Assembly (NCBI GenBank): GCA_013821455.1
Contig: JACDGS010000030.1
Coordinates: forward strand, 1-53,380
DNA: 53,380 bases
DNA from: Chthoniobacterales bacterium
GTDB lineage: Bacteria > Verrucomicrobiota > Verrucomicrobiia > Chthoniobacterales > UBA10450
Direction of reading: 5' to 3'
Shown here: piece by piece, positions 1 through 53,380 of the stretch
Layout: each line of letters opens with the position of its first letter
How positions within the stretch are numbered: position 1 is the stretch's first letter
Notes under the pieces: generated by a model
Told to the model about the DNA's origin: nothing
The model's database searches: none
What the model saw: the letters and a program-made list of their open reading frames with translations, nothing else
Made by a program: the position numbers and the translations under genes

Positions 1-115
1 CGCCTCGCGTGCTGGTTTCGGCGCCTCGCCGAAACGAACTTTTCTTCAGGTACGAAATCGAATCTGGGATAAAAGTTCGCGCTGGCGAGGGCGCCATCGC
101 CAGCACGCGAGGGCG
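1..115. repeat. Complex palindromic intergenic element
   Basis: This stretch can fold into a nested cruciform. The outer arms are CCTCGCGTGCTGG at 3-15 and its perfect complement at 100-112. Inside are a 9-bp hairpin (15-23 with 27-35, loop CCT), a second 9-bp pairing (35-43 with 71-79), and an alternative 8-bp hairpin (81-88 with 97-104). It lies just downstream of the paoC stop codon. It could be a REP/MITE-type repeat or a terminator structure. I noticed no second copy in the window. Confidence 0.6.
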
Positions 116-148
116 CGTGCGCTCCCCGGAGCAAGGTCGGTGTTTCAT

Positions 149-2377
149 TTACATCAACTTATCCGGCGTGATCGGGAGATCGCGCACACGTTTGCCAGTC
201 GCGTGATAGACCGCATTTGCGACCGCGGCCGCCGTGCCGGTGATGCCGATTTCGCCGAGCCCGCGCGCGCCGATTGGATTGAAAGCGAAATCCGGTTCTC
301 CCACGAAATGCACTTCGATCGGCGGAATATCGGCGTTCGTCGGGACGTGGTAGTCGGCGAGGTTCGCCGTGACGGGCATGCCGGTTTTCGGGTCGTAGGC
401 GGTCTCTTCCGTCAAGGCCATGCCGATGCCCATGACGACACCGCCCATGATCTGACTCCGCGCAGTTTTTTCATTCACGATGCGGCCGCCGTTGATCACG
501 CTGACGAAACGCGTCACTTGCACTCGCGGCAGCAGCGGATCGATTTTCACCTCACAGAATTGCGCGCCCCAGGATTGGAAGGCCAATTTCTTGTTCTCTT
601 CCGGCGCTCCCAGTTTGCTCTCCACCGCGATCGCGTCCTTGCCCGCGCGGCGCAGGATGTCGGTATAGCTGTCGGATTTCGCGCTGTCGTTTTTGAAACC
701 GATGCGGCCGGGTACGACCATCGCGATGTCGTCTTTCTTCGCGCCGTGCAGCGAAGATTTGGAATCCGCGATCGCGAGATCGGCGAGCGCGCCGTGGAGG
801 AGAAGCGCAACTTCGTGAATCGCGGTGCCGACTGTGCCGGTGGAGTTGGAACCACCCGCGACTGGGCCAAATGGAAAATCTGATTTGCCGAGCTCGAAGG
901 TGACTTTTTCAAAAGGCACGCCGAGCTGCTCCGAAGAAATCTGGGTGAACGCGGTGTAAGCGCCGGTGCCGAGATCATGGGTCGCGCATTGCACGAGCGC
1001 GCTGCCGTCGGCGCGTAATGTCGCTTTGGCTGCCGCGGACATTTTGTGCGCCGGATACGTGGCGGTCGCCATGCCCCACCCGACAAGCAAATTGCCGTCG
1101 CGCATTTTGCTGTGCATTGCTTCGCGCTTCGACCAGCCAAATTTTTCCGCGCCGAGTTGGTAGGCTTCCTTCAGATGCTTCGCGCTGAAGGGGACGTCCT
1201 TAGTCGGATGATTGTCGGCGTGATTCGTTAGGCGAAGTTGCACCGGGTCCATCTGCAAGAGGTAGGACAATTCGTCGAGCGCGCATTCGAGGGCGAAGGT
1301 CCCGGGGCATTCTCCGGGTGCGCGCATGAAAGTGGGCGTGGCGATGTTGACCGGAAAAACTGTTTCTTCCACCCGGATGGCCGGGCACGCATACATCAGA
1401 CCGGTGGAACGCGCGCCGCAGGATTCGGTGAATTCGGCGACCGGCGAAGTGAGAGTGTCGGAGACGTGGCGGATTGCTTGCAGCTTGCCGTCCGTGGTCG
1501 CGGCCATCGTGAGAGTCTGGCGAGTCGGCGTGCGATGGCCCGTGCCGGTAAACATGAGCTTGCGCGGGAGATGAAATTTCACGGGTGTGCCGGTCGCTTT
1601 GGCCGCCATCGCGGCAAGAAGGACGTGCGGCCACGTCGCGCCTTTGCAACCAAAAGCGCCGCCGACAAACGGGGAGACCACGCGGACGTTTTCCACCTCG
1701 AGATCAAAACTTTCCGCGAGCAGGTTTTGCACGCCTTTGACGAACTGGGTGGCGTCCCAAACATTCAGTTTCTTGTCGCCGTCCCATTGCGCGATCGTGC
1801 CCGACATTTCGATCGGGTTGTGCGTTTCGGTCGGCGTGTAATAAGTCTGCTCCAGCCTAACGAGATCGTGATTCTGCAGCGCCGACTCGACGTCGCCCTT
1901 CGTGAGCTGCACGTGCTCATCGTTGTTTTTCTTTGGTTTCTTCGCCTTGTGTTCGGCGTCCTCCATGTTCAACAACGGCTCTTCCGGCGCGTAGCTGACC
2001 CGGACTAACGATGCTGCATAGCGCGCCTGCTCGATCGTGCGCGCGACGACCAGAGCGACGTACTGCCCCGCGTAGTAAACTTCGTCGTCGCTCAGGGGAT
2101 TGCGCTGTTCGCCGGGAATTCCTTTCATCATGCCGCCGGAAGCTTTCTTGATTTTAGGCGCATTCTCGTGGGTCAGAATTTTCAAAACGCCGGGCGCGGC
2201 CTGGGCCGCTTTGCTGTCGATCGCGGTGATTTTTCCCTTGGCGATGTTGCTCTCCACCGGCCAGGCGTAGCTGCACTGCGGGACGACGAATTCGACCGCG
2301 TACTTGGCGCGGCCGGTGACTTTGAGCGGGCCGTCGACGCGGCTGCGCGCGGGACCGAGAATGTTAGTGGTTGCCAT
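149..2377 (-). CDS. paoC: Aldehyde oxidoreductase, molybdopterin-binding subunit (PaoC-like)
   Basis: This is the large catalytic subunit of a xanthine-dehydrogenase-family aldehyde oxidoreductase, which hydroxylates aldehydes to acids at a molybdenum cofactor. The 742-residue length matches E. coli PaoC (about 732). The N-terminus has the family's opening (SRVDGPLKVTGRAKYAVEF). A glycine-rich FVGGAFGCKG stretch and the C-terminal GARGLGEIGITGTAAAVANA stretch carry cofactor-binding elements and the expected catalytic Glu (GLGE). The start ATG is at 2377, five bases after the paoB stop (2383), and the order paoA-paoB-paoC matches the known operon. No XdhC/PaoD-type maturation gene is visible; it may lie left of the window. 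Aldehyde specificity is inferred from subunit architecture and not from substrate residues. Confidence 0.9.
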   Translation of the reverse strand: MATTNILGPARSRVDGPLKVTGRAKYAVEFVVPQCSYAWPVESNIAKGKITAIDSKAAQAAPGVLKILTHENAPKIKKASGGMMKGIPGEQRNPLSDDEVYYAGQYVALVVARTIEQARYAASLVRVSYAPEEPLLNMEDAEHKAKKPKKNNDEHVQLTKGDVESALQNHDLVRLEQTYYTPTETHNPIEMSGTIAQWDGDKKLNVWDATQFVKGVQNLLAESFDLEVENVRVVSPFVGGAFGCKGATWPHVLLAAMAAKATGTPVKFHLPRKLMFTGTGHRTPTRQTLTMAATTDGKLQAIRHVSDTLTSPVAEFTESCGARSTGLMYACPAIRVEETVFPVNIATPTFMRAPGECPGTFALECALDELSYLLQMDPVQLRLTNHADNHPTKDVPFSAKHLKEAYQLGAEKFGWSKREAMHSKMRDGNLLVGWGMATATYPAHKMSAAAKATLRADGSALVQCATHDLGTGAYTAFTQISSEQLGVPFEKVTFELGKSDFPFGPVAGGSNSTGTVGTAIHEVALLLHGALADLAIADSKSSLHGAKKDDIAMVVPGRIGFKNDSAKSDSYTDILRRAGKDAIAVESKLGAPEENKKLAFQSWGAQFCEVKIDPLLPRVQVTRFVSVINGGRIVNEKTARSQIMGGVVMGIGMALTEETAYDPKTGMPVTANLADYHVPTNADIPPIEVHFVGEPDFAFNPIGARGLGEIGITGTAAAVANAVYHATGKRVRDLPITPDKLM

Positions 2378-2382
2378 AATCG

Positions 2383-3375
2383 TTAGGCCAGCGAAGCGAC
2401 GGTGGTGAGGGCCTGGACGAGGGCGCGTTTCGCCAGCCCGATTTTAAAGGAGTTGTATTTATAACCTTTGGCTCCAGCGAGCTCGGCGTCCGCCGCAGCT
2501 TGAAACGCCTGTTCGTTAGGCTCTTTTCCGGAGAGGGCCTGTTCCGCTTTGCTCGCGCGCCACGGTTTGTGAGCGACGCCGCCGAGCGCGACGCGCGCTG
2601 ATTTTATTTTTCCGCCCTCGAGCTCCAGCGCCGCGGCGACGCTGACCAGCGCGAAAGCGTAACTCGCGCGATCGCGCACTTTCAAATAATGCGAGCGCGT
2701 GGCGAACGGGATCGGCGGCAAATCAACCGCCGTGATAAGTGCGTTAGGCTGAAGGTTCGTCTCAACGTTTGGCGTGTCGCCAGGCAGACGATGAAAATCC
2801 GCAAACGGAATGGTGCGTTCGCCTTTCGGACCCTGCACGCGCACGACCGCCTCGAGCGCGGCCATCGCAACGCACATATCGCTCGGGTGCGTGGCGATGC
2901 ATTGCTCGCTCTGCCCGAGGATGGCGTGGACGCGGTTGTAGCCTTCCAGCGCGCCGCAGCCGCTGCCCGGATCGCGCTTGTTGCACATCGGAAACGCCGG
3001 GTCGTAAAAATAATAACAGCGCGTGCGCTGGAGAAGATTGCCGCCGGTGGTGGCGAGGTTGCGTAGTTGCGGGCTCGCGCCGGAGAGGAGGGCTTCGCTC
3101 AAAACCGGGTAGCGCGATTTGATGAGCTCGTGCTCGGCCAGATCGCTGTTGCGCACGAGCGCGCCAATGCGAACGCCGCCATTGTTAGGCAACTCCTCCA
3201 CTTTCGTGAGGTCGAGGCGATTGATGTCAATCAGCGCCGAAGGATGCTCGACCCCCATCTTCATGAGGTCGATCAAGTTTGTCCCGCCGCCGAGAAACTT
3301 GGCCTGCGCGGTCGCGGCGACTCCACTCACCGCCGCTTGCGCATCGTTCGCGCGAGAATAGGTAAACGGGTTCAT
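2383..3375 (-). CDS. paoB: Aldehyde oxidoreductase, FAD-binding subunit with 4Fe-4S insertion (PaoB-like)
   Basis: This is the medium, FAD-binding subunit, which passes electrons from the iron-sulfur subunit. At 330 residues it matches PaoB. The N-terminus has the FAD-binding signature [21 protein letters not shown], followed by the [15 protein letters not shown] segment. A cysteine-rich insertion ([22 protein letters not shown], residues roughly 120-145) is the kind that carries an extra [4Fe-4S] cluster in PaoB and 4-hydroxybenzoyl-CoA reductase. Its start overlaps the paoA stop by four bases (ATGA), so the two are translationally coupled. The stop codon TAA (2383-2385) is supplied by a copy of the repeated 9-mer (GCC TAA CGA) that also fills the gap before paoC. 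Confidence 0.9.
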
Positions 3376-4058
3376 GATTTTTGCGACGCTCCCATTTTAT
3401 CGCGCCCTTCTTTGACGGCTTCGACGATGTTCGGATACGCGCCGCAGCGGCAAAGGTTGCCGCTCATGAATTCGCGAATTTGCGCGTCGTCGCCGGCATG
3501 ACCTTCCTGCACGCAGGCGACTGCGGAACAAATCTGCCCCGGCGTGCAATAGCCACACTGAAAACCATCGTGCTCGACAAACGCAGCCTGCATGGGATGC
3601 AGCTCGGCGCCTTGCGCGAGCCCTTCGATCGTCGTGATCTCTTCACCATCATGCACGACCGCGAGGGTCAGGCAGGAATTTACCCGGCGGCCATTGAGCA
3701 ACACCGTGCAGGCGCCGCATTGACCATGATCGCAGCCTTTTTTCGAGCCGGTGAGGTGAAGATTTTCGCGGAGCAAATCCAGAACCGTAGTGCGCGGATC
3801 AACTCGGAGAGGATAATCTTGGCCGTTGATTTTCAGATGGACATCTACCAATAGCTGCTGGCCCATGGTCACGGGGCTCGCTGCACCTTGCGCGGAGGAA
3901 AAATTCATCAGGCTCGGACCTAGCGTGAGCGCGGCGCTTGTGCCAGCGACTTTTTTCAAAAAGCGGCGCCGCGTTTCCGGATTGCCGAAGGTGAGCAACT
4001 CATCGAGCGGGTCACCGGGGTTGTCCGGCTGGTTTAGCGAATTAAATGGATCGGCCAT
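3372..4058 (-). CDS. paoA: Aldehyde oxidoreductase, [2Fe-2S] subunit with Tat signal (PaoA-like)
   Basis: This is the small iron-sulfur subunit of the periplasmic aldehyde oxidoreductase. At 228 residues it matches PaoA (229). A twin-arginine signal ([20 protein letters not shown], residues about 30-50) predicts export of the folded complex by Tat. The first [2Fe-2S] site is the plant-ferredoxin-like [16 protein letters not shown] with a following Cys. The second is [11 protein letters not shown] followed by [11 protein letters not shown]. It is the first gene of the operon, about 100 bp downstream of the tRNA-Gly on the same strand, so it may be transcribed with or just after the tRNA. The start ATG at 4058 precedes a hydrophilic leader before the Arg-Arg pair, as in PaoA. 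Confidence 0.92.
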
Positions 4059-4156
4059 TAATGCAAATTCGCGTCCGGGCTGCCCGGAGGATTGGTCGAA
4101 TTTCCTGCCGCCGGAGCGAACATAGGTCGCCCAATGGGCAGGTAGGGAAACAAGTG

Positions 4157-4227
4157 AGCGGGTGAGGGGAATCGAACCCCCGTATGCAGCTTGGGAAGCT
4201 GCCGTTCTGCCATTGAACTACACCCGC
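4157..4227 (-). tRNA. tRNA-Gly (anticodon CCC)
   Basis: The minus strand folds as a cloverleaf: acceptor GCGGGTG with CACCCGC, D arm GTTC/GAAC, anticodon stem GCAGC/GCTGC with loop TTCCCAA, and a T arm GGGGT/CCCTC with loop TCGATTC. The loop gives anticodon CCC, reading GGG glycine codons. The length is 71 nt including the discriminator T, and the 3' CCA is not encoded. Confidence 0.95.
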
Positions 4228-4414
4228 GTCTGCGACCGGGACGAACTTTCAGTGAAGGACTGGGACTTACAACCGTAAATTTCGAGAGAACAGAATCGGC
4301 TGCCCGCGACGATCTCGGAAAGTAGGATGGCTCGCGTTGAGAAGAATGACGAAGGGTTTTGGCTGGATTGTCTTTGTTTTTCACATTATGCCTCGTGGAC
4401 CACATAACGTTGTC

Positions 4415-6601
4415 ATGAAATCATTGTCTCCTTCCCAGCTTCTCTTTGTCGCGCCCCTTCTACTCTTAGTTAACCTCGCGGGCGCGCAGCCTTCGGATAA
4501 GTCTGAGGTCGCGGCGCGGCAAACCGTAGCAATCGAGCGCGCGGCGAAGATTGGCGAAGGCACGATGCTCTTTGTTCCGCAAGGGTATAAGCCAGCGAAG
4601 ACGCCGTCACTGGCCTTCGCGACTGCGCCAAAGGAAGAAGGCGAAGTGCCTAACGAGTGGGGGTTGCGGCCGGAGTTCTTCCAGGACAATGGGAAGGCTG
4701 GTGCGTCACTCACTATTCCAATGGGGACGAGTCTCTACGGTACGGGCGAGCAGACGGGACCGCTGCTGCGCAATGGTAAGTCAGTCTTACTTTGGAATAC
4801 GGATAGTTATGGCTACGGAGACTTAAAGGCAGACCGGCTTTATCAGTCCCACCCATGGGTGTTGGGTGTGAGGCCGGATGGCACTGCGTTTGGTGTCCTC
4901 TTTGATAGCACTTGGAAAGCTACTCTTACCACGGATGCGAATAGGATTTCCTTCGTTAGTGAAGGAGCTGCTTTCCGCGTGGCAGTCATTGATCGCGCTT
5001 CACCGCTCGCAGTGATGCGTGGCCTGGCGGATTTGACTGGCAAAATGCCGTTGCCGCCCGAGTGGGCGCTGGGCTTTCATCAATGCCGCTACTCCTATTA
5101 CCCGGATGCGAAGGTACGAGAGATAGCGAGTGAATTTCGTAAGCGTCACTTACCGTGCGATGTCATCTGGCTCGATATCCACTACATGGATGGCTACCGC
5201 ATTTTTACCTTCGATCCGAAACGTTTTCCCGATCCGAAATCGACTAACGACTACTTGCACAAAAATGGCTTCCACTCCGTCTGGATGATCGATCCGGGAG
5301 TGAAGAAAGATACGAGTTACCCAGTCTATCAAAGTGGGACTAGCAAAGACCTATGGGTGCAAACAAAGGACGGCAAGCCCTATGTTGGCAAAGTCTGGCC
5401 CGGCGAGTGCGTCTTCCCCGATTTCACCATGCCAGTAACGCGCCAATGGTGGTCGGGACTTTATAGGAACTATCTCGCCAAGGGTGTGGATGGTGTCTGG
5501 AACGATATGAACGAGCCAGCGATCTTCGAGGTTGAAAGCAGGACGATGCCGGAAGATAACCAGCATCGCGGCGGCGGTGACTTACCTCCCGGCCCGCACT
5601 TACTCTATCATAACACCTACGGCATGCTCATGACCTCCGCGACGCGTGAAGGTCTCCTGCAAGCACATCCGGATAGGCGGCCCTTTGTCCTGACACGAGC
5701 TAACTATCTCGGCGGTCAACGCTACGCCGCGACCTGGACGGGCGATAACAAAGCCGACATGCCCTACCTGCAAATGTCGATTCCGATGTCGCTCAATCTT
5801 AGTCTTTCCGGACAGCCTTTGAATGGTCCGGACCTGGGCGGTTACTCCGGTGCCGTTACGCCTGAGTTATACGGCAAGTGGATTTCGCTGGCGCCCTTCT
5901 TTCCCTTCGCGCGCGCGCATACAGATAATACTAACCCGCCGCGCGAGCCCTGGACTCAAGGTCCCGAGATGGAGAAAGTCGCTCGCACCGCGCTGGAACG
6001 ACGCTATCGGCTAATGCCTTACCTTTACACTCGCGCCTATGTCGCCTCGATCCAAGGCGATCCTATCATGCAGCCACTCTTCTTCGCGGATGTAAAAGAT
6101 CCCGATCTGCGCGCGGAGGAAGGTAGCTTTCTTTTTGGGCCAGACTTACTCGTAACTCCGAGTTGGATCGAGTCTCCGAAGTTACCTAAAGCTATCTGGC
6201 GCGACGTCTCGCTCATTGATCCCAAGCGCGAGAAGGATGGCTATCAAGCAAAAGTGAAGATCCGCGGTGGCGCCATCGTCCCGCTCGGAAAAGTCATCCA
6301 AAATACTAACGAGAAATCGCTTGACCCGCTAACTCTCCTGGTCTGCCTGGATGCAAGTGGGAAAGCCAGTGGCGAGCTCTATGAGGATGTGGGCGATGGC
6401 TATGAATACGTAAAGGGCGACTATGCCTTTACTCACTACGAAGCGACCGGCCAGGGAGACGCAGTTATAGTAAAAATGACCAGTCGCGTCGGGCAGCTAA
6501 AGGTTCCTAACCGCCAAATCCACGTAGAGGTAGTGACCGAACAAGGAGTTCGACAAGGAACTGGCGCGGAATCGGAACCAATCCGCGTCCCTAGCAAGTA
6601 A
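4415..6601 (+). CDS. Secreted GH31 alpha-glucosidase-like glycoside hydrolase
   Basis: This is a family GH31 retaining alpha-glycosidase, probably acting on alpha-glucan oligosaccharides in the periplasm or outside the cell. The reading frame opens at 4337, but I place the start at 4415 because a signal peptide begins there (MKSLSPSQLLFVAPLLLL, cleavage after LAGA), giving 728 residues. The nucleophile motif is VWNDMNEPAIF (Asp about residue 364), and the acid/base region is ATWTGDNKADM (Asp about 444). The N-terminal beta-sandwich precedes the barrel (SYGYGDLKADRLYQSHP). It stands alone on its strand between the tRNA and a convergent pseudopilin gene. No Shine-Dalgarno is visible. Linkage specificity cannot be read; the nearby GH13 enzyme and SusE/F-like protein suggest starch or glycogen. 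Confidence 0.9.
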   Translation: MKSLSPSQLLFVAPLLLLVNLAGAQPSDKSEVAARQTVAIERAAKIGEGTMLFVPQGYKPAKTPSLAFATAPKEEGEVPNEWGLRPEFFQDNGKAGASLTIPMGTSLYGTGEQTGPLLRNGKSVLLWNTDSYGYGDLKADRLYQSHPWVLGVRPDGTAFGVLFDSTWKATLTTDANRISFVSEGAAFRVAVIDRASPLAVMRGLADLTGKMPLPPEWALGFHQCRYSYYPDAKVREIASEFRKRHLPCDVIWLDIHYMDGYRIFTFDPKRFPDPKSTNDYLHKNGFHSVWMIDPGVKKDTSYPVYQSGTSKDLWVQTKDGKPYVGKVWPGECVFPDFTMPVTRQWWSGLYRNYLAKGVDGVWNDMNEPAIFEVESRTMPEDNQHRGGGDLPPGPHLLYHNTYGMLMTSATREGLLQAHPDRRPFVLTRANYLGGQRYAATWTGDNKADMPYLQMSIPMSLNLSLSGQPLNGPDLGGYSGAVTPELYGKWISLAPFFPFARAHTDNTNPPREPWTQGPEMEKVARTALERRYRLMPYLYTRAYVASIQGDPIMQPLFFADVKDPDLRAEEGSFLFGPDLLVTPSWIESPKLPKAIWRDVSLIDPKREKDGYQAKVKIRGGAIVPLGKVIQNTNEKSLDPLTLLVCLDASGKASGELYEDVGDGYEYVKGDYAFTHYEATGQGDAVIVKMTSRVGQLKVPNRQIHVEVVTEQGVRQGTGAESEPIRVPSK

Positions 6602-6636
6602 GGAGTTAGTCCCCGTTATACTCAGGCGATTGCTTT

Positions 6637-6663
6637 TCCTGGCTGCGACTCTTACTGCCAGGA
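6637..6663. terminator. Possible hairpin between convergent genes
   Basis: TCCTGGC (6637-6643) pairs perfectly with GCCAGGA (6657-6663) across a 13-nt loop, between the end of the GH31 gene and the end of the pseudopilin gene. It overlaps the last codons of the pseudopilin gene and has no clear T-tract, so its role as a terminator is weakly supported. Confidence 0.3.
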
Positions 6664-7275
6664 GATAAGGTCGTCGTCAGAATCGGTGGAGGTTTTGGCT
6701 CCGCTGCCGCCTTTGTTGTCGGGCCCGAATGACCACGCGATACATCCACTCCCGATGGGGTTGAAACCGGCGCCTGTCGATGCGGTGTAGGGATTTTGTA
6801 TCGCGTTATCGTAGTCGGCGTCGATTCTTACGATATAAGTCTTGCCCCAGGGATCGTAGGGCTGGCCGTCCATGCCAATGCCGTTGCGCGGTTGAGAAAA
6901 ATCCTTCGCGATCGGCCATTGCACAAATTGAATCCGCTTAGGGTTTAAGTTGTTGACGCCGGCGGGATCATCGCGGGCTTGACTGTCCGCGCGGAGGACG
7001 TCCATAAGCAGCGAAGTCTTGGGGTCGCTTTCACCAAAGGTGGCGTCGGGTGTGGGGTCCGAACTGAGGATCGGATACTTCCCGTACTCGGTATAATAGG
7101 CGTTTATCCCGTTTACGAGCTGAGTGAGGTCGTTTTTCGCCTGCGTGCGTTTCGCTTGGGTTTGCACGCCCTTGAAGGCGGGAAAAAGAAGCCCCATGAG
7201 GATGGCGATGATCGTGATGACGACCAGCAGCTCGATCAGGGTAAAGGCTCTCGCGCGACGATTAAGATTCGACAT
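6652..7275 (-). CDS. Prepilin-type pseudopilin (GspG-like)
   Basis: This is a type II secretion/type IV pilus-like pseudopilin with an N-terminal prepilin peptidase site. The reading frame is open from 7326, but the start at 7275 (MSNLNRRARAFTLIEL) gives the usual short basic leader and a 207-residue protein. The cleavage site is RARA|FTLIE, with Ala at -1 where Gly is more usual, followed by the hydrophobic LLVVITIIAILMGLLFPAF helix. The rest resembles GspG-type proteins (NDLTQLVNGINAYYTEYGKYP). Verrucomicrobia and Planctomycetes carry many such proteins. It is a single gene on its strand; no secretion ATPase or secretin is nearby. Whether it belongs to type II secretion or a DNA-uptake pilus cannot be told. 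Confidence 0.85.
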   Translation of the reverse strand: MSNLNRRARAFTLIELLVVITIIAILMGLLFPAFKGVQTQAKRTQAKNDLTQLVNGINAYYTEYGKYPILSSDPTPDATFGESDPKTSLLMDVLRADSQARDDPAGVNNLNPKRIQFVQWPIAKDFSQPRNGIGMDGQPYDPWGKTYIVRIDADYDNAIQNPYTASTGAGFNPIGSGCIAWSFGPDNKGGSGAKTSTDSDDDLISWQ

Positions 7276-7458
7276 AGAATTTTCGCCTGTCCGCCGGAGG
7301 CTAGCACGCGCTGCAAAATTGCGCATTTATTTTTTTCCGGCAAAAGAGGCTGCTGCTCGACGCCTCGCTAACGCACTCAAACTGAGAGGTCCCTCAATTT
7401 CCAACGACTGGCGCGAAATATCGGGATGAAAAAATATGCAATTCTTTGTGAAATTCTC

Positions 7459-7489
7459 TTGACGAACTGGAGCCAAAACGCATTTATAG
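7459..7489 (+). promoter_or_regulatory. Candidate sigma-70-type promoter for the PEP-CTERM gene
   Basis: TTGACG at 7459-7464 and TTTATA/TTATAG at 7483-7489 are separated by 18-19 bases, and the ATG lies about 32 bases downstream at 7521. The surrounding 7,320-7,520 stretch is AT-rich relative to the genes. No clear Shine-Dalgarno precedes the ATG (AAAACCAAATG). Confidence 0.45.
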
Positions 7490-7520
7490 CATCCGGGTCA
7501 AAAATAAAATTCAAAACCAA

Positions 7521-8258
7521 ATGAAAAAATTAGCATTAAGTCTGATCGCACTAGCAATGGGAACGGCGGGCGCGTTCGCGCAGACCTTTCCCGGAAATGG
7601 CGCTACCGGGTTTGGAGATCAAATCGGTAGCGGAACGCTGACGGCTTCGGTATCGGGCGGCACGGTTACCTTCACCCTCACGGCCGGCCCCAGTGGGCTG
7701 GGAAATGATCTTGCTCTCTATATAGATTCGACGGCCGGTGGTTTCTCCGATACGTCGACGTTTACCGATACGGCCGACGGGGGGCGCCGGACTTTATCCG
7801 GAAAGGGAGCCACCACTGGACAAAGCGTCGTGACTTTCGCGCCGGGATTCACGGCCGATTTCGGGATTGATCTTACCGCGAGCTCCGCAAATTTATTTGC
7901 GCTAAATACCGGCTCATTCATTTTTACTCTCGGCGCTAATTTCGTCAGCACGGTGGGGAATGTGACCACTTTTACTTTGAGTTTAGCCAGCATCGGCAAC
8001 CCGATAACGTCATTCGGCTTGGTTGGGAATATCGTTAACCCCAACGATAACGCTGGCGGTAACAACAATGACCTTTTTCGTTCCAATGAAACCTTTGGTA
8101 CGAGCACGACCAATCCGCCCTTAACGAATCCCGGGAATAACGGGACGCTTACCTTTAGTAGCTTCGATATTGTCGTCGTTCCTGAGCCTTCTACGTGGAT
8201 GATGATGCTCGGTGGCTTGGGGATGTTGGTTCTCCTGCGCCGCCGGCGAACAGCGTAA
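7521..8258 (+). CDS. PEP-CTERM sorting-domain protein
   Basis: This is a 245-residue exported protein. It has an N-terminal signal peptide (MKKLALSLIALAMGTAGAFA) and a C-terminal sorting signal: VPEPSTW, a hydrophobic helix (MMMLGGLGMLVLL) and a basic tail (RRRRTA). PEP-CTERM signals are processed by exosortase and such proteins are usually linked to exopolysaccharide or surface assembly. The middle is rich in Thr, Ser, Gly and Asn (for example NPNDNAGGNNNDLF), typical of low-complexity surface proteins with no recognisable enzyme fold. It is monocistronic, with a candidate promoter before it and a good terminator after it. No exosortase gene is in the window. Confidence 0.9.
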   Translation: MKKLALSLIALAMGTAGAFAQTFPGNGATGFGDQIGSGTLTASVSGGTVTFTLTAGPSGLGNDLALYIDSTAGGFSDTSTFTDTADGGRRTLSGKGATTGQSVVTFAPGFTADFGIDLTASSANLFALNTGSFIFTLGANFVSTVGNVTTFTLSLASIGNPITSFGLVGNIVNPNDNAGGNNNDLFRSNETFGTSTTNPPLTNPGNNGTLTFSSFDIVVVPEPSTWMMMLGGLGMLVLLRRRRTA

Positions 8259-8280
8259 GTCATCTTCTTGAAGCTTATTG

Positions 8281-8313
8281 AAAAGCCCTTCGGTGAAAGC
8301 CGAGGGGCTTTTC
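8281..8313 (+). terminator. Rho-independent-type terminator after the PEP-CTERM gene
   Basis: AAAAGCCCTTCGG (8281-8293) pairs with CCGAGGGGCTTTT (8300-8312), one mismatch, around a short loop. The stem ends in TTTT followed by C. It sits 22 bases after the PEP-CTERM stop codon and before the next start at 8365. Confidence 0.8.
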
Positions 8314-8364
8314 TGCTTTCCGGTTCCTTCTTGAGTTTTACCTTCGGTTAGTTAGAAAATCTCT

Positions 8365-9096
8365 ATGCACAAAATAATGCGCGTCACACTTGGAGTGTCA
8401 GCAGTCTTCCTGGTTACTTCTGCGTCTACTGTCTTGTCTGATCCTACTCCTGCGCCTTCAGCGTCACCGACCGAGAGTGCCACGACGGATGCGCTCTACG
8501 TGCCCGGTGCCTATCAGGATTGGAAGCCTGCGAGTGCGCCGACGATTAAACAGGTCTCGGATAAGCCCGGGATGTTCGAAGGCTATGTCAATTTCACCGG
8601 GGAGGGCGAGCGACCCTTCAAATTCACGAATGCCCCTGACTGGGTCCACACCAACTACGGCAACGCCGGCGATGGCAAATTCAACACTGATGGTCAGGCG
8701 GGCGGTCTTACTGCTCCAGGGCCGGGCTACTACGAGCTAACCGCCGATCTGAACAAGAATACCTGGACTGCTACTAAGACCGATTGGTCGATAGTCGGCG
8801 ACGCCACGCCCGGCGGCTGGGATAATGACACTAAGATGACCTACGATCCGGAAAAGCAGGTCTGGACGGTCGTAGTCGCCATGAAGCAGGCGGGTGCGTT
8901 TAAGTTCCGCGCTAATGGCGCTTGGAAAATCGATTTTGGCGTCGATAACTCCAATAACCTGCAGTATGCGGATAACCCATTCTTTACTTACAACCCTAAC
9001 CTAAAAGGGTTGACGGTGCCGGCGGATGGCTCTTATACGATCACGCTGGATTTGCATAACTCGGGTAACTACACCTACAGCGTGGTGCAGAATTGA
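8365..9096 (+). CDS. SusE/SusF-like starch-binding secreted protein
   Basis: This is a 243-residue exported protein with a signal peptide (residues 1 to about 25) and a Pro/Ser/Thr linker (DPTPAPSASPTESATT). Two related beta-sandwich-like units follow: one starting LYVPGAYQDWKP with PFKFTNAPDW, and a second starting WSIVGDATPGGWDNDTKM with FKFRANGAWKIDFG. This layout resembles the tandem starch-binding modules of Bacteroidetes SusE/SusF. There is no lipobox Cys, so it may be periplasmic and not lipid-anchored. It overlaps the start of the downstream GH13 lipoprotein gene, which supports a shared role in alpha-glucan binding and breakdown. SusC and SusD are absent. The binding function is inferred from the family resemblance. 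Confidence 0.75.
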   Translation: MHKIMRVTLGVSAVFLVTSASTVLSDPTPAPSASPTESATTDALYVPGAYQDWKPASAPTIKQVSDKPGMFEGYVNFTGEGERPFKFTNAPDWVHTNYGNAGDGKFNTDGQAGGLTAPGPGYYELTADLNKNTWTATKTDWSIVGDATPGGWDNDTKMTYDPEKQVWTVVVAMKQAGAFKFRANGAWKIDFGVDNSNNLQYADNPFFTYNPNLKGLTVPADGSYTITLDLHNSGNYTYSVVQN

Positions 9097-10529
9097 TCAT
9101 CTCGTTAGGGCGTTTCGTCGCAAACAACGATCGGGATTTTCCCGCCCTAAGCATCAGACCTTTTTTCTTACTGTTAGTCTGCGGCGCGCTGGCAGCTTGT
9201 AATAAGGTTGCGCCGGAATCTCCCCCTCAGGCTTCGGCGCCTCCTGGCGCGAGTGTCATCGCGGACGCGCCCTTTACGGGTGTTCCTGAGCCAAAGGATG
9301 CAGTTATCTATCAGGTTAACTTCCGCGCCTTTGCGCCGACAAAGAATTTCGCCGCGGTGCAGGCGAGGCTCGATAGCATTCGAGCCCTGGGTGTGAATGT
9401 TCTCTATCTCATGCCTATTTATCCCGTTGGCCAGATAAAGGGAGTTAACTCACCTTACTGCATCAAAGATTATACCGCGTTGAATAGTGAGTTTGGGAGT
9501 CTGGCCGAATTGCGCACACTTATCGCTGAAGCGCACAAGAGAAACATGGCTGTGCTCTTTGACTGGGTGGCTGATCACACTTCATGGGATAACCCGTGGA
9601 TCACTCATAAGTCATGGTACAAGCAGGACGCGGCGGGTAACATCATCAGTCCGCCCGGGACCGGCTGGCTGGACGTCGCAGCCTTGAATTATAATAGCAC
9701 TGAGATGCGGGATGCCATGATCAAGGCGATGACGTTCTGGGTAAGTGAGGCCAACATCGATGGCTATCGCTGTGACGCTGCGGATTTTGTGCCTCACGAC
9801 TTCTGGAAGCAGGCGATCGACGCACTCCGCGCTATTCCCGGACGTAAGCTGCTGCTACTCGCCGAAGGCACGCGCAAGGATAATTTCGCCGCGGGTTTTC
9901 AGTTAAAGTATGGCATGAGTTTCTTCACTAACCTGGAGAAGAATGTCTTCGGGAAGAAAGGCTCCGCGCGTTCTCTCGACGATCTGAACGCGGAAGAATA
10001 CGCCAACGCCCCGGCCGCCGATCAAGTTGTCCGTTACACCTCCAACCATGATATGGACCTGAGTGATGGAACTCCTTTGGATCTCTTCGGCGGCAAAGAT
10101 GGTTCCCTCGCTGCTTTTGTTGTTGCAGCCTATATGAAAGGTGTGCCGATGATCTACAATGGGCAGGAAGTAGGATGTCCTGTGAAACTAAGTTACTTTA
10201 ACACCAGCACGTCGATCGATTGGACGATGAATCCTGAGCTGACTGACACCTACGAAAAGATCGTTAATCTTAGGAACAGCAGCGAAGCGATCAAACAGGG
10301 GAAGCTATCTTCTTTTAGTAGCGAAGATGTCTGCGCCTTTGTGAAGAGTTACAAATCGGAGGAAGTGTTGGTGGTAGTGAATCTCCGGAATTCTCCTGTC
10401 TCGTACGCGATTCCTTCAGCCCTCTCCAACACCGAGTGGAAGGACGCTTACAACGGCACTGAGGTCACCCTGACCGATCACCTGGAGCTTCAGCCGTTTC
10501 AATACGAGGTTCTAAGGAAGCAGGACTAA
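9093..10529 (+). CDS. GH13 alpha-amylase-family lipoprotein
   Basis: This is a 478-residue GH13 hydrolase, probably lipid-anchored. The best start is TTG at 9093, overlapping the stop of the upstream gene, which leads into a lipoprotein signal (FFLLLVCGALAAC, lipobox LAAC) and a Pro/Ala/Ser linker. The catalytic triad is visible: nucleophile Asp in GYRCDAADF (about residue 228), acid Glu in LLLAEGTR (about 258), and transition-state Asp in YTSNHDMD (about 320). The first conserved GH13 region is FDWVADHTS. The C-terminus is a short beta domain. Expected reaction: cleavage of alpha-1,4 linkages in starch or glycogen fragments. The coupled SusE/F-like protein and the nearby GH31 enzyme suggest a small glucan-use group. 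Confidence 0.88.
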   Translation: MIISLGRFVANNDRDFPALSIRPFFLLLVCGALAACNKVAPESPPQASAPPGASVIADAPFTGVPEPKDAVIYQVNFRAFAPTKNFAAVQARLDSIRALGVNVLYLMPIYPVGQIKGVNSPYCIKDYTALNSEFGSLAELRTLIAEAHKRNMAVLFDWVADHTSWDNPWITHKSWYKQDAAGNIISPPGTGWLDVAALNYNSTEMRDAMIKAMTFWVSEANIDGYRCDAADFVPHDFWKQAIDALRAIPGRKLLLLAEGTRKDNFAAGFQLKYGMSFFTNLEKNVFGKKGSARSLDDLNAEEYANAPAADQVVRYTSNHDMDLSDGTPLDLFGGKDGSLAAFVVAAYMKGVPMIYNGQEVGCPVKLSYFNTSTSIDWTMNPELTDTYEKIVNLRNSSEAIKQGKLSSFSSEDVCAFVKSYKSEEVLVVVNLRNSPVSYAIPSALSNTEWKDAYNGTEVTLTDHLELQPFQYEVLRKQD

Positions 10530-10559
10530 CTCGCGGTAAGATGAAGCGTTAATGTAACG

Positions 10560-11927
10560 CTAAGTCCATTTTTGCATCTGCTCGGGAAAAGGACATTGCG
10601 CGCAGTCGGAGTTATCTTGCAGGCAAAAATCTTCGTAGATTTGCAGGAGACCTTGTTGGCGCGCGACCGTTTTAAGAAACGAGATGCGGCGGGGATCGTC
10701 GCCGAAGAGTCGCGCGGCTCCCGTCTCCAATCTACGATTCGTTAGGCGCGCGGGCAGTTTTTCGTATTCGCTCCATACTGTCCGAGCCTGCGTCTGGCGC
10801 AGCGGCAGAATGACGTTCGCCAGAATCTCGGTGACGCGCGTCTCACCGATGAGCGCCATCTTCGCATCTCTCGGAGGCGAGGTGAGAGTGTAGTGCCGAT
10901 CCCAGTAGGGATGACTGCGAGAAAGGAAAAAATCGCCAGTCACAGTGAGATCGTCTTTGCCTAACGAACGTAGGAGTTTGGGCCAGTCGGCCGCGATGTC
11001 GGCCAGCGCAGCGAGGCGTCGTTGCGGATGATTCAATGGGCGTGTCCCGCTCAAACGCCAGGTGCGCGGAGGAAGAACGAAACGTTCCAGCTCGTCGCGC
11101 CGCCGCCACCAGCTATCCCAAAGTCCGCGCAAATAAGTGCGCGTTCCGGATTGGAATTTTGCCAGGTCTGGTGCCGCAAGGAAACCGGCGGCGCCAAACA
11201 GGATCGCTTCGAGTTCGTTAGGCGTAGCCCGCAGAGCTTTCAAGGGCAGCCGCTGGGCGAGGAGAGTGAAGGGGAGTTTGTTCTGTTTGTAACCGAGCGC
11301 GCCCGCCAGCTCTTGGAAGAGCGCTTCGTCGAGGCCATGAAGCTCGATCAGCCCGCCAAGTCGTTGCGCTTTCCGGGCGAGGCGAAATTTCGCCGCAGCC
11401 TCGAGAATGCTGCGCACTTTTTCCTCCGGCAATCCGCGCAAAGGCGCGTGGCAGCGGCCAGGACGCGCGAGCGGGAGGTTTGTTTCGAACCCGGCCGGAA
11501 GAGCGGTCGGGTCGACCCGCACCTGGGTCACGTTGCGGTGCGTGCTGGTGCGGCTGAAGAAGGCGCGCGCTCCGGCCTCGACAAAAACGTGGAGGATGGT
11601 GTCGTCGAAGGCAGGATTCGTGGCGTGCCCATGTGCCTCCCAACTTTGGTCCACGAGATCGAACTCGATGCTTCCCCTAACGATCGCTCCTCGGTCGACG
11701 CAGATTGATGCGTCTGCGAAATCCGGACCCGCGGCGCGGTTCCACGTGCCGAATTGCACCACTTCCACCTGCTCACCCGCGATGCTCTGAAAGCGGCGGC
11801 CGAAGTCGCCCGCAAACCAGCGCGCCTGCAATTCCAGCTCGCTAAATTTGCGCGGGACCGGCAGGAGCGGGCGTTCGCGAACACTGGCGCGCGCCACTAA
11901 CTGCGCGTAACGCTCGGCACTGGACAT
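10560..11927 (-). CDS. DUF2851 family protein
   Basis: This 455-residue protein resembles the DUF2851 family of unknown function, found in Bacteroidetes and Verrucomicrobia. Recognisable parts are ELQARWFAGDFGRRF, a core with WNRAAGPDFADASI and GSIEFDLVDQSWEAHGH near the N-terminus, and a C-terminal QICSCxxC-like end (FCLQDNSDCAQCPFPEQ) that could hold a metal. The frame is open from 11978, but I prefer the internal ATG at 11927 (MSSAERYAQL), because the extra residues read through the upstream region of the divergent gene. Three copies of the repeated 9-mer lie inside (10739, 10959, 11215). It is alone on its strand, with a convergent GH13 gene downstream. I do not assign a function. Confidence 0.7.
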   Translation of the reverse strand: MSSAERYAQLVARASVRERPLLPVPRKFSELELQARWFAGDFGRRFQSIAGEQVEVVQFGTWNRAAGPDFADASICVDRGAIVRGSIEFDLVDQSWEAHGHATNPAFDDTILHVFVEAGARAFFSRTSTHRNVTQVRVDPTALPAGFETNLPLARPGRCHAPLRGLPEEKVRSILEAAAKFRLARKAQRLGGLIELHGLDEALFQELAGALGYKQNKLPFTLLAQRLPLKALRATPNELEAILFGAAGFLAAPDLAKFQSGTRTYLRGLWDSWWRRRDELERFVLPPRTWRLSGTRPLNHPQRRLAALADIAADWPKLLRSLGKDDLTVTGDFFLSRSHPYWDRHYTLTSPPRDAKMALIGETRVTEILANVILPLRQTQARTVWSEYEKLPARLTNRRLETGAARLFGDDPRRISFLKTVARQQGLLQIYEDFCLQDNSDCAQCPFPEQMQKWT

Positions 11928-12042
11928 GGCGCAGGCTAGGGCGGCTCCGAGGCGAATCGCAAGATGGAAAACCGGCACAGTTTTTCATTGCGTCGCGAAT
12001 GGCTGGCCGTTAGACCGAAGGGTGAAAGCCAACCCGCCAACA

Positions 12043-12453
12043 ATGAAATCAACTCTTCACTTCGTCGCTTCTGCCTGTGCTGCCGCTGTTATTTTCTGCG
12101 CGCCGGAAATCGCTTCCGCGAAAGGCAAGCAAACTCCAACTCCTTCACCGACCGCTGCCGCTTCCGTCTCGGCGACGGTCGCGAGAAGTCGGGCGATTCC
12201 GTTCCGCGGCCAGGTTCTCTCGGTCGATATCGCGGCGAAAACATTCTCCGTCGGCAAGAGAACTTTCCACGTCACCGACCAGACGGTGATCACCGACAAC
12301 GGCGCACCGGCCAGGATTTCGGACATTGTGCCGGTCGAGGCGGTGACCGGTTCCTACTGGAAAAGGGATGGCGGCATGCTGGAAGCGAAGACGGTGAAAA
12401 TTGGCGCGAAAACTCCTGAGGCAAAACCTACGCCTAACGAGTCGCCCAAGTAA
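12043..12453 (+). CDS. Small secreted protein, DUF5666-like
   Basis: This is a 136-residue exported protein. I place the start at 12043 because a signal peptide begins there (MKSTLHFVASACAAAVIF, cleavage after ASA). A Thr/Pro/Ser linker follows, then one small beta-rich domain (FRGQVLSVDIAAKTFSVG ... ITDNGAPARISDI ... GMLEAKTVKIG) resembling DUF5666-type OB-like domains. The C-terminus ends in a charged Pro tail. Its last codons contain one arm of an inverted pair of the repeated 9-mer; the other arm lies just after the stop. Function unknown. Confidence 0.7.
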   Translation: MKSTLHFVASACAAAVIFCAPEIASAKGKQTPTPSPTAAASVSATVARSRAIPFRGQVLSVDIAAKTFSVGKRTFHVTDQTVITDNGAPARISDIVPVEAVTGSYWKRDGGMLEAKTVKIGAKTPEAKPTPNESPK

Positions 12454-12466
12454 CATTCGTTAGGCG
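12431..12466 (+). terminator. Inverted pair of the iterated 9-mer, terminator-like hairpin
   Basis: CGCCTAACGA (12431-12440) and its perfect complement TCGTTAGGCG (12457-12466) form a 10-bp stem with a 16-nt loop spanning the stop codon of the small secreted protein. No strong T-tract follows directly. In Neisseria and Haemophilus, uptake sequences often occur as inverted pairs that double as terminators; this arrangement is the same. Confidence 0.65.
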
Positions 12467-12542
12467 AGGAGAGCGGGCTTTTCCGCACCGTCATCTTCCG
12501 AACGGCCTTCATCTTTCCGAAAGGCCACATCTTTTAACGCCC

Positions 12543-13970
12543 TCAACCTTCCTCGGCTGCACGCAGGGCGACGCGAAGGTCGGCTAGAAAGAGCGCATAT
12601 TCGCGGTCACGCGTTTCTTCATCCGGCTGCCGCAGGAGCGAGGACGGATGCACGGTGGCGACGACGCGCGGTGCGAATTCCGATTCGAGAATCTGCCCGC
12701 GCTCGCTAGTGACACGAAAAGATGATCCGAAGATTGCCTGCGCCGCGGTCGCGCCGAGACAGACGAGGACTTTTGGCCTAACGAGTCGTAGTTCTGCTTC
12801 GAACCAGGGACGGCAGGCGGCGATGTCGCGCGAGCTGGGCTTCTGATGGATGCGGCGTTTCCCGCGCGGCTCCCATTTGAAATGCTTCACCGTGTTCGTG
12901 ACGTAAACCGTGTCGCGATCGATGCCGGCTTCTTCGAGCGCGCGATCGAGGAGCTTGCCGGCCGGGCCGATAAAAGGTTTGCCGCTGAGATCTTCCTGGT
13001 CGCCCGGTTGTTCACCGAGGAACATGAGCGTCGCGTGTTTCGGTCCTTCGCCGAAGACCGTTTGCGTGGCGTTTTTGTAGAGTGGACACGCGGTGCAGCC
13101 ACGCGCGGTTTCGCGCAGAGTCGTTAGGCTGGCTGTTTCCGGGACCGAGGCGGGATGCCATGCATCGTCAGGTGCTATTTTTTTCGCGGCGCTCTTTTTC
13201 ATCATCGTCTCAACCCGGCGCGGCGCGTCGTGGAGGAGTGACGGGATGAGCGTGGCCTCCGGCAGATTGCGCCAATATTTCTTCGGCATCTCCGCCTGCA
13301 TTGCGCGCACCTTTACGCGGGCCGGGTTGAAAATGTTCGCGTAGTAGGTGCGCCAAAGTTCCTCCATCCGATCCGCGCCGGGCGCTTCCGAACGCGGCAC
13401 GCCCGCAGTGAAGGAAAGATTGTTCCCATCCCAGTGCGCGCAACGATCAGGCGTGAGAATGGACCAGCGCATCGAGGCGAAACGATCGGCAAAGAAGGGC
13501 GCGTTCTGCTCGACGATGTGGTGCGCCGGCTCGAACCAAGCGACAAACCATTTTTCGCCGGCGTGCTCTACTTCGCGAAAACGGACGAAGGCGCGCATTT
13601 TGTGAATGTCGTGCCTGACGGATTTCTCAAAATCAGTCGCCTGTGCGACGTCGGGATCGACCACGATTTCGAGCAGATGCGTTTCGCCGTGGGTGAGCCG
13701 CCAGAGGAGGCGGTAGAGGAGCGGCCAGCGACTCGCCTCACGATGGAGCGCGACCAGTTTCGCCAGCGCGAGGAACCGCTTCGGCACGGGGAATTTCGGC
13801 GCAGGTTGGGATTCGTTAGGCGATTCGGCTTCTTCGAAAAGGGAGAGCGCCGGCGCGTCCTGGCCGATTTCTTCCCAGGCAATTTGCTCGGGCGAAATTT
13901 CGCTTTGCAGAGCGCGGCGCGCGGCGACCTGCCAACGCGCAAATGTCGGGAGGAACGAGATTTGTTCCAC
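12543..13970 (-). CDS. TIGR03915/DUF4130 domain fused to UdgX-family uracil-DNA-binding protein
   Basis: This is a 475-residue fusion. The N-terminal half (about 1-240) looks like the DUF4130/TIGR03915 domain linked to a radical SAM partner. The C-terminal half (about 285-475) is a family 4-like uracil-DNA glycosylase fold with the UdgX signatures GEQPGDQEDLSGKPFIGPAG and KRRIHQKPS. In characterised UdgX the His in KRRIH bonds covalently to the site where uracil was removed. The tail has the motif VATVHPSSLLR. Cysteines (CTACPLYKNA and others) could ligate the 4Fe-4S cluster typical of these enzymes. The start is GTG at 13970, five bases after the upstream radical SAM gene, so the two form an operon. 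Likely role: uracil or deaminated-base handling in DNA. Confidence 0.88.
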   Translation of the reverse strand: MEQISFLPTFARWQVAARRALQSEISPEQIAWEEIGQDAPALSLFEEAESPNESQPAPKFPVPKRFLALAKLVALHREASRWPLLYRLLWRLTHGETHLLEIVVDPDVAQATDFEKSVRHDIHKMRAFVRFREVEHAGEKWFVAWFEPAHHIVEQNAPFFADRFASMRWSILTPDRCAHWDGNNLSFTAGVPRSEAPGADRMEELWRTYYANIFNPARVKVRAMQAEMPKKYWRNLPEATLIPSLLHDAPRRVETMMKKSAAKKIAPDDAWHPASVPETASLTTLRETARGCTACPLYKNATQTVFGEGPKHATLMFLGEQPGDQEDLSGKPFIGPAGKLLDRALEEAGIDRDTVYVTNTVKHFKWEPRGKRRIHQKPSSRDIAACRPWFEAELRLVRPKVLVCLGATAAQAIFGSSFRVTSERGQILESEFAPRVVATVHPSSLLRQPDEETRDREYALFLADLRVALRAAEEG

Positions 13971-13975
13971 GCGTT

Positions 13976-15235
13976 TTAGAACTGGCCAGTGATGACGGAA
14001 GGTTCGCCGGCGAAAAGGTCGAGTTGTTTTGGCCTAACGACTAACGAGGAGAGCAGATTAGAGTCCTCGAGCTGGCGCGTCTGCGGATTGGCGTCGGCCG
14101 TCGTCACGAATGGAAGCAATTTTTTCAGCGGCAGGCGGAGGCGAGCCAGATCTTCCAGACGCAACTTATGCCAGCGGCGAAGACGCAGGATGCGCTCAAC
14201 GCTTTTCGTCCCGAGACCAGGTACGCGGAGAAGGAGATGTCGCGGCGCTTTGTTTAAATCGACCGGGAAGAGTTGCCGATAGCGCAGGGCCCAGGCCAGT
14301 TTCGGATCGATCGTTAGGTCGAGGTTAGGAGCGGAGTCCGTCGTCAATTCGTGCGCGGCGAAACCGTAGAAGCGCACGAGCCAGTCGGCTTGGTAGAGGC
14401 GATGTTCCCTCACGAGTGGCGGCGCCAGGAGCGGCAACTTGCTCGAAGCGTCGGGAATCGGACTGAAGGCTGAATAGTAAACGCGCCGCAATTTTTGCCG
14501 CGCGTAGAGCGAGGAAGCCTGACGTAAAATGGTCGCGTCTGAGGCGTCGGTCGCGCCGACAATCATTTGTGTGCTCTGGCCGGCGGGCGCGAAGGCCGGA
14601 GCTTTGGGCGATTCTTTCCGTTCTGCTTTCGCTTCTTCAATGCGGATTTTTATTCCGCTCATGGCGCTCTCGGTGTTCTCGAAATTTTTTTCGGGCGCGA
14701 GGGTTTGCAGCGCGGCGGGAGTGGGCAGCTCGATGTTGATGCTGATGCGATCGGCCCACCGCCCGGCTTCCGCGATCAAGGCGGGAGCGGCCTCCGGAAT
14801 TGTTTTCAAATGGATGTAGCCGCGAAATTTGTGCTCCGTGCGCAATGTGCGAGCAACTTGTATCACCTGCTCCATGGTGTAGTCAGGGTTACGAATGATG
14901 CCTGAGCTGAGGAAGAGGCCTTCGATGTAATTCCGCCGATAAAAATCAAGGGTCAGGTTGACGACTTCTTCGGGCGTGAAGCGTGCGCGCTCTGCGTTGC
15001 TCGACGCGCGGTTGATGCAATAGAGGCAATCGTAAATGCAGTAATTCGTGAGCAGAATTTTCAGGAGCGAAACGCAGCGGCCATCCGGCGTGTAGCTGTG
15101 GCAAATTCCGGTGCCGATAGTAGAATCAATGCCGCCGGAGGTGCGCGAGTTTCGCTTCGTCGTGCCGCTGCTCGCGCAGGAGGCGTCATATTTCGCGGCG
15201 TCGGCGAGGATGGCGAGTTTGCGATCGAGTTCCAT
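13976..15235 (-). CDS. Putative DNA modification/repair radical SAM protein (TIGR03916-like)
   Basis: This is a 419-residue radical SAM protein with the cluster motif CIYDCLYC (Cys 66, 70, 73) following LLTNY. More motifs are visible: FLSSGIIRNPDYTMEQ (a GG-like SAM-binding region), ISINIELP, and a C-terminal helix-hairpin-helix-like DNA-binding segment (LLRVPGLGTKSVERILRLRR, about residues 330-350). This family is known as the partner of the TIGR03915/UdgX protein, and here it precedes that gene on the same strand with a 5-base gap. The role in DNA repair is inferred from this linkage and the HhH; the reaction is unknown. The C-terminus ends in KQLDLFAGEPSVITGQF. Confidence 0.88.
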   Translation of the reverse strand: MELDRKLAILADAAKYDASCASSGTTKRNSRTSGGIDSTIGTGICHSYTPDGRCVSLLKILLTNYCIYDCLYCINRASSNAERARFTPEEVVNLTLDFYRRNYIEGLFLSSGIIRNPDYTMEQVIQVARTLRTEHKFRGYIHLKTIPEAAPALIAEAGRWADRISINIELPTPAALQTLAPEKNFENTESAMSGIKIRIEEAKAERKESPKAPAFAPAGQSTQMIVGATDASDATILRQASSLYARQKLRRVYYSAFSPIPDASSKLPLLAPPLVREHRLYQADWLVRFYGFAAHELTTDSAPNLDLTIDPKLAWALRYRQLFPVDLNKAPRHLLLRVPGLGTKSVERILRLRRWHKLRLEDLARLRLPLKKLLPFVTTADANPQTRQLEDSNLLSSLVVRPKQLDLFAGEPSVITGQF

Positions 15236-15296
15236 GCGCGAGGCGGATAATTTCCGCGATCACGGGGAGATCGCCAGTGGCGGGTGAAACGGTTCT

Positions 15297-15443
15297 GTCA
15301 TCCTGAGCGGAGTGCAGCAGCGGAGTCGAAGGATCCCGCGGAGCGACCGTGAAGGGCAGTCGCGGTTCCCGCAAGGACGCTTCTCGTTAGGTGACGGGTT
15401 CCCTCGACTCCGTTTCGCTTCGCTGCACTGCGCTCGGGATGAC
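15297..15443. repeat. Dispersed inverted-repeat element, copy 1
   Basis: The element begins GTCATCCTGAGCGGAGTGCA and ends with the matching complement TGCACTGCGCTCGGGATGAC, with further pairing around GGAGTCGAAGGATCC / GGGTTCCCTCGACTCC. It is 147 bp. It overlaps the last part of the ParA gene, and its middle contains the 9-mer variant TCGTTAGGT (15384), which supplies the ParA stop. Two related copies lie at 47050 and 49110. It looks like a MITE or REP-type palindromic unit; no transposase is present. Confidence 0.85.
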
Positions 15444-16232
15444 GGACTGCGCCGGCTCAGTCTCGACTTCGTGGCGGCGGAGAAATTCCACGGCGAGCGC
15501 GCGGTACGCTTTCGCGCCCACTCCATTTGGATCGTGTTCGAGGATGCATTTGCCAAAACTCGGCGCTTCGCTCAAACGGACGGTGCGCGGGATTAACGTG
15601 TCGTAAACTCGCTCCTGAAAATGTGCGCGCACCTCGGCCACCACCTGGCTGCTGAGGTTGGTGCGGTTGTCGAACATGGTCATGAGAATGCCGCCCATCT
15701 CGAGCCGCGCATTCGCCCCCGAAGCGCGGATGCGCTCGATTAGCCTAACGATCCGGACGAGCCCCTCTAGTGCGAAATATTCGCATTGAATCGGCGTGAG
15801 CAGCTCGTCCGCGGCCGCGAGCGCATTGGTCATGAGAATGCCTAACGACGGCGGGCAATCGAGGAGAATGAAGTCAAACGTCCCATCCTCGCGCAGGACG
15901 CGCAGGCATTTCGCCAGGCGCGTCAGATGATCGTCCATGCGCGCGATTTCGATCTCAACGCCGGCGAGATCGATATCGGCGGGCACGAGAAAAAGATCGG
16001 GCAGGCGCGTGGGGAGAATCTTATCGGCCACGGAAGCTTCGCCTAACAATGGCTCGTAAAGGCTCTGACCTTCGATTTCCTGTAATCCAAAAGAGCTGGT
16101 GGCGTTGCCTTGCGGATCGAGATCGATCAGCAAAACCCGCCGGTGTTTCTCCGCCAGGGCCGCGGCCAGGTTGACCGCGGTGGTGGTCTTGCCGACTCCA
16201 CCTTTTTGATTCGCGACTGCGATAATTTTCAT
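15387..16232 (-). CDS. parA: ParA/Soj-family ATPase with repeat-derived C-terminus
   Basis: This is a 281-residue ParA/MinD-family ATPase. The deviant Walker A is QKGGVGKTTT (residues 9-18). Walker A' is LLIDLDPQGNAT and Walker B is FILLDCPPSLGILMTNAL. The core up to about residue 262 (AYRALAVEFLRRHEVE) is a normal-length Soj protein. The last roughly 19 residues (SVIPSAVQRSETESREPVT) are encoded by the dispersed inverted repeat, and the TAA stop lies inside a variant of the repeated 9-mer. Its start overlaps the stop of the LanB-like gene by four bases. No parB or parS-like cluster is seen nearby, so it may segregate the chromosome or act as an orphan ParA placing another cargo. Confidence 0.9.
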   Translation of the reverse strand: MKIIAVANQKGGVGKTTTAVNLAAALAEKHRRVLLIDLDPQGNATSSFGLQEIEGQSLYEPLLGEASVADKILPTRLPDLFLVPADIDLAGVEIEIARMDDHLTRLAKCLRVLREDGTFDFILLDCPPSLGILMTNALAAADELLTPIQCEYFALEGLVRIVRLIERIRASGANARLEMGGILMTMFDNRTNLSSQVVAEVRAHFQERVYDTLIPRTVRLSEAPSFGKCILEHDPNGVGAKAYRALAVEFLRRHEVETEPAQSVIPSAVQRSETESREPVT

Positions 16233-18682
16233 CTCGGAACGATCTGCGTGCGAAGTTCGAAGGTGCGGCGTCCATCGTTTTCCTGCCAGAGCAAATGCTC
16301 GGGATCGGGCAGCATTTCTGTCACTTCCAGTTCGCCGGCTTTGACCAGCCAGCGATGAAAAATCTCGAGGAAAAGGTAGCTCTCCAAATCTACGTAAACG
16401 GGTTTGGTGTCTTTATCGCGGCCTTCCGCGCCCGTGCGCCGGAGCGCTTGCTCGGTCGGACGAATATAAATGTGACGAGGCAGGTCGCGTTCGACGCGAA
16501 GCTTCTCGAGCGCGATAACCAGGTCGCGCGAGACGCCGGTGAAATCGCCCGCCGAAAGTTCGTCGAGCGCGACCGTCCACGAGCGGCGTTGCACTACGAC
16601 CTTGCCGCAAAGCAGACGCGGCGTGTGTTTGCCTAACGAAAAGCTGAAGGGATGGAAACCGAGGGGAATGACCCAAGCGCGCGCGAAAGAGCCGAGATAC
16701 TCGTGGGTGTCGCGCCGGCGCAAGCCGACGTCACCGTTCTGCTCGTGCAAAAAAACTTCGGTCTCAGCGGGCGGAATGATCTTCCATTCCGGAGCGCCGC
16801 GCTGCGCGGCGACAAAATAAGTGGCCTGCGGAAGCGCCGAAAAAATTCGCACGGCGGTGGTCGCAGTGAAATCCGCGGCGAAATAACCGAACTGAAAATT
16901 CGGCTGCCCGGAAAGCGTTTTCGTTAGGGCAACGGAAAGGGCCGCCGGGTCGGGGCAGGACCAGTAAAAGCCGTGGTGCAGCAAGGCGACCGGGGGATGC
17001 AACTCGGCCAGGACCCATTGGTAATCGCCCTGCGCCACGGCCGCGACCGACGCGGCGGAAAGCTGGAGGTCGGCGGAGGGATAAGTGTATTCGTCGAAAC
17101 GCTCGAAGGTAAAATTTCGCCTAACGAACTCGCAATCGTGCGGAGTCACTTCGATCTCCGGCAAGTCCGCGCGATCGGCGAATGTTTGCGCGAAGGCGGC
17201 TTTGACTTCGCGAAAAGCGGTGGCCGCGAAGACAATCATGCCGGGACCGGTGAGTGGAAGTTTTGCCTGCGCGCAATGCTGCAAAAATGCCGGCAGCGGG
17301 AGGGCACCGTTCTGCAGCGGCGCGCGCTCGAGCAGCCCACGCAAACCCGCGGCTACACGCCCGGCGACGTACGCATAATTGTCGCGCCAAAGATCGATCC
17401 AAGGCGCAGCTTCCACCGCGACTTCGTCGAGCAGACGCTCGCTAATGGTGAACCGGCAATCGCGAAAACATTCTTCGCCGATGGGATTAGTCGCGGAGTA
17501 AAGAAAGCGGCTGGAAGTTTTTTGCGCGCCAAGTTCTTCGAGCCGGTTTGCAGCTTCGTCGATTAGGACAATGCGTTCGCGTGTGTCATGCGTGAGAGCG
17601 AAACGCGCCGGTAAAGCGGCGATTGGTTGCAGGCGCTCGAGCCAGCGAGTTCGCACCGGCGTATCGCGCCATCGGCTCACATCAGCGACAAGGACGTCGA
17701 AGGCGTAAGGTTCAAGCGCCGGAACTTCCAGTTCCCATCGGATAAATTTTTGCGCGGCGAGCGCGGCGAGAATTTCCAAATCCACGCCTAACGAGTGCGC
17801 CGGAGTCTGCCCATCGCAGGCCTGCAAAATGGCAAGCGTTTCCGGTGCGACGGATTCTGTTTCTCCCGTGTCGGTGAAAACGAATCGATTATTCTCGATG
17901 CGACCGTGAGGATGCAGTCGTGGCAAAAGTTCGGGCCGAGTGTCAGGATCGGCATTAATCGCCGCCGCGACGCCATGGGCTGTCCACCGCTCGAGAAAAG
18001 TTTCGCGTCGAGTGACGCCGGGTTGGGGATCCAATTTGAGGGCAGCGATTTTGCCGTTCCCCGTCCCCCAGCCTTCCGGTCCGAATTCGCTCAGGGAATC
18101 ATTTTTGGCACTGACCCGCTGCAGATAAAGGAGCAGGTGCCGCTCGTCGGCTCGGGCTTGTTTGTTTCGAGTGATCAGGGCGGGATTGCTGGGTGCAAAG
18201 AGTTGGCTGATGACGCGATCACGGACGCCCGGCGAAGCGAAAACTAAATAAGGCGGCAGGAATTTTCGAGCGGCTGCGAGAAGCGCCGTGCGCACGACCG
18301 GTAATTCTGTGCTGAGGGATTCTTCAAGACGCTTCTCCGCAACGAGCAAAGATTGCGCGCAGTTCCTATAAGCAGAAAGCGGAGCGGGCGAATCCTCCGA
18401 CGGCAACTTCTTTCCCGTGCGAGTGGCCTGGCGCCAAGCACGGAATTGGCGTTCCGACAAGCCGTGAGTCCGGGATTGGAGAAGCTCTTTGGCTGCCGCC
18501 TTCGCCGATTCAAAGTCTACGTAGTGACTAAGAAAATCTCGCGCCGCCAGAGCCGTCTTTGTGGTCGCCAGGCCAGATAGGACATTGAAGGGCACGCCGG
18601 CCAACCTGATCAGAAAGATCGGCGCAAAACTGTATCCGGCATTCGCCACGCCTGAAGAAAACAGAAGGCGCGTGCGTGGCAA
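16229..18682 (-). CDS. Stand-alone LanB-like protein (lantibiotic dehydratase N-terminal domain)
   Basis: This protein of up to 817 residues resembles the N-terminal, tRNA-dependent glutamylation domain of lantibiotic dehydratases. Visible family features are an N-terminal LIRLAGVPFNVLSGL (compare LLRTPLLPF-type openings), a central EFVRRNFTFERFDEYTYPSAD segment, and the C-terminal DPEHLLWQENDGRRTFELRTQIV end. No separate SpaB_C-type elimination domain is evident, so it could be a dehydratase half or a peptide aminoacyl-tRNA ligase. The start is uncertain: TTG at 18682 or GTG near 18646. It overlaps parA by four bases. No cyclase, precursor peptide or transporter is nearby. It carries several exact copies of the repeated 9-mer, so it is likely a long-term resident. 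Confidence 0.75.
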   Translation of the reverse strand: MPRTRLLFSSGVANAGYSFAPIFLIRLAGVPFNVLSGLATTKTALAARDFLSHYVDFESAKAAAKELLQSRTHGLSERQFRAWRQATRTGKKLPSEDSPAPLSAYRNCAQSLLVAEKRLEESLSTELPVVRTALLAAARKFLPPYLVFASPGVRDRVISQLFAPSNPALITRNKQARADERHLLLYLQRVSAKNDSLSEFGPEGWGTGNGKIAALKLDPQPGVTRRETFLERWTAHGVAAAINADPDTRPELLPRLHPHGRIENNRFVFTDTGETESVAPETLAILQACDGQTPAHSLGVDLEILAALAAQKFIRWELEVPALEPYAFDVLVADVSRWRDTPVRTRWLERLQPIAALPARFALTHDTRERIVLIDEAANRLEELGAQKTSSRFLYSATNPIGEECFRDCRFTISERLLDEVAVEAAPWIDLWRDNYAYVAGRVAAGLRGLLERAPLQNGALPLPAFLQHCAQAKLPLTGPGMIVFAATAFREVKAAFAQTFADRADLPEIEVTPHDCEFVRRNFTFERFDEYTYPSADLQLSAASVAAVAQGDYQWVLAELHPPVALLHHGFYWSCPDPAALSVALTKTLSGQPNFQFGYFAADFTATTAVRIFSALPQATYFVAAQRGAPEWKIIPPAETEVFLHEQNGDVGLRRRDTHEYLGSFARAWVIPLGFHPFSFSLGKHTPRLLCGKVVVQRRSWTVALDELSAGDFTGVSRDLVIALEKLRVERDLPRHIYIRPTEQALRRTGAEGRDKDTKPVYVDLESYLFLEIFHRWLVKAGELEVTEMLPDPEHLLWQENDGRRTFELRTQIVPR

Positions 18683-18752
18683 TGTTTAATGCCGCACGCG
18701 TGGATGTGCGTGGGGAAAATTGCGAAGTCGGATCGTTGCTCGCGCGATCCGC

Positions 18753-19907
18753 CTAACTATTCGCCAAGGGCAGTCGAATGGTGAAGGTCGTTCCGACTCC
18801 GGGTTCGCTATCCACCTTGATGGAGCCGTTGTGATCTTCGATCACTTTCTTTGTGATGTAGAGACCGAGACCGGTGCCGCTCTTGCCTTGCTTCGTGGTG
18901 AAATAAGGATCGAAGATTTTTGAGATTTTTTCCGGCGCAATTCCGTAACCCGAATCAGCGATGCGCACATCGACATAAAAATCTTTGCGGATACAACTAA
19001 TCGAAATGGTACCGTGGTTATCGGCGCTGGCTTGAATCGCGTTGATGATCACGTTTTGAATGGCGCGTGTGACTTGGACCGCTTCTCCCATAAGCGTGCA
19101 GTCCGCATCGGTGATTTCGCATTCGAGTTTCACCTGTGATTCGGCGGCGAGCCGCTCCACGCTGCCCACGACTTCGCGCACAATGTTGGAAATAGAGATG
19201 GCCCGATGCGGGGCTGCTTCGCCACTGCCATAGCTCTGCCACATCGTGAGGAGGTCGCGGCAAAGACGGACGTTCTGTTCGATTATTTCCAGCTCTTTAT
19301 TAGAACCGGGGGGCTTGGGAGCGTCACCATTTCTTTCGGACTCCTCCAGCTTCTTGGCCAGCAACTGCACGTAACCCCACACGATCGTTAGGGGATTTCC
19401 GATGTCGTGCACAAACTCCGCGGAGGCCTGGCCCAGAAAAGCAAGTCGTTCCTTCTGCGCGAGCTCTTGGAGAAGACGGCTGTTCAATTCTTTGATCTCG
19501 CCCGCCGCGTTTTCGCTCGTGCGATGGACGCGGGTGCGCTCGACATTGCGGCTGATGACTTCGCGCATTTCGCGCGCATCAAATGGCTTGCTGATGTAAT
19601 CGTTCGCGCCGAGACGGAGCGCTTCCTTGGCCGTTTCGAGCGCGCCAAATCCGGTGAGCATGATGACTGACAGATGTGGATCGATCTGGCGAATCTTGCG
19701 CAAGCCTTCGATACCCGTCGTCCCTGGCATGCGGATATCCATGACGATCGCGTCCGGCCTTTTCTCCGTGAGCAATTGCAAGCCTTTCTCCACCGAGTCC
19801 GCGGTATGCACGGTGTACGATGGCTTGAGCAACATGCGCAGACTTTCACGGGGACCCATTTCGTCATCGATGACGAGGACTTGGGGGAGGTCGGCAGTGG
19901 CGATCAT
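18753..19907 (-). CDS. Hybrid sensor kinase with N-terminal receiver domain
   Basis: This is a 384-residue cytoplasmic two-component protein in the order receiver then kinase. The receiver (residues about 8-125) has the acidic pair IDDE, phospho-acceptor Asp57 in VMDIRMPG and Lys in ISKPFD. A coiled linker follows (SENAAGEIKELNSRLLQELAQKERL). The HisKA domain has FVHDIGNPLTI (His167) and the HATPase has N (VIINAIQAS), G1 (DSGYGIAPE), F (FDPYFTTK) and G2 (GTGLGLYITKKV) boxes. There are no membrane segments. It is divergent from the ketosynthase gene. The stop TAG sits in a degenerate copy of the 9-mer (GCCTAACTA on the plus strand). The signal and target are unknown. Confidence 0.9.
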   Translation of the reverse strand: MIATADLPQVLVIDDEMGPRESLRMLLKPSYTVHTADSVEKGLQLLTEKRPDAIVMDIRMPGTTGIEGLRKIRQIDPHLSVIMLTGFGALETAKEALRLGANDYISKPFDAREMREVISRNVERTRVHRTSENAAGEIKELNSRLLQELAQKERLAFLGQASAEFVHDIGNPLTIVWGYVQLLAKKLEESERNGDAPKPPGSNKELEIIEQNVRLCRDLLTMWQSYGSGEAAPHRAISISNIVREVVGSVERLAAESQVKLECEITDADCTLMGEAVQVTRAIQNVIINAIQASADNHGTISISCIRKDFYVDVRIADSGYGIAPEKISKIFDPYFTTKQGKSGTGLGLYITKKVIEDHNGSIKVDSEPGVGTTFTIRLPLANS

Positions 19908-20111
19908 TACGAGACCGGAGAAGCTAGCGACGTGCCTTGAAGCAAGGAAAATCTTAGGAATGAATCAATCGGATTCATTATCGAGAGCGACATTTCTAGT
20001 ATTTCCGAGAGAAACGCAAGGTACAACTTGTGAATAACTATGCAACGTCCATAACGATTGTGCTGTCTAGAAAAATGTTAGCCGAGGCCGAGGATGTGCT
20101 TAGTATAAGTT
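19908..20111. other. Divergent intergenic region
   Basis: This 204-base gap separates the hybrid kinase (minus) from the ketosynthase-like gene (plus) and must hold both promoters. It is AT-richer than the flanking genes. I see no confident -35/-10 pair, no clear inverted repeat, and no exact copy of the 9-mer. Confidence 0.4.
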
Positions 20112-21395
20112 ATGGGTATGAGGGGATGGGCGTTTCCGCGGGGTCGCAATCGAGTCGTGATCACAGGGATGGGCGTGCTCGCGCCTAACGGAACGGGACT
20201 GAAAGCTTTTTGGAAATCCTTGGTCGCAGGTGAAAGCGGCATCGGGCCCATCACTCTTTTCGATGCGACCGAGTTCAAAAGCCGTATTGCAGGTGAAGTA
20301 AAGGATTTTGATCCTTTGGATTACATGGACGCGCAGTGGAAGCCAAAGCGTCTGGCGCGCCACACGCAGTTAGCGTTCGCTGCGACGCAAATGGCTCTGC
20401 GCGATGCTGGCTTCGATCCGCGCAGTCGCAGACTTGGCAGTGCCTTGCCTGTGTGCCTCGGCGTTAGCACGAGCGCGATTGATCTTATTGAGAACGGGTT
20501 TCATGAACTCAAACATCGCGGACCAAATAGAGTAAATTCACTTGTCGTCCGCAATGGGAATCCTCAGGCCGCGGCGCAACTCATCGCCGAAAAACTCGGG
20601 GTGGAGACACATGCCACGACGATTTGTTCCGCTTGCCCTTCAGGCATTGATGCGATTGCCATGGCAGCCACGCGAATTCGCTCGGGGGATGCGGAGGTAG
20701 CTCTTGCGGGCGGGGCGGATGCACCGATTACTCCTCTGACCATGGCGAGCCTTTCCGCAGCAGGGCTCAGCTCGATGGCAAATTCGCGCCCTATGCGAGC
20801 GAGCCGTCCCTATGACAAGGAGAGCGACTCAGGAGTAATCTCGGAGGGGGCCGGAATGCTTGTGCTGGAGAATCTCGATCATGCCGTCGCGCGGGGCGCT
20901 CAGGTTTATCTCGAGATTACAGGCTACGCCGCGCAAATGGACCACGACCCTGAGGAACCGTTTGGCGGAATGGAAGGTGCTATGCGTATTTCTCTCGCGA
21001 ATGCTTCGCGTAGAGCGGATGAGGTGGATTATATTTGTTCTTACGGCCCGGGCCATCCGGCTTTGGATGCGGCGGAGGTGCGCGCGGTAAGAAGCGTTTT
21101 CGGTGCAGCCGCGGATAGAATGCCGGTCAGCTCGATTAAGGGAGTTACGGGCAACCCGCTCGCGGCCTGCGGACCACTTCAAGTCATTGCCTGTGCGCTG
21201 GCCTTCAAACATGACGTGATCCCGCCGACGGCGAATCTTCAAGTGCCCAGCTTTGGTTGCGATTTGGATTTCGTTCCGATGCGGTCGCGCCAGACACGAC
21301 TGAATTGTGCGTTAGTCAACGTGCGGGGACTTGGCGGTGGCAATAGTAGCATGATCTTGGAGAGAGTCGGTGCCGAGAGCGACGACTTGGATTAG
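20112..21395 (+). CDS. Beta-ketoacyl-ACP synthase-like protein with altered catalytic histidines
   Basis: This 427-residue protein has the FabF-type thiolase fold: VVITGMGVLAPNGTG at the start and the nucleophile region TICSACPSGIDAIAMA (Cys about 175). By eye, the position of the first catalytic His (NAHGTST in FabF) reads CSYGPGH, putting Tyr in its place with a His four residues on. The second (TGHxxGA) reads TGNPLAA, with Asn replacing His. The Cys is kept. It could be a condensing enzyme with an altered mechanism or a non-elongating homologue. The start is uncertain between ATG 20112 and 20118. It is followed 15 bases later by a sensor kinase gene, an unusual neighbour; no acyl carrier protein or reductase is seen. 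Confidence 0.8.
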   Translation: MGMRGWAFPRGRNRVVITGMGVLAPNGTGLKAFWKSLVAGESGIGPITLFDATEFKSRIAGEVKDFDPLDYMDAQWKPKRLARHTQLAFAATQMALRDAGFDPRSRRLGSALPVCLGVSTSAIDLIENGFHELKHRGPNRVNSLVVRNGNPQAAAQLIAEKLGVETHATTICSACPSGIDAIAMAATRIRSGDAEVALAGGADAPITPLTMASLSAAGLSSMANSRPMRASRPYDKESDSGVISEGAGMLVLENLDHAVARGAQVYLEITGYAAQMDHDPEEPFGGMEGAMRISLANASRRADEVDYICSYGPGHPALDAAEVRAVRSVFGAAADRMPVSSIKGVTGNPLAACGPLQVIACALAFKHDVIPPTANLQVPSFGCDLDFVPMRSRQTRLNCALVNVRGLGGGNSSMILERVGAESDDLD

Positions 21396-21410
21396 GCGAG
21401 GGCCGCAGGG

Positions 21411-23933
21411 ATGAACGGCGTCATCATACCTACTCTCGCGGCGCTGATGGTGCAGCTAGCGCTGGGTTTGTCCGTTTTTCTGGCGAACCGGCGGCGCCTT
21501 GCGAATCAGTGTTTCCTCCTCCTCTCGCTAAACATAGAGCTTTGGCTCGCCAGCCTGTTGCTGGCTTTCACTGCTACTAACTCATTCTTTGCCGAGCTAG
21601 CGATCCGACAGGCTTCCGTAGCCGGTGCCCTGTACCCGCTGGTTTTAAATCTTCTGCGCCTGTCGGTGCGGCAACGCCATCGCTCGTGGCGGGATTTGCT
21701 GAGCAAGTCCCGCTTATTGTTTGTCCTGACCCTTGCGGTCGTATGCCTGTGTCAGACACGATTTTTTCTGCATGGAGTGGTTATGTCGGTCTCAACCTCC
21801 GCGAGCCCGATTTATGGCCTTGGCGTTTACGTTTACTCCGCCTTTGTCGCGCCTTCGCTCCTTATCCTGTGCATTTGCTACGTCCGAGATCTTAAGAGAA
21901 CCAGCGGAAGTGAAAGAGCAGAGCTGACGTTCATTCTCCTGGGCGCGTTGGGAATGATCTGTATTGCAGTTATATTATCTTTTCTCCTGGACTACCTGAT
22001 CGGTCCGTCGCGGGCTCTCTGGTTCGCTCCCTTCCGCGTTTTCTTTTTTAGCCTGGTCGTCGGTTACGGCATTGCGACCCGCAAGATTCTTGAAGTCGGA
22101 TACTTCATGCGACGCACCATCGCCTACATCCTTTTGGCGGCTTATCTGCTCGCGCTTTATGCCATCGTCTGGTGGCTCTGCGCGGAGGTTTTCGGTCCCC
22201 TGCTCGGCAACGATGGCCGTTTCATTTCTCACATGCTCGCCGCGTTAGTCATTGCTTTTGCGATGGCGCCAGCACGAGGAGTTTCGCAGTCGTTAGCCGA
22301 TCGACTCTTTGTCGGCGCACGACGGTTGGATTTTCAAGCGACGATGAATCAGGCGACCGCGATTCTGCGCTCGGTCACGACGTTGGCCGACCTGCTTGAT
22401 CGCTTCGGCCTAACGATCGCGCAAGCGGTCGATGCGGAGCGCGTTTTTATTCTCCTGCCTGAGCCGGAGTTTTATGCCCAAAGATTTCCCGCGGTGCCGG
22501 CGTCCGAAAGTGCGCGGACGACACGGCTCGAGCTGCACAAGGACCAATCCATCATCACGGAACTCAACCGAACGCAGGAGCCGATCGTGCTCGATGAGTT
22601 GCATCGCGTCCGCTCGACGACTGAGCTGGAACGAGTGGGCAAGCAGATGAAATCCCTCGAAGTCGCGGTCGCGATGGGCATTTTTTCGCGCGATCACCTC
22701 GCTGGCGTAATGCTTCTGGGACCGCGGCGCTCCGGTCGCATTTATGGCACCGTCGAGCAGACCGCGTTGCGTGTCCTTTGCGGGCAACTCGCGGTTGCGA
22801 TTGAAAACGCGCAGCTCTTTACCGAGGTGCAAAACGCCAGGATCTATAACGAGACGTTGCTGCAAAATCTCACCACCGGCGTAGTCGCGGCCGATCGCGA
22901 TGAAGCGATAACAGTCTTTAATCGCGAGATCGAACAGATTACGGGACTGGCGTCGGCGGAAATACTCGGGCGCAAAATCAGCAATCTGCCCGAGCAATTG
23001 CGCGAGATGTTGAGAGTGACGTTGCGCGCGGGCGAACGCCAGGGCGATCGCGAAGTCGTGCTGCGCGCGGGCGAAAAATCGACCGTCTTGCGCGCGAGCA
23101 GCTCGCTTTTTCACAGCCAGAATGGCGAAGCGCTCGGCGCGCTCATGGTGCTCACCGACATTACCGCGCTGAAGCGGCTCGAAATGCAGATTCGCCGAAG
23201 CGATCGGCTCGCGAGTCTCGGGACGCTCTCCGCCGGCATGGCGCACGAAATTAAAAATCCGCTAGTCTCGATCAAGACCTTTGCGCAGCTCCTGCCGGAG
23301 CGTTATCAGGATTCCGATTTTCGCGAGACGTTTTTCTCACTCATTGGGCACGAGGTCGATCGCATCGACTCGCTCGTCAACCAGCTCCTGCGTTTTGCGC
23401 GGCCGGCCAAACCGCTCCTGCGACCGACGCATGTGCACGAAGTCTTGGAGAAAGCGCTTCTCCTTGTCGGCCATCGGCTCTATCAGAAGGATGTGAAATT
23501 AGTTCGTTCGTGGCACGCCGATGTCGATACTATTCGGGCTGATGCCGACCAGATCGAACAGGTCTTCCTCAATTTCTTCATCAATGCTTTGGACGCGATG
23601 AAAAGCGGAGGATCACTCACAGTGTCGACTGAGGTAGGCTCCTCCGACGCGTGGCCAGCGGCGCTTGCCACACCGGATAGCGATGTGACGGAAATTCTCC
23701 GGATCACGGTGCAGGACGATGGCACTGGGATTAAGCCCGAAGATGTCCCCCACGTTTTCGATCCGTTCTTTACCACGAAAGATTACGGGACCGGCCTCGG
23801 GCTTTCCGTCGTGCATGGTATCGTGCAGGAACACGGCGGCCAGATCGAAGTCGAAAGCGAACTCGAGCGCGGCACCAGTTTCCATATTCTCCTCCCGCTG
23901 GCTCGATTTCAGGAAGAGGTTGCAGCGGCATGA
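21411..23933 (+). CDS. Membrane-bound GAF/PAS sensor histidine kinase (PrsK-like)
   Basis: This is an 840-residue sensor kinase. Residues about 1-290 hold roughly eight hydrophobic segments, starting IIPTLAALMVQLALGLSVFL, as in PrsK-type kinases. A GAF domain follows (about 310-470), then a PAS domain (about 485-600, NLTTGVVAADRDEAITVFN), HisKA with MAHEIKNPLVSIKTFAQLL (His about 612) and an HATPase with DDGTGIKPE and GTGLGLSVVHGIV. Its HisKA closely matches that of the next gene, which it overlaps by four bases (ATGA). PrsK kinases are known to accompany PEP-CTERM/exopolysaccharide loci, and such a locus begins about 1.2 kb past the next gene. The link is inferred. No response regulator with an output domain is adjacent. 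Confidence 0.88.
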   Translation: MNGVIIPTLAALMVQLALGLSVFLANRRRLANQCFLLLSLNIELWLASLLLAFTATNSFFAELAIRQASVAGALYPLVLNLLRLSVRQRHRSWRDLLSKSRLLFVLTLAVVCLCQTRFFLHGVVMSVSTSASPIYGLGVYVYSAFVAPSLLILCICYVRDLKRTSGSERAELTFILLGALGMICIAVILSFLLDYLIGPSRALWFAPFRVFFFSLVVGYGIATRKILEVGYFMRRTIAYILLAAYLLALYAIVWWLCAEVFGPLLGNDGRFISHMLAALVIAFAMAPARGVSQSLADRLFVGARRLDFQATMNQATAILRSVTTLADLLDRFGLTIAQAVDAERVFILLPEPEFYAQRFPAVPASESARTTRLELHKDQSIITELNRTQEPIVLDELHRVRSTTELERVGKQMKSLEVAVAMGIFSRDHLAGVMLLGPRRSGRIYGTVEQTALRVLCGQLAVAIENAQLFTEVQNARIYNETLLQNLTTGVVAADRDEAITVFNREIEQITGLASAEILGRKISNLPEQLREMLRVTLRAGERQGDREVVLRAGEKSTVLRASSSLFHSQNGEALGALMVLTDITALKRLEMQIRRSDRLASLGTLSAGMAHEIKNPLVSIKTFAQLLPERYQDSDFRETFFSLIGHEVDRIDSLVNQLLRFARPAKPLLRPTHVHEVLEKALLLVGHRLYQKDVKLVRSWHADVDTIRADADQIEQVFLNFFINALDAMKSGGSLTVSTEVGSSDAWPAALATPDSDVTEILRITVQDDGTGIKPEDVPHVFDPFFTTKDYGTGLGLSVVHGIVQEHGGQIEVESELERGTSFHILLPLARFQEEVAAA

Positions 23934-25942
23934 TGTCATCGGCGGCCTGCCTTCTTTATACGCAGGATCTCGAGCTCGTTAGGCGGAGCCGGGCCTTCCT
24001 GCGCGAGCGCGTGCTCCTTCGTCACGTCGCGGAACCGGATCGACTCACAGCGGTCTTGCAGCAAAACAATCCGGCCTTGCTTGTGGTGGATTTACGCGCG
24101 CGTGAAATTCGCGACCTGCTGCCGCAAGTGCAGAATGAATGGCCCGACGTCGTCATCGTTGCGCTCGGCCTGCCGCAATCCGAGCCGTTGCGCGACGCAG
24201 AGCTTTCCGGTGTCTATGCGGCCGAGGATATTGAAATCGATCGGCGCCATTTCCAGCGCTTGATCGAACGCGCGCTCGATCATCTGCAATTGGTCGAAGA
24301 GAATCACGCGCTGCGGGAAACGACGACACCCGCTTCGGCGCCGGCTTTGGCTGTCATGGCGGAGCGGTCTGCGGAAAACCCACCGAGCGCCGGCGGCACG
24401 CCCATGCCGGTGCTGCGTTTTGCGCGCGGATTTCACCGCAGCGAAAATATGGACTCGCTCATGCACAGCGTGGTGGAAGGCTTGGCTGATGCAGCCATGG
24501 TTGCGCGAGTTGGCCTTTTTTCCAGAGTGCGTCGGAGCGAACGTTACCGGCTCCGCGCGGGTTTGCGCTGCCTCCCGGAGACGAGTGAGCTGGAGTATCG
24601 CGAGCGCGACCCACTCGTGCGCTGGCTGGAATTGCGCGCGCACTTGGTCTCGCGCGCGCATCTCGCGCAGACAAGCGACCTCTCCGAGCGCCAACTCCTG
24701 CGGCGCGCCCTCGATGCTTTCGGCGCGGAAGTCATCGTGCCGTTGCACTTCGAAGGCCGGATTAGTGGGTGGTTGTTTTTTGGTCATCGCCTGACGGGCC
24801 AGCCTTTCGATTACTCGAGCTTGGAAGGGCTCATGCTCCTCGCGGATCACGTCTCGACGGTGCTCGCGAATGCGCGCCTCGACGAAGAAGTCACGCTCCA
24901 AAAAACGCTCGCCGAAACCCTCTTGGAAGCGATCCCGCCGGGCATCGTCGCGATCGACGAAGAGGCGATTATTCGCTGGTTCAATCCGACCGCGGAAACC
25001 ATCCTGGGCATCGCAGCGGCGGATGTGCTCGGCCAGCCAGTCGAGCGCGCGGGCAGCCGCATCGGCAGTGCCTTGCGGGAGGCTCTTGCCGGAGGCGAAC
25101 CGCTTCCGCCGGAACGTTGGGTCACTCCCAAAACACACCGCCCTATCTCGCTCGAAACCCGCCGGCTCGTGCATCAGCGCGACTCGTTAGGCGCGGTGGC
25201 GGTGATCCAGGATTTGACGCCGGAGGAGTCGCTGCGGCAAAAGCAGGAGCTGACCGAGCGCGCAGCTTTCTGGACAGATCTGGCGGCCAGCATGTCCCAC
25301 GAAGTCCGCAACCCGCTGGTGGCGATCAAGACCTTCGCGCAGCTTTTGCCGGAACGTTTCGACGACCCTGATTTCCGCCGCGATTTTAACGAGATTGTCC
25401 TGCAGGAAATCGACCGTCTCGACAAGATCATCACGCAACTCAACAACTTCGCGCATCCTCCGGAACTCAATTTTCGCTCGATCGATTTGCGCGCACCGAT
25501 GAAAAAGGCGGTCGATCTCGTGCGTGCCCGCGCGAGCTCGAACGGTCTCTCGGTCGAAACAACTTTGCCGGACGATCTCCCAAATATCGTCGGCGACGAA
25601 ACGGCGCTTGCCGAAGCTTTCGCTCATCTCGTGGCGAACGCCGCGGAAGCCAGCTCGAACCAGGCGAAACCGCGCATCACCGTCTCGGCCAAACCGATTC
25701 GCGAGGGTCTGGAGACAAGCGGCGTGCTCGTCACCGTGCACGACAACGGCAGCGGTATCTCGGCCGATTTAAAGGACAAAATCTTTTCGCCTTTTTGCAC
25801 GACCAAAGCCCGCGGCATGGGCTTGGGCCTGCCGATTGTGAAACGCACCGTGTTCGATCACAACGGCCGCGTCGATATCGACTCCGACCCGCACGGCACC
25901 TCCGTCAACGTCCTTTTGCCAGCGGCGAAAAACGGCGAGTGA
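23930..25942 (+). CDS. Cytoplasmic GAF/PAS histidine kinase with receiver-like N-terminus
   Basis: This is a 670-residue kinase. The first roughly 120 residues resemble a receiver fold (ACLLYTQDLELVRRSRAFL ... LLVVDLRAREI), but the usual acidic pair is absent, so it may be a pseudo-receiver. GAF (about 155-320) and PAS (about 330-440, AIPPGIVAIDEEAIIRWFNP) domains follow, then HisKA with MSHEVRNPLVAIKTFAQLL (His about 457) and an HATPase with DNGSGISAD and GMGLGLPIVKRTV. No membrane segments are visible. The HisKA stretch is nearly the same as in the preceding membrane kinase, which suggests duplication. The coupled genes may form a heteromeric sensor pair. Two copies of the 9-mer are internal (23976, 25184). 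Confidence 0.85.
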   Translation: MMSSAACLLYTQDLELVRRSRAFLRERVLLRHVAEPDRLTAVLQQNNPALLVVDLRAREIRDLLPQVQNEWPDVVIVALGLPQSEPLRDAELSGVYAAEDIEIDRRHFQRLIERALDHLQLVEENHALRETTTPASAPALAVMAERSAENPPSAGGTPMPVLRFARGFHRSENMDSLMHSVVEGLADAAMVARVGLFSRVRRSERYRLRAGLRCLPETSELEYRERDPLVRWLELRAHLVSRAHLAQTSDLSERQLLRRALDAFGAEVIVPLHFEGRISGWLFFGHRLTGQPFDYSSLEGLMLLADHVSTVLANARLDEEVTLQKTLAETLLEAIPPGIVAIDEEAIIRWFNPTAETILGIAAADVLGQPVERAGSRIGSALREALAGGEPLPPERWVTPKTHRPISLETRRLVHQRDSLGAVAVIQDLTPEESLRQKQELTERAAFWTDLAASMSHEVRNPLVAIKTFAQLLPERFDDPDFRRDFNEIVLQEIDRLDKIITQLNNFAHPPELNFRSIDLRAPMKKAVDLVRARASSNGLSVETTLPDDLPNIVGDETALAEAFAHLVANAAEASSNQAKPRITVSAKPIREGLETSGVLVTVHDNGSGISADLKDKIFSPFCTTKARGMGLGLPIVKRTVFDHNGRVDIDSDPHGTSVNVLLPAAKNGE

Positions 25943-26038
25943 AGCTATTGCCGCGCATTGCGTCCTAGTATCTCGTAACACGCTCGGTGGCGTTGCTCAC
26001 AGACGCCTAACGAGTAAAGAACAAAGCCAACACTCGTT

Positions 26039-26986
26039 ATGATCGTCACCACTCAACAACTCTACAAAGTCGCCTACGGAAAATTCGCGGTCGGCGCCTA
26101 CAACGTTAATAACATGGAGCAAATCCTCGGGCTCTTCCGCGGGAACATGCTCAGCAAAGCGCCTTTCATTATTCAGCTCTCGAAAGGCGCGCGAAAATAT
26201 GCCCACAAGCGGATGCTGGAAGCGCTCATTCGCACCGCCGAGCAAATATTTCCCGAGTCGGTTTTCGCAGTGCATCTTGATCATGGTGACGAAGAGGCTT
26301 GCTACGATTGCATCGCCTCGGGGTTCTATAGCTCGGTCATGATCGATGCCAGCCACGAGTCCTTCGAGGAGAACGCTGCCATCACCAAACGCGTCGTCGA
26401 TCGCGCGCACCAAAAAGGTGTGAGCGTTGAGGCGGAACTCGGCCAGCTCGGCGGCGTGGAAGAAGACATCAAAGTTGATGAAGGCCACGCTTCCCTCACG
26501 AATCCGCAGGAAGCGGTGAAGTTCGTGCACGAGACCGGCTGCGATTCGCTCGCGGCGGCCATCGGCACCAGTCACGGCGCCTATAAATTCAAAGGCAAAC
26601 AAGGTTTGCACTTCGACGTCATCGAGGAAATCCAAAAGCTTCTTCCGGGCACGCCGATCGTGATGCACGGCAGCTCCAGCGTGCCGATCGAAGAAGTCGA
26701 GCGCATCAATGCGGCCGGCGGCAAGCTCGATCCCTCCGCGCGTGGGGTAAACGAAAACGAATACCTGCCCGCGGCCAAACTCGGCGTCACCAAGGTGAAC
26801 ATCGATACCGATGGCCGCCTCGTCTGGACGCGCGTGCACCGCGAGTTTTTCCGCGACCATCCCGAGCAGTTCGATTTTCGGCCTCCCGGAAAAATTTTCG
26901 TCGAGGAGTATGCGAACTTCATCGCGCACAAGAACGAAAAACTGGGTTCTGCCGGCCAGCTCGAAGCCATCCGCGCCAGTCTTTAG
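26039..26986 (+). CDS. fba: Class II fructose-bisphosphate aldolase
   Basis: This is a 315-residue zinc-dependent aldolase cleaving fructose 1,6-bisphosphate to dihydroxyacetone phosphate and glyceraldehyde 3-phosphate in the cytosol. The N-terminus has AVGAYNVNNMEQILG. Catalytic Asp and zinc His lie in VHLDHGDE (Asp81, His82). Further motifs are VSVEAELGQLGGVEED, AAAIGTSHGAYKF, IVMHGSSSVP and VTKVNIDTDGRLVWT. It lies 96 bases after the kinase pair; a copy of the 9-mer (26005) is in that gap. It is probably a housekeeping gene between the regulatory block and the EPS locus. The close relatives fructose-6-phosphate/tagatose aldolases cannot be fully excluded. Confidence 0.9.
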   Translation: MIVTTQQLYKVAYGKFAVGAYNVNNMEQILGLFRGNMLSKAPFIIQLSKGARKYAHKRMLEALIRTAEQIFPESVFAVHLDHGDEEACYDCIASGFYSSVMIDASHESFEENAAITKRVVDRAHQKGVSVEAELGQLGGVEEDIKVDEGHASLTNPQEAVKFVHETGCDSLAAAIGTSHGAYKFKGKQGLHFDVIEEIQKLLPGTPIVMHGSSSVPIEEVERINAAGGKLDPSARGVNENEYLPAAKLGVTKVNIDTDGRLVWTRVHREFFRDHPEQFDFRPPGKIFVEEYANFIAHKNEKLGSAGQLEAIRASL

Positions 26987-26995
26987 CCCGCGGCT

Positions 26996-27025
26996 GCCGC
27001 GCGATTTCGCTTGCCGCCGCGCGGC
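26996..27025 (+). terminator. Possible GC-rich hairpin after the aldolase gene
   Basis: GCCGCGCG (26996-27003) pairs with CGCGCGGC (27018-27025) over a 14-base loop, ten bases past the aldolase stop codon. No T-tract follows. The rest of the 152-base gap up to the EPS locus shows no convincing promoter. Confidence 0.4.
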
Positions 27026-27138
27026 GAGGCCATTAAAACACCCGCCGAAACCGACATGGGGACTTCTTCATCAAACCCAGATTTTGTTCAGCCGCCGTTG
27101 GTACCACAATTGCTAACCTAAGATCGCGATCGTCTCAT

Positions 27139-28407
27139 ATGAGCAACTCCACACCCCGTAAATCAGCTGTTTTTCTAACACTGGTGACTTCTTGCTGCTC
27201 GCTGCTACTGCTGGCTCCCGCTGGTCGCGCCCAGGACGCCATTCGACCCTCGCTTGCCGGTGAAGCGGCGGCCGAGGCGCGCCACCAGTCCGTCGAGCAA
27301 ATTCCCTATAATCTCCTCGCCGGACCCATCCGCTTCCTCTTCAGCGTCACGACCGGCATCGAGTACAACGACAACATCAACCTCGCGCAGCACAATGAGC
27401 AGTCCGACGTCATCATCCGTCCGCAGTTCAACATCGACGCCATTTGGCCGGTGACGCAGTTAAACACTTTGCGGCTCGACCTTGGTTTGGGCTACGCCTT
27501 CTACCTCGATCATCCGAATTCCAACACCAACGGCGTCCTCATCCAGCCCGGCTCCCAGCTCGCGTTCGATATCTTCATTCAGGATTTTCGGATCAACTTC
27601 CACGATCGCTTTTCCCTGCAACAGGATCCGGTCCAACAGATTCAACTTAGCAATGTGGTGGACTACGGCCGCTTCGAAAATACCGCGGGCGTTTCTGTCC
27701 TCTGGGATTTGAATAAGGCAGTCCTTACTTTCGGGTACGACCACTATACCTACGTTTCAACCACCAACGCTTTTTCCTACCTCGATCGCAATGCGGAAGA
27801 GCTAACCGCCAGCGCCTATTTCGCGTTTACTTCCACTACGGGCGGCGGTCTCGAGGGTTCTGTAGTTTACAATTACTACGACCAAAGCTTCCTGAATAAC
27901 TCCGTCTCTTACTCGGCCGGACCTTTCGTCGAAACTCAGATTACTAACTACCTGAAGCTGCGTGTCTCCGTTGGTTATCAGTTCATTAATTTCGATCAAG
28001 GTGGCGGAGTTTCCGATCCCAAGGACTCCAATGACTATTACGCCAACATCCTTCTCTCTCACCGCGTCAATGCCTCCATCGTCGAAACCCTTTCCGCGGG
28101 GCACGAGTCACAACTGGGCGTTAATTCCAACTTCGTTTCTCTTAACTATGTGAGACACACGGCGACTTGGAACATTATCAACCGCACCCTGCTTACGACC
28201 GAACTCTTCTATGAAGATGGCGATGACTCGGAAGGTATCTTTGCCGAACATATTCAGCGTTTCGGCGGCGCCGTCGCGCTCGGCTACCAATTCACCAAAC
28301 ATGTAACTCTGGGCTTGCGTTACCAATACACGCAGAAGGATTCCAATCAGCCCGAACGTGACTATCGACAAAACCGCATCGCCCTGGACGGTACTTATAG
28401 TTTCTAA
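27139..28407 (+). CDS. Outer-membrane beta-barrel protein of the EPS locus (EpsL-like)
   Basis: This is a 422-residue outer-membrane protein. The signal peptide covers residues 1 to about 31 (cleavage after GRAQ). The mature protein opens with the TGIEYNDNINLAQ motif typical of barrels in exopolysaccharide operons. The body alternates amphipathic strands with aromatic girdles (RLDLGLGYAFYLDHP, VTLGLRYQYTQKDS), and the final residue is Phe (LDGTYSF), the usual C-terminal barrel signal. It is the first gene of a same-strand run ending at 47068 and probably forms or supports the outer-membrane exit for polysaccharide, together with the Wza-like exporter 18 bases downstream. No exact copy of the 9-mer lies within it. 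Confidence 0.82.
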   Translation: MSNSTPRKSAVFLTLVTSCCSLLLLAPAGRAQDAIRPSLAGEAAAEARHQSVEQIPYNLLAGPIRFLFSVTTGIEYNDNINLAQHNEQSDVIIRPQFNIDAIWPVTQLNTLRLDLGLGYAFYLDHPNSNTNGVLIQPGSQLAFDIFIQDFRINFHDRFSLQQDPVQQIQLSNVVDYGRFENTAGVSVLWDLNKAVLTFGYDHYTYVSTTNAFSYLDRNAEELTASAYFAFTSTTGGGLEGSVVYNYYDQSFLNNSVSYSAGPFVETQITNYLKLRVSVGYQFINFDQGGGVSDPKDSNDYYANILLSHRVNASIVETLSAGHESQLGVNSNFVSLNYVRHTATWNIINRTLLTTELFYEDGDDSEGIFAEHIQRFGGAVALGYQFTKHVTLGLRYQYTQKDSNQPERDYRQNRIALDGTYSF

Positions 28408-28425
28408 AGAAACGCAAATGGACTT

Positions 28426-29118
28426 ATGAAGCGACTCCTTATCTTATGTGGCCTGACCGTTCTCACTCTTTCTGAGGGGCGGATAGCTTCCGCGCAAGAT
28501 AGTAGTCCGCCTCCCATCGCGCCGCGGGCCGCGGCCGTCGATCCCAGCCTGCCGGGCACCTCCGCCAGCACGGTGATGCGCACTAACTCCATGTCGGTGC
28601 TCGATGATAAGAAACGCCTTGGCTCCGACGACTTCGTGAGCTTCCGCGTGGTCGAGGATCGCGATGGCGAATCCCAGCACCTGCGCGTCAATGATAACGG
28701 CGAGTTGGAAGTCCCTTACATAGGTCTGGTCGCGGCTTCGGGTAAGACTTGTCGCGAGTTGGCCTATAACATTAAGTCAGCACTCGAGAGGGAGTATTAC
28801 TATCACGCCACCGTCATCCTGGCCGTCGATCGAGTAAGTGAGAAGTCCCGTGGCCGAGTCTATGTCTACGGCGCGGTCAAAGGCCAGGGTCCACAGGATA
28901 TTCCTACCGATGAGAGTTATACCGTGAGTAAGGCAGTTATCCGCGCCGGTGGCTTTGGCGACTTTGCCGATAAGCGCAAAGTCAAAGTCACGCGCAAGAG
29001 CGGTCAGGACTTTGTCGTTGACCTAAAGAAGGTCATCGAGCAGGGCAAGACCGAGGACGATGTGGTACTGCAACCGGATGACCAGATCTACGTGCCGCAA
29101 AAATTGGTCAACTTCTAA
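28426..29118 (+). CDS. Polysaccharide export protein (Wza/EpsA-like)
   Basis: This is a 230-residue exported protein with a signal peptide (MKRLLILCGLTVLTL, cleavage after IASAQ). The polysaccharide export domain follows (LGSDDFVSFRVVEDRDGE ... GELEVPYIGLVAASGKT ... ALEREYYYHATVILAV), then one SLBB-like repeat (GRVYVYGAVKGQGPQDI, VSKAVIRAGGFGDFADKR) ending QPDDQIYVPQKLVNF. No lipobox is seen, unlike E. coli Wza, and the protein is shorter, like EpsA/GumB-type exporters. The next gene, the Wzc-like kinase, starts three bases after the stop, which fits the usual exporter/co-polymerase pair. Confidence 0.9.
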   Translation: MKRLLILCGLTVLTLSEGRIASAQDSSPPPIAPRAAAVDPSLPGTSASTVMRTNSMSVLDDKKRLGSDDFVSFRVVEDRDGESQHLRVNDNGELEVPYIGLVAASGKTCRELAYNIKSALEREYYYHATVILAVDRVSEKSRGRVYVYGAVKGQGPQDIPTDESYTVSKAVIRAGGFGDFADKRKVKVTRKSGQDFVVDLKKVIEQGKTEDDVVLQPDDQIYVPQKLVNF

Positions 29119-29121
29119 CTT

Positions 29122-31278
29122 ATGCAGACTCCGGCTCTCGAACGCTCCACACCCGCGACGATCACGACCGCGATCGTTACTCGGATCCATCGTTACAAAG
29201 CGCTTCTCCTGCGCCGTTGGTGGATACCAGTCCTAACCACCTGTCTTGGTCTCTTCGTCGGAGCCTGGATGATCTTTCAAGCGCCTAACGCCTTTCTCTC
29301 CACGAGTAAGATGATGGTCGCCGGCAAAATGAACCTGAGTCAGAACGCCGTTTACAGCGAAGACACCAACAACTTCTACGGCACACAAATTCAACTCATG
29401 CAGAGCGACGAAGTGCATCGCGGCGCGGAAGCGCTCGTGCGCGCAACTCATCCCGAACTGCCACAAGTCAAAGTCGAAATTAACGTCACCCAGCGGCCCC
29501 GCACTTCTATCTTTGAGTTAGAAGCTGTCGGGACGACACCTGATTACACGCAGGCTTTTCTCGACGCGACGATGCAGAAATATCTCGACGTCAAGAAAGG
29601 CATGCGTGCGGATGAAGGCAGTCATCTTACCACGGCTATTACCGAGCAGTTAATCCAGGTCGAGAAAGATCTGCGCAATGGCGAGGATGAGTTACTCGAA
29701 TATCAGAAGGAAAATAACATCGGTCTCCTCCAGGGCGAAGGGAACAGCGCCGCGGCCTATCTCGTAAAACTCAATCAGGAATACGCTCGCCAAAAGACAG
29801 AGTATGACCTCCTAAGTCTCCTGGATCTCGATCAAAATCTTGACCGGCAACAGGCCGTGCCTCATCCGTCCGAAAGCAGCAGTCCCGCGCCTAACGAGGG
29901 TATGCCTTACTCCGATGTCGGCCCGGAAGGCGACTACCTGAAAGCCAAGCAAGCCGTGCAGCTCCTGAAGGCCCAGCGTGACACTCTTTCCAAAGACTTG
30001 CGTCCGAAGCATCCGAAGATTCTCAAGCTCAACGACCAGATCACGCAGCAGCAAAACCTCATCCAGCTTTACCGCCAGGATGCAGTCGAGAAACTCGAAA
30101 CCCGTCGTAAGTCCATCGGCAAACAGATGGAGAACCTCCAGACAAACATCGCCGAGTGGGAAAAGAAAGCGCTCGATCTCAGCCAGCGCCTCGCTGCTTT
30201 CAACCGAATCAAAGACAAGGTCGATCGCCAGAAGACACTCTACGATCGACTTACTAACAGCTTGAAAGACGTTAACGTCTCGCAAGTAGTAGATGGCGGC
30301 GACCAGGTAGGAATCATGGAAAGAGCGACCATGCCGGTCTCCGTCCGTCCCGGTCTAATCAAGAGTCTTCTCATCGGTCTGGGCTTTGGCGCATTTGTCG
30401 GACTACTCATTCTCGTCTTACTCGATCGGATCGATGATCGTATGGCTTCCTTCACCGAGTTTCAGCACCAGTTTAGCGAAAACATCCTCGGCCAGATTCC
30501 CAAGGAAAAGACCAAAGGCAAAGTCACCCTTCTCCAACCGGATGACGCGCGCCACATCTTCGCGGAATCCTATCGCAATGTGCGCTCCTCCATCTTCTTC
30601 ATGCCCTATGAAGGACCGCGCCCGAAAACTCTTCTTATCACGAGTGCTGTGCCTAACGAGGGTAAGTCAACCATCTCGGCTAACCTCGCCATTACCATGG
30701 CGCTCTCCGGCGCCAAGACCCTCCTGATCGACGGCGATCTGCGTCGCGGTGCCCTCCGTGATGCCTTTGAGATTCATTCCAAGATCGGTTTCGCGGAAGT
30801 CTTGAAACAAGAAGTGAATTGGCGCGACGTCGTGGTTCCTACTTCCCTTTCCAGTCTCTTCGTCCTCCCGCGTGGCGACACTATTTCGCAACCGAGCGAA
30901 CATCTCCTGCGCGAATCGACCGATGCCTTTCTCAAAGACGTTTACAATCACTACGACTATATCATCATCGATAGCTCGCCCGTGCTCGCGGCCGATGACA
31001 CGACCAGCCTCGCTCCCAAGATCGACGCCACCATCTTTGTCGTGCGGCTATCCTACACTTCCGCGCGCCTGACTAAGAAGGCCCTCGAGTTACTCTATAA
31101 TCGGCAAGTGAATGTGCCCGGAGTCATCCTGAACTACGTCGATACTTCTCTACCGGAGTATTATTACTACCAATACGCGGAGTATTATAATACGCCGCCC
31201 GCCGTGCCAACGCCGGCCCCTACCGGGGTGGAGAAACCTCTGCGCGCCGAAAGCAAAGAACACCGGCACCCTGCTTAG
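29122..31278 (+). CDS. Wzc-like polysaccharide co-polymerase and tyrosine autokinase
   Basis: This is a 718-residue inner-membrane chain-length regulator fused to a BY-kinase. A first membrane helix lies near residues 35-52 (WIPVLTTCLGLFVGAW), and a long periplasmic coiled coil (about 170-400) precedes a second helix (LLIGLGFGAFVGLLILVLL). The kinase domain has Walker A SAVPNEGKST (Lys about 515), Walker A' TLLIDGDLRRG and Walker B YIIIDSSPVLAADD. A tyrosine cluster near the C-terminus (PEYYYYQYAEYYN) is the expected autophosphorylation site. One copy of the 9-mer (30651) encodes the Pro-Asn-Glu of Walker A. It is expected to control polymer length and export with the upstream Wza-like protein. 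Confidence 0.93.
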   Translation: MQTPALERSTPATITTAIVTRIHRYKALLLRRWWIPVLTTCLGLFVGAWMIFQAPNAFLSTSKMMVAGKMNLSQNAVYSEDTNNFYGTQIQLMQSDEVHRGAEALVRATHPELPQVKVEINVTQRPRTSIFELEAVGTTPDYTQAFLDATMQKYLDVKKGMRADEGSHLTTAITEQLIQVEKDLRNGEDELLEYQKENNIGLLQGEGNSAAAYLVKLNQEYARQKTEYDLLSLLDLDQNLDRQQAVPHPSESSSPAPNEGMPYSDVGPEGDYLKAKQAVQLLKAQRDTLSKDLRPKHPKILKLNDQITQQQNLIQLYRQDAVEKLETRRKSIGKQMENLQTNIAEWEKKALDLSQRLAAFNRIKDKVDRQKTLYDRLTNSLKDVNVSQVVDGGDQVGIMERATMPVSVRPGLIKSLLIGLGFGAFVGLLILVLLDRIDDRMASFTEFQHQFSENILGQIPKEKTKGKVTLLQPDDARHIFAESYRNVRSSIFFMPYEGPRPKTLLITSAVPNEGKSTISANLAITMALSGAKTLLIDGDLRRGALRDAFEIHSKIGFAEVLKQEVNWRDVVVPTSLSSLFVLPRGDTISQPSEHLLRESTDAFLKDVYNHYDYIIIDSSPVLAADDTTSLAPKIDATIFVVRLSYTSARLTKKALELLYNRQVNVPGVILNYVDTSLPEYYYYQYAEYYNTPPAVPTPAPTGVEKPLRAESKEHRHPA

Positions 31279-31346
31279 CCAGCCGGATGCCGGCGTCTCG
31301 CCGGATTGCAGGCGGCGGCGCGTTCGTTAGGCTAAGAGTCGCGCCC

Positions 31347-32666
31347 ATGATCTCTCCCGCACCTGTTGCCACTTCTGCCGGGCCGATCCTCTCCGGCAAG
31401 CGCGCGGTCCATCTTGCGCGACAGGTCGGCCGCTTCGCTTCCGTGCAGATGCTGGTGCAGCTTGTCGGGTTTGCCAGCGGTATTTTACTCGTTAGGCGCA
31501 TGGAGCAGGCAGATTACGCCCTCTTCACCATCGCTAACACCATGCAGGGGACTCTCAATGTCCTGGCGGACATGGGTATTAGCATTGGCATGGTCTCAAT
31601 CGGCGGCCGCGTCTGGCAGGATGGACATCGCTTCGGCGAACTCATCAATACCGGCCTGCGTTTGCGACGCACGTTAGGCTCGTTCGCTGTTCTGGCGGTA
31701 ACACCTGTCCTTTACTTCATGCTCGTAAAGAATGGTGCGTCACTAACTGTAACCTTGGTCTTAGTCGGCGCCGTCCTTGCCGGCTTATTCGCACAGTTAT
31801 CACTTAACATTCTGGAAGTCGTCCCGCGCCTGCGCTCCGATACGCGACAAATCCAGATCATCGACTTCTCCGGCTCACTCGCTCGCCTCGCGGTTCTGGT
31901 CACCTTCGCTTTCTTCTTTCTCAACGCCGGAGTCGCTGCGCTCGTGGGCGCCGCGACCTTATTGTTTCAATATCTTCTCCTGCGTCGTTACGCCAGTGGC
32001 GTGGTCGATCTGCACGCAAATGAAAACGCCGAAGATCGCAAGGCTATCATTGGATTTATTCGCAAGCAGGCCGCTAATGCCATCTTCTTTTGTCTGCAAG
32101 GTCAGATAACTATTCTCCTCATCAGCTTCTTTGGCCATCGTAACGGCGCTGTCGCGGAAGTAGGAGCGCTCGGCCGGCTTGCTATGATCTTCACTGTCCT
32201 CGGCAGCTTGCTGACTAACATCTTCGCGCCGGCCTTCGCGCGCTGCCACGACCGGCGCAAGCTGCGCTGGCTTTACGCGGGGATTGTGGGCGGAGTCGCC
32301 GCACTAAGTCTATGTGTGCTCGGCGGCGCGATCCTCTTGCCTAACCAATTTCTCTTTGTCCTCGGCCCGCACTATGCGCATCTCCAGCATGAGTTAGTCT
32401 TAATGGTGGCGAGCACGGTTCTTTTCATGATAGCGAGCACAGTTTGGACGCTGAATGCGTCGCGCGCTTGGATCACCGGCTCGTGGATCTACATTCCGTT
32501 CACTCTCGCCACCCAGATAGCAGTGGTGCCCTTTCTCGACTTCGGCACAGTCAGTGGCGTCCTTACCTTCAATCTTTTTTCCGTGGCCCCGAGCCTGCTT
32601 CTCAATCTTGCCTTGAGTTACTACGGATTTTACCACCAGGAGGCGCCGGCAGATGCGGCTGCCTAA
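31347..32666 (+). CDS. Polysaccharide flippase (Wzx/MATE-like)
   Basis: This is a multi-pass membrane protein of about 439 residues with roughly 12 hydrophobic segments. The N-terminus has the RFASVQMLVQLVGFASGILLVRRM motif of polysaccharide flippases. The frame is open from 31287, but ATG 31347 (MISPAPVATS) gives a better start; a copy of the 9-mer (31324) lies just before it. It is expected to flip lipid-linked repeat units to the periplasm for a Wzy-type polymerase. The gene overlaps the next start by 14 bases, and its stop reads GCC TAA C, a near-copy of the 9-mer. The small gap before it also has a GC-rich hairpin-like stretch (31282-31305). Confidence 0.88.
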   Translation: MISPAPVATSAGPILSGKRAVHLARQVGRFASVQMLVQLVGFASGILLVRRMEQADYALFTIANTMQGTLNVLADMGISIGMVSIGGRVWQDGHRFGELINTGLRLRRTLGSFAVLAVTPVLYFMLVKNGASLTVTLVLVGAVLAGLFAQLSLNILEVVPRLRSDTRQIQIIDFSGSLARLAVLVTFAFFFLNAGVAALVGAATLLFQYLLLRRYASGVVDLHANENAEDRKAIIGFIRKQAANAIFFCLQGQITILLISFFGHRNGAVAEVGALGRLAMIFTVLGSLLTNIFAPAFARCHDRRKLRWLYAGIVGGVAALSLCVLGGAILLPNQFLFVLGPHYAHLQHELVLMVASTVLFMIASTVWTLNASRAWITGSWIYIPFTLATQIAVVPFLDFGTVSGVLTFNLFSVAPSLLLNLALSYYGFYHQEAPADAAA

Positions 32667-33507
32667 CTTTGGCTACCACTTTGCCCGTTGGGAAGGAAGT
32701 TGGTGCCGCAAGAGTTATCGCGCCGCTTTACCTCTCGTGGTCCGGCTTCCTCTCAGGATACCAGGTGATATGGCCTTTAACGTTTTCTCCTATTCGAGCG
32801 AAGACTCACTTCCGGAGCAGGTGCGCTCGATACGTTCCTTTCTTCGCCACGTGGGACGGCCAACAAGGTTTACCGTGGTCTCCGATGGTTCGCACTCCTC
32901 CGCGAGTATTCGGCTTTTGCGAGCAATCGACCCTGCAGTCTCTGTCGAATCGAGCGGTCAACATCTGCCTCCTGGCCTGCCCGAGAAATTTCTTCGCTAT
33001 GTCTCAATTCATCCCACGGGAAAGCAGCTTGGACTGATTATGTCTTTGCCACGCGATAATGAACCGGCGCTATATGCCGACTCGGATGTCTTATTCTTCC
33101 CCGGCGCCAAAGCTCTCACTACGCTTGCCGAAGACCACGCTATCTCTGCGTACTATCTCTCCGATTGTCGTGACGATTCTAACGACAAACGGATTTTTCG
33201 CAGCCAGGAGGAAGAGTTAGACCCGGTTAATACCGGCCTGCTCCTTCTTTTCCGAAAACTCGATTGGTCGTTAGCTATCCAGCGCTTTCGTGAACTTAAA
33301 AGCGATCCTACTTTCTTTACTAACCAGACACTGACTCATCTCACCATGCATGCGAACGGCGCGCGTCCACTCGATGCGCGACGGTTTGTGCTCAAGCTGG
33401 ATGATCAGTTTATCTATCCCGATCGCTATGCGAGTCGCGAGATCGTACTCCGGCATTACGTAAATCCGGTGCGGCACAAGTTATGGACGCGACTTCTTTG
33501 GAGCTAG
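32653..33507 (+). CDS. Putative glycosyltransferase, GT-A-like, family not recognised
   Basis: This 284-residue protein resembles nucleotide-diphospho-sugar transferases. A DxD-type metal motif is visible in PALYADSDVLFFPG, and a long loop ELDPVNTGLLLLFRKLDW precedes it in the substrate region. Near the N-terminus is FNVFSYSSEDSLPEQVRSIRSFL, as in sugar transferases that read a displaced donor. It overlaps the flippase by 14 bases and the next gene's open frame, so translation is probably coupled. The start could be ATG 32653 or ATG 32770 (MAFNVFSYSS), which better fits the family's usual opening. Donor and acceptor are unknown. Confidence 0.65.
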   Translation: MRLPNFGYHFARWEGSWCRKSYRAALPLVVRLPLRIPGDMAFNVFSYSSEDSLPEQVRSIRSFLRHVGRPTRFTVVSDGSHSSASIRLLRAIDPAVSVESSGQHLPPGLPEKFLRYVSIHPTGKQLGLIMSLPRDNEPALYADSDVLFFPGAKALTTLAEDHAISAYYLSDCRDDSNDKRIFRSQEEELDPVNTGLLLLFRKLDWSLAIQRFRELKSDPTFFTNQTLTHLTMHANGARPLDARRFVLKLDDQFIYPDRYASREIVLRHYVNPVRHKLWTRLLWS

Positions 33508-33539
33508 CCGCCGCGCAAGGAACGCGTTGCTCCGACAAT

Positions 33540-34757
33540 ATGTCCTTGCGCATTCTCATTGTCGTTGATCTTCCGTGGGATATACGGCTCGGAGCTTGTC
33601 GGGTTCTCACGGAGCTAACCGATCAATGGCGGGCGCTGGGACATAGCGTAGAGCTCTTCAGTTTTACCGAAGCCTTTCCCGGTGCGCGCGCCACACGCTG
33701 GCTTTTCGCGCTTCAAAAAGCTTCCTTCCCGCGCAAAGCGGCGGCTTTCATTCGCGCTCACAGTGAGCGCTTCGATATCATAGACGCTATCATAGGGTCC
33801 CTTCCCTATTCCGCCGCAGAGTTGAACTTCAACGGCTTGGTCGTTGCGCGCTCCATCGGCTTGTATCGCGCCTACGATCGCTTCGAGAGAAGCGTCGAAC
33901 AACGCTGGCCACATCCGCGCCGCGGCACTGTCATTGGACGCCTGTTCTACGGCTTCGCTCGACACCTTTCCTGGCGCGCGTCGGAGAGAGCGGTCCATAA
34001 GGCCGGCTTACTCAATGTGCCTAACGAGGAAGAGGCCGTGTGCCTGCGCGAGGAAGCTGGAGTAACAAACCGGATCTTGGTGCAACCCTACGGACTTACC
34101 ACGGAGTATCGCAAGGATTTGTCCGCTTCCGCGTCCCCGTGCGTGCAACGACTTGGCGAAGAGCGCGTCTGCTTTATAGGTATGTGGAGCCCGCGCAAAG
34201 GCGCTTATGACTGGGCGCGAATCATTTCGCGCCTGCGTGAGTTAGTTCCAACAGTGAGATTCCGCTTTCTCGGAATCATGACTGACTCCGCTGCGCTTCG
34301 ACGGGACCTTGGTAGTTCTTTGGACGACATCGAGCTGATCCCGGATTACCAGCCCAGCGAGTTACCAGGTTTGCTCGCTGACTGCACCGTCGGCGCGTTC
34401 CCTAGTTACGCGGAAGGATTTGGCCTCGCGGTCCTGGACCAACTCGCCGCGGGTCTACCCACCGTGGCTTACGACGTCGCTGGTCCGCGTGACATCCTCG
34501 CGCGCCATCTACCAAGCCTTTTGATCCAGAAGGGCGAGGTCGAGGCTTTCGCTATAGCTCTAAGTGATATCCTGCGCGCTCCTGTCGCCGAATACGAAAA
34601 GATTTCGCAGACCTGTCAGGCGATCGCATCCGAATTCTCTTGGGATGAGATCGCTCAAACTACTCTTCGCACTTATCAACTGGCGTTGGTCGAGAAGGTT
34701 GCCCGGCGAGATGACACGCCTGCTCGTGGTCGAATGTCGTTCAAGGTAGCTCTGTAA
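33540..34757 (+). CDS. Glycosyltransferase, GT4-like
   Basis: This is a GT-B enzyme of about 405 residues. The frame is open from 33483, but ATG 33540 gives the standard opening MSLRILIVVDLPWDIRLGACR. The C-terminal domain has RVCFIGMWSPRKGAYDWARI and the donor-binding stretch GAFPSYAEGFGLAVLDQLAAG, where the second Glu of EGFG normally contacts the sugar nucleotide. It is expected to add one sugar to the EPS repeat unit at the inner face of the membrane. The stop TAA and next ATG overlap by one base (TAATG). A copy of the 9-mer at 34019 encodes a Pro-Asn-Glu word. Confidence 0.85.
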   Translation: MSLRILIVVDLPWDIRLGACRVLTELTDQWRALGHSVELFSFTEAFPGARATRWLFALQKASFPRKAAAFIRAHSERFDIIDAIIGSLPYSAAELNFNGLVVARSIGLYRAYDRFERSVEQRWPHPRRGTVIGRLFYGFARHLSWRASERAVHKAGLLNVPNEEEAVCLREEAGVTNRILVQPYGLTTEYRKDLSASASPCVQRLGEERVCFIGMWSPRKGAYDWARIISRLRELVPTVRFRFLGIMTDSAALRRDLGSSLDDIELIPDYQPSELPGLLADCTVGAFPSYAEGFGLAVLDQLAAGLPTVAYDVAGPRDILARHLPSLLIQKGEVEAFAIALSDILRAPVAEYEKISQTCQAIASEFSWDEIAQTTLRTYQLALVEKVARRDDTPARGRMSFKVAL

Positions 34758-35737
34758 TGATCGATCCGAATTCAATGCCTAACGAGCGTAACTCTAGCTC
34801 CAGCCGATCGATCATCTGCACCCTCTTCGAAGGCGACTATCACCTTGGCCTTGGCGCTCTGATCAACTCCCTTTACGCGCGTGGTTTTAGAGGAGAGTTA
34901 TATGCTGGTTTTCGCGGAGAGCTGCCTCCATGGACGCGCACCCGGGCACAGAAGAACGGTGCAGGCTGGCTCTATCAGGTCGGCGAAGGTTATAACATTC
35001 ATTTTCTGCCGGTCTCGACGGAGAAGCACCTAAATAATTATAAGGCTGACTTTGTCCTCGCACTCATGAGTCAGCTCGGTCCGGAGACCGAGAAATTCTT
35101 CTTTTTCGATCCGGACATCATCGTCCGCGTCGAATGGGATTTCTTCGAACGTTGGGCTGCTCAAGGTATCGCCGTCTGCGAAGATATTAATGACTACCTG
35201 CCCCGAAACCATCCTGTCCGGCAGGCTTGGAAGGAATACGCGCGCCAGCATGAGTTACCCATCCGGCAGGAACAGGACAGGTTTTACAACGGAGGATTCT
35301 TCGGCTTGCGCCGGGAGGAGAAAGACTTTCTCGAATGCTGGAAGGAACTCTTCGAGCTGCGCGCGCGCAACGGCGCCGATCTTGGCGGCCTCAGGCTTTG
35401 TGAGTTTAGCTACCCTTATCTCTCGAACGACCAGGACCTGATGAACTTGGCTCTTATGTTAGTCGATCACACGATCAGCGGCATAGGTCCTGAAGGGATG
35501 GGCTTTCGGCCCGGCGGCTATGTCATGTCTCATGCAGCGGGTGAAATTAAGAGTTGGCGCAAGCGCTTTGTCTGGGAAGCACTCAAAGGACGCGCGCCGA
35601 CCGGAATGGATAAGGAGTTCGTGCAATACACCCGAACGCCGATCGAGGTCTGCTCGGGACCGCAGCTCGCGCTGAAGCGGATGGCGGTCAAAGTAGGCTC
35701 GCTCATCGGTCGTTTCTATGCGCGCGGCGGAGTGTGA
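34757..35737 (+). CDS. Putative glycosyltransferase, GT-A-like, DPD motif
   Basis: This 326-residue protein resembles nucleotide-diphospho-sugar transferases. The N-terminus reads IICTLFEGDYHLGLGALINSL, and the metal site is KFFFFDPDIIV. Further on are RFYNGGFFGLRREE and LSNDQDLMNLAL, typical of glycosyltransferases that hold acceptor and donor in one pocket. It shares the unusual type, but not obvious close sequence, with the gene at 32653. It begins at the previous stop. A copy of the 9-mer (34777) is near its start and encodes MPNER. A gap of 56 bases follows, then the next gene. Sugar specificity unknown. Confidence 0.7.
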   Translation: MIDPNSMPNERNSSSSRSIICTLFEGDYHLGLGALINSLYARGFRGELYAGFRGELPPWTRTRAQKNGAGWLYQVGEGYNIHFLPVSTEKHLNNYKADFVLALMSQLGPETEKFFFFDPDIIVRVEWDFFERWAAQGIAVCEDINDYLPRNHPVRQAWKEYARQHELPIRQEQDRFYNGGFFGLRREEKDFLECWKELFELRARNGADLGGLRLCEFSYPYLSNDQDLMNLALMLVDHTISGIGPEGMGFRPGGYVMSHAAGEIKSWRKRFVWEALKGRAPTGMDKEFVQYTRTPIEVCSGPQLALKRMAVKVGSLIGRFYARGGV

Positions 35738-35793
35738 GGGACAAGCGCTGAGCGCACGGGAGCGCAGCGTCGAGTCCTTTACTCGTTAGGCTA

Positions 35794-36789
35794 ATGAATA
35801 ACGATCGCTCGATTCTCCAAATTGTTCCGCGCGCGCCTGGCGGCCGCGAAGGAGTGGGAGACTATGCCGGCATCCTCTCGGCCAAGCTGGAAGAGAACTA
35901 CGGTTATCGCACCATCTTCGCGACCGCCGCCGAACTCGTGCGGAAAGATTGGCGGGCCCCAGCGGCGATTGCGGTCGTGTTGCACTATGTTAACTACGGT
36001 TACGATCCACGCGGAGTGCCGTCATGGCTGCCCCGGAGGCTGGAAGAGATTCAACGCGGCGGCGGGCGGCTCATTACTATCTTTCACGAACTCTATGCTG
36101 AGCGTTCATGGCGTCGCAGCGCCTTTTGGCTGCAGCCCTGGCAGAAGCGCATCGCGCGAGCGATAGCGAAACGCTCCGCGCTTTGCCTCGTGAGCAGCGC
36201 TGTTCTGGCTGACCAGCTGCGCGCTCTCACGCGTGAGGCGCGAATTCTCGTTAGGCCGGTCATCTCTACCTTTGGCGAGCCTAAACTCACAGCGGAACAG
36301 ATTAACAATCGCTCCCCGCAACGCTGGGTCATCTGCGGCGGCACGGACTTAGTGCTGCGCTCGCTAAAATCATTCCCCGGGAAGGGTGACTTATATGTCG
36401 TCGGAGGCGCGGAGCAGAGCGAGATTCGTCGCGTTCTGGATCAGGCACATTATTTGCCGGACGTCGAAGCAGAGAAGGCTTCGGCTGTTCTGTCTTCGTG
36501 CAGTTATGGTTGGCTCGACTACTTCGAAAGCTCTGCCGTTCCGACCGCGGCCATTCTTAAATCGACTGCCTTTGCTGCCTATTGCGCACATGGAGTTATT
36601 CCGGTGTTTCCTCTAAGTGGTTCCACCATCGCCCTCGGTGCCGATGCTTTACCCGGCCCCTTTTACCCTGAAAATCTGCCGTCCGAAAGTGCGCGACCAG
36701 AAGTAGCACAGGCCACCTATGACTGGTATGGCCGCAACGCTTCCTCGGCTCATCTCGCTGCTACCGTAGCAGAAGCCATCGCGTCATGA
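35794..36789 (+). CDS. Putative glycosyltransferase (GT-B-like), poorly conserved
   Basis: This 331-residue protein opens SILQIVPRAPGGREGVGDYAG, a common start for GT-B glycosyltransferases. It continues with LHYVNYGYDPRGVP, ITIFHELYAE and a middle CLVSSAVLADQL, but its C-terminal half lacks a clear EGFG donor motif. It could be a shortened or degenerate transferase. The gap before it holds a copy of the 9-mer (35783-35791) that ends two bases before the ATG, and the gene overlaps the next start by four bases (ATGA). Assignment is by position in a glycosyltransferase run and by the N-terminal resemblance. Confidence 0.6.
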   Translation: MNNDRSILQIVPRAPGGREGVGDYAGILSAKLEENYGYRTIFATAAELVRKDWRAPAAIAVVLHYVNYGYDPRGVPSWLPRRLEEIQRGGGRLITIFHELYAERSWRRSAFWLQPWQKRIARAIAKRSALCLVSSAVLADQLRALTREARILVRPVISTFGEPKLTAEQINNRSPQRWVICGGTDLVLRSLKSFPGKGDLYVVGGAEQSEIRRVLDQAHYLPDVEAEKASAVLSSCSYGWLDYFESSAVPTAAILKSTAFAAYCAHGVIPVFPLSGSTIALGADALPGPFYPENLPSESARPEVAQATYDWYGRNASSAHLAATVAEAIAS

Positions 36790-37640
36790 ATCCAGCGAGA
36801 TTGCTAGTGGTTCATTGGAACCAGCCTGACGCCTGCGCAGCAACCGTATGCGCATTGCTCGCGCAACAGGTTTCGCTGCAAGTTACCGTGATCGATAATC
36901 ATTCCGAAGAAGCAGCTTTTCAGCAATTGCGAGCGAGCTTGGGCCCGGAAATCGAGATCGTTAGGCTGGAGACTAATCGCGGCTGGGGTGGCGCGCTCAA
37001 CGTCCTTCTCCAGCGCTGGCTAAGTGAAGAGACAAGTTCTTATTGTTTCATCAGCGCGCATGACACAAGAGTGGAAGCCGATTGCCTGCGGTTCCTCCTC
37101 AAGGCGGCGGAAGGAGACCCGCGTCTTGGGATTGTTTGTCCGCAATATCCGGAGCCTTTCGTGGCGAAGCTTTCCAGCCTTCGGGGCGTGCATCCGGAAA
37201 CAGTTGTGCCGCGTGAACCTGGCGTCGTTCAGGAAGTCGATGCACCACATGGGACACTTATGCTCGTTAGGCGTGAATGTTTACAAGAGATAGGTCTCTT
37301 CGACGAGCGTTACTTTGCTTACGGCGACGAACACGAGCTGGGCGCACGCGCTCGTCGCCGTGGTTGGAAGGTAGCGATGGTCTGGGGTGCTATCGTGATC
37401 AATCCCGGTACCTGGACGGCCAGTGCCTTACGCAGCTACCTGTTTGCACGTAACTCTCTTTTATTGGTCCACGATTATTTCGGCCCGCCCGCCGCGTGGC
37501 TGCGCGGAGTGCTTCTTCTTGGCAATACACTGCTTTTGCTTGTCTCTGCACAGAAAGACGAAGTTTTCTCCGCACGCGCGCGCTGGCAGGGGGTGTCCGA
37601 TCACTTCGCTGGTCGCTACGGCAAGCCGAAGCTGCGATGA
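36786..37640 (+). CDS. Glycosyltransferase family 2 (rhamnosyltransferase-like)
   Basis: This is a 284-residue GT-A enzyme. The N-terminus reads LLVVHWNQPDACAATVCALL with VTVIDNHSEEAAF, the donor-binding start of GT2. A region EIVRLETNRGWGGALNVLLQRW and FISAHDTRV supplies the metal-binding DxD-like site. Further on are VDAPHGTLMLVRRECLQEIGLFDERYF, the classic acceptor-side segment of rhamnosyltransferases, and a late hydrophobic segment (WLRGVLLLGNTLLLLV) that may anchor it. It overlaps the upstream and downstream genes by four bases each. Rhamnose is a guess from family resemblance. Confidence 0.85.
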   Translation: MNPARLLVVHWNQPDACAATVCALLAQQVSLQVTVIDNHSEEAAFQQLRASLGPEIEIVRLETNRGWGGALNVLLQRWLSEETSSYCFISAHDTRVEADCLRFLLKAAEGDPRLGIVCPQYPEPFVAKLSSLRGVHPETVVPREPGVVQEVDAPHGTLMLVRRECLQEIGLFDERYFAYGDEHELGARARRRGWKVAMVWGAIVINPGTWTASALRSYLFARNSLLLVHDYFGPPAAWLRGVLLLGNTLLLLVSAQKDEVFSARARWQGVSDHFAGRYGKPKLR

Positions 37641-38638
37641 AGATTCTTATCTCCTCGCATGCCTTTGCGCCCAGCATCGGCGGCATTGAGACAGTTACCG
37701 CGCTCCTCGCGCGAGAGTTTGTGCGCGCGGGTCACGATGTAATTCTCGTTACCCAGACCGCGGAGCAAAACCAAGATGAGTATCCTTTCCGTGTGATCCG
37801 GCGCCCATCGTTAGGCGAACTGATGCGCGCGTTGCATTGGTGTGATGTTTTTTGGCAGAATAACCTCAGCTTGCGCACGATTTGGCCGGCTCTGCTTCAG
37901 CGCATTCCCGTGGTGATTACTCATCAAGGCTCCTATTGTCGGCGGCCTTCAGGAATCGATCTTGTGCAGCGGGTGAAACGGGCCGTCGTGCAGCGAAAGA
38001 TAAGTGTGGCTATCAGCGCGGCCGTAGCGGCGTGTTTCGATCAACCTTCAATAGTTATCGCGAACCCATTCGATGCGGGGCTTTTCAGGTCCGGCCCGAC
38101 GCCGACCGAGCGCCCTAACGACCTTGTCTTTCTGGGACGTCTGGTGAGTGAGAAAGGTGTCGATGTGTTGCTGCGCGCACTCGCGCAGCTTCCGGGAGTC
38201 GGCCTAACGATTATAGGACTGGGTCCCGAGACGTTTTCCCTGCAGGCCCTAACCAAGAACCTGGGATTGGACGAGCGAGTCAGCTTTGTCGGCGCGAAGC
38301 GGGACGCTGACTTGGTTGCGTCTTTGCAGGAGCACAAAATCCTGGTTGTTCCTTCGCTTTATGATGAGCCCTTTGGCGTTGTGGCCTTGGAAGGAATCGC
38401 CTGCGGTTGCGTGGTCGTGGGTTCGAGCGGCGGTGGTCTGCCGGAAGCGATCGGACCGTGTGGAGTTACTTTTCCGAACGGCGATGTCGCCGCGCTCGCG
38501 GCCGCCCTAGCCAGACTTCTCACGGAGCCTAACGAACGGACTCGTCTGGCAGCGAATGGACCGCAGCATCTCGCCCGCTTTCATCCCGCAGTAATCGCGC
38601 GGGCCTATCTCGATCTTTTTGCCGACCAACTCCGGTGA
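37637..38638 (+). CDS. Glycosyltransferase, GT4
   Basis: This is a 333-residue GT-B enzyme. The frame is open from 37496, but ATG 37637 starts the normal MKILISSHAFAPSIGGIETV opening and overlaps the upstream stop (ATGA). The C-terminal domain has LVFLGRLVSEKGVDVLLRAL, the donor-domain segment common in GT4, and ILVVPSLYDEPFGVVALEG, where Glu and Phe-Gly form the donor pocket. It then has a G-rich loop (CVVVGSSGGGLPE). One copy of the 9-mer at 38202 encodes part of VGLTIIGLG. It ends at the GTG start of the next gene (GTGA overlap). Confidence 0.9.
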   Translation: MKILISSHAFAPSIGGIETVTALLAREFVRAGHDVILVTQTAEQNQDEYPFRVIRRPSLGELMRALHWCDVFWQNNLSLRTIWPALLQRIPVVITHQGSYCRRPSGIDLVQRVKRAVVQRKISVAISAAVAACFDQPSIVIANPFDAGLFRSGPTPTERPNDLVFLGRLVSEKGVDVLLRALAQLPGVGLTIIGLGPETFSLQALTKNLGLDERVSFVGAKRDADLVASLQEHKILVVPSLYDEPFGVVALEGIACGCVVVGSSGGGLPEAIGPCGVTFPNGDVAALAAALARLLTEPNERTRLAANGPQHLARFHPAVIARAYLDLFADQLR

Positions 38639-39882
38639 TTCTTCTCTCTCATCCCACGGCGAATCAAAACGTCCGCCAGACCGCTCTTGCGCTGGCAGAC
38701 GCTGATTTGCTCGGAGAGTTTTGGACCTGTGTAAACTGGCGCCAGGGAAGCGTGCTGGATCGTTCGTTAGGCACGATGAGCCGCATTCGCAACGAGCTGC
38801 GCCGACGTTCCTTTCCGGAAAAGCTGGCGCCGTATCTGCATACCTATTCGTGGCGGGAATGGGGCCGCCAGTTAGCCGGCCAGGCAGGATGGAAGAGCCT
38901 AACGAGAGAAGAACACGGTTTGTTCAGTGTGGACGCGATCTATTCCTCGCTCGATCGGCGGGTGGCGCGTCGGCTAACTCAAGCCGCTAACTTTCGCGCG
39001 GTGTATGCCTATGACGCGGGTGCGCTTGAGACCTTTCGCGAGGCGAAGCGACGCGGCTATAAGTGCATTTACGAACATCCGATCATTTACTGGCGGAAAG
39101 TGCGCGAGCTTCAACGCGAGGAAGCGGAACTGCATCCGGAATGGGCGCCGACTTTGGGCGCGCTTGCGGATAGCGATGAAAAACTTGCGCGCAAAGACGA
39201 GGAGCTATCGCTGGCCGATCTGGTGATTACAGCGAGTAGTTTTTCCAGGGATAGTCTCGCGGCTGCCCCTTCTCTCCACGCCCCGGTAAGAGTGATTCCT
39301 TACGGGACGGATTCCCTGGGCGAAAAAGCTCCGCCTAACGAGTATAAGACTAAATTACGTGTCCTCTTCGTCGGTTCGCTTACGCAGGCTAAAGGATTGG
39401 GTTACTTGCTCGAAGCGGTCGCACAACTTAAAGGCGAAATTGAACTCACCCTTATCGGTCGCCGAGTAAGCGATAGTATTCCCAGCCCGGCGCTGCTCAG
39501 CACCTACCGCTGGATTCCTTCTCTTCCCCATGGCGAATTGTTAGCAGAGATGTCCCGTCATGATGTGCTCGTTTTGCCATCGCTCCATGAAGGGTTTGGC
39601 CTGGTCATGAGCGAAGCGATGAGTCAGGGCCTGGTCGTGATCACGACGCCAAATACCGCAGGCCCGGATCTGCTCACCGACGGCGTGAACGGGTTTCTCG
39701 TGCCGATTCGTTCCGCCGAGGCAATCGAGGAAAAACTGGCCCTTCTCACCCGGGAGCGCGACCGTCTCATCGCGATGCAACAGGCCGCGCGCGACCGAAC
39801 CGCCGCCGCGACATGGGAAAATTATCGCCAGGGCATCGTGCGAGTGGCACGAGAAGTGATGGAGAAAGGGGAAACGGCATGA
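38635..39882 (+). CDS. Glycosyltransferase, GT4
   Basis: This is a 415-residue GT-B enzyme starting with GTG at 38635, overlapping the previous stop. The N-terminus is ILLSHPTANQNVRQTALALADADLL. The C-terminal domain has RVLFVGSLTQAKGLGYLLEAV and the donor motif VLVLPSLHEGFGLVMSEAM, with Glu and Gly in place. The middle (KCIYEHPIIYWRKVRELQREE) is charged and helical, like GT4 enzymes acting on long lipid-linked acceptors. Three exact copies of the 9-mer lie inside (38764, 38897, 39333). The stop overlaps the polymerase start (ATGA). Confidence 0.9.
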   Translation: MILLSHPTANQNVRQTALALADADLLGEFWTCVNWRQGSVLDRSLGTMSRIRNELRRRSFPEKLAPYLHTYSWREWGRQLAGQAGWKSLTREEHGLFSVDAIYSSLDRRVARRLTQAANFRAVYAYDAGALETFREAKRRGYKCIYEHPIIYWRKVRELQREEAELHPEWAPTLGALADSDEKLARKDEELSLADLVITASSFSRDSLAAAPSLHAPVRVIPYGTDSLGEKAPPNEYKTKLRVLFVGSLTQAKGLGYLLEAVAQLKGEIELTLIGRRVSDSIPSPALLSTYRWIPSLPHGELLAEMSRHDVLVLPSLHEGFGLVMSEAMSQGLVVITTPNTAGPDLLTDGVNGFLVPIRSAEAIEEKLALLTRERDRLIAMQQAARDRTAAATWENYRQGIVRVAREVMEKGETA

Positions 39883-41363
39883 CGACTATTGCGGATTCGC
39901 GGGTGAGATCCGCCGAGGCTTCGATTCCCGCCGCGGGCGACCGCGCGCGCACCATCCGGAATATTCGCCGCCTGATCTGGCTTTATCTTGTGCTCCTCAT
40001 TTTTGAAGGTGCGCTCCGCAAATGGGTTTTCCCACAGCTTTCCGTGCCGCTGCTCATCATCCGCGATCCGGTCGCGATCTTGATTTACGCGCTGGCTTTT
40101 CGCGCGCGCGTTTTTCCCTTCAACGCCTACGTCATTTCCCTAACGATCATCGCGATTTTTTCCTGGGCCGCGGGCATCCTCGTCCTCTCGCCCTACGTGC
40201 CGATAAAAACCGTCCTGCTCATCACGGCCTATGGTGTGCGCTCGGATTTTCTCCATCTGCCGCTGATTTTCGTCCTGCCGGCGGTGCTGGATTTGGAAGA
40301 CGTGAAGCGGATCGGCTGGTGGACGATCGTTGGAATGATCCCGATGGCGCTCCTTATGGCGCTGCAATTTGAGTCGTCGCCGGAATCATTCCTGAATCGC
40401 GCGGCCGGCGTGGGCGAAGGCATGCAGCTCGGCGCGGGCGGCGGGAAAATTCGGCCGCCCGGAGTCTTCTCGTTTGTCTCCGGAACGATTTATTACTTGA
40501 GCTCGGTCGCCGCCTTCATGCTGCACGCGGTGCTCTCGAAACTTCCTTATCGCACATGGCTGCTGGCGGCCGCAGGCGGCGCACTCATCATCGGCATGGG
40601 CGTTTCCGGGAGCCGCTCGACTGTGCTCGCGGTTGGCGTGGTGGCGGCTTCCCTCGCACTCATCATCGTCGTTAGGCCAGCGCTCGTCGGGAAACTCGGA
40701 CGCTACCTCCTGCTCGCGGCGGTGGTGCTTTGGTTGATCACTTATCTGCCGGTGTTTCGCGAGGGTTTGGGCATTCTCTCCGATCGTTTCGTCGAGGGTG
40801 CGGAGTCCTCCGACTCGTCCGTTTTGCACGGACTGGTCACCCGCACTCTCGGCGATTTCATCGATGGATTGCAGGCGGTTTCGCGGGCGCCGCTCGGTGG
40901 TTTCGGCCTTGGCGTGGGTACCAATGGGGGCGCGAATTTTCTCGTCGGCCACGCCGAATTCCTCCTCGCCGAAAACGAATGGTCGCGCATTCTGTTGGAG
41001 AGCGGGCCGATTCTCGGGCTGGCCTTTTTGGCCTGGCGCTGCGCACTGACTTATCGCGTCTTCCGGATTGCTTTTCGCCAGCTAACCTACGGGAACACGC
41101 TGCCGCTTTTTCTCTTCAGCGCAGGTTGTCTCGTTCTCTTGGAAGGGCCGTTTGGGCAGCCGACCAGCCTCGGTTTTGCCGTGGCGCTCGGTGGTCTTGC
41201 CCTGGCGGCGCGGAATCCGGAGAACGACGAGGTCGAACCCGACGACGATGAGCCTAACGATATCGCCGAAACCACCCCGCCGCGCGTGCAGCGGCGCTCT
41301 CCCTACGCCGAGCGTTTGCATGGCGCGCGCGTGACTCGCTCACATGGTGCTGTTAATCGGTAA
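39879..41363 (+). CDS. O-antigen ligase/polymerase-like membrane protein (Wzy/WaaL-like)
   Basis: This is a membrane protein of about 494 residues with roughly ten hydrophobic segments. The frame is open from 39813, but ATG 39879 overlaps the upstream stop and suits the start. A large periplasmic loop sits between the later helices, with the motif APLGGFGLGVGTNGGANF followed by ENEWSRILLESGPILGLAFL, the typical Wzy/O-antigen ligase signature. It presumably polymerises or ligates EPS repeat units in the periplasm. The C-terminal tail (EVEPDDDEPNDIAET) is acidic and cytoplasmic. Copies of the 9-mer at 40669 and 41252 are inside. It overlaps the next gene by 20 bases. Confidence 0.85.
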   Translation: MTTIADSRVRSAEASIPAAGDRARTIRNIRRLIWLYLVLLIFEGALRKWVFPQLSVPLLIIRDPVAILIYALAFRARVFPFNAYVISLTIIAIFSWAAGILVLSPYVPIKTVLLITAYGVRSDFLHLPLIFVLPAVLDLEDVKRIGWWTIVGMIPMALLMALQFESSPESFLNRAAGVGEGMQLGAGGGKIRPPGVFSFVSGTIYYLSSVAAFMLHAVLSKLPYRTWLLAAAGGALIIGMGVSGSRSTVLAVGVVAASLALIIVVRPALVGKLGRYLLLAAVVLWLITYLPVFREGLGILSDRFVEGAESSDSSVLHGLVTRTLGDFIDGLQAVSRAPLGGFGLGVGTNGGANFLVGHAEFLLAENEWSRILLESGPILGLAFLAWRCALTYRVFRIAFRQLTYGNTLPLFLFSAGCLVLLEGPFGQPTSLGFAVALGGLALAARNPENDEVEPDDDEPNDIAETTPPRVQRRSPYAERLHGARVTRSHGAVNR

Positions 41364-42471
41364 TTATCCCGCGGACCAGCAGGAGAGCATGCAGCGTTTC
41401 GCGAACATGATGCTCCGCGGCCTAACGAATGCGGGTATGCCCGCGGAATTGCTCCTGCCGCAGCCATTGTTAGGCAAAATTCGTTTTGCCGGCGGATTCG
41501 TCGCGAAGTGGCTCGGCTACATCGACAAATTCGTCCTTTTTCCCAGGCAACTGCGCAGCCGGCTTTCAGATGATGTCGCGCTCGTGCACGTCTGCGATCA
41601 CTCGAACGCAATGTATTGCGCGCGGGTGCGCGGGCGGCCCGTGGTCGTGAGCTGTCACGATCTGCTCGCGGTCCGCGGCGCGCTCGGCGAGGTCGAAGAC
41701 ACACCCGCATCGGCCACCGGGAAAATTCTGCAGCGCTGGATCCGCGCGGGCCTGAGTCGCGCGAGCGCGATCGCCTGCGCTTCACGCGCGACCTTGCGCG
41801 ATGCCGAGCGTCTCGTCACGCGCACGAAGGGCCGCCCGGAGTTGCTCCTCATTCATCACGGCATCAACCACCCCTACCGAAAGCAGACGGAGGATGTGGC
41901 GCGGACCTACCTGCGCGCGATCGCAGCACTCGATCCGGCGCGGCCTTTTCTGCTCCACGTCGGCTCGAACTTGCGCATGAAAAATCGCGAGGGCGCGCTG
42001 CGGATTTTTGCCCTAACGAAAAGCGATTGGAACGGCCAGCTCGTCTTTGCGGGGCAAAAATTGACTCCGGAACTGCGTTCGTTAGGCAATGAACTTGGTG
42101 TGCTCGATCGCGTGGTCGAAGTCGCGGGGCCGGAGAACGATTTGCTCGAAGCGCTTTACAGTTGCGCTCTCGCCTTGCTTTATCCTTCGCGCTTCGAGGG
42201 CTTCGGCTGGCCCATCATCGAGGCGCAGGCTTGCGGTTGCCCGGTGCTTTGCGCGGACCGCGAGCCGATGTCGGAGATTGGCGGCGAGGCCGCGATCACG
42301 CACGACGTGGACGACGAAGCCGGTTTTGCGCGCTCCATTCTGCGGCTCACCGATCCGGCTGAGCGCGAGCGCTGGAGCCAGCGCAGCCTGCAAAATGTGC
42401 AGCGCTTCACGGCCGAAGAGATGATCGCGAAATACATCGCGCTCTACCGCACGCTCGGCGTTGCTGCCTAA
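41344..42471 (+). CDS. Glycosyltransferase, GT4 (mannosyltransferase-like)
   Basis: This is a 375-residue GT-B enzyme. The N-terminus reads MVLLIGNYPADQQESMQRFANM. The C-terminal domain has FLLHVGSNLRMKNREGALRIF and the donor motif ALLYPSRFEGFGWPIIEAQACGCPVLC, as in many GT4 mannosyl- and glucosyltransferases. It overlaps the polymerase gene by 20 bases. The stop codon lies inside a copy of the 9-mer (GCC TAA CGA), whose last base begins the ATG of asnB, so one motif joins both genes. Two other exact copies are internal. Confidence 0.88.
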   Translation: MVLLIGNYPADQQESMQRFANMMLRGLTNAGMPAELLLPQPLLGKIRFAGGFVAKWLGYIDKFVLFPRQLRSRLSDDVALVHVCDHSNAMYCARVRGRPVVVSCHDLLAVRGALGEVEDTPASATGKILQRWIRAGLSRASAIACASRATLRDAERLVTRTKGRPELLLIHHGINHPYRKQTEDVARTYLRAIAALDPARPFLLHVGSNLRMKNREGALRIFALTKSDWNGQLVFAGQKLTPELRSLGNELGVLDRVVEVAGPENDLLEALYSCALALLYPSRFEGFGWPIIEAQACGCPVLCADREPMSEIGGEAAITHDVDDEAGFARSILRLTDPAERERWSQRSLQNVQRFTAEEMIAKYIALYRTLGVAA

Positions 42472-42476
42472 CGATG
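42466..42476 (+). promoter_or_regulatory. 9-mer joining a stop codon to the asnB start
   Basis: GCCTAACGATG contains the stop TAA (42469-42471) of the glycosyltransferase and the ATG (42474-42476) of asnB, with two bases between them. The 9-mer thus forms the whole gene junction. This is one of at least four places where the motif supplies a stop codon. Confidence 0.8.
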
Positions 42477-44261
42477 TGCGGAATCGCCGGTCATTTTCGC
42501 TCGCACGGCGCGGCCACGCCGCTGGATTTGCGCTTGATCGCGCATCGCGGGCCGGACGCTGCGGGTGAGTGGCTCTCCGACGACGGCCGCATTTGGTTAG
42601 GCAACACGCGCCTCGCCATCCTCGATCTCTCGCCTGCCGGTGCGCAACCGATGATCGATCCCGCGACCGGCAACGTCCTCATCGTGAATGGCGAAATTTA
42701 TAATCACCTCGCCCTGCGCGCGGAGCTAAGCGGCGTGGAGTGGCGCGGCACGAGCGACACTGAAACCCTCCTGCAGGCCTATGCGCGCTGGGGTCGCGAC
42801 GCGCTCGTTAGGCTGAAAGGGATGTTTGCCTTTGCGATCTTCGATCAAGCGCGCGACGAGCTTTTCGTGGCTCGCGATCGGCTCGGCATCAAGCCGCTTT
42901 ACTACGCGGTCGATGACGGCGGCCTTCGTTTCGCTTCAGAGGTAAAAGTTCTTGCCGGCCCTCACCCGGGCGTCACGCCGGAATCGGTGGCCGCGTATCT
43001 GCAATGGGGCGCCTGTCCCGAAGATCGCCTGCTTTTTGAAGACATCGAGACGTTGCCGGCCGGACATTTCATGACGATCTCTAATTCCGGAGAACTCGAG
43101 GTTTCGCGTTACTGGCCCGGTCGAAAAAATTTCGTTTCGCCTAACGAATCCGTGCCCCAAAGAGTGCGAGCTTTGCTTGAAACGGCGGTCGAAGAGCATC
43201 TGCTGTCCGACGTTCCAGTCGCGAGTTTTCTGAGCGGCGGGATCGATTCGTCGATTATCACCGCGCTCGCGGCGCAGAAGATGGAACGAAAACTGGAAAC
43301 GTTTTCCGTCGGCTTCGATGTGGTGGGCTTCGACGAAAGCAACATCGCGCTCGCGGTCGCGCAACGCTTTGGCACAAAGCACGAGCGGATCCGGTTAAGC
43401 GAGGCGGAAGTGATCGAAGCGGTCACCGAAGCGGTTGGTCATCTCGACCTGCCGTCGGTGGACGCGATCAACACTTACATCGTCGCGCGCGCCGTCGCCC
43501 AGCGCGGTGTGAAGGTCGCGCTTTCCGGCCTCGGCGGCGACGAGTTGTTCGGCGGCTATCCCAGTTTTCGCGATGTGCCGCGACTGCAACTGCTCGCGCT
43601 TCTGCCGCGGTTTTTGCGCAAAGCCATGGGCGGCGCGCGCTTGGCGGATTTGCCTAACGACAGCGGCGCGGCGGGACTGGCGCAATGGCGCCGGCGCTTT
43701 TTTACGGACGAAATGCTGCGCGCGGCGGGCTTGCCTAACGAACGCACGCCATTGCCCATGCCGGTTGAGCTGCCGGACGATTTCGCCCGCATCAGTTGGG
43801 CGGAGTTGACTGGCTACATGCGGCGCATGCTCCTGCGCGATTCCGACCAAATGAGCATGGCCGTGTCGCTTGAACTCCGGGTGCCATTTCTCGATCACGA
43901 GCTGGTCGAATACTCGTTAGGCTTGCCGGCGGCGGAGAAGAGGCGCTATCGCGGCGTGAAGGGTCTGCTCGTGGAAGCGTGCCGCGATCTGCTCCCGCCC
44001 GCGGTTTATCAGCGTCCGAAAGCGGGCTTCGCGCTCCCTATGCAGAAATGGATGGAAGGTCCGCTCGCTTCCTTCGTCGAACGCGGTTTGGAGGAGACAG
44101 TGGCTACGGGATTATTACCCGAAGATTTCGTCGCCCAGGCGCGGTTGGATTTTCGTTCGCGTCAACTTCATTGGACGCGGCTCTGGAGCATGGTCGTGCT
44201 CGGACATTTCGTTAGGCAAAATCGCTCGCATGAGAATCCTGCGCTGCATTCATTCGCTTGA
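42474..44261 (+). CDS. asnB: Glutamine-hydrolysing asparagine synthetase-like amidotransferase
   Basis: This is a 595-residue class II glutamine amidotransferase/AsnB-type enzyme. The N-terminal Cys2 (MCGIAGHF) is the glutaminase nucleophile. The glutaminase domain continues (DLRLIAHRGPDAAGEW, EIYNH), followed by a synthetase domain with the PP-loop SFLSGGIDSSII and GLGGDELFGGYPSF. In EPS loci such enzymes often amidate sugar acids or make amino donors for sugar synthesis. Its position between glycosyltransferase genes suggests that role, although true asparagine synthesis is possible. Five exact copies of the 9-mer are inside. Its end overlaps the next start by 32 bases. Confidence 0.88.
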   Translation: MCGIAGHFRSHGAATPLDLRLIAHRGPDAAGEWLSDDGRIWLGNTRLAILDLSPAGAQPMIDPATGNVLIVNGEIYNHLALRAELSGVEWRGTSDTETLLQAYARWGRDALVRLKGMFAFAIFDQARDELFVARDRLGIKPLYYAVDDGGLRFASEVKVLAGPHPGVTPESVAAYLQWGACPEDRLLFEDIETLPAGHFMTISNSGELEVSRYWPGRKNFVSPNESVPQRVRALLETAVEEHLLSDVPVASFLSGGIDSSIITALAAQKMERKLETFSVGFDVVGFDESNIALAVAQRFGTKHERIRLSEAEVIEAVTEAVGHLDLPSVDAINTYIVARAVAQRGVKVALSGLGGDELFGGYPSFRDVPRLQLLALLPRFLRKAMGGARLADLPNDSGAAGLAQWRRRFFTDEMLRAAGLPNERTPLPMPVELPDDFARISWAELTGYMRRMLLRDSDQMSMAVSLELRVPFLDHELVEYSLGLPAAEKRRYRGVKGLLVEACRDLLPPAVYQRPKAGFALPMQKWMEGPLASFVERGLEETVATGLLPEDFVAQARLDFRSRQLHWTRLWSMVVLGHFVRQNRSHENPALHSFA

Positions 44262-45363
44262 TCCGGCGATCGGCGGGCCGCTCGAGTCGGTGAAACAATC
44301 GACTCTCGTCCTGCAAAAGCGCGGCCACGAAGTCGAGATCGTGTGTCTCGATGCGCCTAACGAACCAAGCGCGAGCGTTTTTCCCGCGCCGGTCCACGCA
44401 CTCGGTCCTGGCCGTGGCAGTTATGGTTACACCTCGCGTCTGCTACCCTGGTTGCGCGCGAATCGTTCGCAGTTCGACACCGTGGTGGTGCACGGCATCT
44501 GGCAATACCCCAGTTTCGCGGTCTGGCGGGCGCTGCATCGGACTGCCACGCCTTATTTTGTTTTCCCGCACGGTATGCTCGATCCGTGGTTCAACCGTAC
44601 CTATCCGCTGAAGCGTCTGAAAAAATTGCTTTATTGGCCGTGGGCCGAATATCGCGTTCTGCGCGATGCCGCGGCGGTGCTCTTCACTTCGGAGGAGGAA
44701 CGTCTGCTCGCGCGCGAATCGTTTTCGCTCTATCGCGCGCGGGAACGGGTGGTGAATTATGGAACGGCCGCGCCGGAGGTCGATTGGCCGGCGGCGCAGG
44801 AAAAATTCTTCACCCAATTTCCGCAACTGCGTGGGCGGAAATTTTTTCTCTTTCTCGGGCGGCTGGCGGAAAAGAAAGGGGTCGATGTCCTGCTGCGCGC
44901 CTTTCGTTCGTTAGGCGAGACTTCGCGACATCTCGTTCTCGCCGGCCCCTGTGCGAATGAAAAATATCGCGCGCACCTGCTACGACTCGCGGAAGGTTTG
45001 CCGGTTGTTTTCACCGGGATGTTGAGCGGCGAGACAAAATGGGGCGCGTTGCGTGCGGCCGATATTTTTGTTCTGCCATCGCACCAGGAAAATTTCGGCA
45101 TCGCGATCGCGGAGGCGCTGGCTTGCGGGACGCCGGTGCTGATTTCGAACAAGATCAATATCTGGCGCGAAGTAGTGGCTGATGGCGGTGGCTGGGTGGA
45201 GGAGGACGATCTCGCGGGTGTGACGCGGCTGCTGCAACGATGGCGCGCCGTGACGCCGGAAGTCCGCCAAGGGATGAGCGCAAAGGCGGCGGCTTCCTTC
45301 AGGCGACGTTTTGAGATCAATCGCGCGGTCGATTCATTTCTCCAGGTTCTACAAGAAGGGTGA
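44230..45363 (+). CDS. Glycosyltransferase, GT4
   Basis: This is a 377-residue GT-B enzyme starting inside the end of asnB. The N-terminus reads MRILRCIHSLDPAIGGPLESV. The C-terminal domain has FFLFLGRLAEKKGVDVLLRAF and the donor motif IFVLPSHQENFGIAIAEALACGTPVL, with ENFG in place of the more common EGFG. The middle segment VFPHGMLDPWFNRTYPLKRLKK resembles WcaI/WbaZ-type transferases. The end overlaps the next GTG start. The coding frame holds two exact 9-mer copies (44355, 44908). Confidence 0.88.
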   Translation: MRILRCIHSLDPAIGGPLESVKQSTLVLQKRGHEVEIVCLDAPNEPSASVFPAPVHALGPGRGSYGYTSRLLPWLRANRSQFDTVVVHGIWQYPSFAVWRALHRTATPYFVFPHGMLDPWFNRTYPLKRLKKLLYWPWAEYRVLRDAAAVLFTSEEERLLARESFSLYRARERVVNYGTAAPEVDWPAAQEKFFTQFPQLRGRKFFLFLGRLAEKKGVDVLLRAFRSLGETSRHLVLAGPCANEKYRAHLLRLAEGLPVVFTGMLSGETKWGALRAADIFVLPSHQENFGIAIAEALACGTPVLISNKINIWREVVADGGGWVEEDDLAGVTRLLQRWRAVTPEVRQGMSAKAAASFRRRFEINRAVDSFLQVLQEG

Positions 45364-46481
45364 AAATTACGATCGTGACCGGCGCGTTTTTTCCGGTGCC
45401 GCCGATTTTGGGCGGCGCAGTGGAGAAGGTCTGGTTTGCGCTCGGCCAGGAGTTCGTTAGGCGAGGACATGAAGTCACGCACATCTCGCGGGCGCATCCG
45501 GAGCTGCCGACGGAGGAGACGATCGCGGGCGTGAAGCATCGACGCGTTTCCGGCTTCGCCCAGCCGCGCTCGATCGTTAGGCTAAAATTGCTCGACCTCA
45601 TCTATTCGTTAGGCGTATGGCGGATTCTGCCAAGGGCCGATATCCTGGTGACCAATACCTTTTGGCTGCCGCTTCTCGTTAGGGGAACAAAACACGGCCT
45701 GATTTACGTGCACGTGCAGCGCGGGCCGAAAGGCCAGATGAAATGGTATGCGCACGTCGCGCGGCTGTGCGCCGTCTCGCGTGCGATCGCGGACGAGATC
45801 GTTGCGCAGGCGCCCGGGTTACGGGCCAAAGTCGCCGTTCTTCCGAACGCGCTCCCGTTTCGGATCGAGTCGTTGCCTAACGAAAAGCGCGAGCGCGCGC
45901 TTCTCTTCGTCGGGCGCGTGCATCCGGAAAAAGGACTGCAACTTCTTCTGCACGCGCTTGGCCTCCTTCCGGTGGAATTGCGGGCGAAATGGAAAATCAA
46001 AATCGTCGGCCCGCACGAGATCGAGTTCGGCGGCGGTGGTGTTGCATTCCTGCATGAGATGCAACGGCTCGGGGAAGAAAGTGGCGCGAAGATCGAGTGG
46101 TGCGGCCGGATTTTCGATGCGGCGGAATTGTCCCGGCAATATCGCTCGGCGCCTCTCTTCATTTATCCTTCTGTGGCGGAGACAGGCGAAGCGCTGCCAG
46201 TTGCCCCCCTGGAAGCGATGGCGTCCGGATGCGCGCCGATTGTTTCGGCTCTCGCCTGTTTTCGCGATTATGTGAAGGATGACGCGAATGGTTTTGTTTT
46301 CGATCATCGCACGCCGGAGCCGGCGCAAAGCCTGGCCGCGCGTCTCGCGCAAATCCTGCAACTGCCAGAGGAAGAGCTGGCCCCAATTGGCCAGGCCGCG
46401 CGCGCCACGGCGACGGAATTTTCCGTGGAAAATGTCGCGCCGCGCTACCTCGCCGATTTCGAAAGTCTCTTAAAATTATGA
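45360..46481 (+). CDS. Glycosyltransferase, GT4
   Basis: This is a 373-residue GT-B enzyme with a GTG start at 45360 overlapping the previous stop. The N-terminus is KITIVTGAFFPVPPILGGAV, close to many GT4 openings. The C-terminal domain has LLFVGRVHPEKGLQLLLHAL and the donor motif LFIYPSVAETGEALPVAPLEAMASG, with the usual Glu. It then ends in a helical tail. Four exact copies of the 9-mer are inside, including two only 32 bases apart (45574 and 45606). It ends in an ATGA overlap with the acetyltransferase. Confidence 0.88.
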   Translation: MKITIVTGAFFPVPPILGGAVEKVWFALGQEFVRRGHEVTHISRAHPELPTEETIAGVKHRRVSGFAQPRSIVRLKLLDLIYSLGVWRILPRADILVTNTFWLPLLVRGTKHGLIYVHVQRGPKGQMKWYAHVARLCAVSRAIADEIVAQAPGLRAKVAVLPNALPFRIESLPNEKRERALLFVGRVHPEKGLQLLLHALGLLPVELRAKWKIKIVGPHEIEFGGGGVAFLHEMQRLGEESGAKIEWCGRIFDAAELSRQYRSAPLFIYPSVAETGEALPVAPLEAMASGCAPIVSALACFRDYVKDDANGFVFDHRTPEPAQSLAARLAQILQLPEEELAPIGQAARATATEFSVENVAPRYLADFESLLKL

Positions 46482-47068
46482 CCGCGCCCCTCCAACCGAT
46501 CGATCGCGAACAAAGTTCGCAGTTCGCTTCGCCCTGGTCGGTGAACGATCGGCTGCTGCGCATTTTGTGGGAATTTTGCTGGGCGGTTTTTTGTTCGTGG
46601 ACGCCAAAGCCCGCAAATCCCTGGCGGCTTTTTTGGCTGCGCGCTTTTGAGGCGAAAATTATTGGGACGCCGTTTGTGCATCAGCGGGCCCGGATCGCGA
46701 TTCCGTGGAAGCTGACTTTGCACGATCGCGCCTGCCTCGGCGATCGCGCGAACGCCTATTCGTTAGGCGAAATTGAAATCGGCGCGCGCGCGGTGGTGGC
46801 GCAGGAGGCTTATCTTGACACGGGCAGTCACGATTTTTCGCAGCCGGCGACGCCACTCGTCGTGGCGAAGATCACCATCGGCGAAGATGCCTTTGTGGGT
46901 GCGCGCGCATTTGTTTTGCCGGGTGTGACGATCGGCGCGCGCACGATCGTCGGCGCCTGCTCGGTGGTGACACACGATTTGCCTAACGACGTCATCGCGG
47001 CCGGAAATCCGTGCCGGGTTTTGCGACCACGCGGGGCGGAGCAACCTCTGTCATCCCGAGTGGAGTGA
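46478..47068 (+). CDS. Hexapeptide acyltransferase (WcaF-like)
   Basis: This is a 196-residue left-handed beta-helix acetyltransferase. The N-terminus has SPWSVNDRLLRILWEFCWAVFCSWTPKPANPWRLFWLRAFEAKI, as in colanic acid acetyltransferase WcaF. Repeats such as ANAYSLGEIEIGARAVVAQEAY and ITIGEDAFVGARAFVLPGVTI build the helix, and the end of the fold reads NDVIAAGNPCRVLRP. It probably adds an acetyl group to a sugar of the EPS. It is the last gene of the coupled run. The final residues and stop (SSRVE, TGA 47066) lie inside dispersed repeat copy 2, so the repeat sets the C-terminus. Confidence 0.88.
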   Translation: MTAPLQPIDREQSSQFASPWSVNDRLLRILWEFCWAVFCSWTPKPANPWRLFWLRAFEAKIIGTPFVHQRARIAIPWKLTLHDRACLGDRANAYSLGEIEIGARAVVAQEAYLDTGSHDFSQPATPLVVAKITIGEDAFVGARAFVLPGVTIGARTIVGACSVVTHDLPNDVIAAGNPCRVLRPRGAEQPLSSRVE

Positions 47069-47200
47069 AGCGCAGCGGAACGCAGTCGAGGGATTCCGAT
47101 GGCTTTCGTGGAAGCGTGCTTTTTCCTCTTTTCCGGCGTTCGTGTCTTCACGGAAACCCGGCGGGATCCCTCGACTCCGCTGCGCTCCGCTCGGGATGAC
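47050..47200. repeat. Dispersed inverted-repeat element, copy 2
   Basis: It begins GTCATCCCGAGTGGAGTGAA and ends with the complement-type GCTCGGGATGAC. Inner arms GCAGTCGAGGGATTCC and GGGATCCCTCGACTCC pair as well. It is 151 bp. It lies between convergent genes: the acetyltransferase stops inside it and the methyltransferase stops two bases past it. Its ends match copies 1 and 3. Confidence 0.85.
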
Positions 47201-47201
47201 G

Positions 47202-48008
47202 CTAGGCGAGCGGCTTGCGGAAACGCGCCACGATTTGGGTGAGAAAACGCCGCGTCCACTCCGGCGGCAGACTCGAGGTAAGGTTTTCGATTCGGCCAAT
47301 GAGCGACTTGGGAGCGACCTGCAGGAGCCATTTCGTTTTCATGTGACCGCTCGTTAACGGATTGGTCATGAGCTCGAAGCGCTCCAGCTCCAGACCGGCG
47401 CTGCGCGCGAGCGGCTCGATCTCCTCAGGATGGAGGAGGAAAATATGCCCATCGGAATCGGGCTTGAATTGCTTTGCTTCGTAAACCGCCGGATCGGGGC
47501 AGTCGGAAAATTTCGGGAGATAATTGCGGAAGTAGGCGCCGTTCGGGGTCGTCATTATGAGATAGCCACCCGGCCTAACGAGTGTCGCCATGCGCATGAG
47601 AAACTGATCCGGATGCGCGGTATGCTCGATGATCTCGGTGATGAGCGCGGCATCGAAGAGATGCGGGAGATCGAGGTCGAAAGCGTCGCCGGGGGCGTAG
47701 GAAATTTTTCCGCGGTCATGTTTGAGGCGGACGTAATCGGCCAGCTCGGCCCGCCGATCGTTCCAGGTTATTTCGTAACCCATTTCCGCGAGGGTGAGGG
47801 AGAAATTTCCCTGGGCGGCGGCCACGTCGAGCACGCGCGCACCGGGCTCTAAAACTTCGGTGAGCAGACGGAGCGTTTCACGCCGCCGTTTTTTATAAGC
47901 GTAGGCGTAGCCGAGATGACCGTAGGGTCCGTAAACTTCTTCGAGATCGTAGAAGTAGGATGACTTCCAGGACTCGGGCCAATTCTCATCGAAGGTGACT
48001 TTTTTCAC
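47202..48008 (-). CDS. Class I SAM-dependent methyltransferase
   Basis: This is a 268-residue methyltransferase. Motif I is ARVLDVAAAQGNFSLTLAEMG (residues about 58-78), where the glycine-rich loop normally binds SAM; here AAAQGN replaces the usual GxGxG. Motif II-like ITWNDRRAELADYV and motif IV region AALITEIIEHTAHPDQFLMRM, then LVRPGGYLIMTTPNG follow. It is convergent with the EPS run and on the opposite strand from it, so it has its own promoter. It may methylate a sugar, but the target cannot be read. It ends just beyond repeat copy 2, and one 9-mer copy (47573) lies within. Confidence 0.85.
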   Translation of the reverse strand: MKKVTFDENWPESWKSSYFYDLEEVYGPYGHLGYAYAYKKRRRETLRLLTEVLEPGARVLDVAAAQGNFSLTLAEMGYEITWNDRRAELADYVRLKHDRGKISYAPGDAFDLDLPHLFDAALITEIIEHTAHPDQFLMRMATLVRPGGYLIMTTPNGAYFRNYLPKFSDCPDPAVYEAKQFKPDSDGHIFLLHPEEIEPLARSAGLELERFELMTNPLTSGHMKTKWLLQVAPKSLIGRIENLTSSLPPEWTRRFLTQIVARFRKPLA

Positions 48009-48183
48009 GGCGGCAAATCCTACAGAAATGGCTTACGCGCGCTGCTCGCTGATGGTGATCGGGAATGGCGTGCGCATGAGTTCGTCGAAGTTCTCTTCCT
48101 CTCAGCGAAATCTGTGCCCGGCCCGAAACGATTGAGAAGGCCCGAGCCGGGGCCCAATTCCTGCAAGTGGTTACGAAGCTGCG
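48009..48183. other. Divergent intergenic region
   Basis: This gap of 175 bases lies between the methyltransferase (minus) and the family 2 glycosyltransferase (plus), and should hold both promoters. I see no convincing -35/-10 pair, no 9-mer copy, and no strong hairpin. Confidence 0.35.
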
Positions 48184-49089
48184 ATGATCGCAGACGCGGC
48201 GAAAAGCCGCTACGATAATTCCGCCGTGGACCAAAGCTCACATCGCGTGCCGGTTTCCGTGCTCGTGCCGATCCGAAATGAGGCGAGCAATCTGGCGCGC
48301 TGCCTCGGATGTGTCGGCTGGGCGGATGAGATTTTCGTGGTCGATTCGCAGAGCGCGGATGGATCGCAACGGATCGCCGAGGAATTTGGCGCGCGCGTGG
48401 TGCAGTTCGACTTCAACGGGACCTGGCCGAAGAAAAAAAACTGGGCCTTGGAGAATGTCCCTTTTCGCAACGACTGGGTCTTCATTCTCGATGCGGACGA
48501 GGTGTTGCCGGCCGCGGCGGAAGCGGAGTTTCGCGAAACGATTGCGAACGCGGGTGCGACGGCCGGTTACTGGATTAATCGGCGATTCATGTTTATGGGG
48601 CGATGGCTGCGGCACGCCTATTATCCGAACTGGAATCTAAGACTTTTTCGCCACTCGTTAGGCCGCTACGAAAAGCTGACCGACGCGGAAACGGCGAGCG
48701 GCGATAACGAGGTGCACGAGCATGTCATCGTGCGTGGTACGACGGGACGATTGCGCTGCGAGCTGGATCATTACGCTTTTCCGTCGGTCGAGGTGTTTGT
48801 GGAAAAGCATAATCGTTACTCGAATTGGGAAGCGCGGGTGGCGGTGGAGCAATTCGTTAGGCCAGCGGCCGACTTGCAAAGTGGGCGCGTGGCGCAACGG
48901 CGAAAATTGAAGCAGCTCTCGCAACGGCTGCCGTTTCGTCCGCTGCTGCGGTTTCTTTATGTTTATCTTTGGCAGCGGGGATTTCTTGATGGACGGGAAG
49001 GGTATTATTTCGCGCGCATGCATGGGTTTTATGAATTCCTTTCCGTGGCGAAAACCTACGAGTTGAAGAAGCGGCGCTGTTCCACCTAA
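48184..49089 (+). CDS. Glycosyltransferase family 2 (WaaE/KdtX-like)
   Basis: This is a 301-residue GT2 enzyme. The N-terminus reads VPVSVLVPIRNEASNLARCL, then DEIFVVDSQSADGSQRIAEEF, and the metal motif is WVFILDADEVLP. A KKKNWALENV segment and the acceptor region HYAFPSVEVFVEKHNRYSNWEA match the WaaE/KdtX type, which adds beta-1,4-glucose to the lipopolysaccharide core. The start ATG 48184 could instead be the GTG at 48226. It is separated from the main EPS run by the methyltransferase and repeat copy 2. The stop codon (TCC ACC TAA C) is part of a small hairpin with a 9-mer copy. Confidence 0.85.
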   Translation: MIADAAKSRYDNSAVDQSSHRVPVSVLVPIRNEASNLARCLGCVGWADEIFVVDSQSADGSQRIAEEFGARVVQFDFNGTWPKKKNWALENVPFRNDWVFILDADEVLPAAAEAEFRETIANAGATAGYWINRRFMFMGRWLRHAYYPNWNLRLFRHSLGRYEKLTDAETASGDNEVHEHVIVRGTTGRLRCELDHYAFPSVEVFVEKHNRYSNWEARVAVEQFVRPAADLQSGRVAQRRKLKQLSQRLPFRPLLRFLYVYLWQRGFLDGREGYYFARMHGFYEFLSVAKTYELKKRRCST

Positions 49090-49101
49090 CTATTCGTTAG
49101 G
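49085..49101 (+). terminator. Small hairpin made from two 9-mer half-sites
   Basis: CCTAAC (49085-49090) pairs with GTTAGG (49096-49101) across the loop TATTC. It covers the stop codon of the glycosyltransferase. It is short and has no T-tract, but the use of the iterated motif as an inverted pair after a gene repeats the pattern at 12431-12466. Confidence 0.45.
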
Positions 49102-49109
49102 CGGAGTTT

Positions 49110-49250
49110 GTCATCCTGAGCCGCGCCGACGGCGAAGGACCTCGCAAACGGTAGCGGAGGCCCGCCGCCTAACGACGTGAACGTACGGACGGTTCCGCTG
49201 TGCGCGGGGCGACAAACGCTTGTGAGGTCCCTCGCTCCGCTCGGGATGAC
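49110..49250. repeat. Dispersed inverted-repeat element, copy 3
   Basis: It begins GTCATCCTGAGCCGCGCCGA and ends CTCCGCTCGGGATGAC; inner arms are GGACCTCGC / TGAGGTCCCTCGC. It is 141 bp and lies between convergent genes (family 2 glycosyltransferase and asnS). Its middle holds one exact copy of the 9-mer (49167). The interior is more diverged than in copies 1 and 2. Confidence 0.75.
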
Positions 49251-49264
49251 AGATCGCGCGCGAG

Positions 49265-50689
49265 TTAAAATTCCGCGCTGCCGGGCGTGCGGGCGAAGGG
49301 GATAACGTCGCGGATGTTCGCCACGCCGGTGACGAACATGAGCATGCGCTCGAAACCCAAGCCAAAACCCGCGTGCGGGACAGAGCCGTAACGCCGCAAA
49401 TCCAAGTACCATTTGTAATCGGCCCGATCCATTTTGTGGCGGCGCAGATTTTCTTCGAGCACGTCGAGGCGTTCCTCGCGCTGGCTGCCGCCGATGATTT
49501 CGCCAATGCCGGGGACCAGTAAATCCATCGCCGTGACGGTGCGACCGTCATCGTTCAGACGCATGTAGAAGGGCTTGATCTCTTTCGGATAATTGAAAAC
49601 GGTGAGCGGACATTTGAAGTGCTCCTCGGTGAGCCAGCGCTCATGTTCCGATTGCAAATTGAGCCCGTACTCGACGGGGAAATCGAATTTCCGGCCGCTC
49701 TTTTGCAGGAGCGCGATCGCCTCTTCGTAGGTGATGCGCTGGAAGGGACGCTCAAGCACGAACTCCAGCCGCGCGGTCAATTCCTTGTCCACGAATTTGG
49801 CGAAAAGCTCGAGTTCGTCAGGGCACTTTTCGCGGATGTCGCGCACGAGGTATTTCACCATCTCCTCGGCCAGGTCCATGTCGCCGTTGAGATCGCAAAA
49901 CGCGACTTCGGGTTCGATCATCCAAAACTCATTTGCGTGTCGCGAGGTGTTCGAGTTCTCCGCGCGAAAGGTGGGACCAAAGGTGTAAACCTTCGAAAGC
50001 GCGCAGGCGAAAGCCTCGGCTTCGAGCTGGCCGCTGACGGTGAGATAAGTTCGCCGCGCAAAAAAATCCTGCGCGTAATCGATTCCGCCGTCGTTAGGCA
50101 AATGCGGCGGCTTTTGCGGATCGATCGTCGTCACGCGAAAAAGTTCGCCCGCGCCTTCGCAATCGCTCCCGGTGATGATCGGCGTGTGGACGTAAACGAA
50201 ACCGCGATCCTGGAAAAATTGGTGGATGGCGAAAGCAAGCCGGCTGCGGACGCGGAAAACGCAGCCGAAGAGATTCGAGCGCGGCCGGAGGTGTGAAATC
50301 TCGCGCAGGAATTCCGGCGTGTGACCTTTTTTCTGCAGCGGATAAGTGTCGTCCGAAGCGCCGACGATTTCGATCTCGTCCGCGATGAGCTCCCAGCTCT
50401 GGCCTTTGCCCTGTGAAGCGACGAGCGGCCCGCGCGCCCGGATCGAGGCGCCCGTCGTTAGGCGCTGGATTTCGCCGTAGTTCGTGAGGCTGTCCTTCGC
50501 GATGATCTGGAGGTTGCGCAGAGACGAGCCGTCGTTGAGCTCGAGAAACGAAAAGTCTTTCGCATCACGCCGGGTCCGCACCCATCCGCGCACCTCGAGA
50601 GCGGCGACGGGCGCCTCGCTTCGCAGTGCTTCTTTGACCGACGTTACCGGAGCCATCCCGGAAATTCGCCGACGTTCCTGATCCGACAA
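49265..50689 (-). CDS. asnS: Asparaginyl-tRNA synthetase
   Basis: This is a 474-residue class IIb aminoacyl-tRNA synthetase charging tRNA-Asn. An N-terminal OB-fold anticodon-binding domain (VRGWVRTRRDAKDFSFLELNDGSS) precedes the catalytic core with motif 2 TFGPTFRAENSNTSRHANEFWMIEPEVAF and motif 3 GFGLGFERMLMFVTGVANIRDVIPFARTPGSAEF. The ending matches AsnS, not AspS. The start at 50689 could be the internal ATG at 50656 (MAPVTSVKEAL). It lies eleven or more bases after the response-regulator gene. Two copies of the 9-mer are internal (50091, 50455), and a further one (50701) lies just outside its start. Confidence 0.95.
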   Translation of the reverse strand: MSDQERRRISGMAPVTSVKEALRSEAPVAALEVRGWVRTRRDAKDFSFLELNDGSSLRNLQIIAKDSLTNYGEIQRLTTGASIRARGPLVASQGKGQSWELIADEIEIVGASDDTYPLQKKGHTPEFLREISHLRPRSNLFGCVFRVRSRLAFAIHQFFQDRGFVYVHTPIITGSDCEGAGELFRVTTIDPQKPPHLPNDGGIDYAQDFFARRTYLTVSGQLEAEAFACALSKVYTFGPTFRAENSNTSRHANEFWMIEPEVAFCDLNGDMDLAEEMVKYLVRDIREKCPDELELFAKFVDKELTARLEFVLERPFQRITYEEAIALLQKSGRKFDFPVEYGLNLQSEHERWLTEEHFKCPLTVFNYPKEIKPFYMRLNDDGRTVTAMDLLVPGIGEIIGGSQREERLDVLEENLRRHKMDRADYKWYLDLRRYGSVPHAGFGLGFERMLMFVTGVANIRDVIPFARTPGSAEF

Positions 50690-50703
50690 GTGAAACGAAC
50701 TCG

Positions 50704-51129
50704 TTAGGCAGATTTGTGCGCGACGACGGCTTCTTCGCCCAGCATCTCGGCCACGCAGTTCACCAGGTCGGAAATATGAAACGGTTTCGCCACGAACGAG
50801 TAGCCGCCAAGAAAGCCGGTCGAGCCGATCACGCCATCTTTTGAGAGGCTGGTCACAAACACGATCGGCACATCTTGCAGCGCGGGATCTTCGCGCAGTT
50901 GACGCGCGACCTCGCGGCCATCCAACTCCGGCATCACCACGTCGAGCAGGATCAGGTCGGGCTGAAAATGCCGCGCCGCGTGCAGCGCACGCAGACTGCG
51001 GTTCTCTTCTTTGATCAGATAACGGCCGGTCGCTTCGAGCGCCTGCCTAACGAGTGCAGTGAGGCTCGGTTCGTCATCGATGAGAAGGATGCGGCGTTGG
51101 AAATACATGACCGGCTCTTGCCGGTGCAT
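50704..51129 (-). CDS. Single-domain response regulator
   Basis: This is a 141-residue receiver protein with no output domain. The acidic pocket is LLIDDE, the phospho-acceptor is Asp63 (LILLDVVMPELDG), and the conserved Thr and Lys are FVTSLS and VAKPF (Lys about 115). The start is ATG 51129 or ATG 51108 (MYFQRRILLIDDE). It precedes asnS on the same strand. The stop TAA (50704-50706) lies inside a 9-mer copy (GCC TAA CGA). A single-domain regulator could act by protein contact, or as a partner to one of the kinases in the window. The partner is unknown. Confidence 0.9.
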   Translation of the reverse strand: MHRQEPVMYFQRRILLIDDEPSLTALVRQALEATGRYLIKEENRSLRALHAARHFQPDLILLDVVMPELDGREVARQLREDPALQDVPIVFVTSLSKDGVIGSTGFLGGYSFVAKPFHISDLVNCVAEMLGEEAVVAHKSA

Positions 51130-51216
51130 TAGATAGCAGTCGTTATGCCAGCAGGCGGCGCGGGCGAAGTCCGCCTTTTTAATCCGGACTCACGTGCTTA
51201 ATTGGTCCCTGCCCCT

Positions 51217-51525
51217 ATGCCTAACCAAGTGAAGAAAGCCGCTCCGGCGAACTTCGAGCAGGCCATGTCGCGGCTGGAAGAAATCGTGGAAAAAATGGAG
51301 TCGGGAGATTTGGCGCTGGAGGATTTGATCGTGCGCTACGAAGAAGGAATGCAGTTGGTCAAAGTGTGCCAGGAGCGTCTGACCTCAGCCGAGGAGCGGA
51401 TCGAAATAATCACGCGCAACAGCGCGGGGAAACCTGTGGTAAAAGATTTTGAAGCCGCCGCGCCTGTGCCTGCGGTCGCGCCCATGCAAGGAGAACCGAA
51501 AAATGTCGACGTCAGCCTCTTCTAA
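51217..51525 (+). CDS. xseB: Exodeoxyribonuclease VII small subunit
   Basis: This is a 102-residue small subunit of exonuclease VII. The frame is open from a TTG at 51202, but ATG 51217 (MPNQVKKAAP) is preferred. The coiled-coil motif FEQAMSRLEEIVEKMESGDLALEDLIVRYEEGMQLVKVCQERLTSAE is characteristic of XseB; the tail is longer than usual. The large subunit XseA is not in the window. It overlaps the dxs start by 23 bases. The xseB-dxs link is common, and translation appears coupled. The family is involved in single-stranded DNA breakdown. Confidence 0.93.
   Translation: MPNQVKKAAPANFEQAMSRLEEIVEKMESGDLALEDLIVRYEEGMQLVKVCQERLTSAEERIEIITRNSAGKPVVKDFEAAAPVPAVAPMQGEPKNVDVSLF
51488..51505 (+). promoter_or_regulatory. 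Shine-Dalgarno and start of dxs inside xseB
   Basis: AAGGAG lies about nine bases upstream of the ATG at 51503, all within the end of xseB. It is one of the clearest ribosome binding sites in the window and decides the dxs start. Confidence 0.7.
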
Positions 51526-53380
51526 AAAAACGCCTAACGAACCCGGAAAAAAGTTACTCCCGGGCATTCACGCGCCCGCCGATATCAAAGCGCTCGCGGA
51601 GGACGATCTGCCGCAGCTTGCCCAGGAGGTGCGCGACGAGTTGATCAACGTTCTTTCACAAACCGGCGGACATCTCGGCCCGAATCTCGGCGTGGTCGAA
51701 TTGACCATTGCGCTGCATCGCGTTTTCAGCACGCCTAACGACAAGTTCGTTTTCGACGTCAGCCACCAGGGCTACGTGCACAAGATGTTCACCGGCCGGC
51801 TCGATCGCATCCACACCATGCGGCAATATCAGGGGCTCAACGGCTTTCTCTTGCGCACGGAAAGCGAACACGATGCTTACGGCGCGGGGCATGCGGGGAC
51901 CGCGCTTTCGGCCGGACTCGGCATGGCGGTCGGACGCGATTTGTTAGGCACGAACGAGAACGTCGTCGTCGTCGCGGGCGATGCGGCGCTCACCTGCGGC
52001 ATCAGCTATGAGGCGTTGAACAACGTCAAAGCGCAGACCAAACGCTTCATCGTCGTCCTTAACGACAACGAATGGTCGATCGCGAAAAACGTCGGCGCGA
52101 TCGCGGCTTATCTGAACAATATCGTCACCAATCCGACCTACGCGCACCTGCACGAAAAGGCTGGCCGCTTCATCAAAGCGATCGCCGGACGAACGGGTTT
52201 GCATCTCGCGCACAAGGTCGAGGAAGGATTTAAGAACCTTCTCGTGCCCAGTGTGATTTTCGAGGAGCTGGGTCTGCGCTATTACGGGCCGATCGATGGG
52301 CACGACATTCCGTTGCTCACCCGCACGTTTGAATTTCTGAAGCGTCAGGAAGAGCCGGTGCTCCTCCACATCCTCACGAAAAAAGGCAAAGGTTACGAGC
52401 CGGCGATCGCCAAGCCGGACAAATTTCACGGTCTTGGAAAATTCACCGCCGAGACGGGCGAGACCGCCGCGGCGACAACGCCGACCTACTCCGAAATTCT
52501 CGGGAAGACGTTAGGCAAATTTGCCGACACCAACCGCAAGATCGTCGCCATCACCGGCGCGATGCCGAGCGGAACGGGACTCGGTTTTTTCCAGCAGCAA
52601 CATCCCGATCGCTATTACGACGTCGGCATCGCCGAAGAGCACGCCGCGCTTTTTGCCTGCGGCCTCGCCACGCAGGGGATGAAACCTTTTCTCACGATTT
52701 ACTCAACCTTCATGCAGCGCGCTTACGACATGATCATCCACGACATCGCGCTGCAAAATCTCAACGTCGCGCTTTGCATGGATCGCGCGGGTTTAAGCGG
52801 CGACGATGGCCCGACTCACCATGGGCTCTTCGACATCGGCTATCTGCGACCCGTGCCGAACATCGTGCACATGCAACCGAAGGATGAAGACGAATTCGTG
52901 GACATGCTTTGGACGATGGCCAACTACAATTCCGGGCCAATCGCGATTCGTTATCCGCGTGGCGCGGGCACGGGCGCGAAGCCAAAGGCGACGCCAAAAT
53001 TGCTCGAGATCGGCAAGTCCGAAGTCGTGCAGCACGGCAAGGACGTGGCCCTTTTCGGACTCGGCAACATGTTCGAGATGGCGCAGGAGGCGGCGAAAAA
53101 ACTGGAAGCGCAAGGCGTCTCCGTCGCGCTCATCAACCCGCGTTGGATTAAGCCACTCGACACCGGCACGCTGGAATTTTTCGCGCGCAGCGTGCAGGTC
53201 GTCTGCACGATGGAAGATCACGTTTTGCACAACGGTTTTGGTTGCGCGGTGATGGAGCACCTTTCCACGCAGCACATCACGACTCCGGTGGTGCGCATCG
53301 GTTGGCCCGATCAATTCATCGAGCACGGTACCATCCCGATCCTCCGGGAGAAATACGGCCTAACGAGCGACGCGGCTGTC
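51503..53380 (+). CDS. dxs: 1-deoxy-D-xylulose-5-phosphate synthase, cut by the window end
   Basis: This is the N-terminal and most of the C-terminal part (626 codons) of DXS, which condenses pyruvate and glyceraldehyde 3-phosphate in the MEP isoprenoid pathway. ATG 51503 starts within xseB. Motifs are QTGGHLGPNLGVVELTIALH, the substrate His region FDVSHQGYVHKM, the thiamine-diphosphate motif VVVAGDAALTCGISYEALNN with VLNDNEWSIAKNVG, the catalytic Glu in DVGIAEEHAALFACG, and the transketolase-type RAGLSGDDGPTHHG. The frame continues to the last base of the window, so the 3' end is missing. Three copies of the 9-mer are inside, including the last one at 53358. Confidence 0.95.
   Translation, partial: MSTSASSKKTPNEPGKKLLPGIHAPADIKALAEDDLPQLAQEVRDELINVLSQTGGHLGPNLGVVELTIALHRVFSTPNDKFVFDVSHQGYVHKMFTGRLDRIHTMRQYQGLNGFLLRTESEHDAYGAGHAGTALSAGLGMAVGRDLLGTNENVVVVAGDAALTCGISYEALNNVKAQTKRFIVVLNDNEWSIAKNVGAIAAYLNNIVTNPTYAHLHEKAGRFIKAIAGRTGLHLAHKVEEGFKNLLVPSVIFEELGLRYYGPIDGHDIPLLTRTFEFLKRQEEPVLLHILTKKGKGYEPAIAKPDKFHGLGKFTAETGETAAATTPTYSEILGKTLGKFADTNRKIVAITGAMPSGTGLGFFQQQHPDRYYDVGIAEEHAALFACGLATQGMKPFLTIYSTFMQRAYDMIIHDIALQNLNVALCMDRAGLSGDDGPTHHGLFDIGYLRPVPNIVHMQPKDEDEFVDMLWTMANYNSGPIAIRYPRGAGTGAKPKATPKLLEIGKSEVVQHGKDVALFGLGNMFEMAQEAAKKLEAQGVSVALINPRWIKPLDTGTLEFFARSVQVVCTMEDHVLHNGFGCAVMEHLSTQHITTPVVRIGWPDQFIEHGTIPILREKYGLTSDAAV

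Follow-up and report, generated by a model that had tools for sequence, protein, structure and literature searches.

The nine-base word GCCTAACGA is massively over-represented in the genome of this Chthoniobacterales bacterium, and we favor its interpretation as an uptake-type self-recognition motif that would be kept by biased uptake and recombination. In the window (the whole stretch of 53,380 nucleotides that was analyzed), two inverted copies form a hairpin across the stop codon of a small secreted-type gene (Table 1). The first-pass annotation had described this inverted 9-mer pair, its 10-bp stem and 16-base loop correctly, and had taken it for a terminator of the kind known from uptake systems and hence as support for uptake. 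That inference from the hairpin is not supported. The hairpin is likely a pair of independently placed copies of an abundant motif with no special terminator role, and the motif itself most likely works like the DUS of Neisseriaceae and the USS of Pasteurellaceae. The uptake reading is well supported by motif density, use of reading frames, conservation at orthologous sites, motif deserts and clade restriction, while its supposed support from the hairpin falls to pair counts, the missing U-tract and relatives that lack the pair.

According to a 2025 paper, Neisseriaceae and Pasteurellaceae are still the only known families that select self DNA through a short sequence (PMC12616744), and the motif rather than the hairpin is therefore the interesting object. 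No description of an uptake motif in Verrucomicrobia was found in the openly licensed literature. We think it somewhat more likely than not that a soil Chthoniobacterales family evolved its own uptake self-recognition independently of those two families. In this reading, GCCTAACGA and AAGATCGACA prevail in different genera, at least one species (G166) has both, and inverted-pair terminators do not belong to the system. If so, this would be a third case of self-DNA uptake, from a distant phylum, and one that offers a graded series of motif abundance across a family as well as two unrelated words. The causes of uptake-signal evolution, the way signals switch and the receptor that reads them could then be tested independently in abundant soil bacteria mostly known from metagenomes, and inverted-pair terminators would be a side habit of some systems and not a property of uptake motifs.

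Table 1. Positions of the features discussed, in window coordinates unless a genome and contig are named.
Feature	Position	Strand	Remark
GCCTAACGA, 70 exact copies	1225-53366 (first start to last end)	both	includes both hairpin arms
Small secreted-type protein, 136 aa	12043-12453	+	signal-peptide-like N-terminus
Left arm CGCCTAACGA	12431-12440	+	9-mer GCCTAACGA at 12432-12440 plus one paired C
Loop, 16 nt	12441-12456		contains stop codon TAA at 12451-12453
Right arm TCGTTAGGCG	12457-12466	-	second motif copy at 12457-12465 plus one paired G
DUF4130 + uracil-DNA glycosylase fusion protein	12543-13970	-	convergent neighbor of the small gene
Copies with the extension, examples	35783-35791 (-), 39333-39341 (+), 26005-26013 (+)
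Motif-free stretch, 25 kb	G000:C56 88.0-113.0 kb		lower GC; expected number of such gaps ~0
Motif-free stretch, 12 kb	G000:C62 82.8-95.2 kb		lower GC; expected number of such gaps 0.0004

Abundance, placement and conservation of the motif

The copies in the window (36 on the plus and 34 on the minus strand) compare with 0.42 expected. Across the 4.30-Mb genome the motif occurs 2,306 + 2,299 = 4,605 times, or about once per thousand letters and 75-fold enriched, and the reversed word occurs 33 + 29 = 62 times. In a 450-kb sample, GCCTAACGA is the most over-represented 9-mer of all, with 557 copies against 3.4 expected under a trinucleotide model.

Gene context was determined in 845 kb of the genome, in which 770 genes were called with our own simple hexamer-model caller. 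Motif density is 1.03/kb in coding sequence and 2.89/kb, 1.51/kb and 0.79/kb in convergent, tandem and divergent intergenic DNA, respectively, and rises about 4-fold, to 4.0/kb, in the 30 nt past stop codons. The motif contains stops of its own, TAA in the sense direction (GCC-TAA-CGA) and TAG in the antisense direction (TCGT-TAG-GC), and one or the other serves as the stop codon of 43 + 37 = 80 genes (10%). All four stop-free coding placements are used (222, 199, 197, and 134 copies), and between 15 and 19% of each of the rare codons TTA, CTA, and AGG lie inside the motif. We rejected a coding artifact on two grounds: the motif is placed in four ways over the two strands, and it accepts rare codons. 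Sense and antisense copies are about equally frequent, and the motif therefore acts at the level of DNA and not as an RNA signal.

Copies of the motif are also kept in place. Syntenic relatives were located through the DUF4130/uracil-DNA glycosylase neighbor of the small gene, and the two nearest are Chthoniobacterales MAGs (L099 and L100) with 85 and 82% protein identity at that gene. Of the aligned motif sites, L099 keeps 12/16 (14.8% for all 9-mers), L100 keeps 8/13 (11%) and G344, at a greater distance, keeps 3/11 (7.6%), a small sample of 40 sites. The stretches fetched from G383 and G458 (same genus) and G379 (another genus) gave no alignment to our sample of the genome. Two long stretches are free of the motif altogether and of lower GC (Table 1). 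They encode glycosyltransferases, nucleotide-sugar enzymes, a HepT/nucleotidyltransferase pair and a NusG-like protein (L020, L021, L026), and their composition and content suggest that these polysaccharide islands are foreign or recently acquired.

A motif acting on DNA, with an AC core (positions 6 and 7) so intolerant that mismatched copies number 0–1 against about 2–5 expected while other positions tolerate some change, could also be the target of a DNA methylase or of an abundant DNA-binding protein unrelated to uptake. However, such sites are not usually 75-fold enriched, and conservation between orthologs despite a price in rare codons is not usual for them either. We regard this explanation as unlikely.

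As a short, non-palindromic, highly over-represented word spread genome-wide, the motif could also be a recombination or segregation signal of the Chi, KOPS or parS kind. Chi and KOPS sites are likewise short over-represented oligomers, but they are polarized with replication. In contrast, GCCTAACGA lacks polarity with either replication or transcription: at separations between 100 bp and 50 kb, copies share their orientation with a frequency of about 0.50 (in samples of contigs, not a closed chromosome), and sampled stretches of 50 kb or more show no strong strand bias. Absence from the polysaccharide islands would likewise be unexpected for a Chi site. A Chi- or KOPS-type role was rejected on the missing polarity, and a signal of this general class is very improbable.

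The inverted pair at the end of a small secreted-type gene

The left arm of the hairpin lies in frame and encodes P-N-E close to the C-terminus of the small protein, which has no match to a Pfam family, and the right arm begins 3 nt past the stop codon. The stem is a perfect 10 bp, the 9-mer pair being lengthened by one C-G pair, and the convergent fusion gene ends 90 bp from the small gene. Paired DUS and USS have been reported as rho-independent terminators, and pairs selected for that function would account for several features of this place: the RNA fold is strong (-21.7 kcal/mol, z -5.5), the pair sits between two convergent genes, and single copies of the motif are dense in just such intergenic DNA. 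Several observations nevertheless stand against a terminator. First, a scan with a terminator consensus found nothing at the pair, and the stem is followed by GAGGAGAGCGGG on the plus strand and by GTAGGTTTTGCC on the minus strand, neither of which is a U-tract. Second, neither of the two nearest syntenic relatives has the pair, since L099 carries no motif copy at the corresponding place and L100 carries one. The hairpin is thus a lineage-specific juxtaposition. L100 has a different hairpin near this place, GC-rich and with an adjoining homopolymer run.

Finally, the genome-wide counts run against selected pairing. The first-pass annotation had named the lack of an excess of inverted pairs over motif density as evidence against its interpretation and had proposed to see whether such pairs cluster just after stop codons; neither an excess nor such clustering was found. 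From motif density, 35.7 convergent and 35.7 divergent pairs with a gap of 2–30 are expected in the whole genome, and 30 and 32 were observed, so inverted pairs are not enriched. Direct pairs of the same gap number 127 against 71.5 expected (1.8-fold) and exceed the inverted total of 62 (about 71 expected; P = 2.6e-6 against equality). Among 15 convergent pairs inspected, nine are intragenic, four touch a stop codon or follow one within 40 nt, and two are in other intergenic DNA; none of the 15 has a U-tract. It is single copies of the motif, and not pairs, that cluster after stops. With 36 plus-strand and 34 minus-strand copies, density alone would place one or more convergent pairs with a gap of 2–30 in the window with a probability of 0.49. 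The terminator was therefore rejected on pair counts, gene context, the missing U-tract and missing conservation, and we give such a function very little credence. On the favored reading, two copies would simply have fallen close together at a gene end, where the motif is readily tolerated and its density is about 4-fold higher.

Comparison with known uptake systems

Published descriptions of DUS and USS (PMC2397512, PMC3630211, PMC2346458) report thousands of copies, strong conservation of sites, absence from genes of recent acquisition, a preference for permissive sites and for gene ends, and dialects. GCCTAACGA matches these systems in every tested respect except inverted pairing. In copy number and density it is similar to the DUS of Neisseriaceae (about 1,900 DUS 10-mers in N. 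meningitidis; PMC3630211), with which it also shares the absence of strand polarity, one frame that contains a stop (PMC3630211), conserved sites and dialects between genera. DUS sites are highly conserved and DUS are absent from recently acquired genes (PMC2397512), a possible counterpart here being the motif-free islands of putatively recent acquisition. Like the USS of Pasteurellaceae, GCCTAACGA has a 9-bp core with weak flanks, occurs in hundreds to thousands of copies and is biased to gene termini (PMC2346458), and long, weakly conserved flanks are likewise seen around AAGATCGACA in G166.

Differences are also apparent. Both sequence and phylum are unrelated to those of the Neisseriaceae system, and two unrelated motifs occur here within one family. 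DUS are read by a receptor of the ComP (minor pilin) type, whereas the receptor of GCCTAACGA is putative. The sequence of USS is unrelated as well, and its core AAGTGCGGT is free of stops, whereas GCCTAACGA carries TAA in sense and TAG in antisense. Finally, inverted pairs, a common though not an essential trait of uptake sequences, are reported in high numbers in DUS and USS genomes (PMC3630211, PMC12616744), and GCCTAACGA shows no excess of them, a comparison that rests for the known systems on published statements. Because the tested features fit the published ones in all but this last respect, an uptake-type self-recognition motif is favored.

By analogy with these systems, we infer that GCCTAACGA is bound by a receptor, favors uptake and is subject to molecular drive. 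A receptor of the competence machinery would prefer DNA bearing the motif, so that fragments which carry it would enter the cell and be integrated by recombination at a higher rate, and over generations this bias would enrich the motif at sites where it is nearly harmless. The uptake machinery itself is probably there, because ComEC (PF03772) was found in this genome and in 31/31 genomes of the family tested, and PilM-type genes (PilM_2 matches) were found in this genome. ComEC is also widespread in bacteria without such a motif, and its presence is therefore not discriminating. A search for a putative receptor, which covered the GspH minor-pilin family (PF12019) alone, gave no match. A study of soil bacterial populations, with Verrucomicrobia among the bacteria covered, reported ongoing homologous recombination tied to ComEC loci (PMC7305173).

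Distribution in Chthoniobacterales and a second word

The survey of the motif covered 197 genomes from the order and 288 from the phylum. Only one family of Chthoniobacterales (f1) has high counts of GCCTAACGA, with 696–2,306 copies per strand in the genus of the present genome, 933 in G166 and 1,095 in G379, and with the other members of the family graded down to background. Elsewhere in the order, counts are 0–22 per strand.

A second, unrelated word, AAGATCGACA, reaches 2,314 + 2,339 = 4,653 copies in the 2.9-Mb genome of G166 (L036-L045), which thus carries both. It is found in hundreds to 1,500 copies in genera g159, g154, g161, and g163 and parts of g155, all of family f1, and is near background (19–29 copies) in the genus of the present genome. 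Around a rigid 10-base core, its flanks in G166 are weakly conserved to about 20 bases, and convergent pairs are not in excess there. A second unrelated motif in sister genera, with both together in G166, is unusual and counts against the uptake reading.

The flanks of GCCTAACGA are weakly T-rich at the left, with a weak T two bases past the core. In our sample of the genome, 60 of 1,013 copies (about 6%) run on into the first bases of a common extension, GCCTAACGA-GTAWARGWCT, which is rare in the sampled relatives. This shared extension could recall a mobile repeat family (REP or MITE) of which the motif copies were remnants, but no flanking position outside the 9-mer carries more than 0.18 bits of information, on which ground that origin was rejected. 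A longer common unit is also absent, and coding sequence holds 74% of the copies, in every allowed frame, which leaves such an origin scarcely credible.

Two further observations concern other genomes. A variant, GCCTAACAA, is enriched in G187, G190, G199, and G628 (genus g38, of the same class but another family), with about 290–376 copies per genome against 28–51 of the reversed word, a hint that a distant family has a related motif. In 60 kb of G317 (L059-L061), words around GATCGTACAGTTC are over-represented (15 against 0.2 expected); either a repeat family or a further motif may underlie them.
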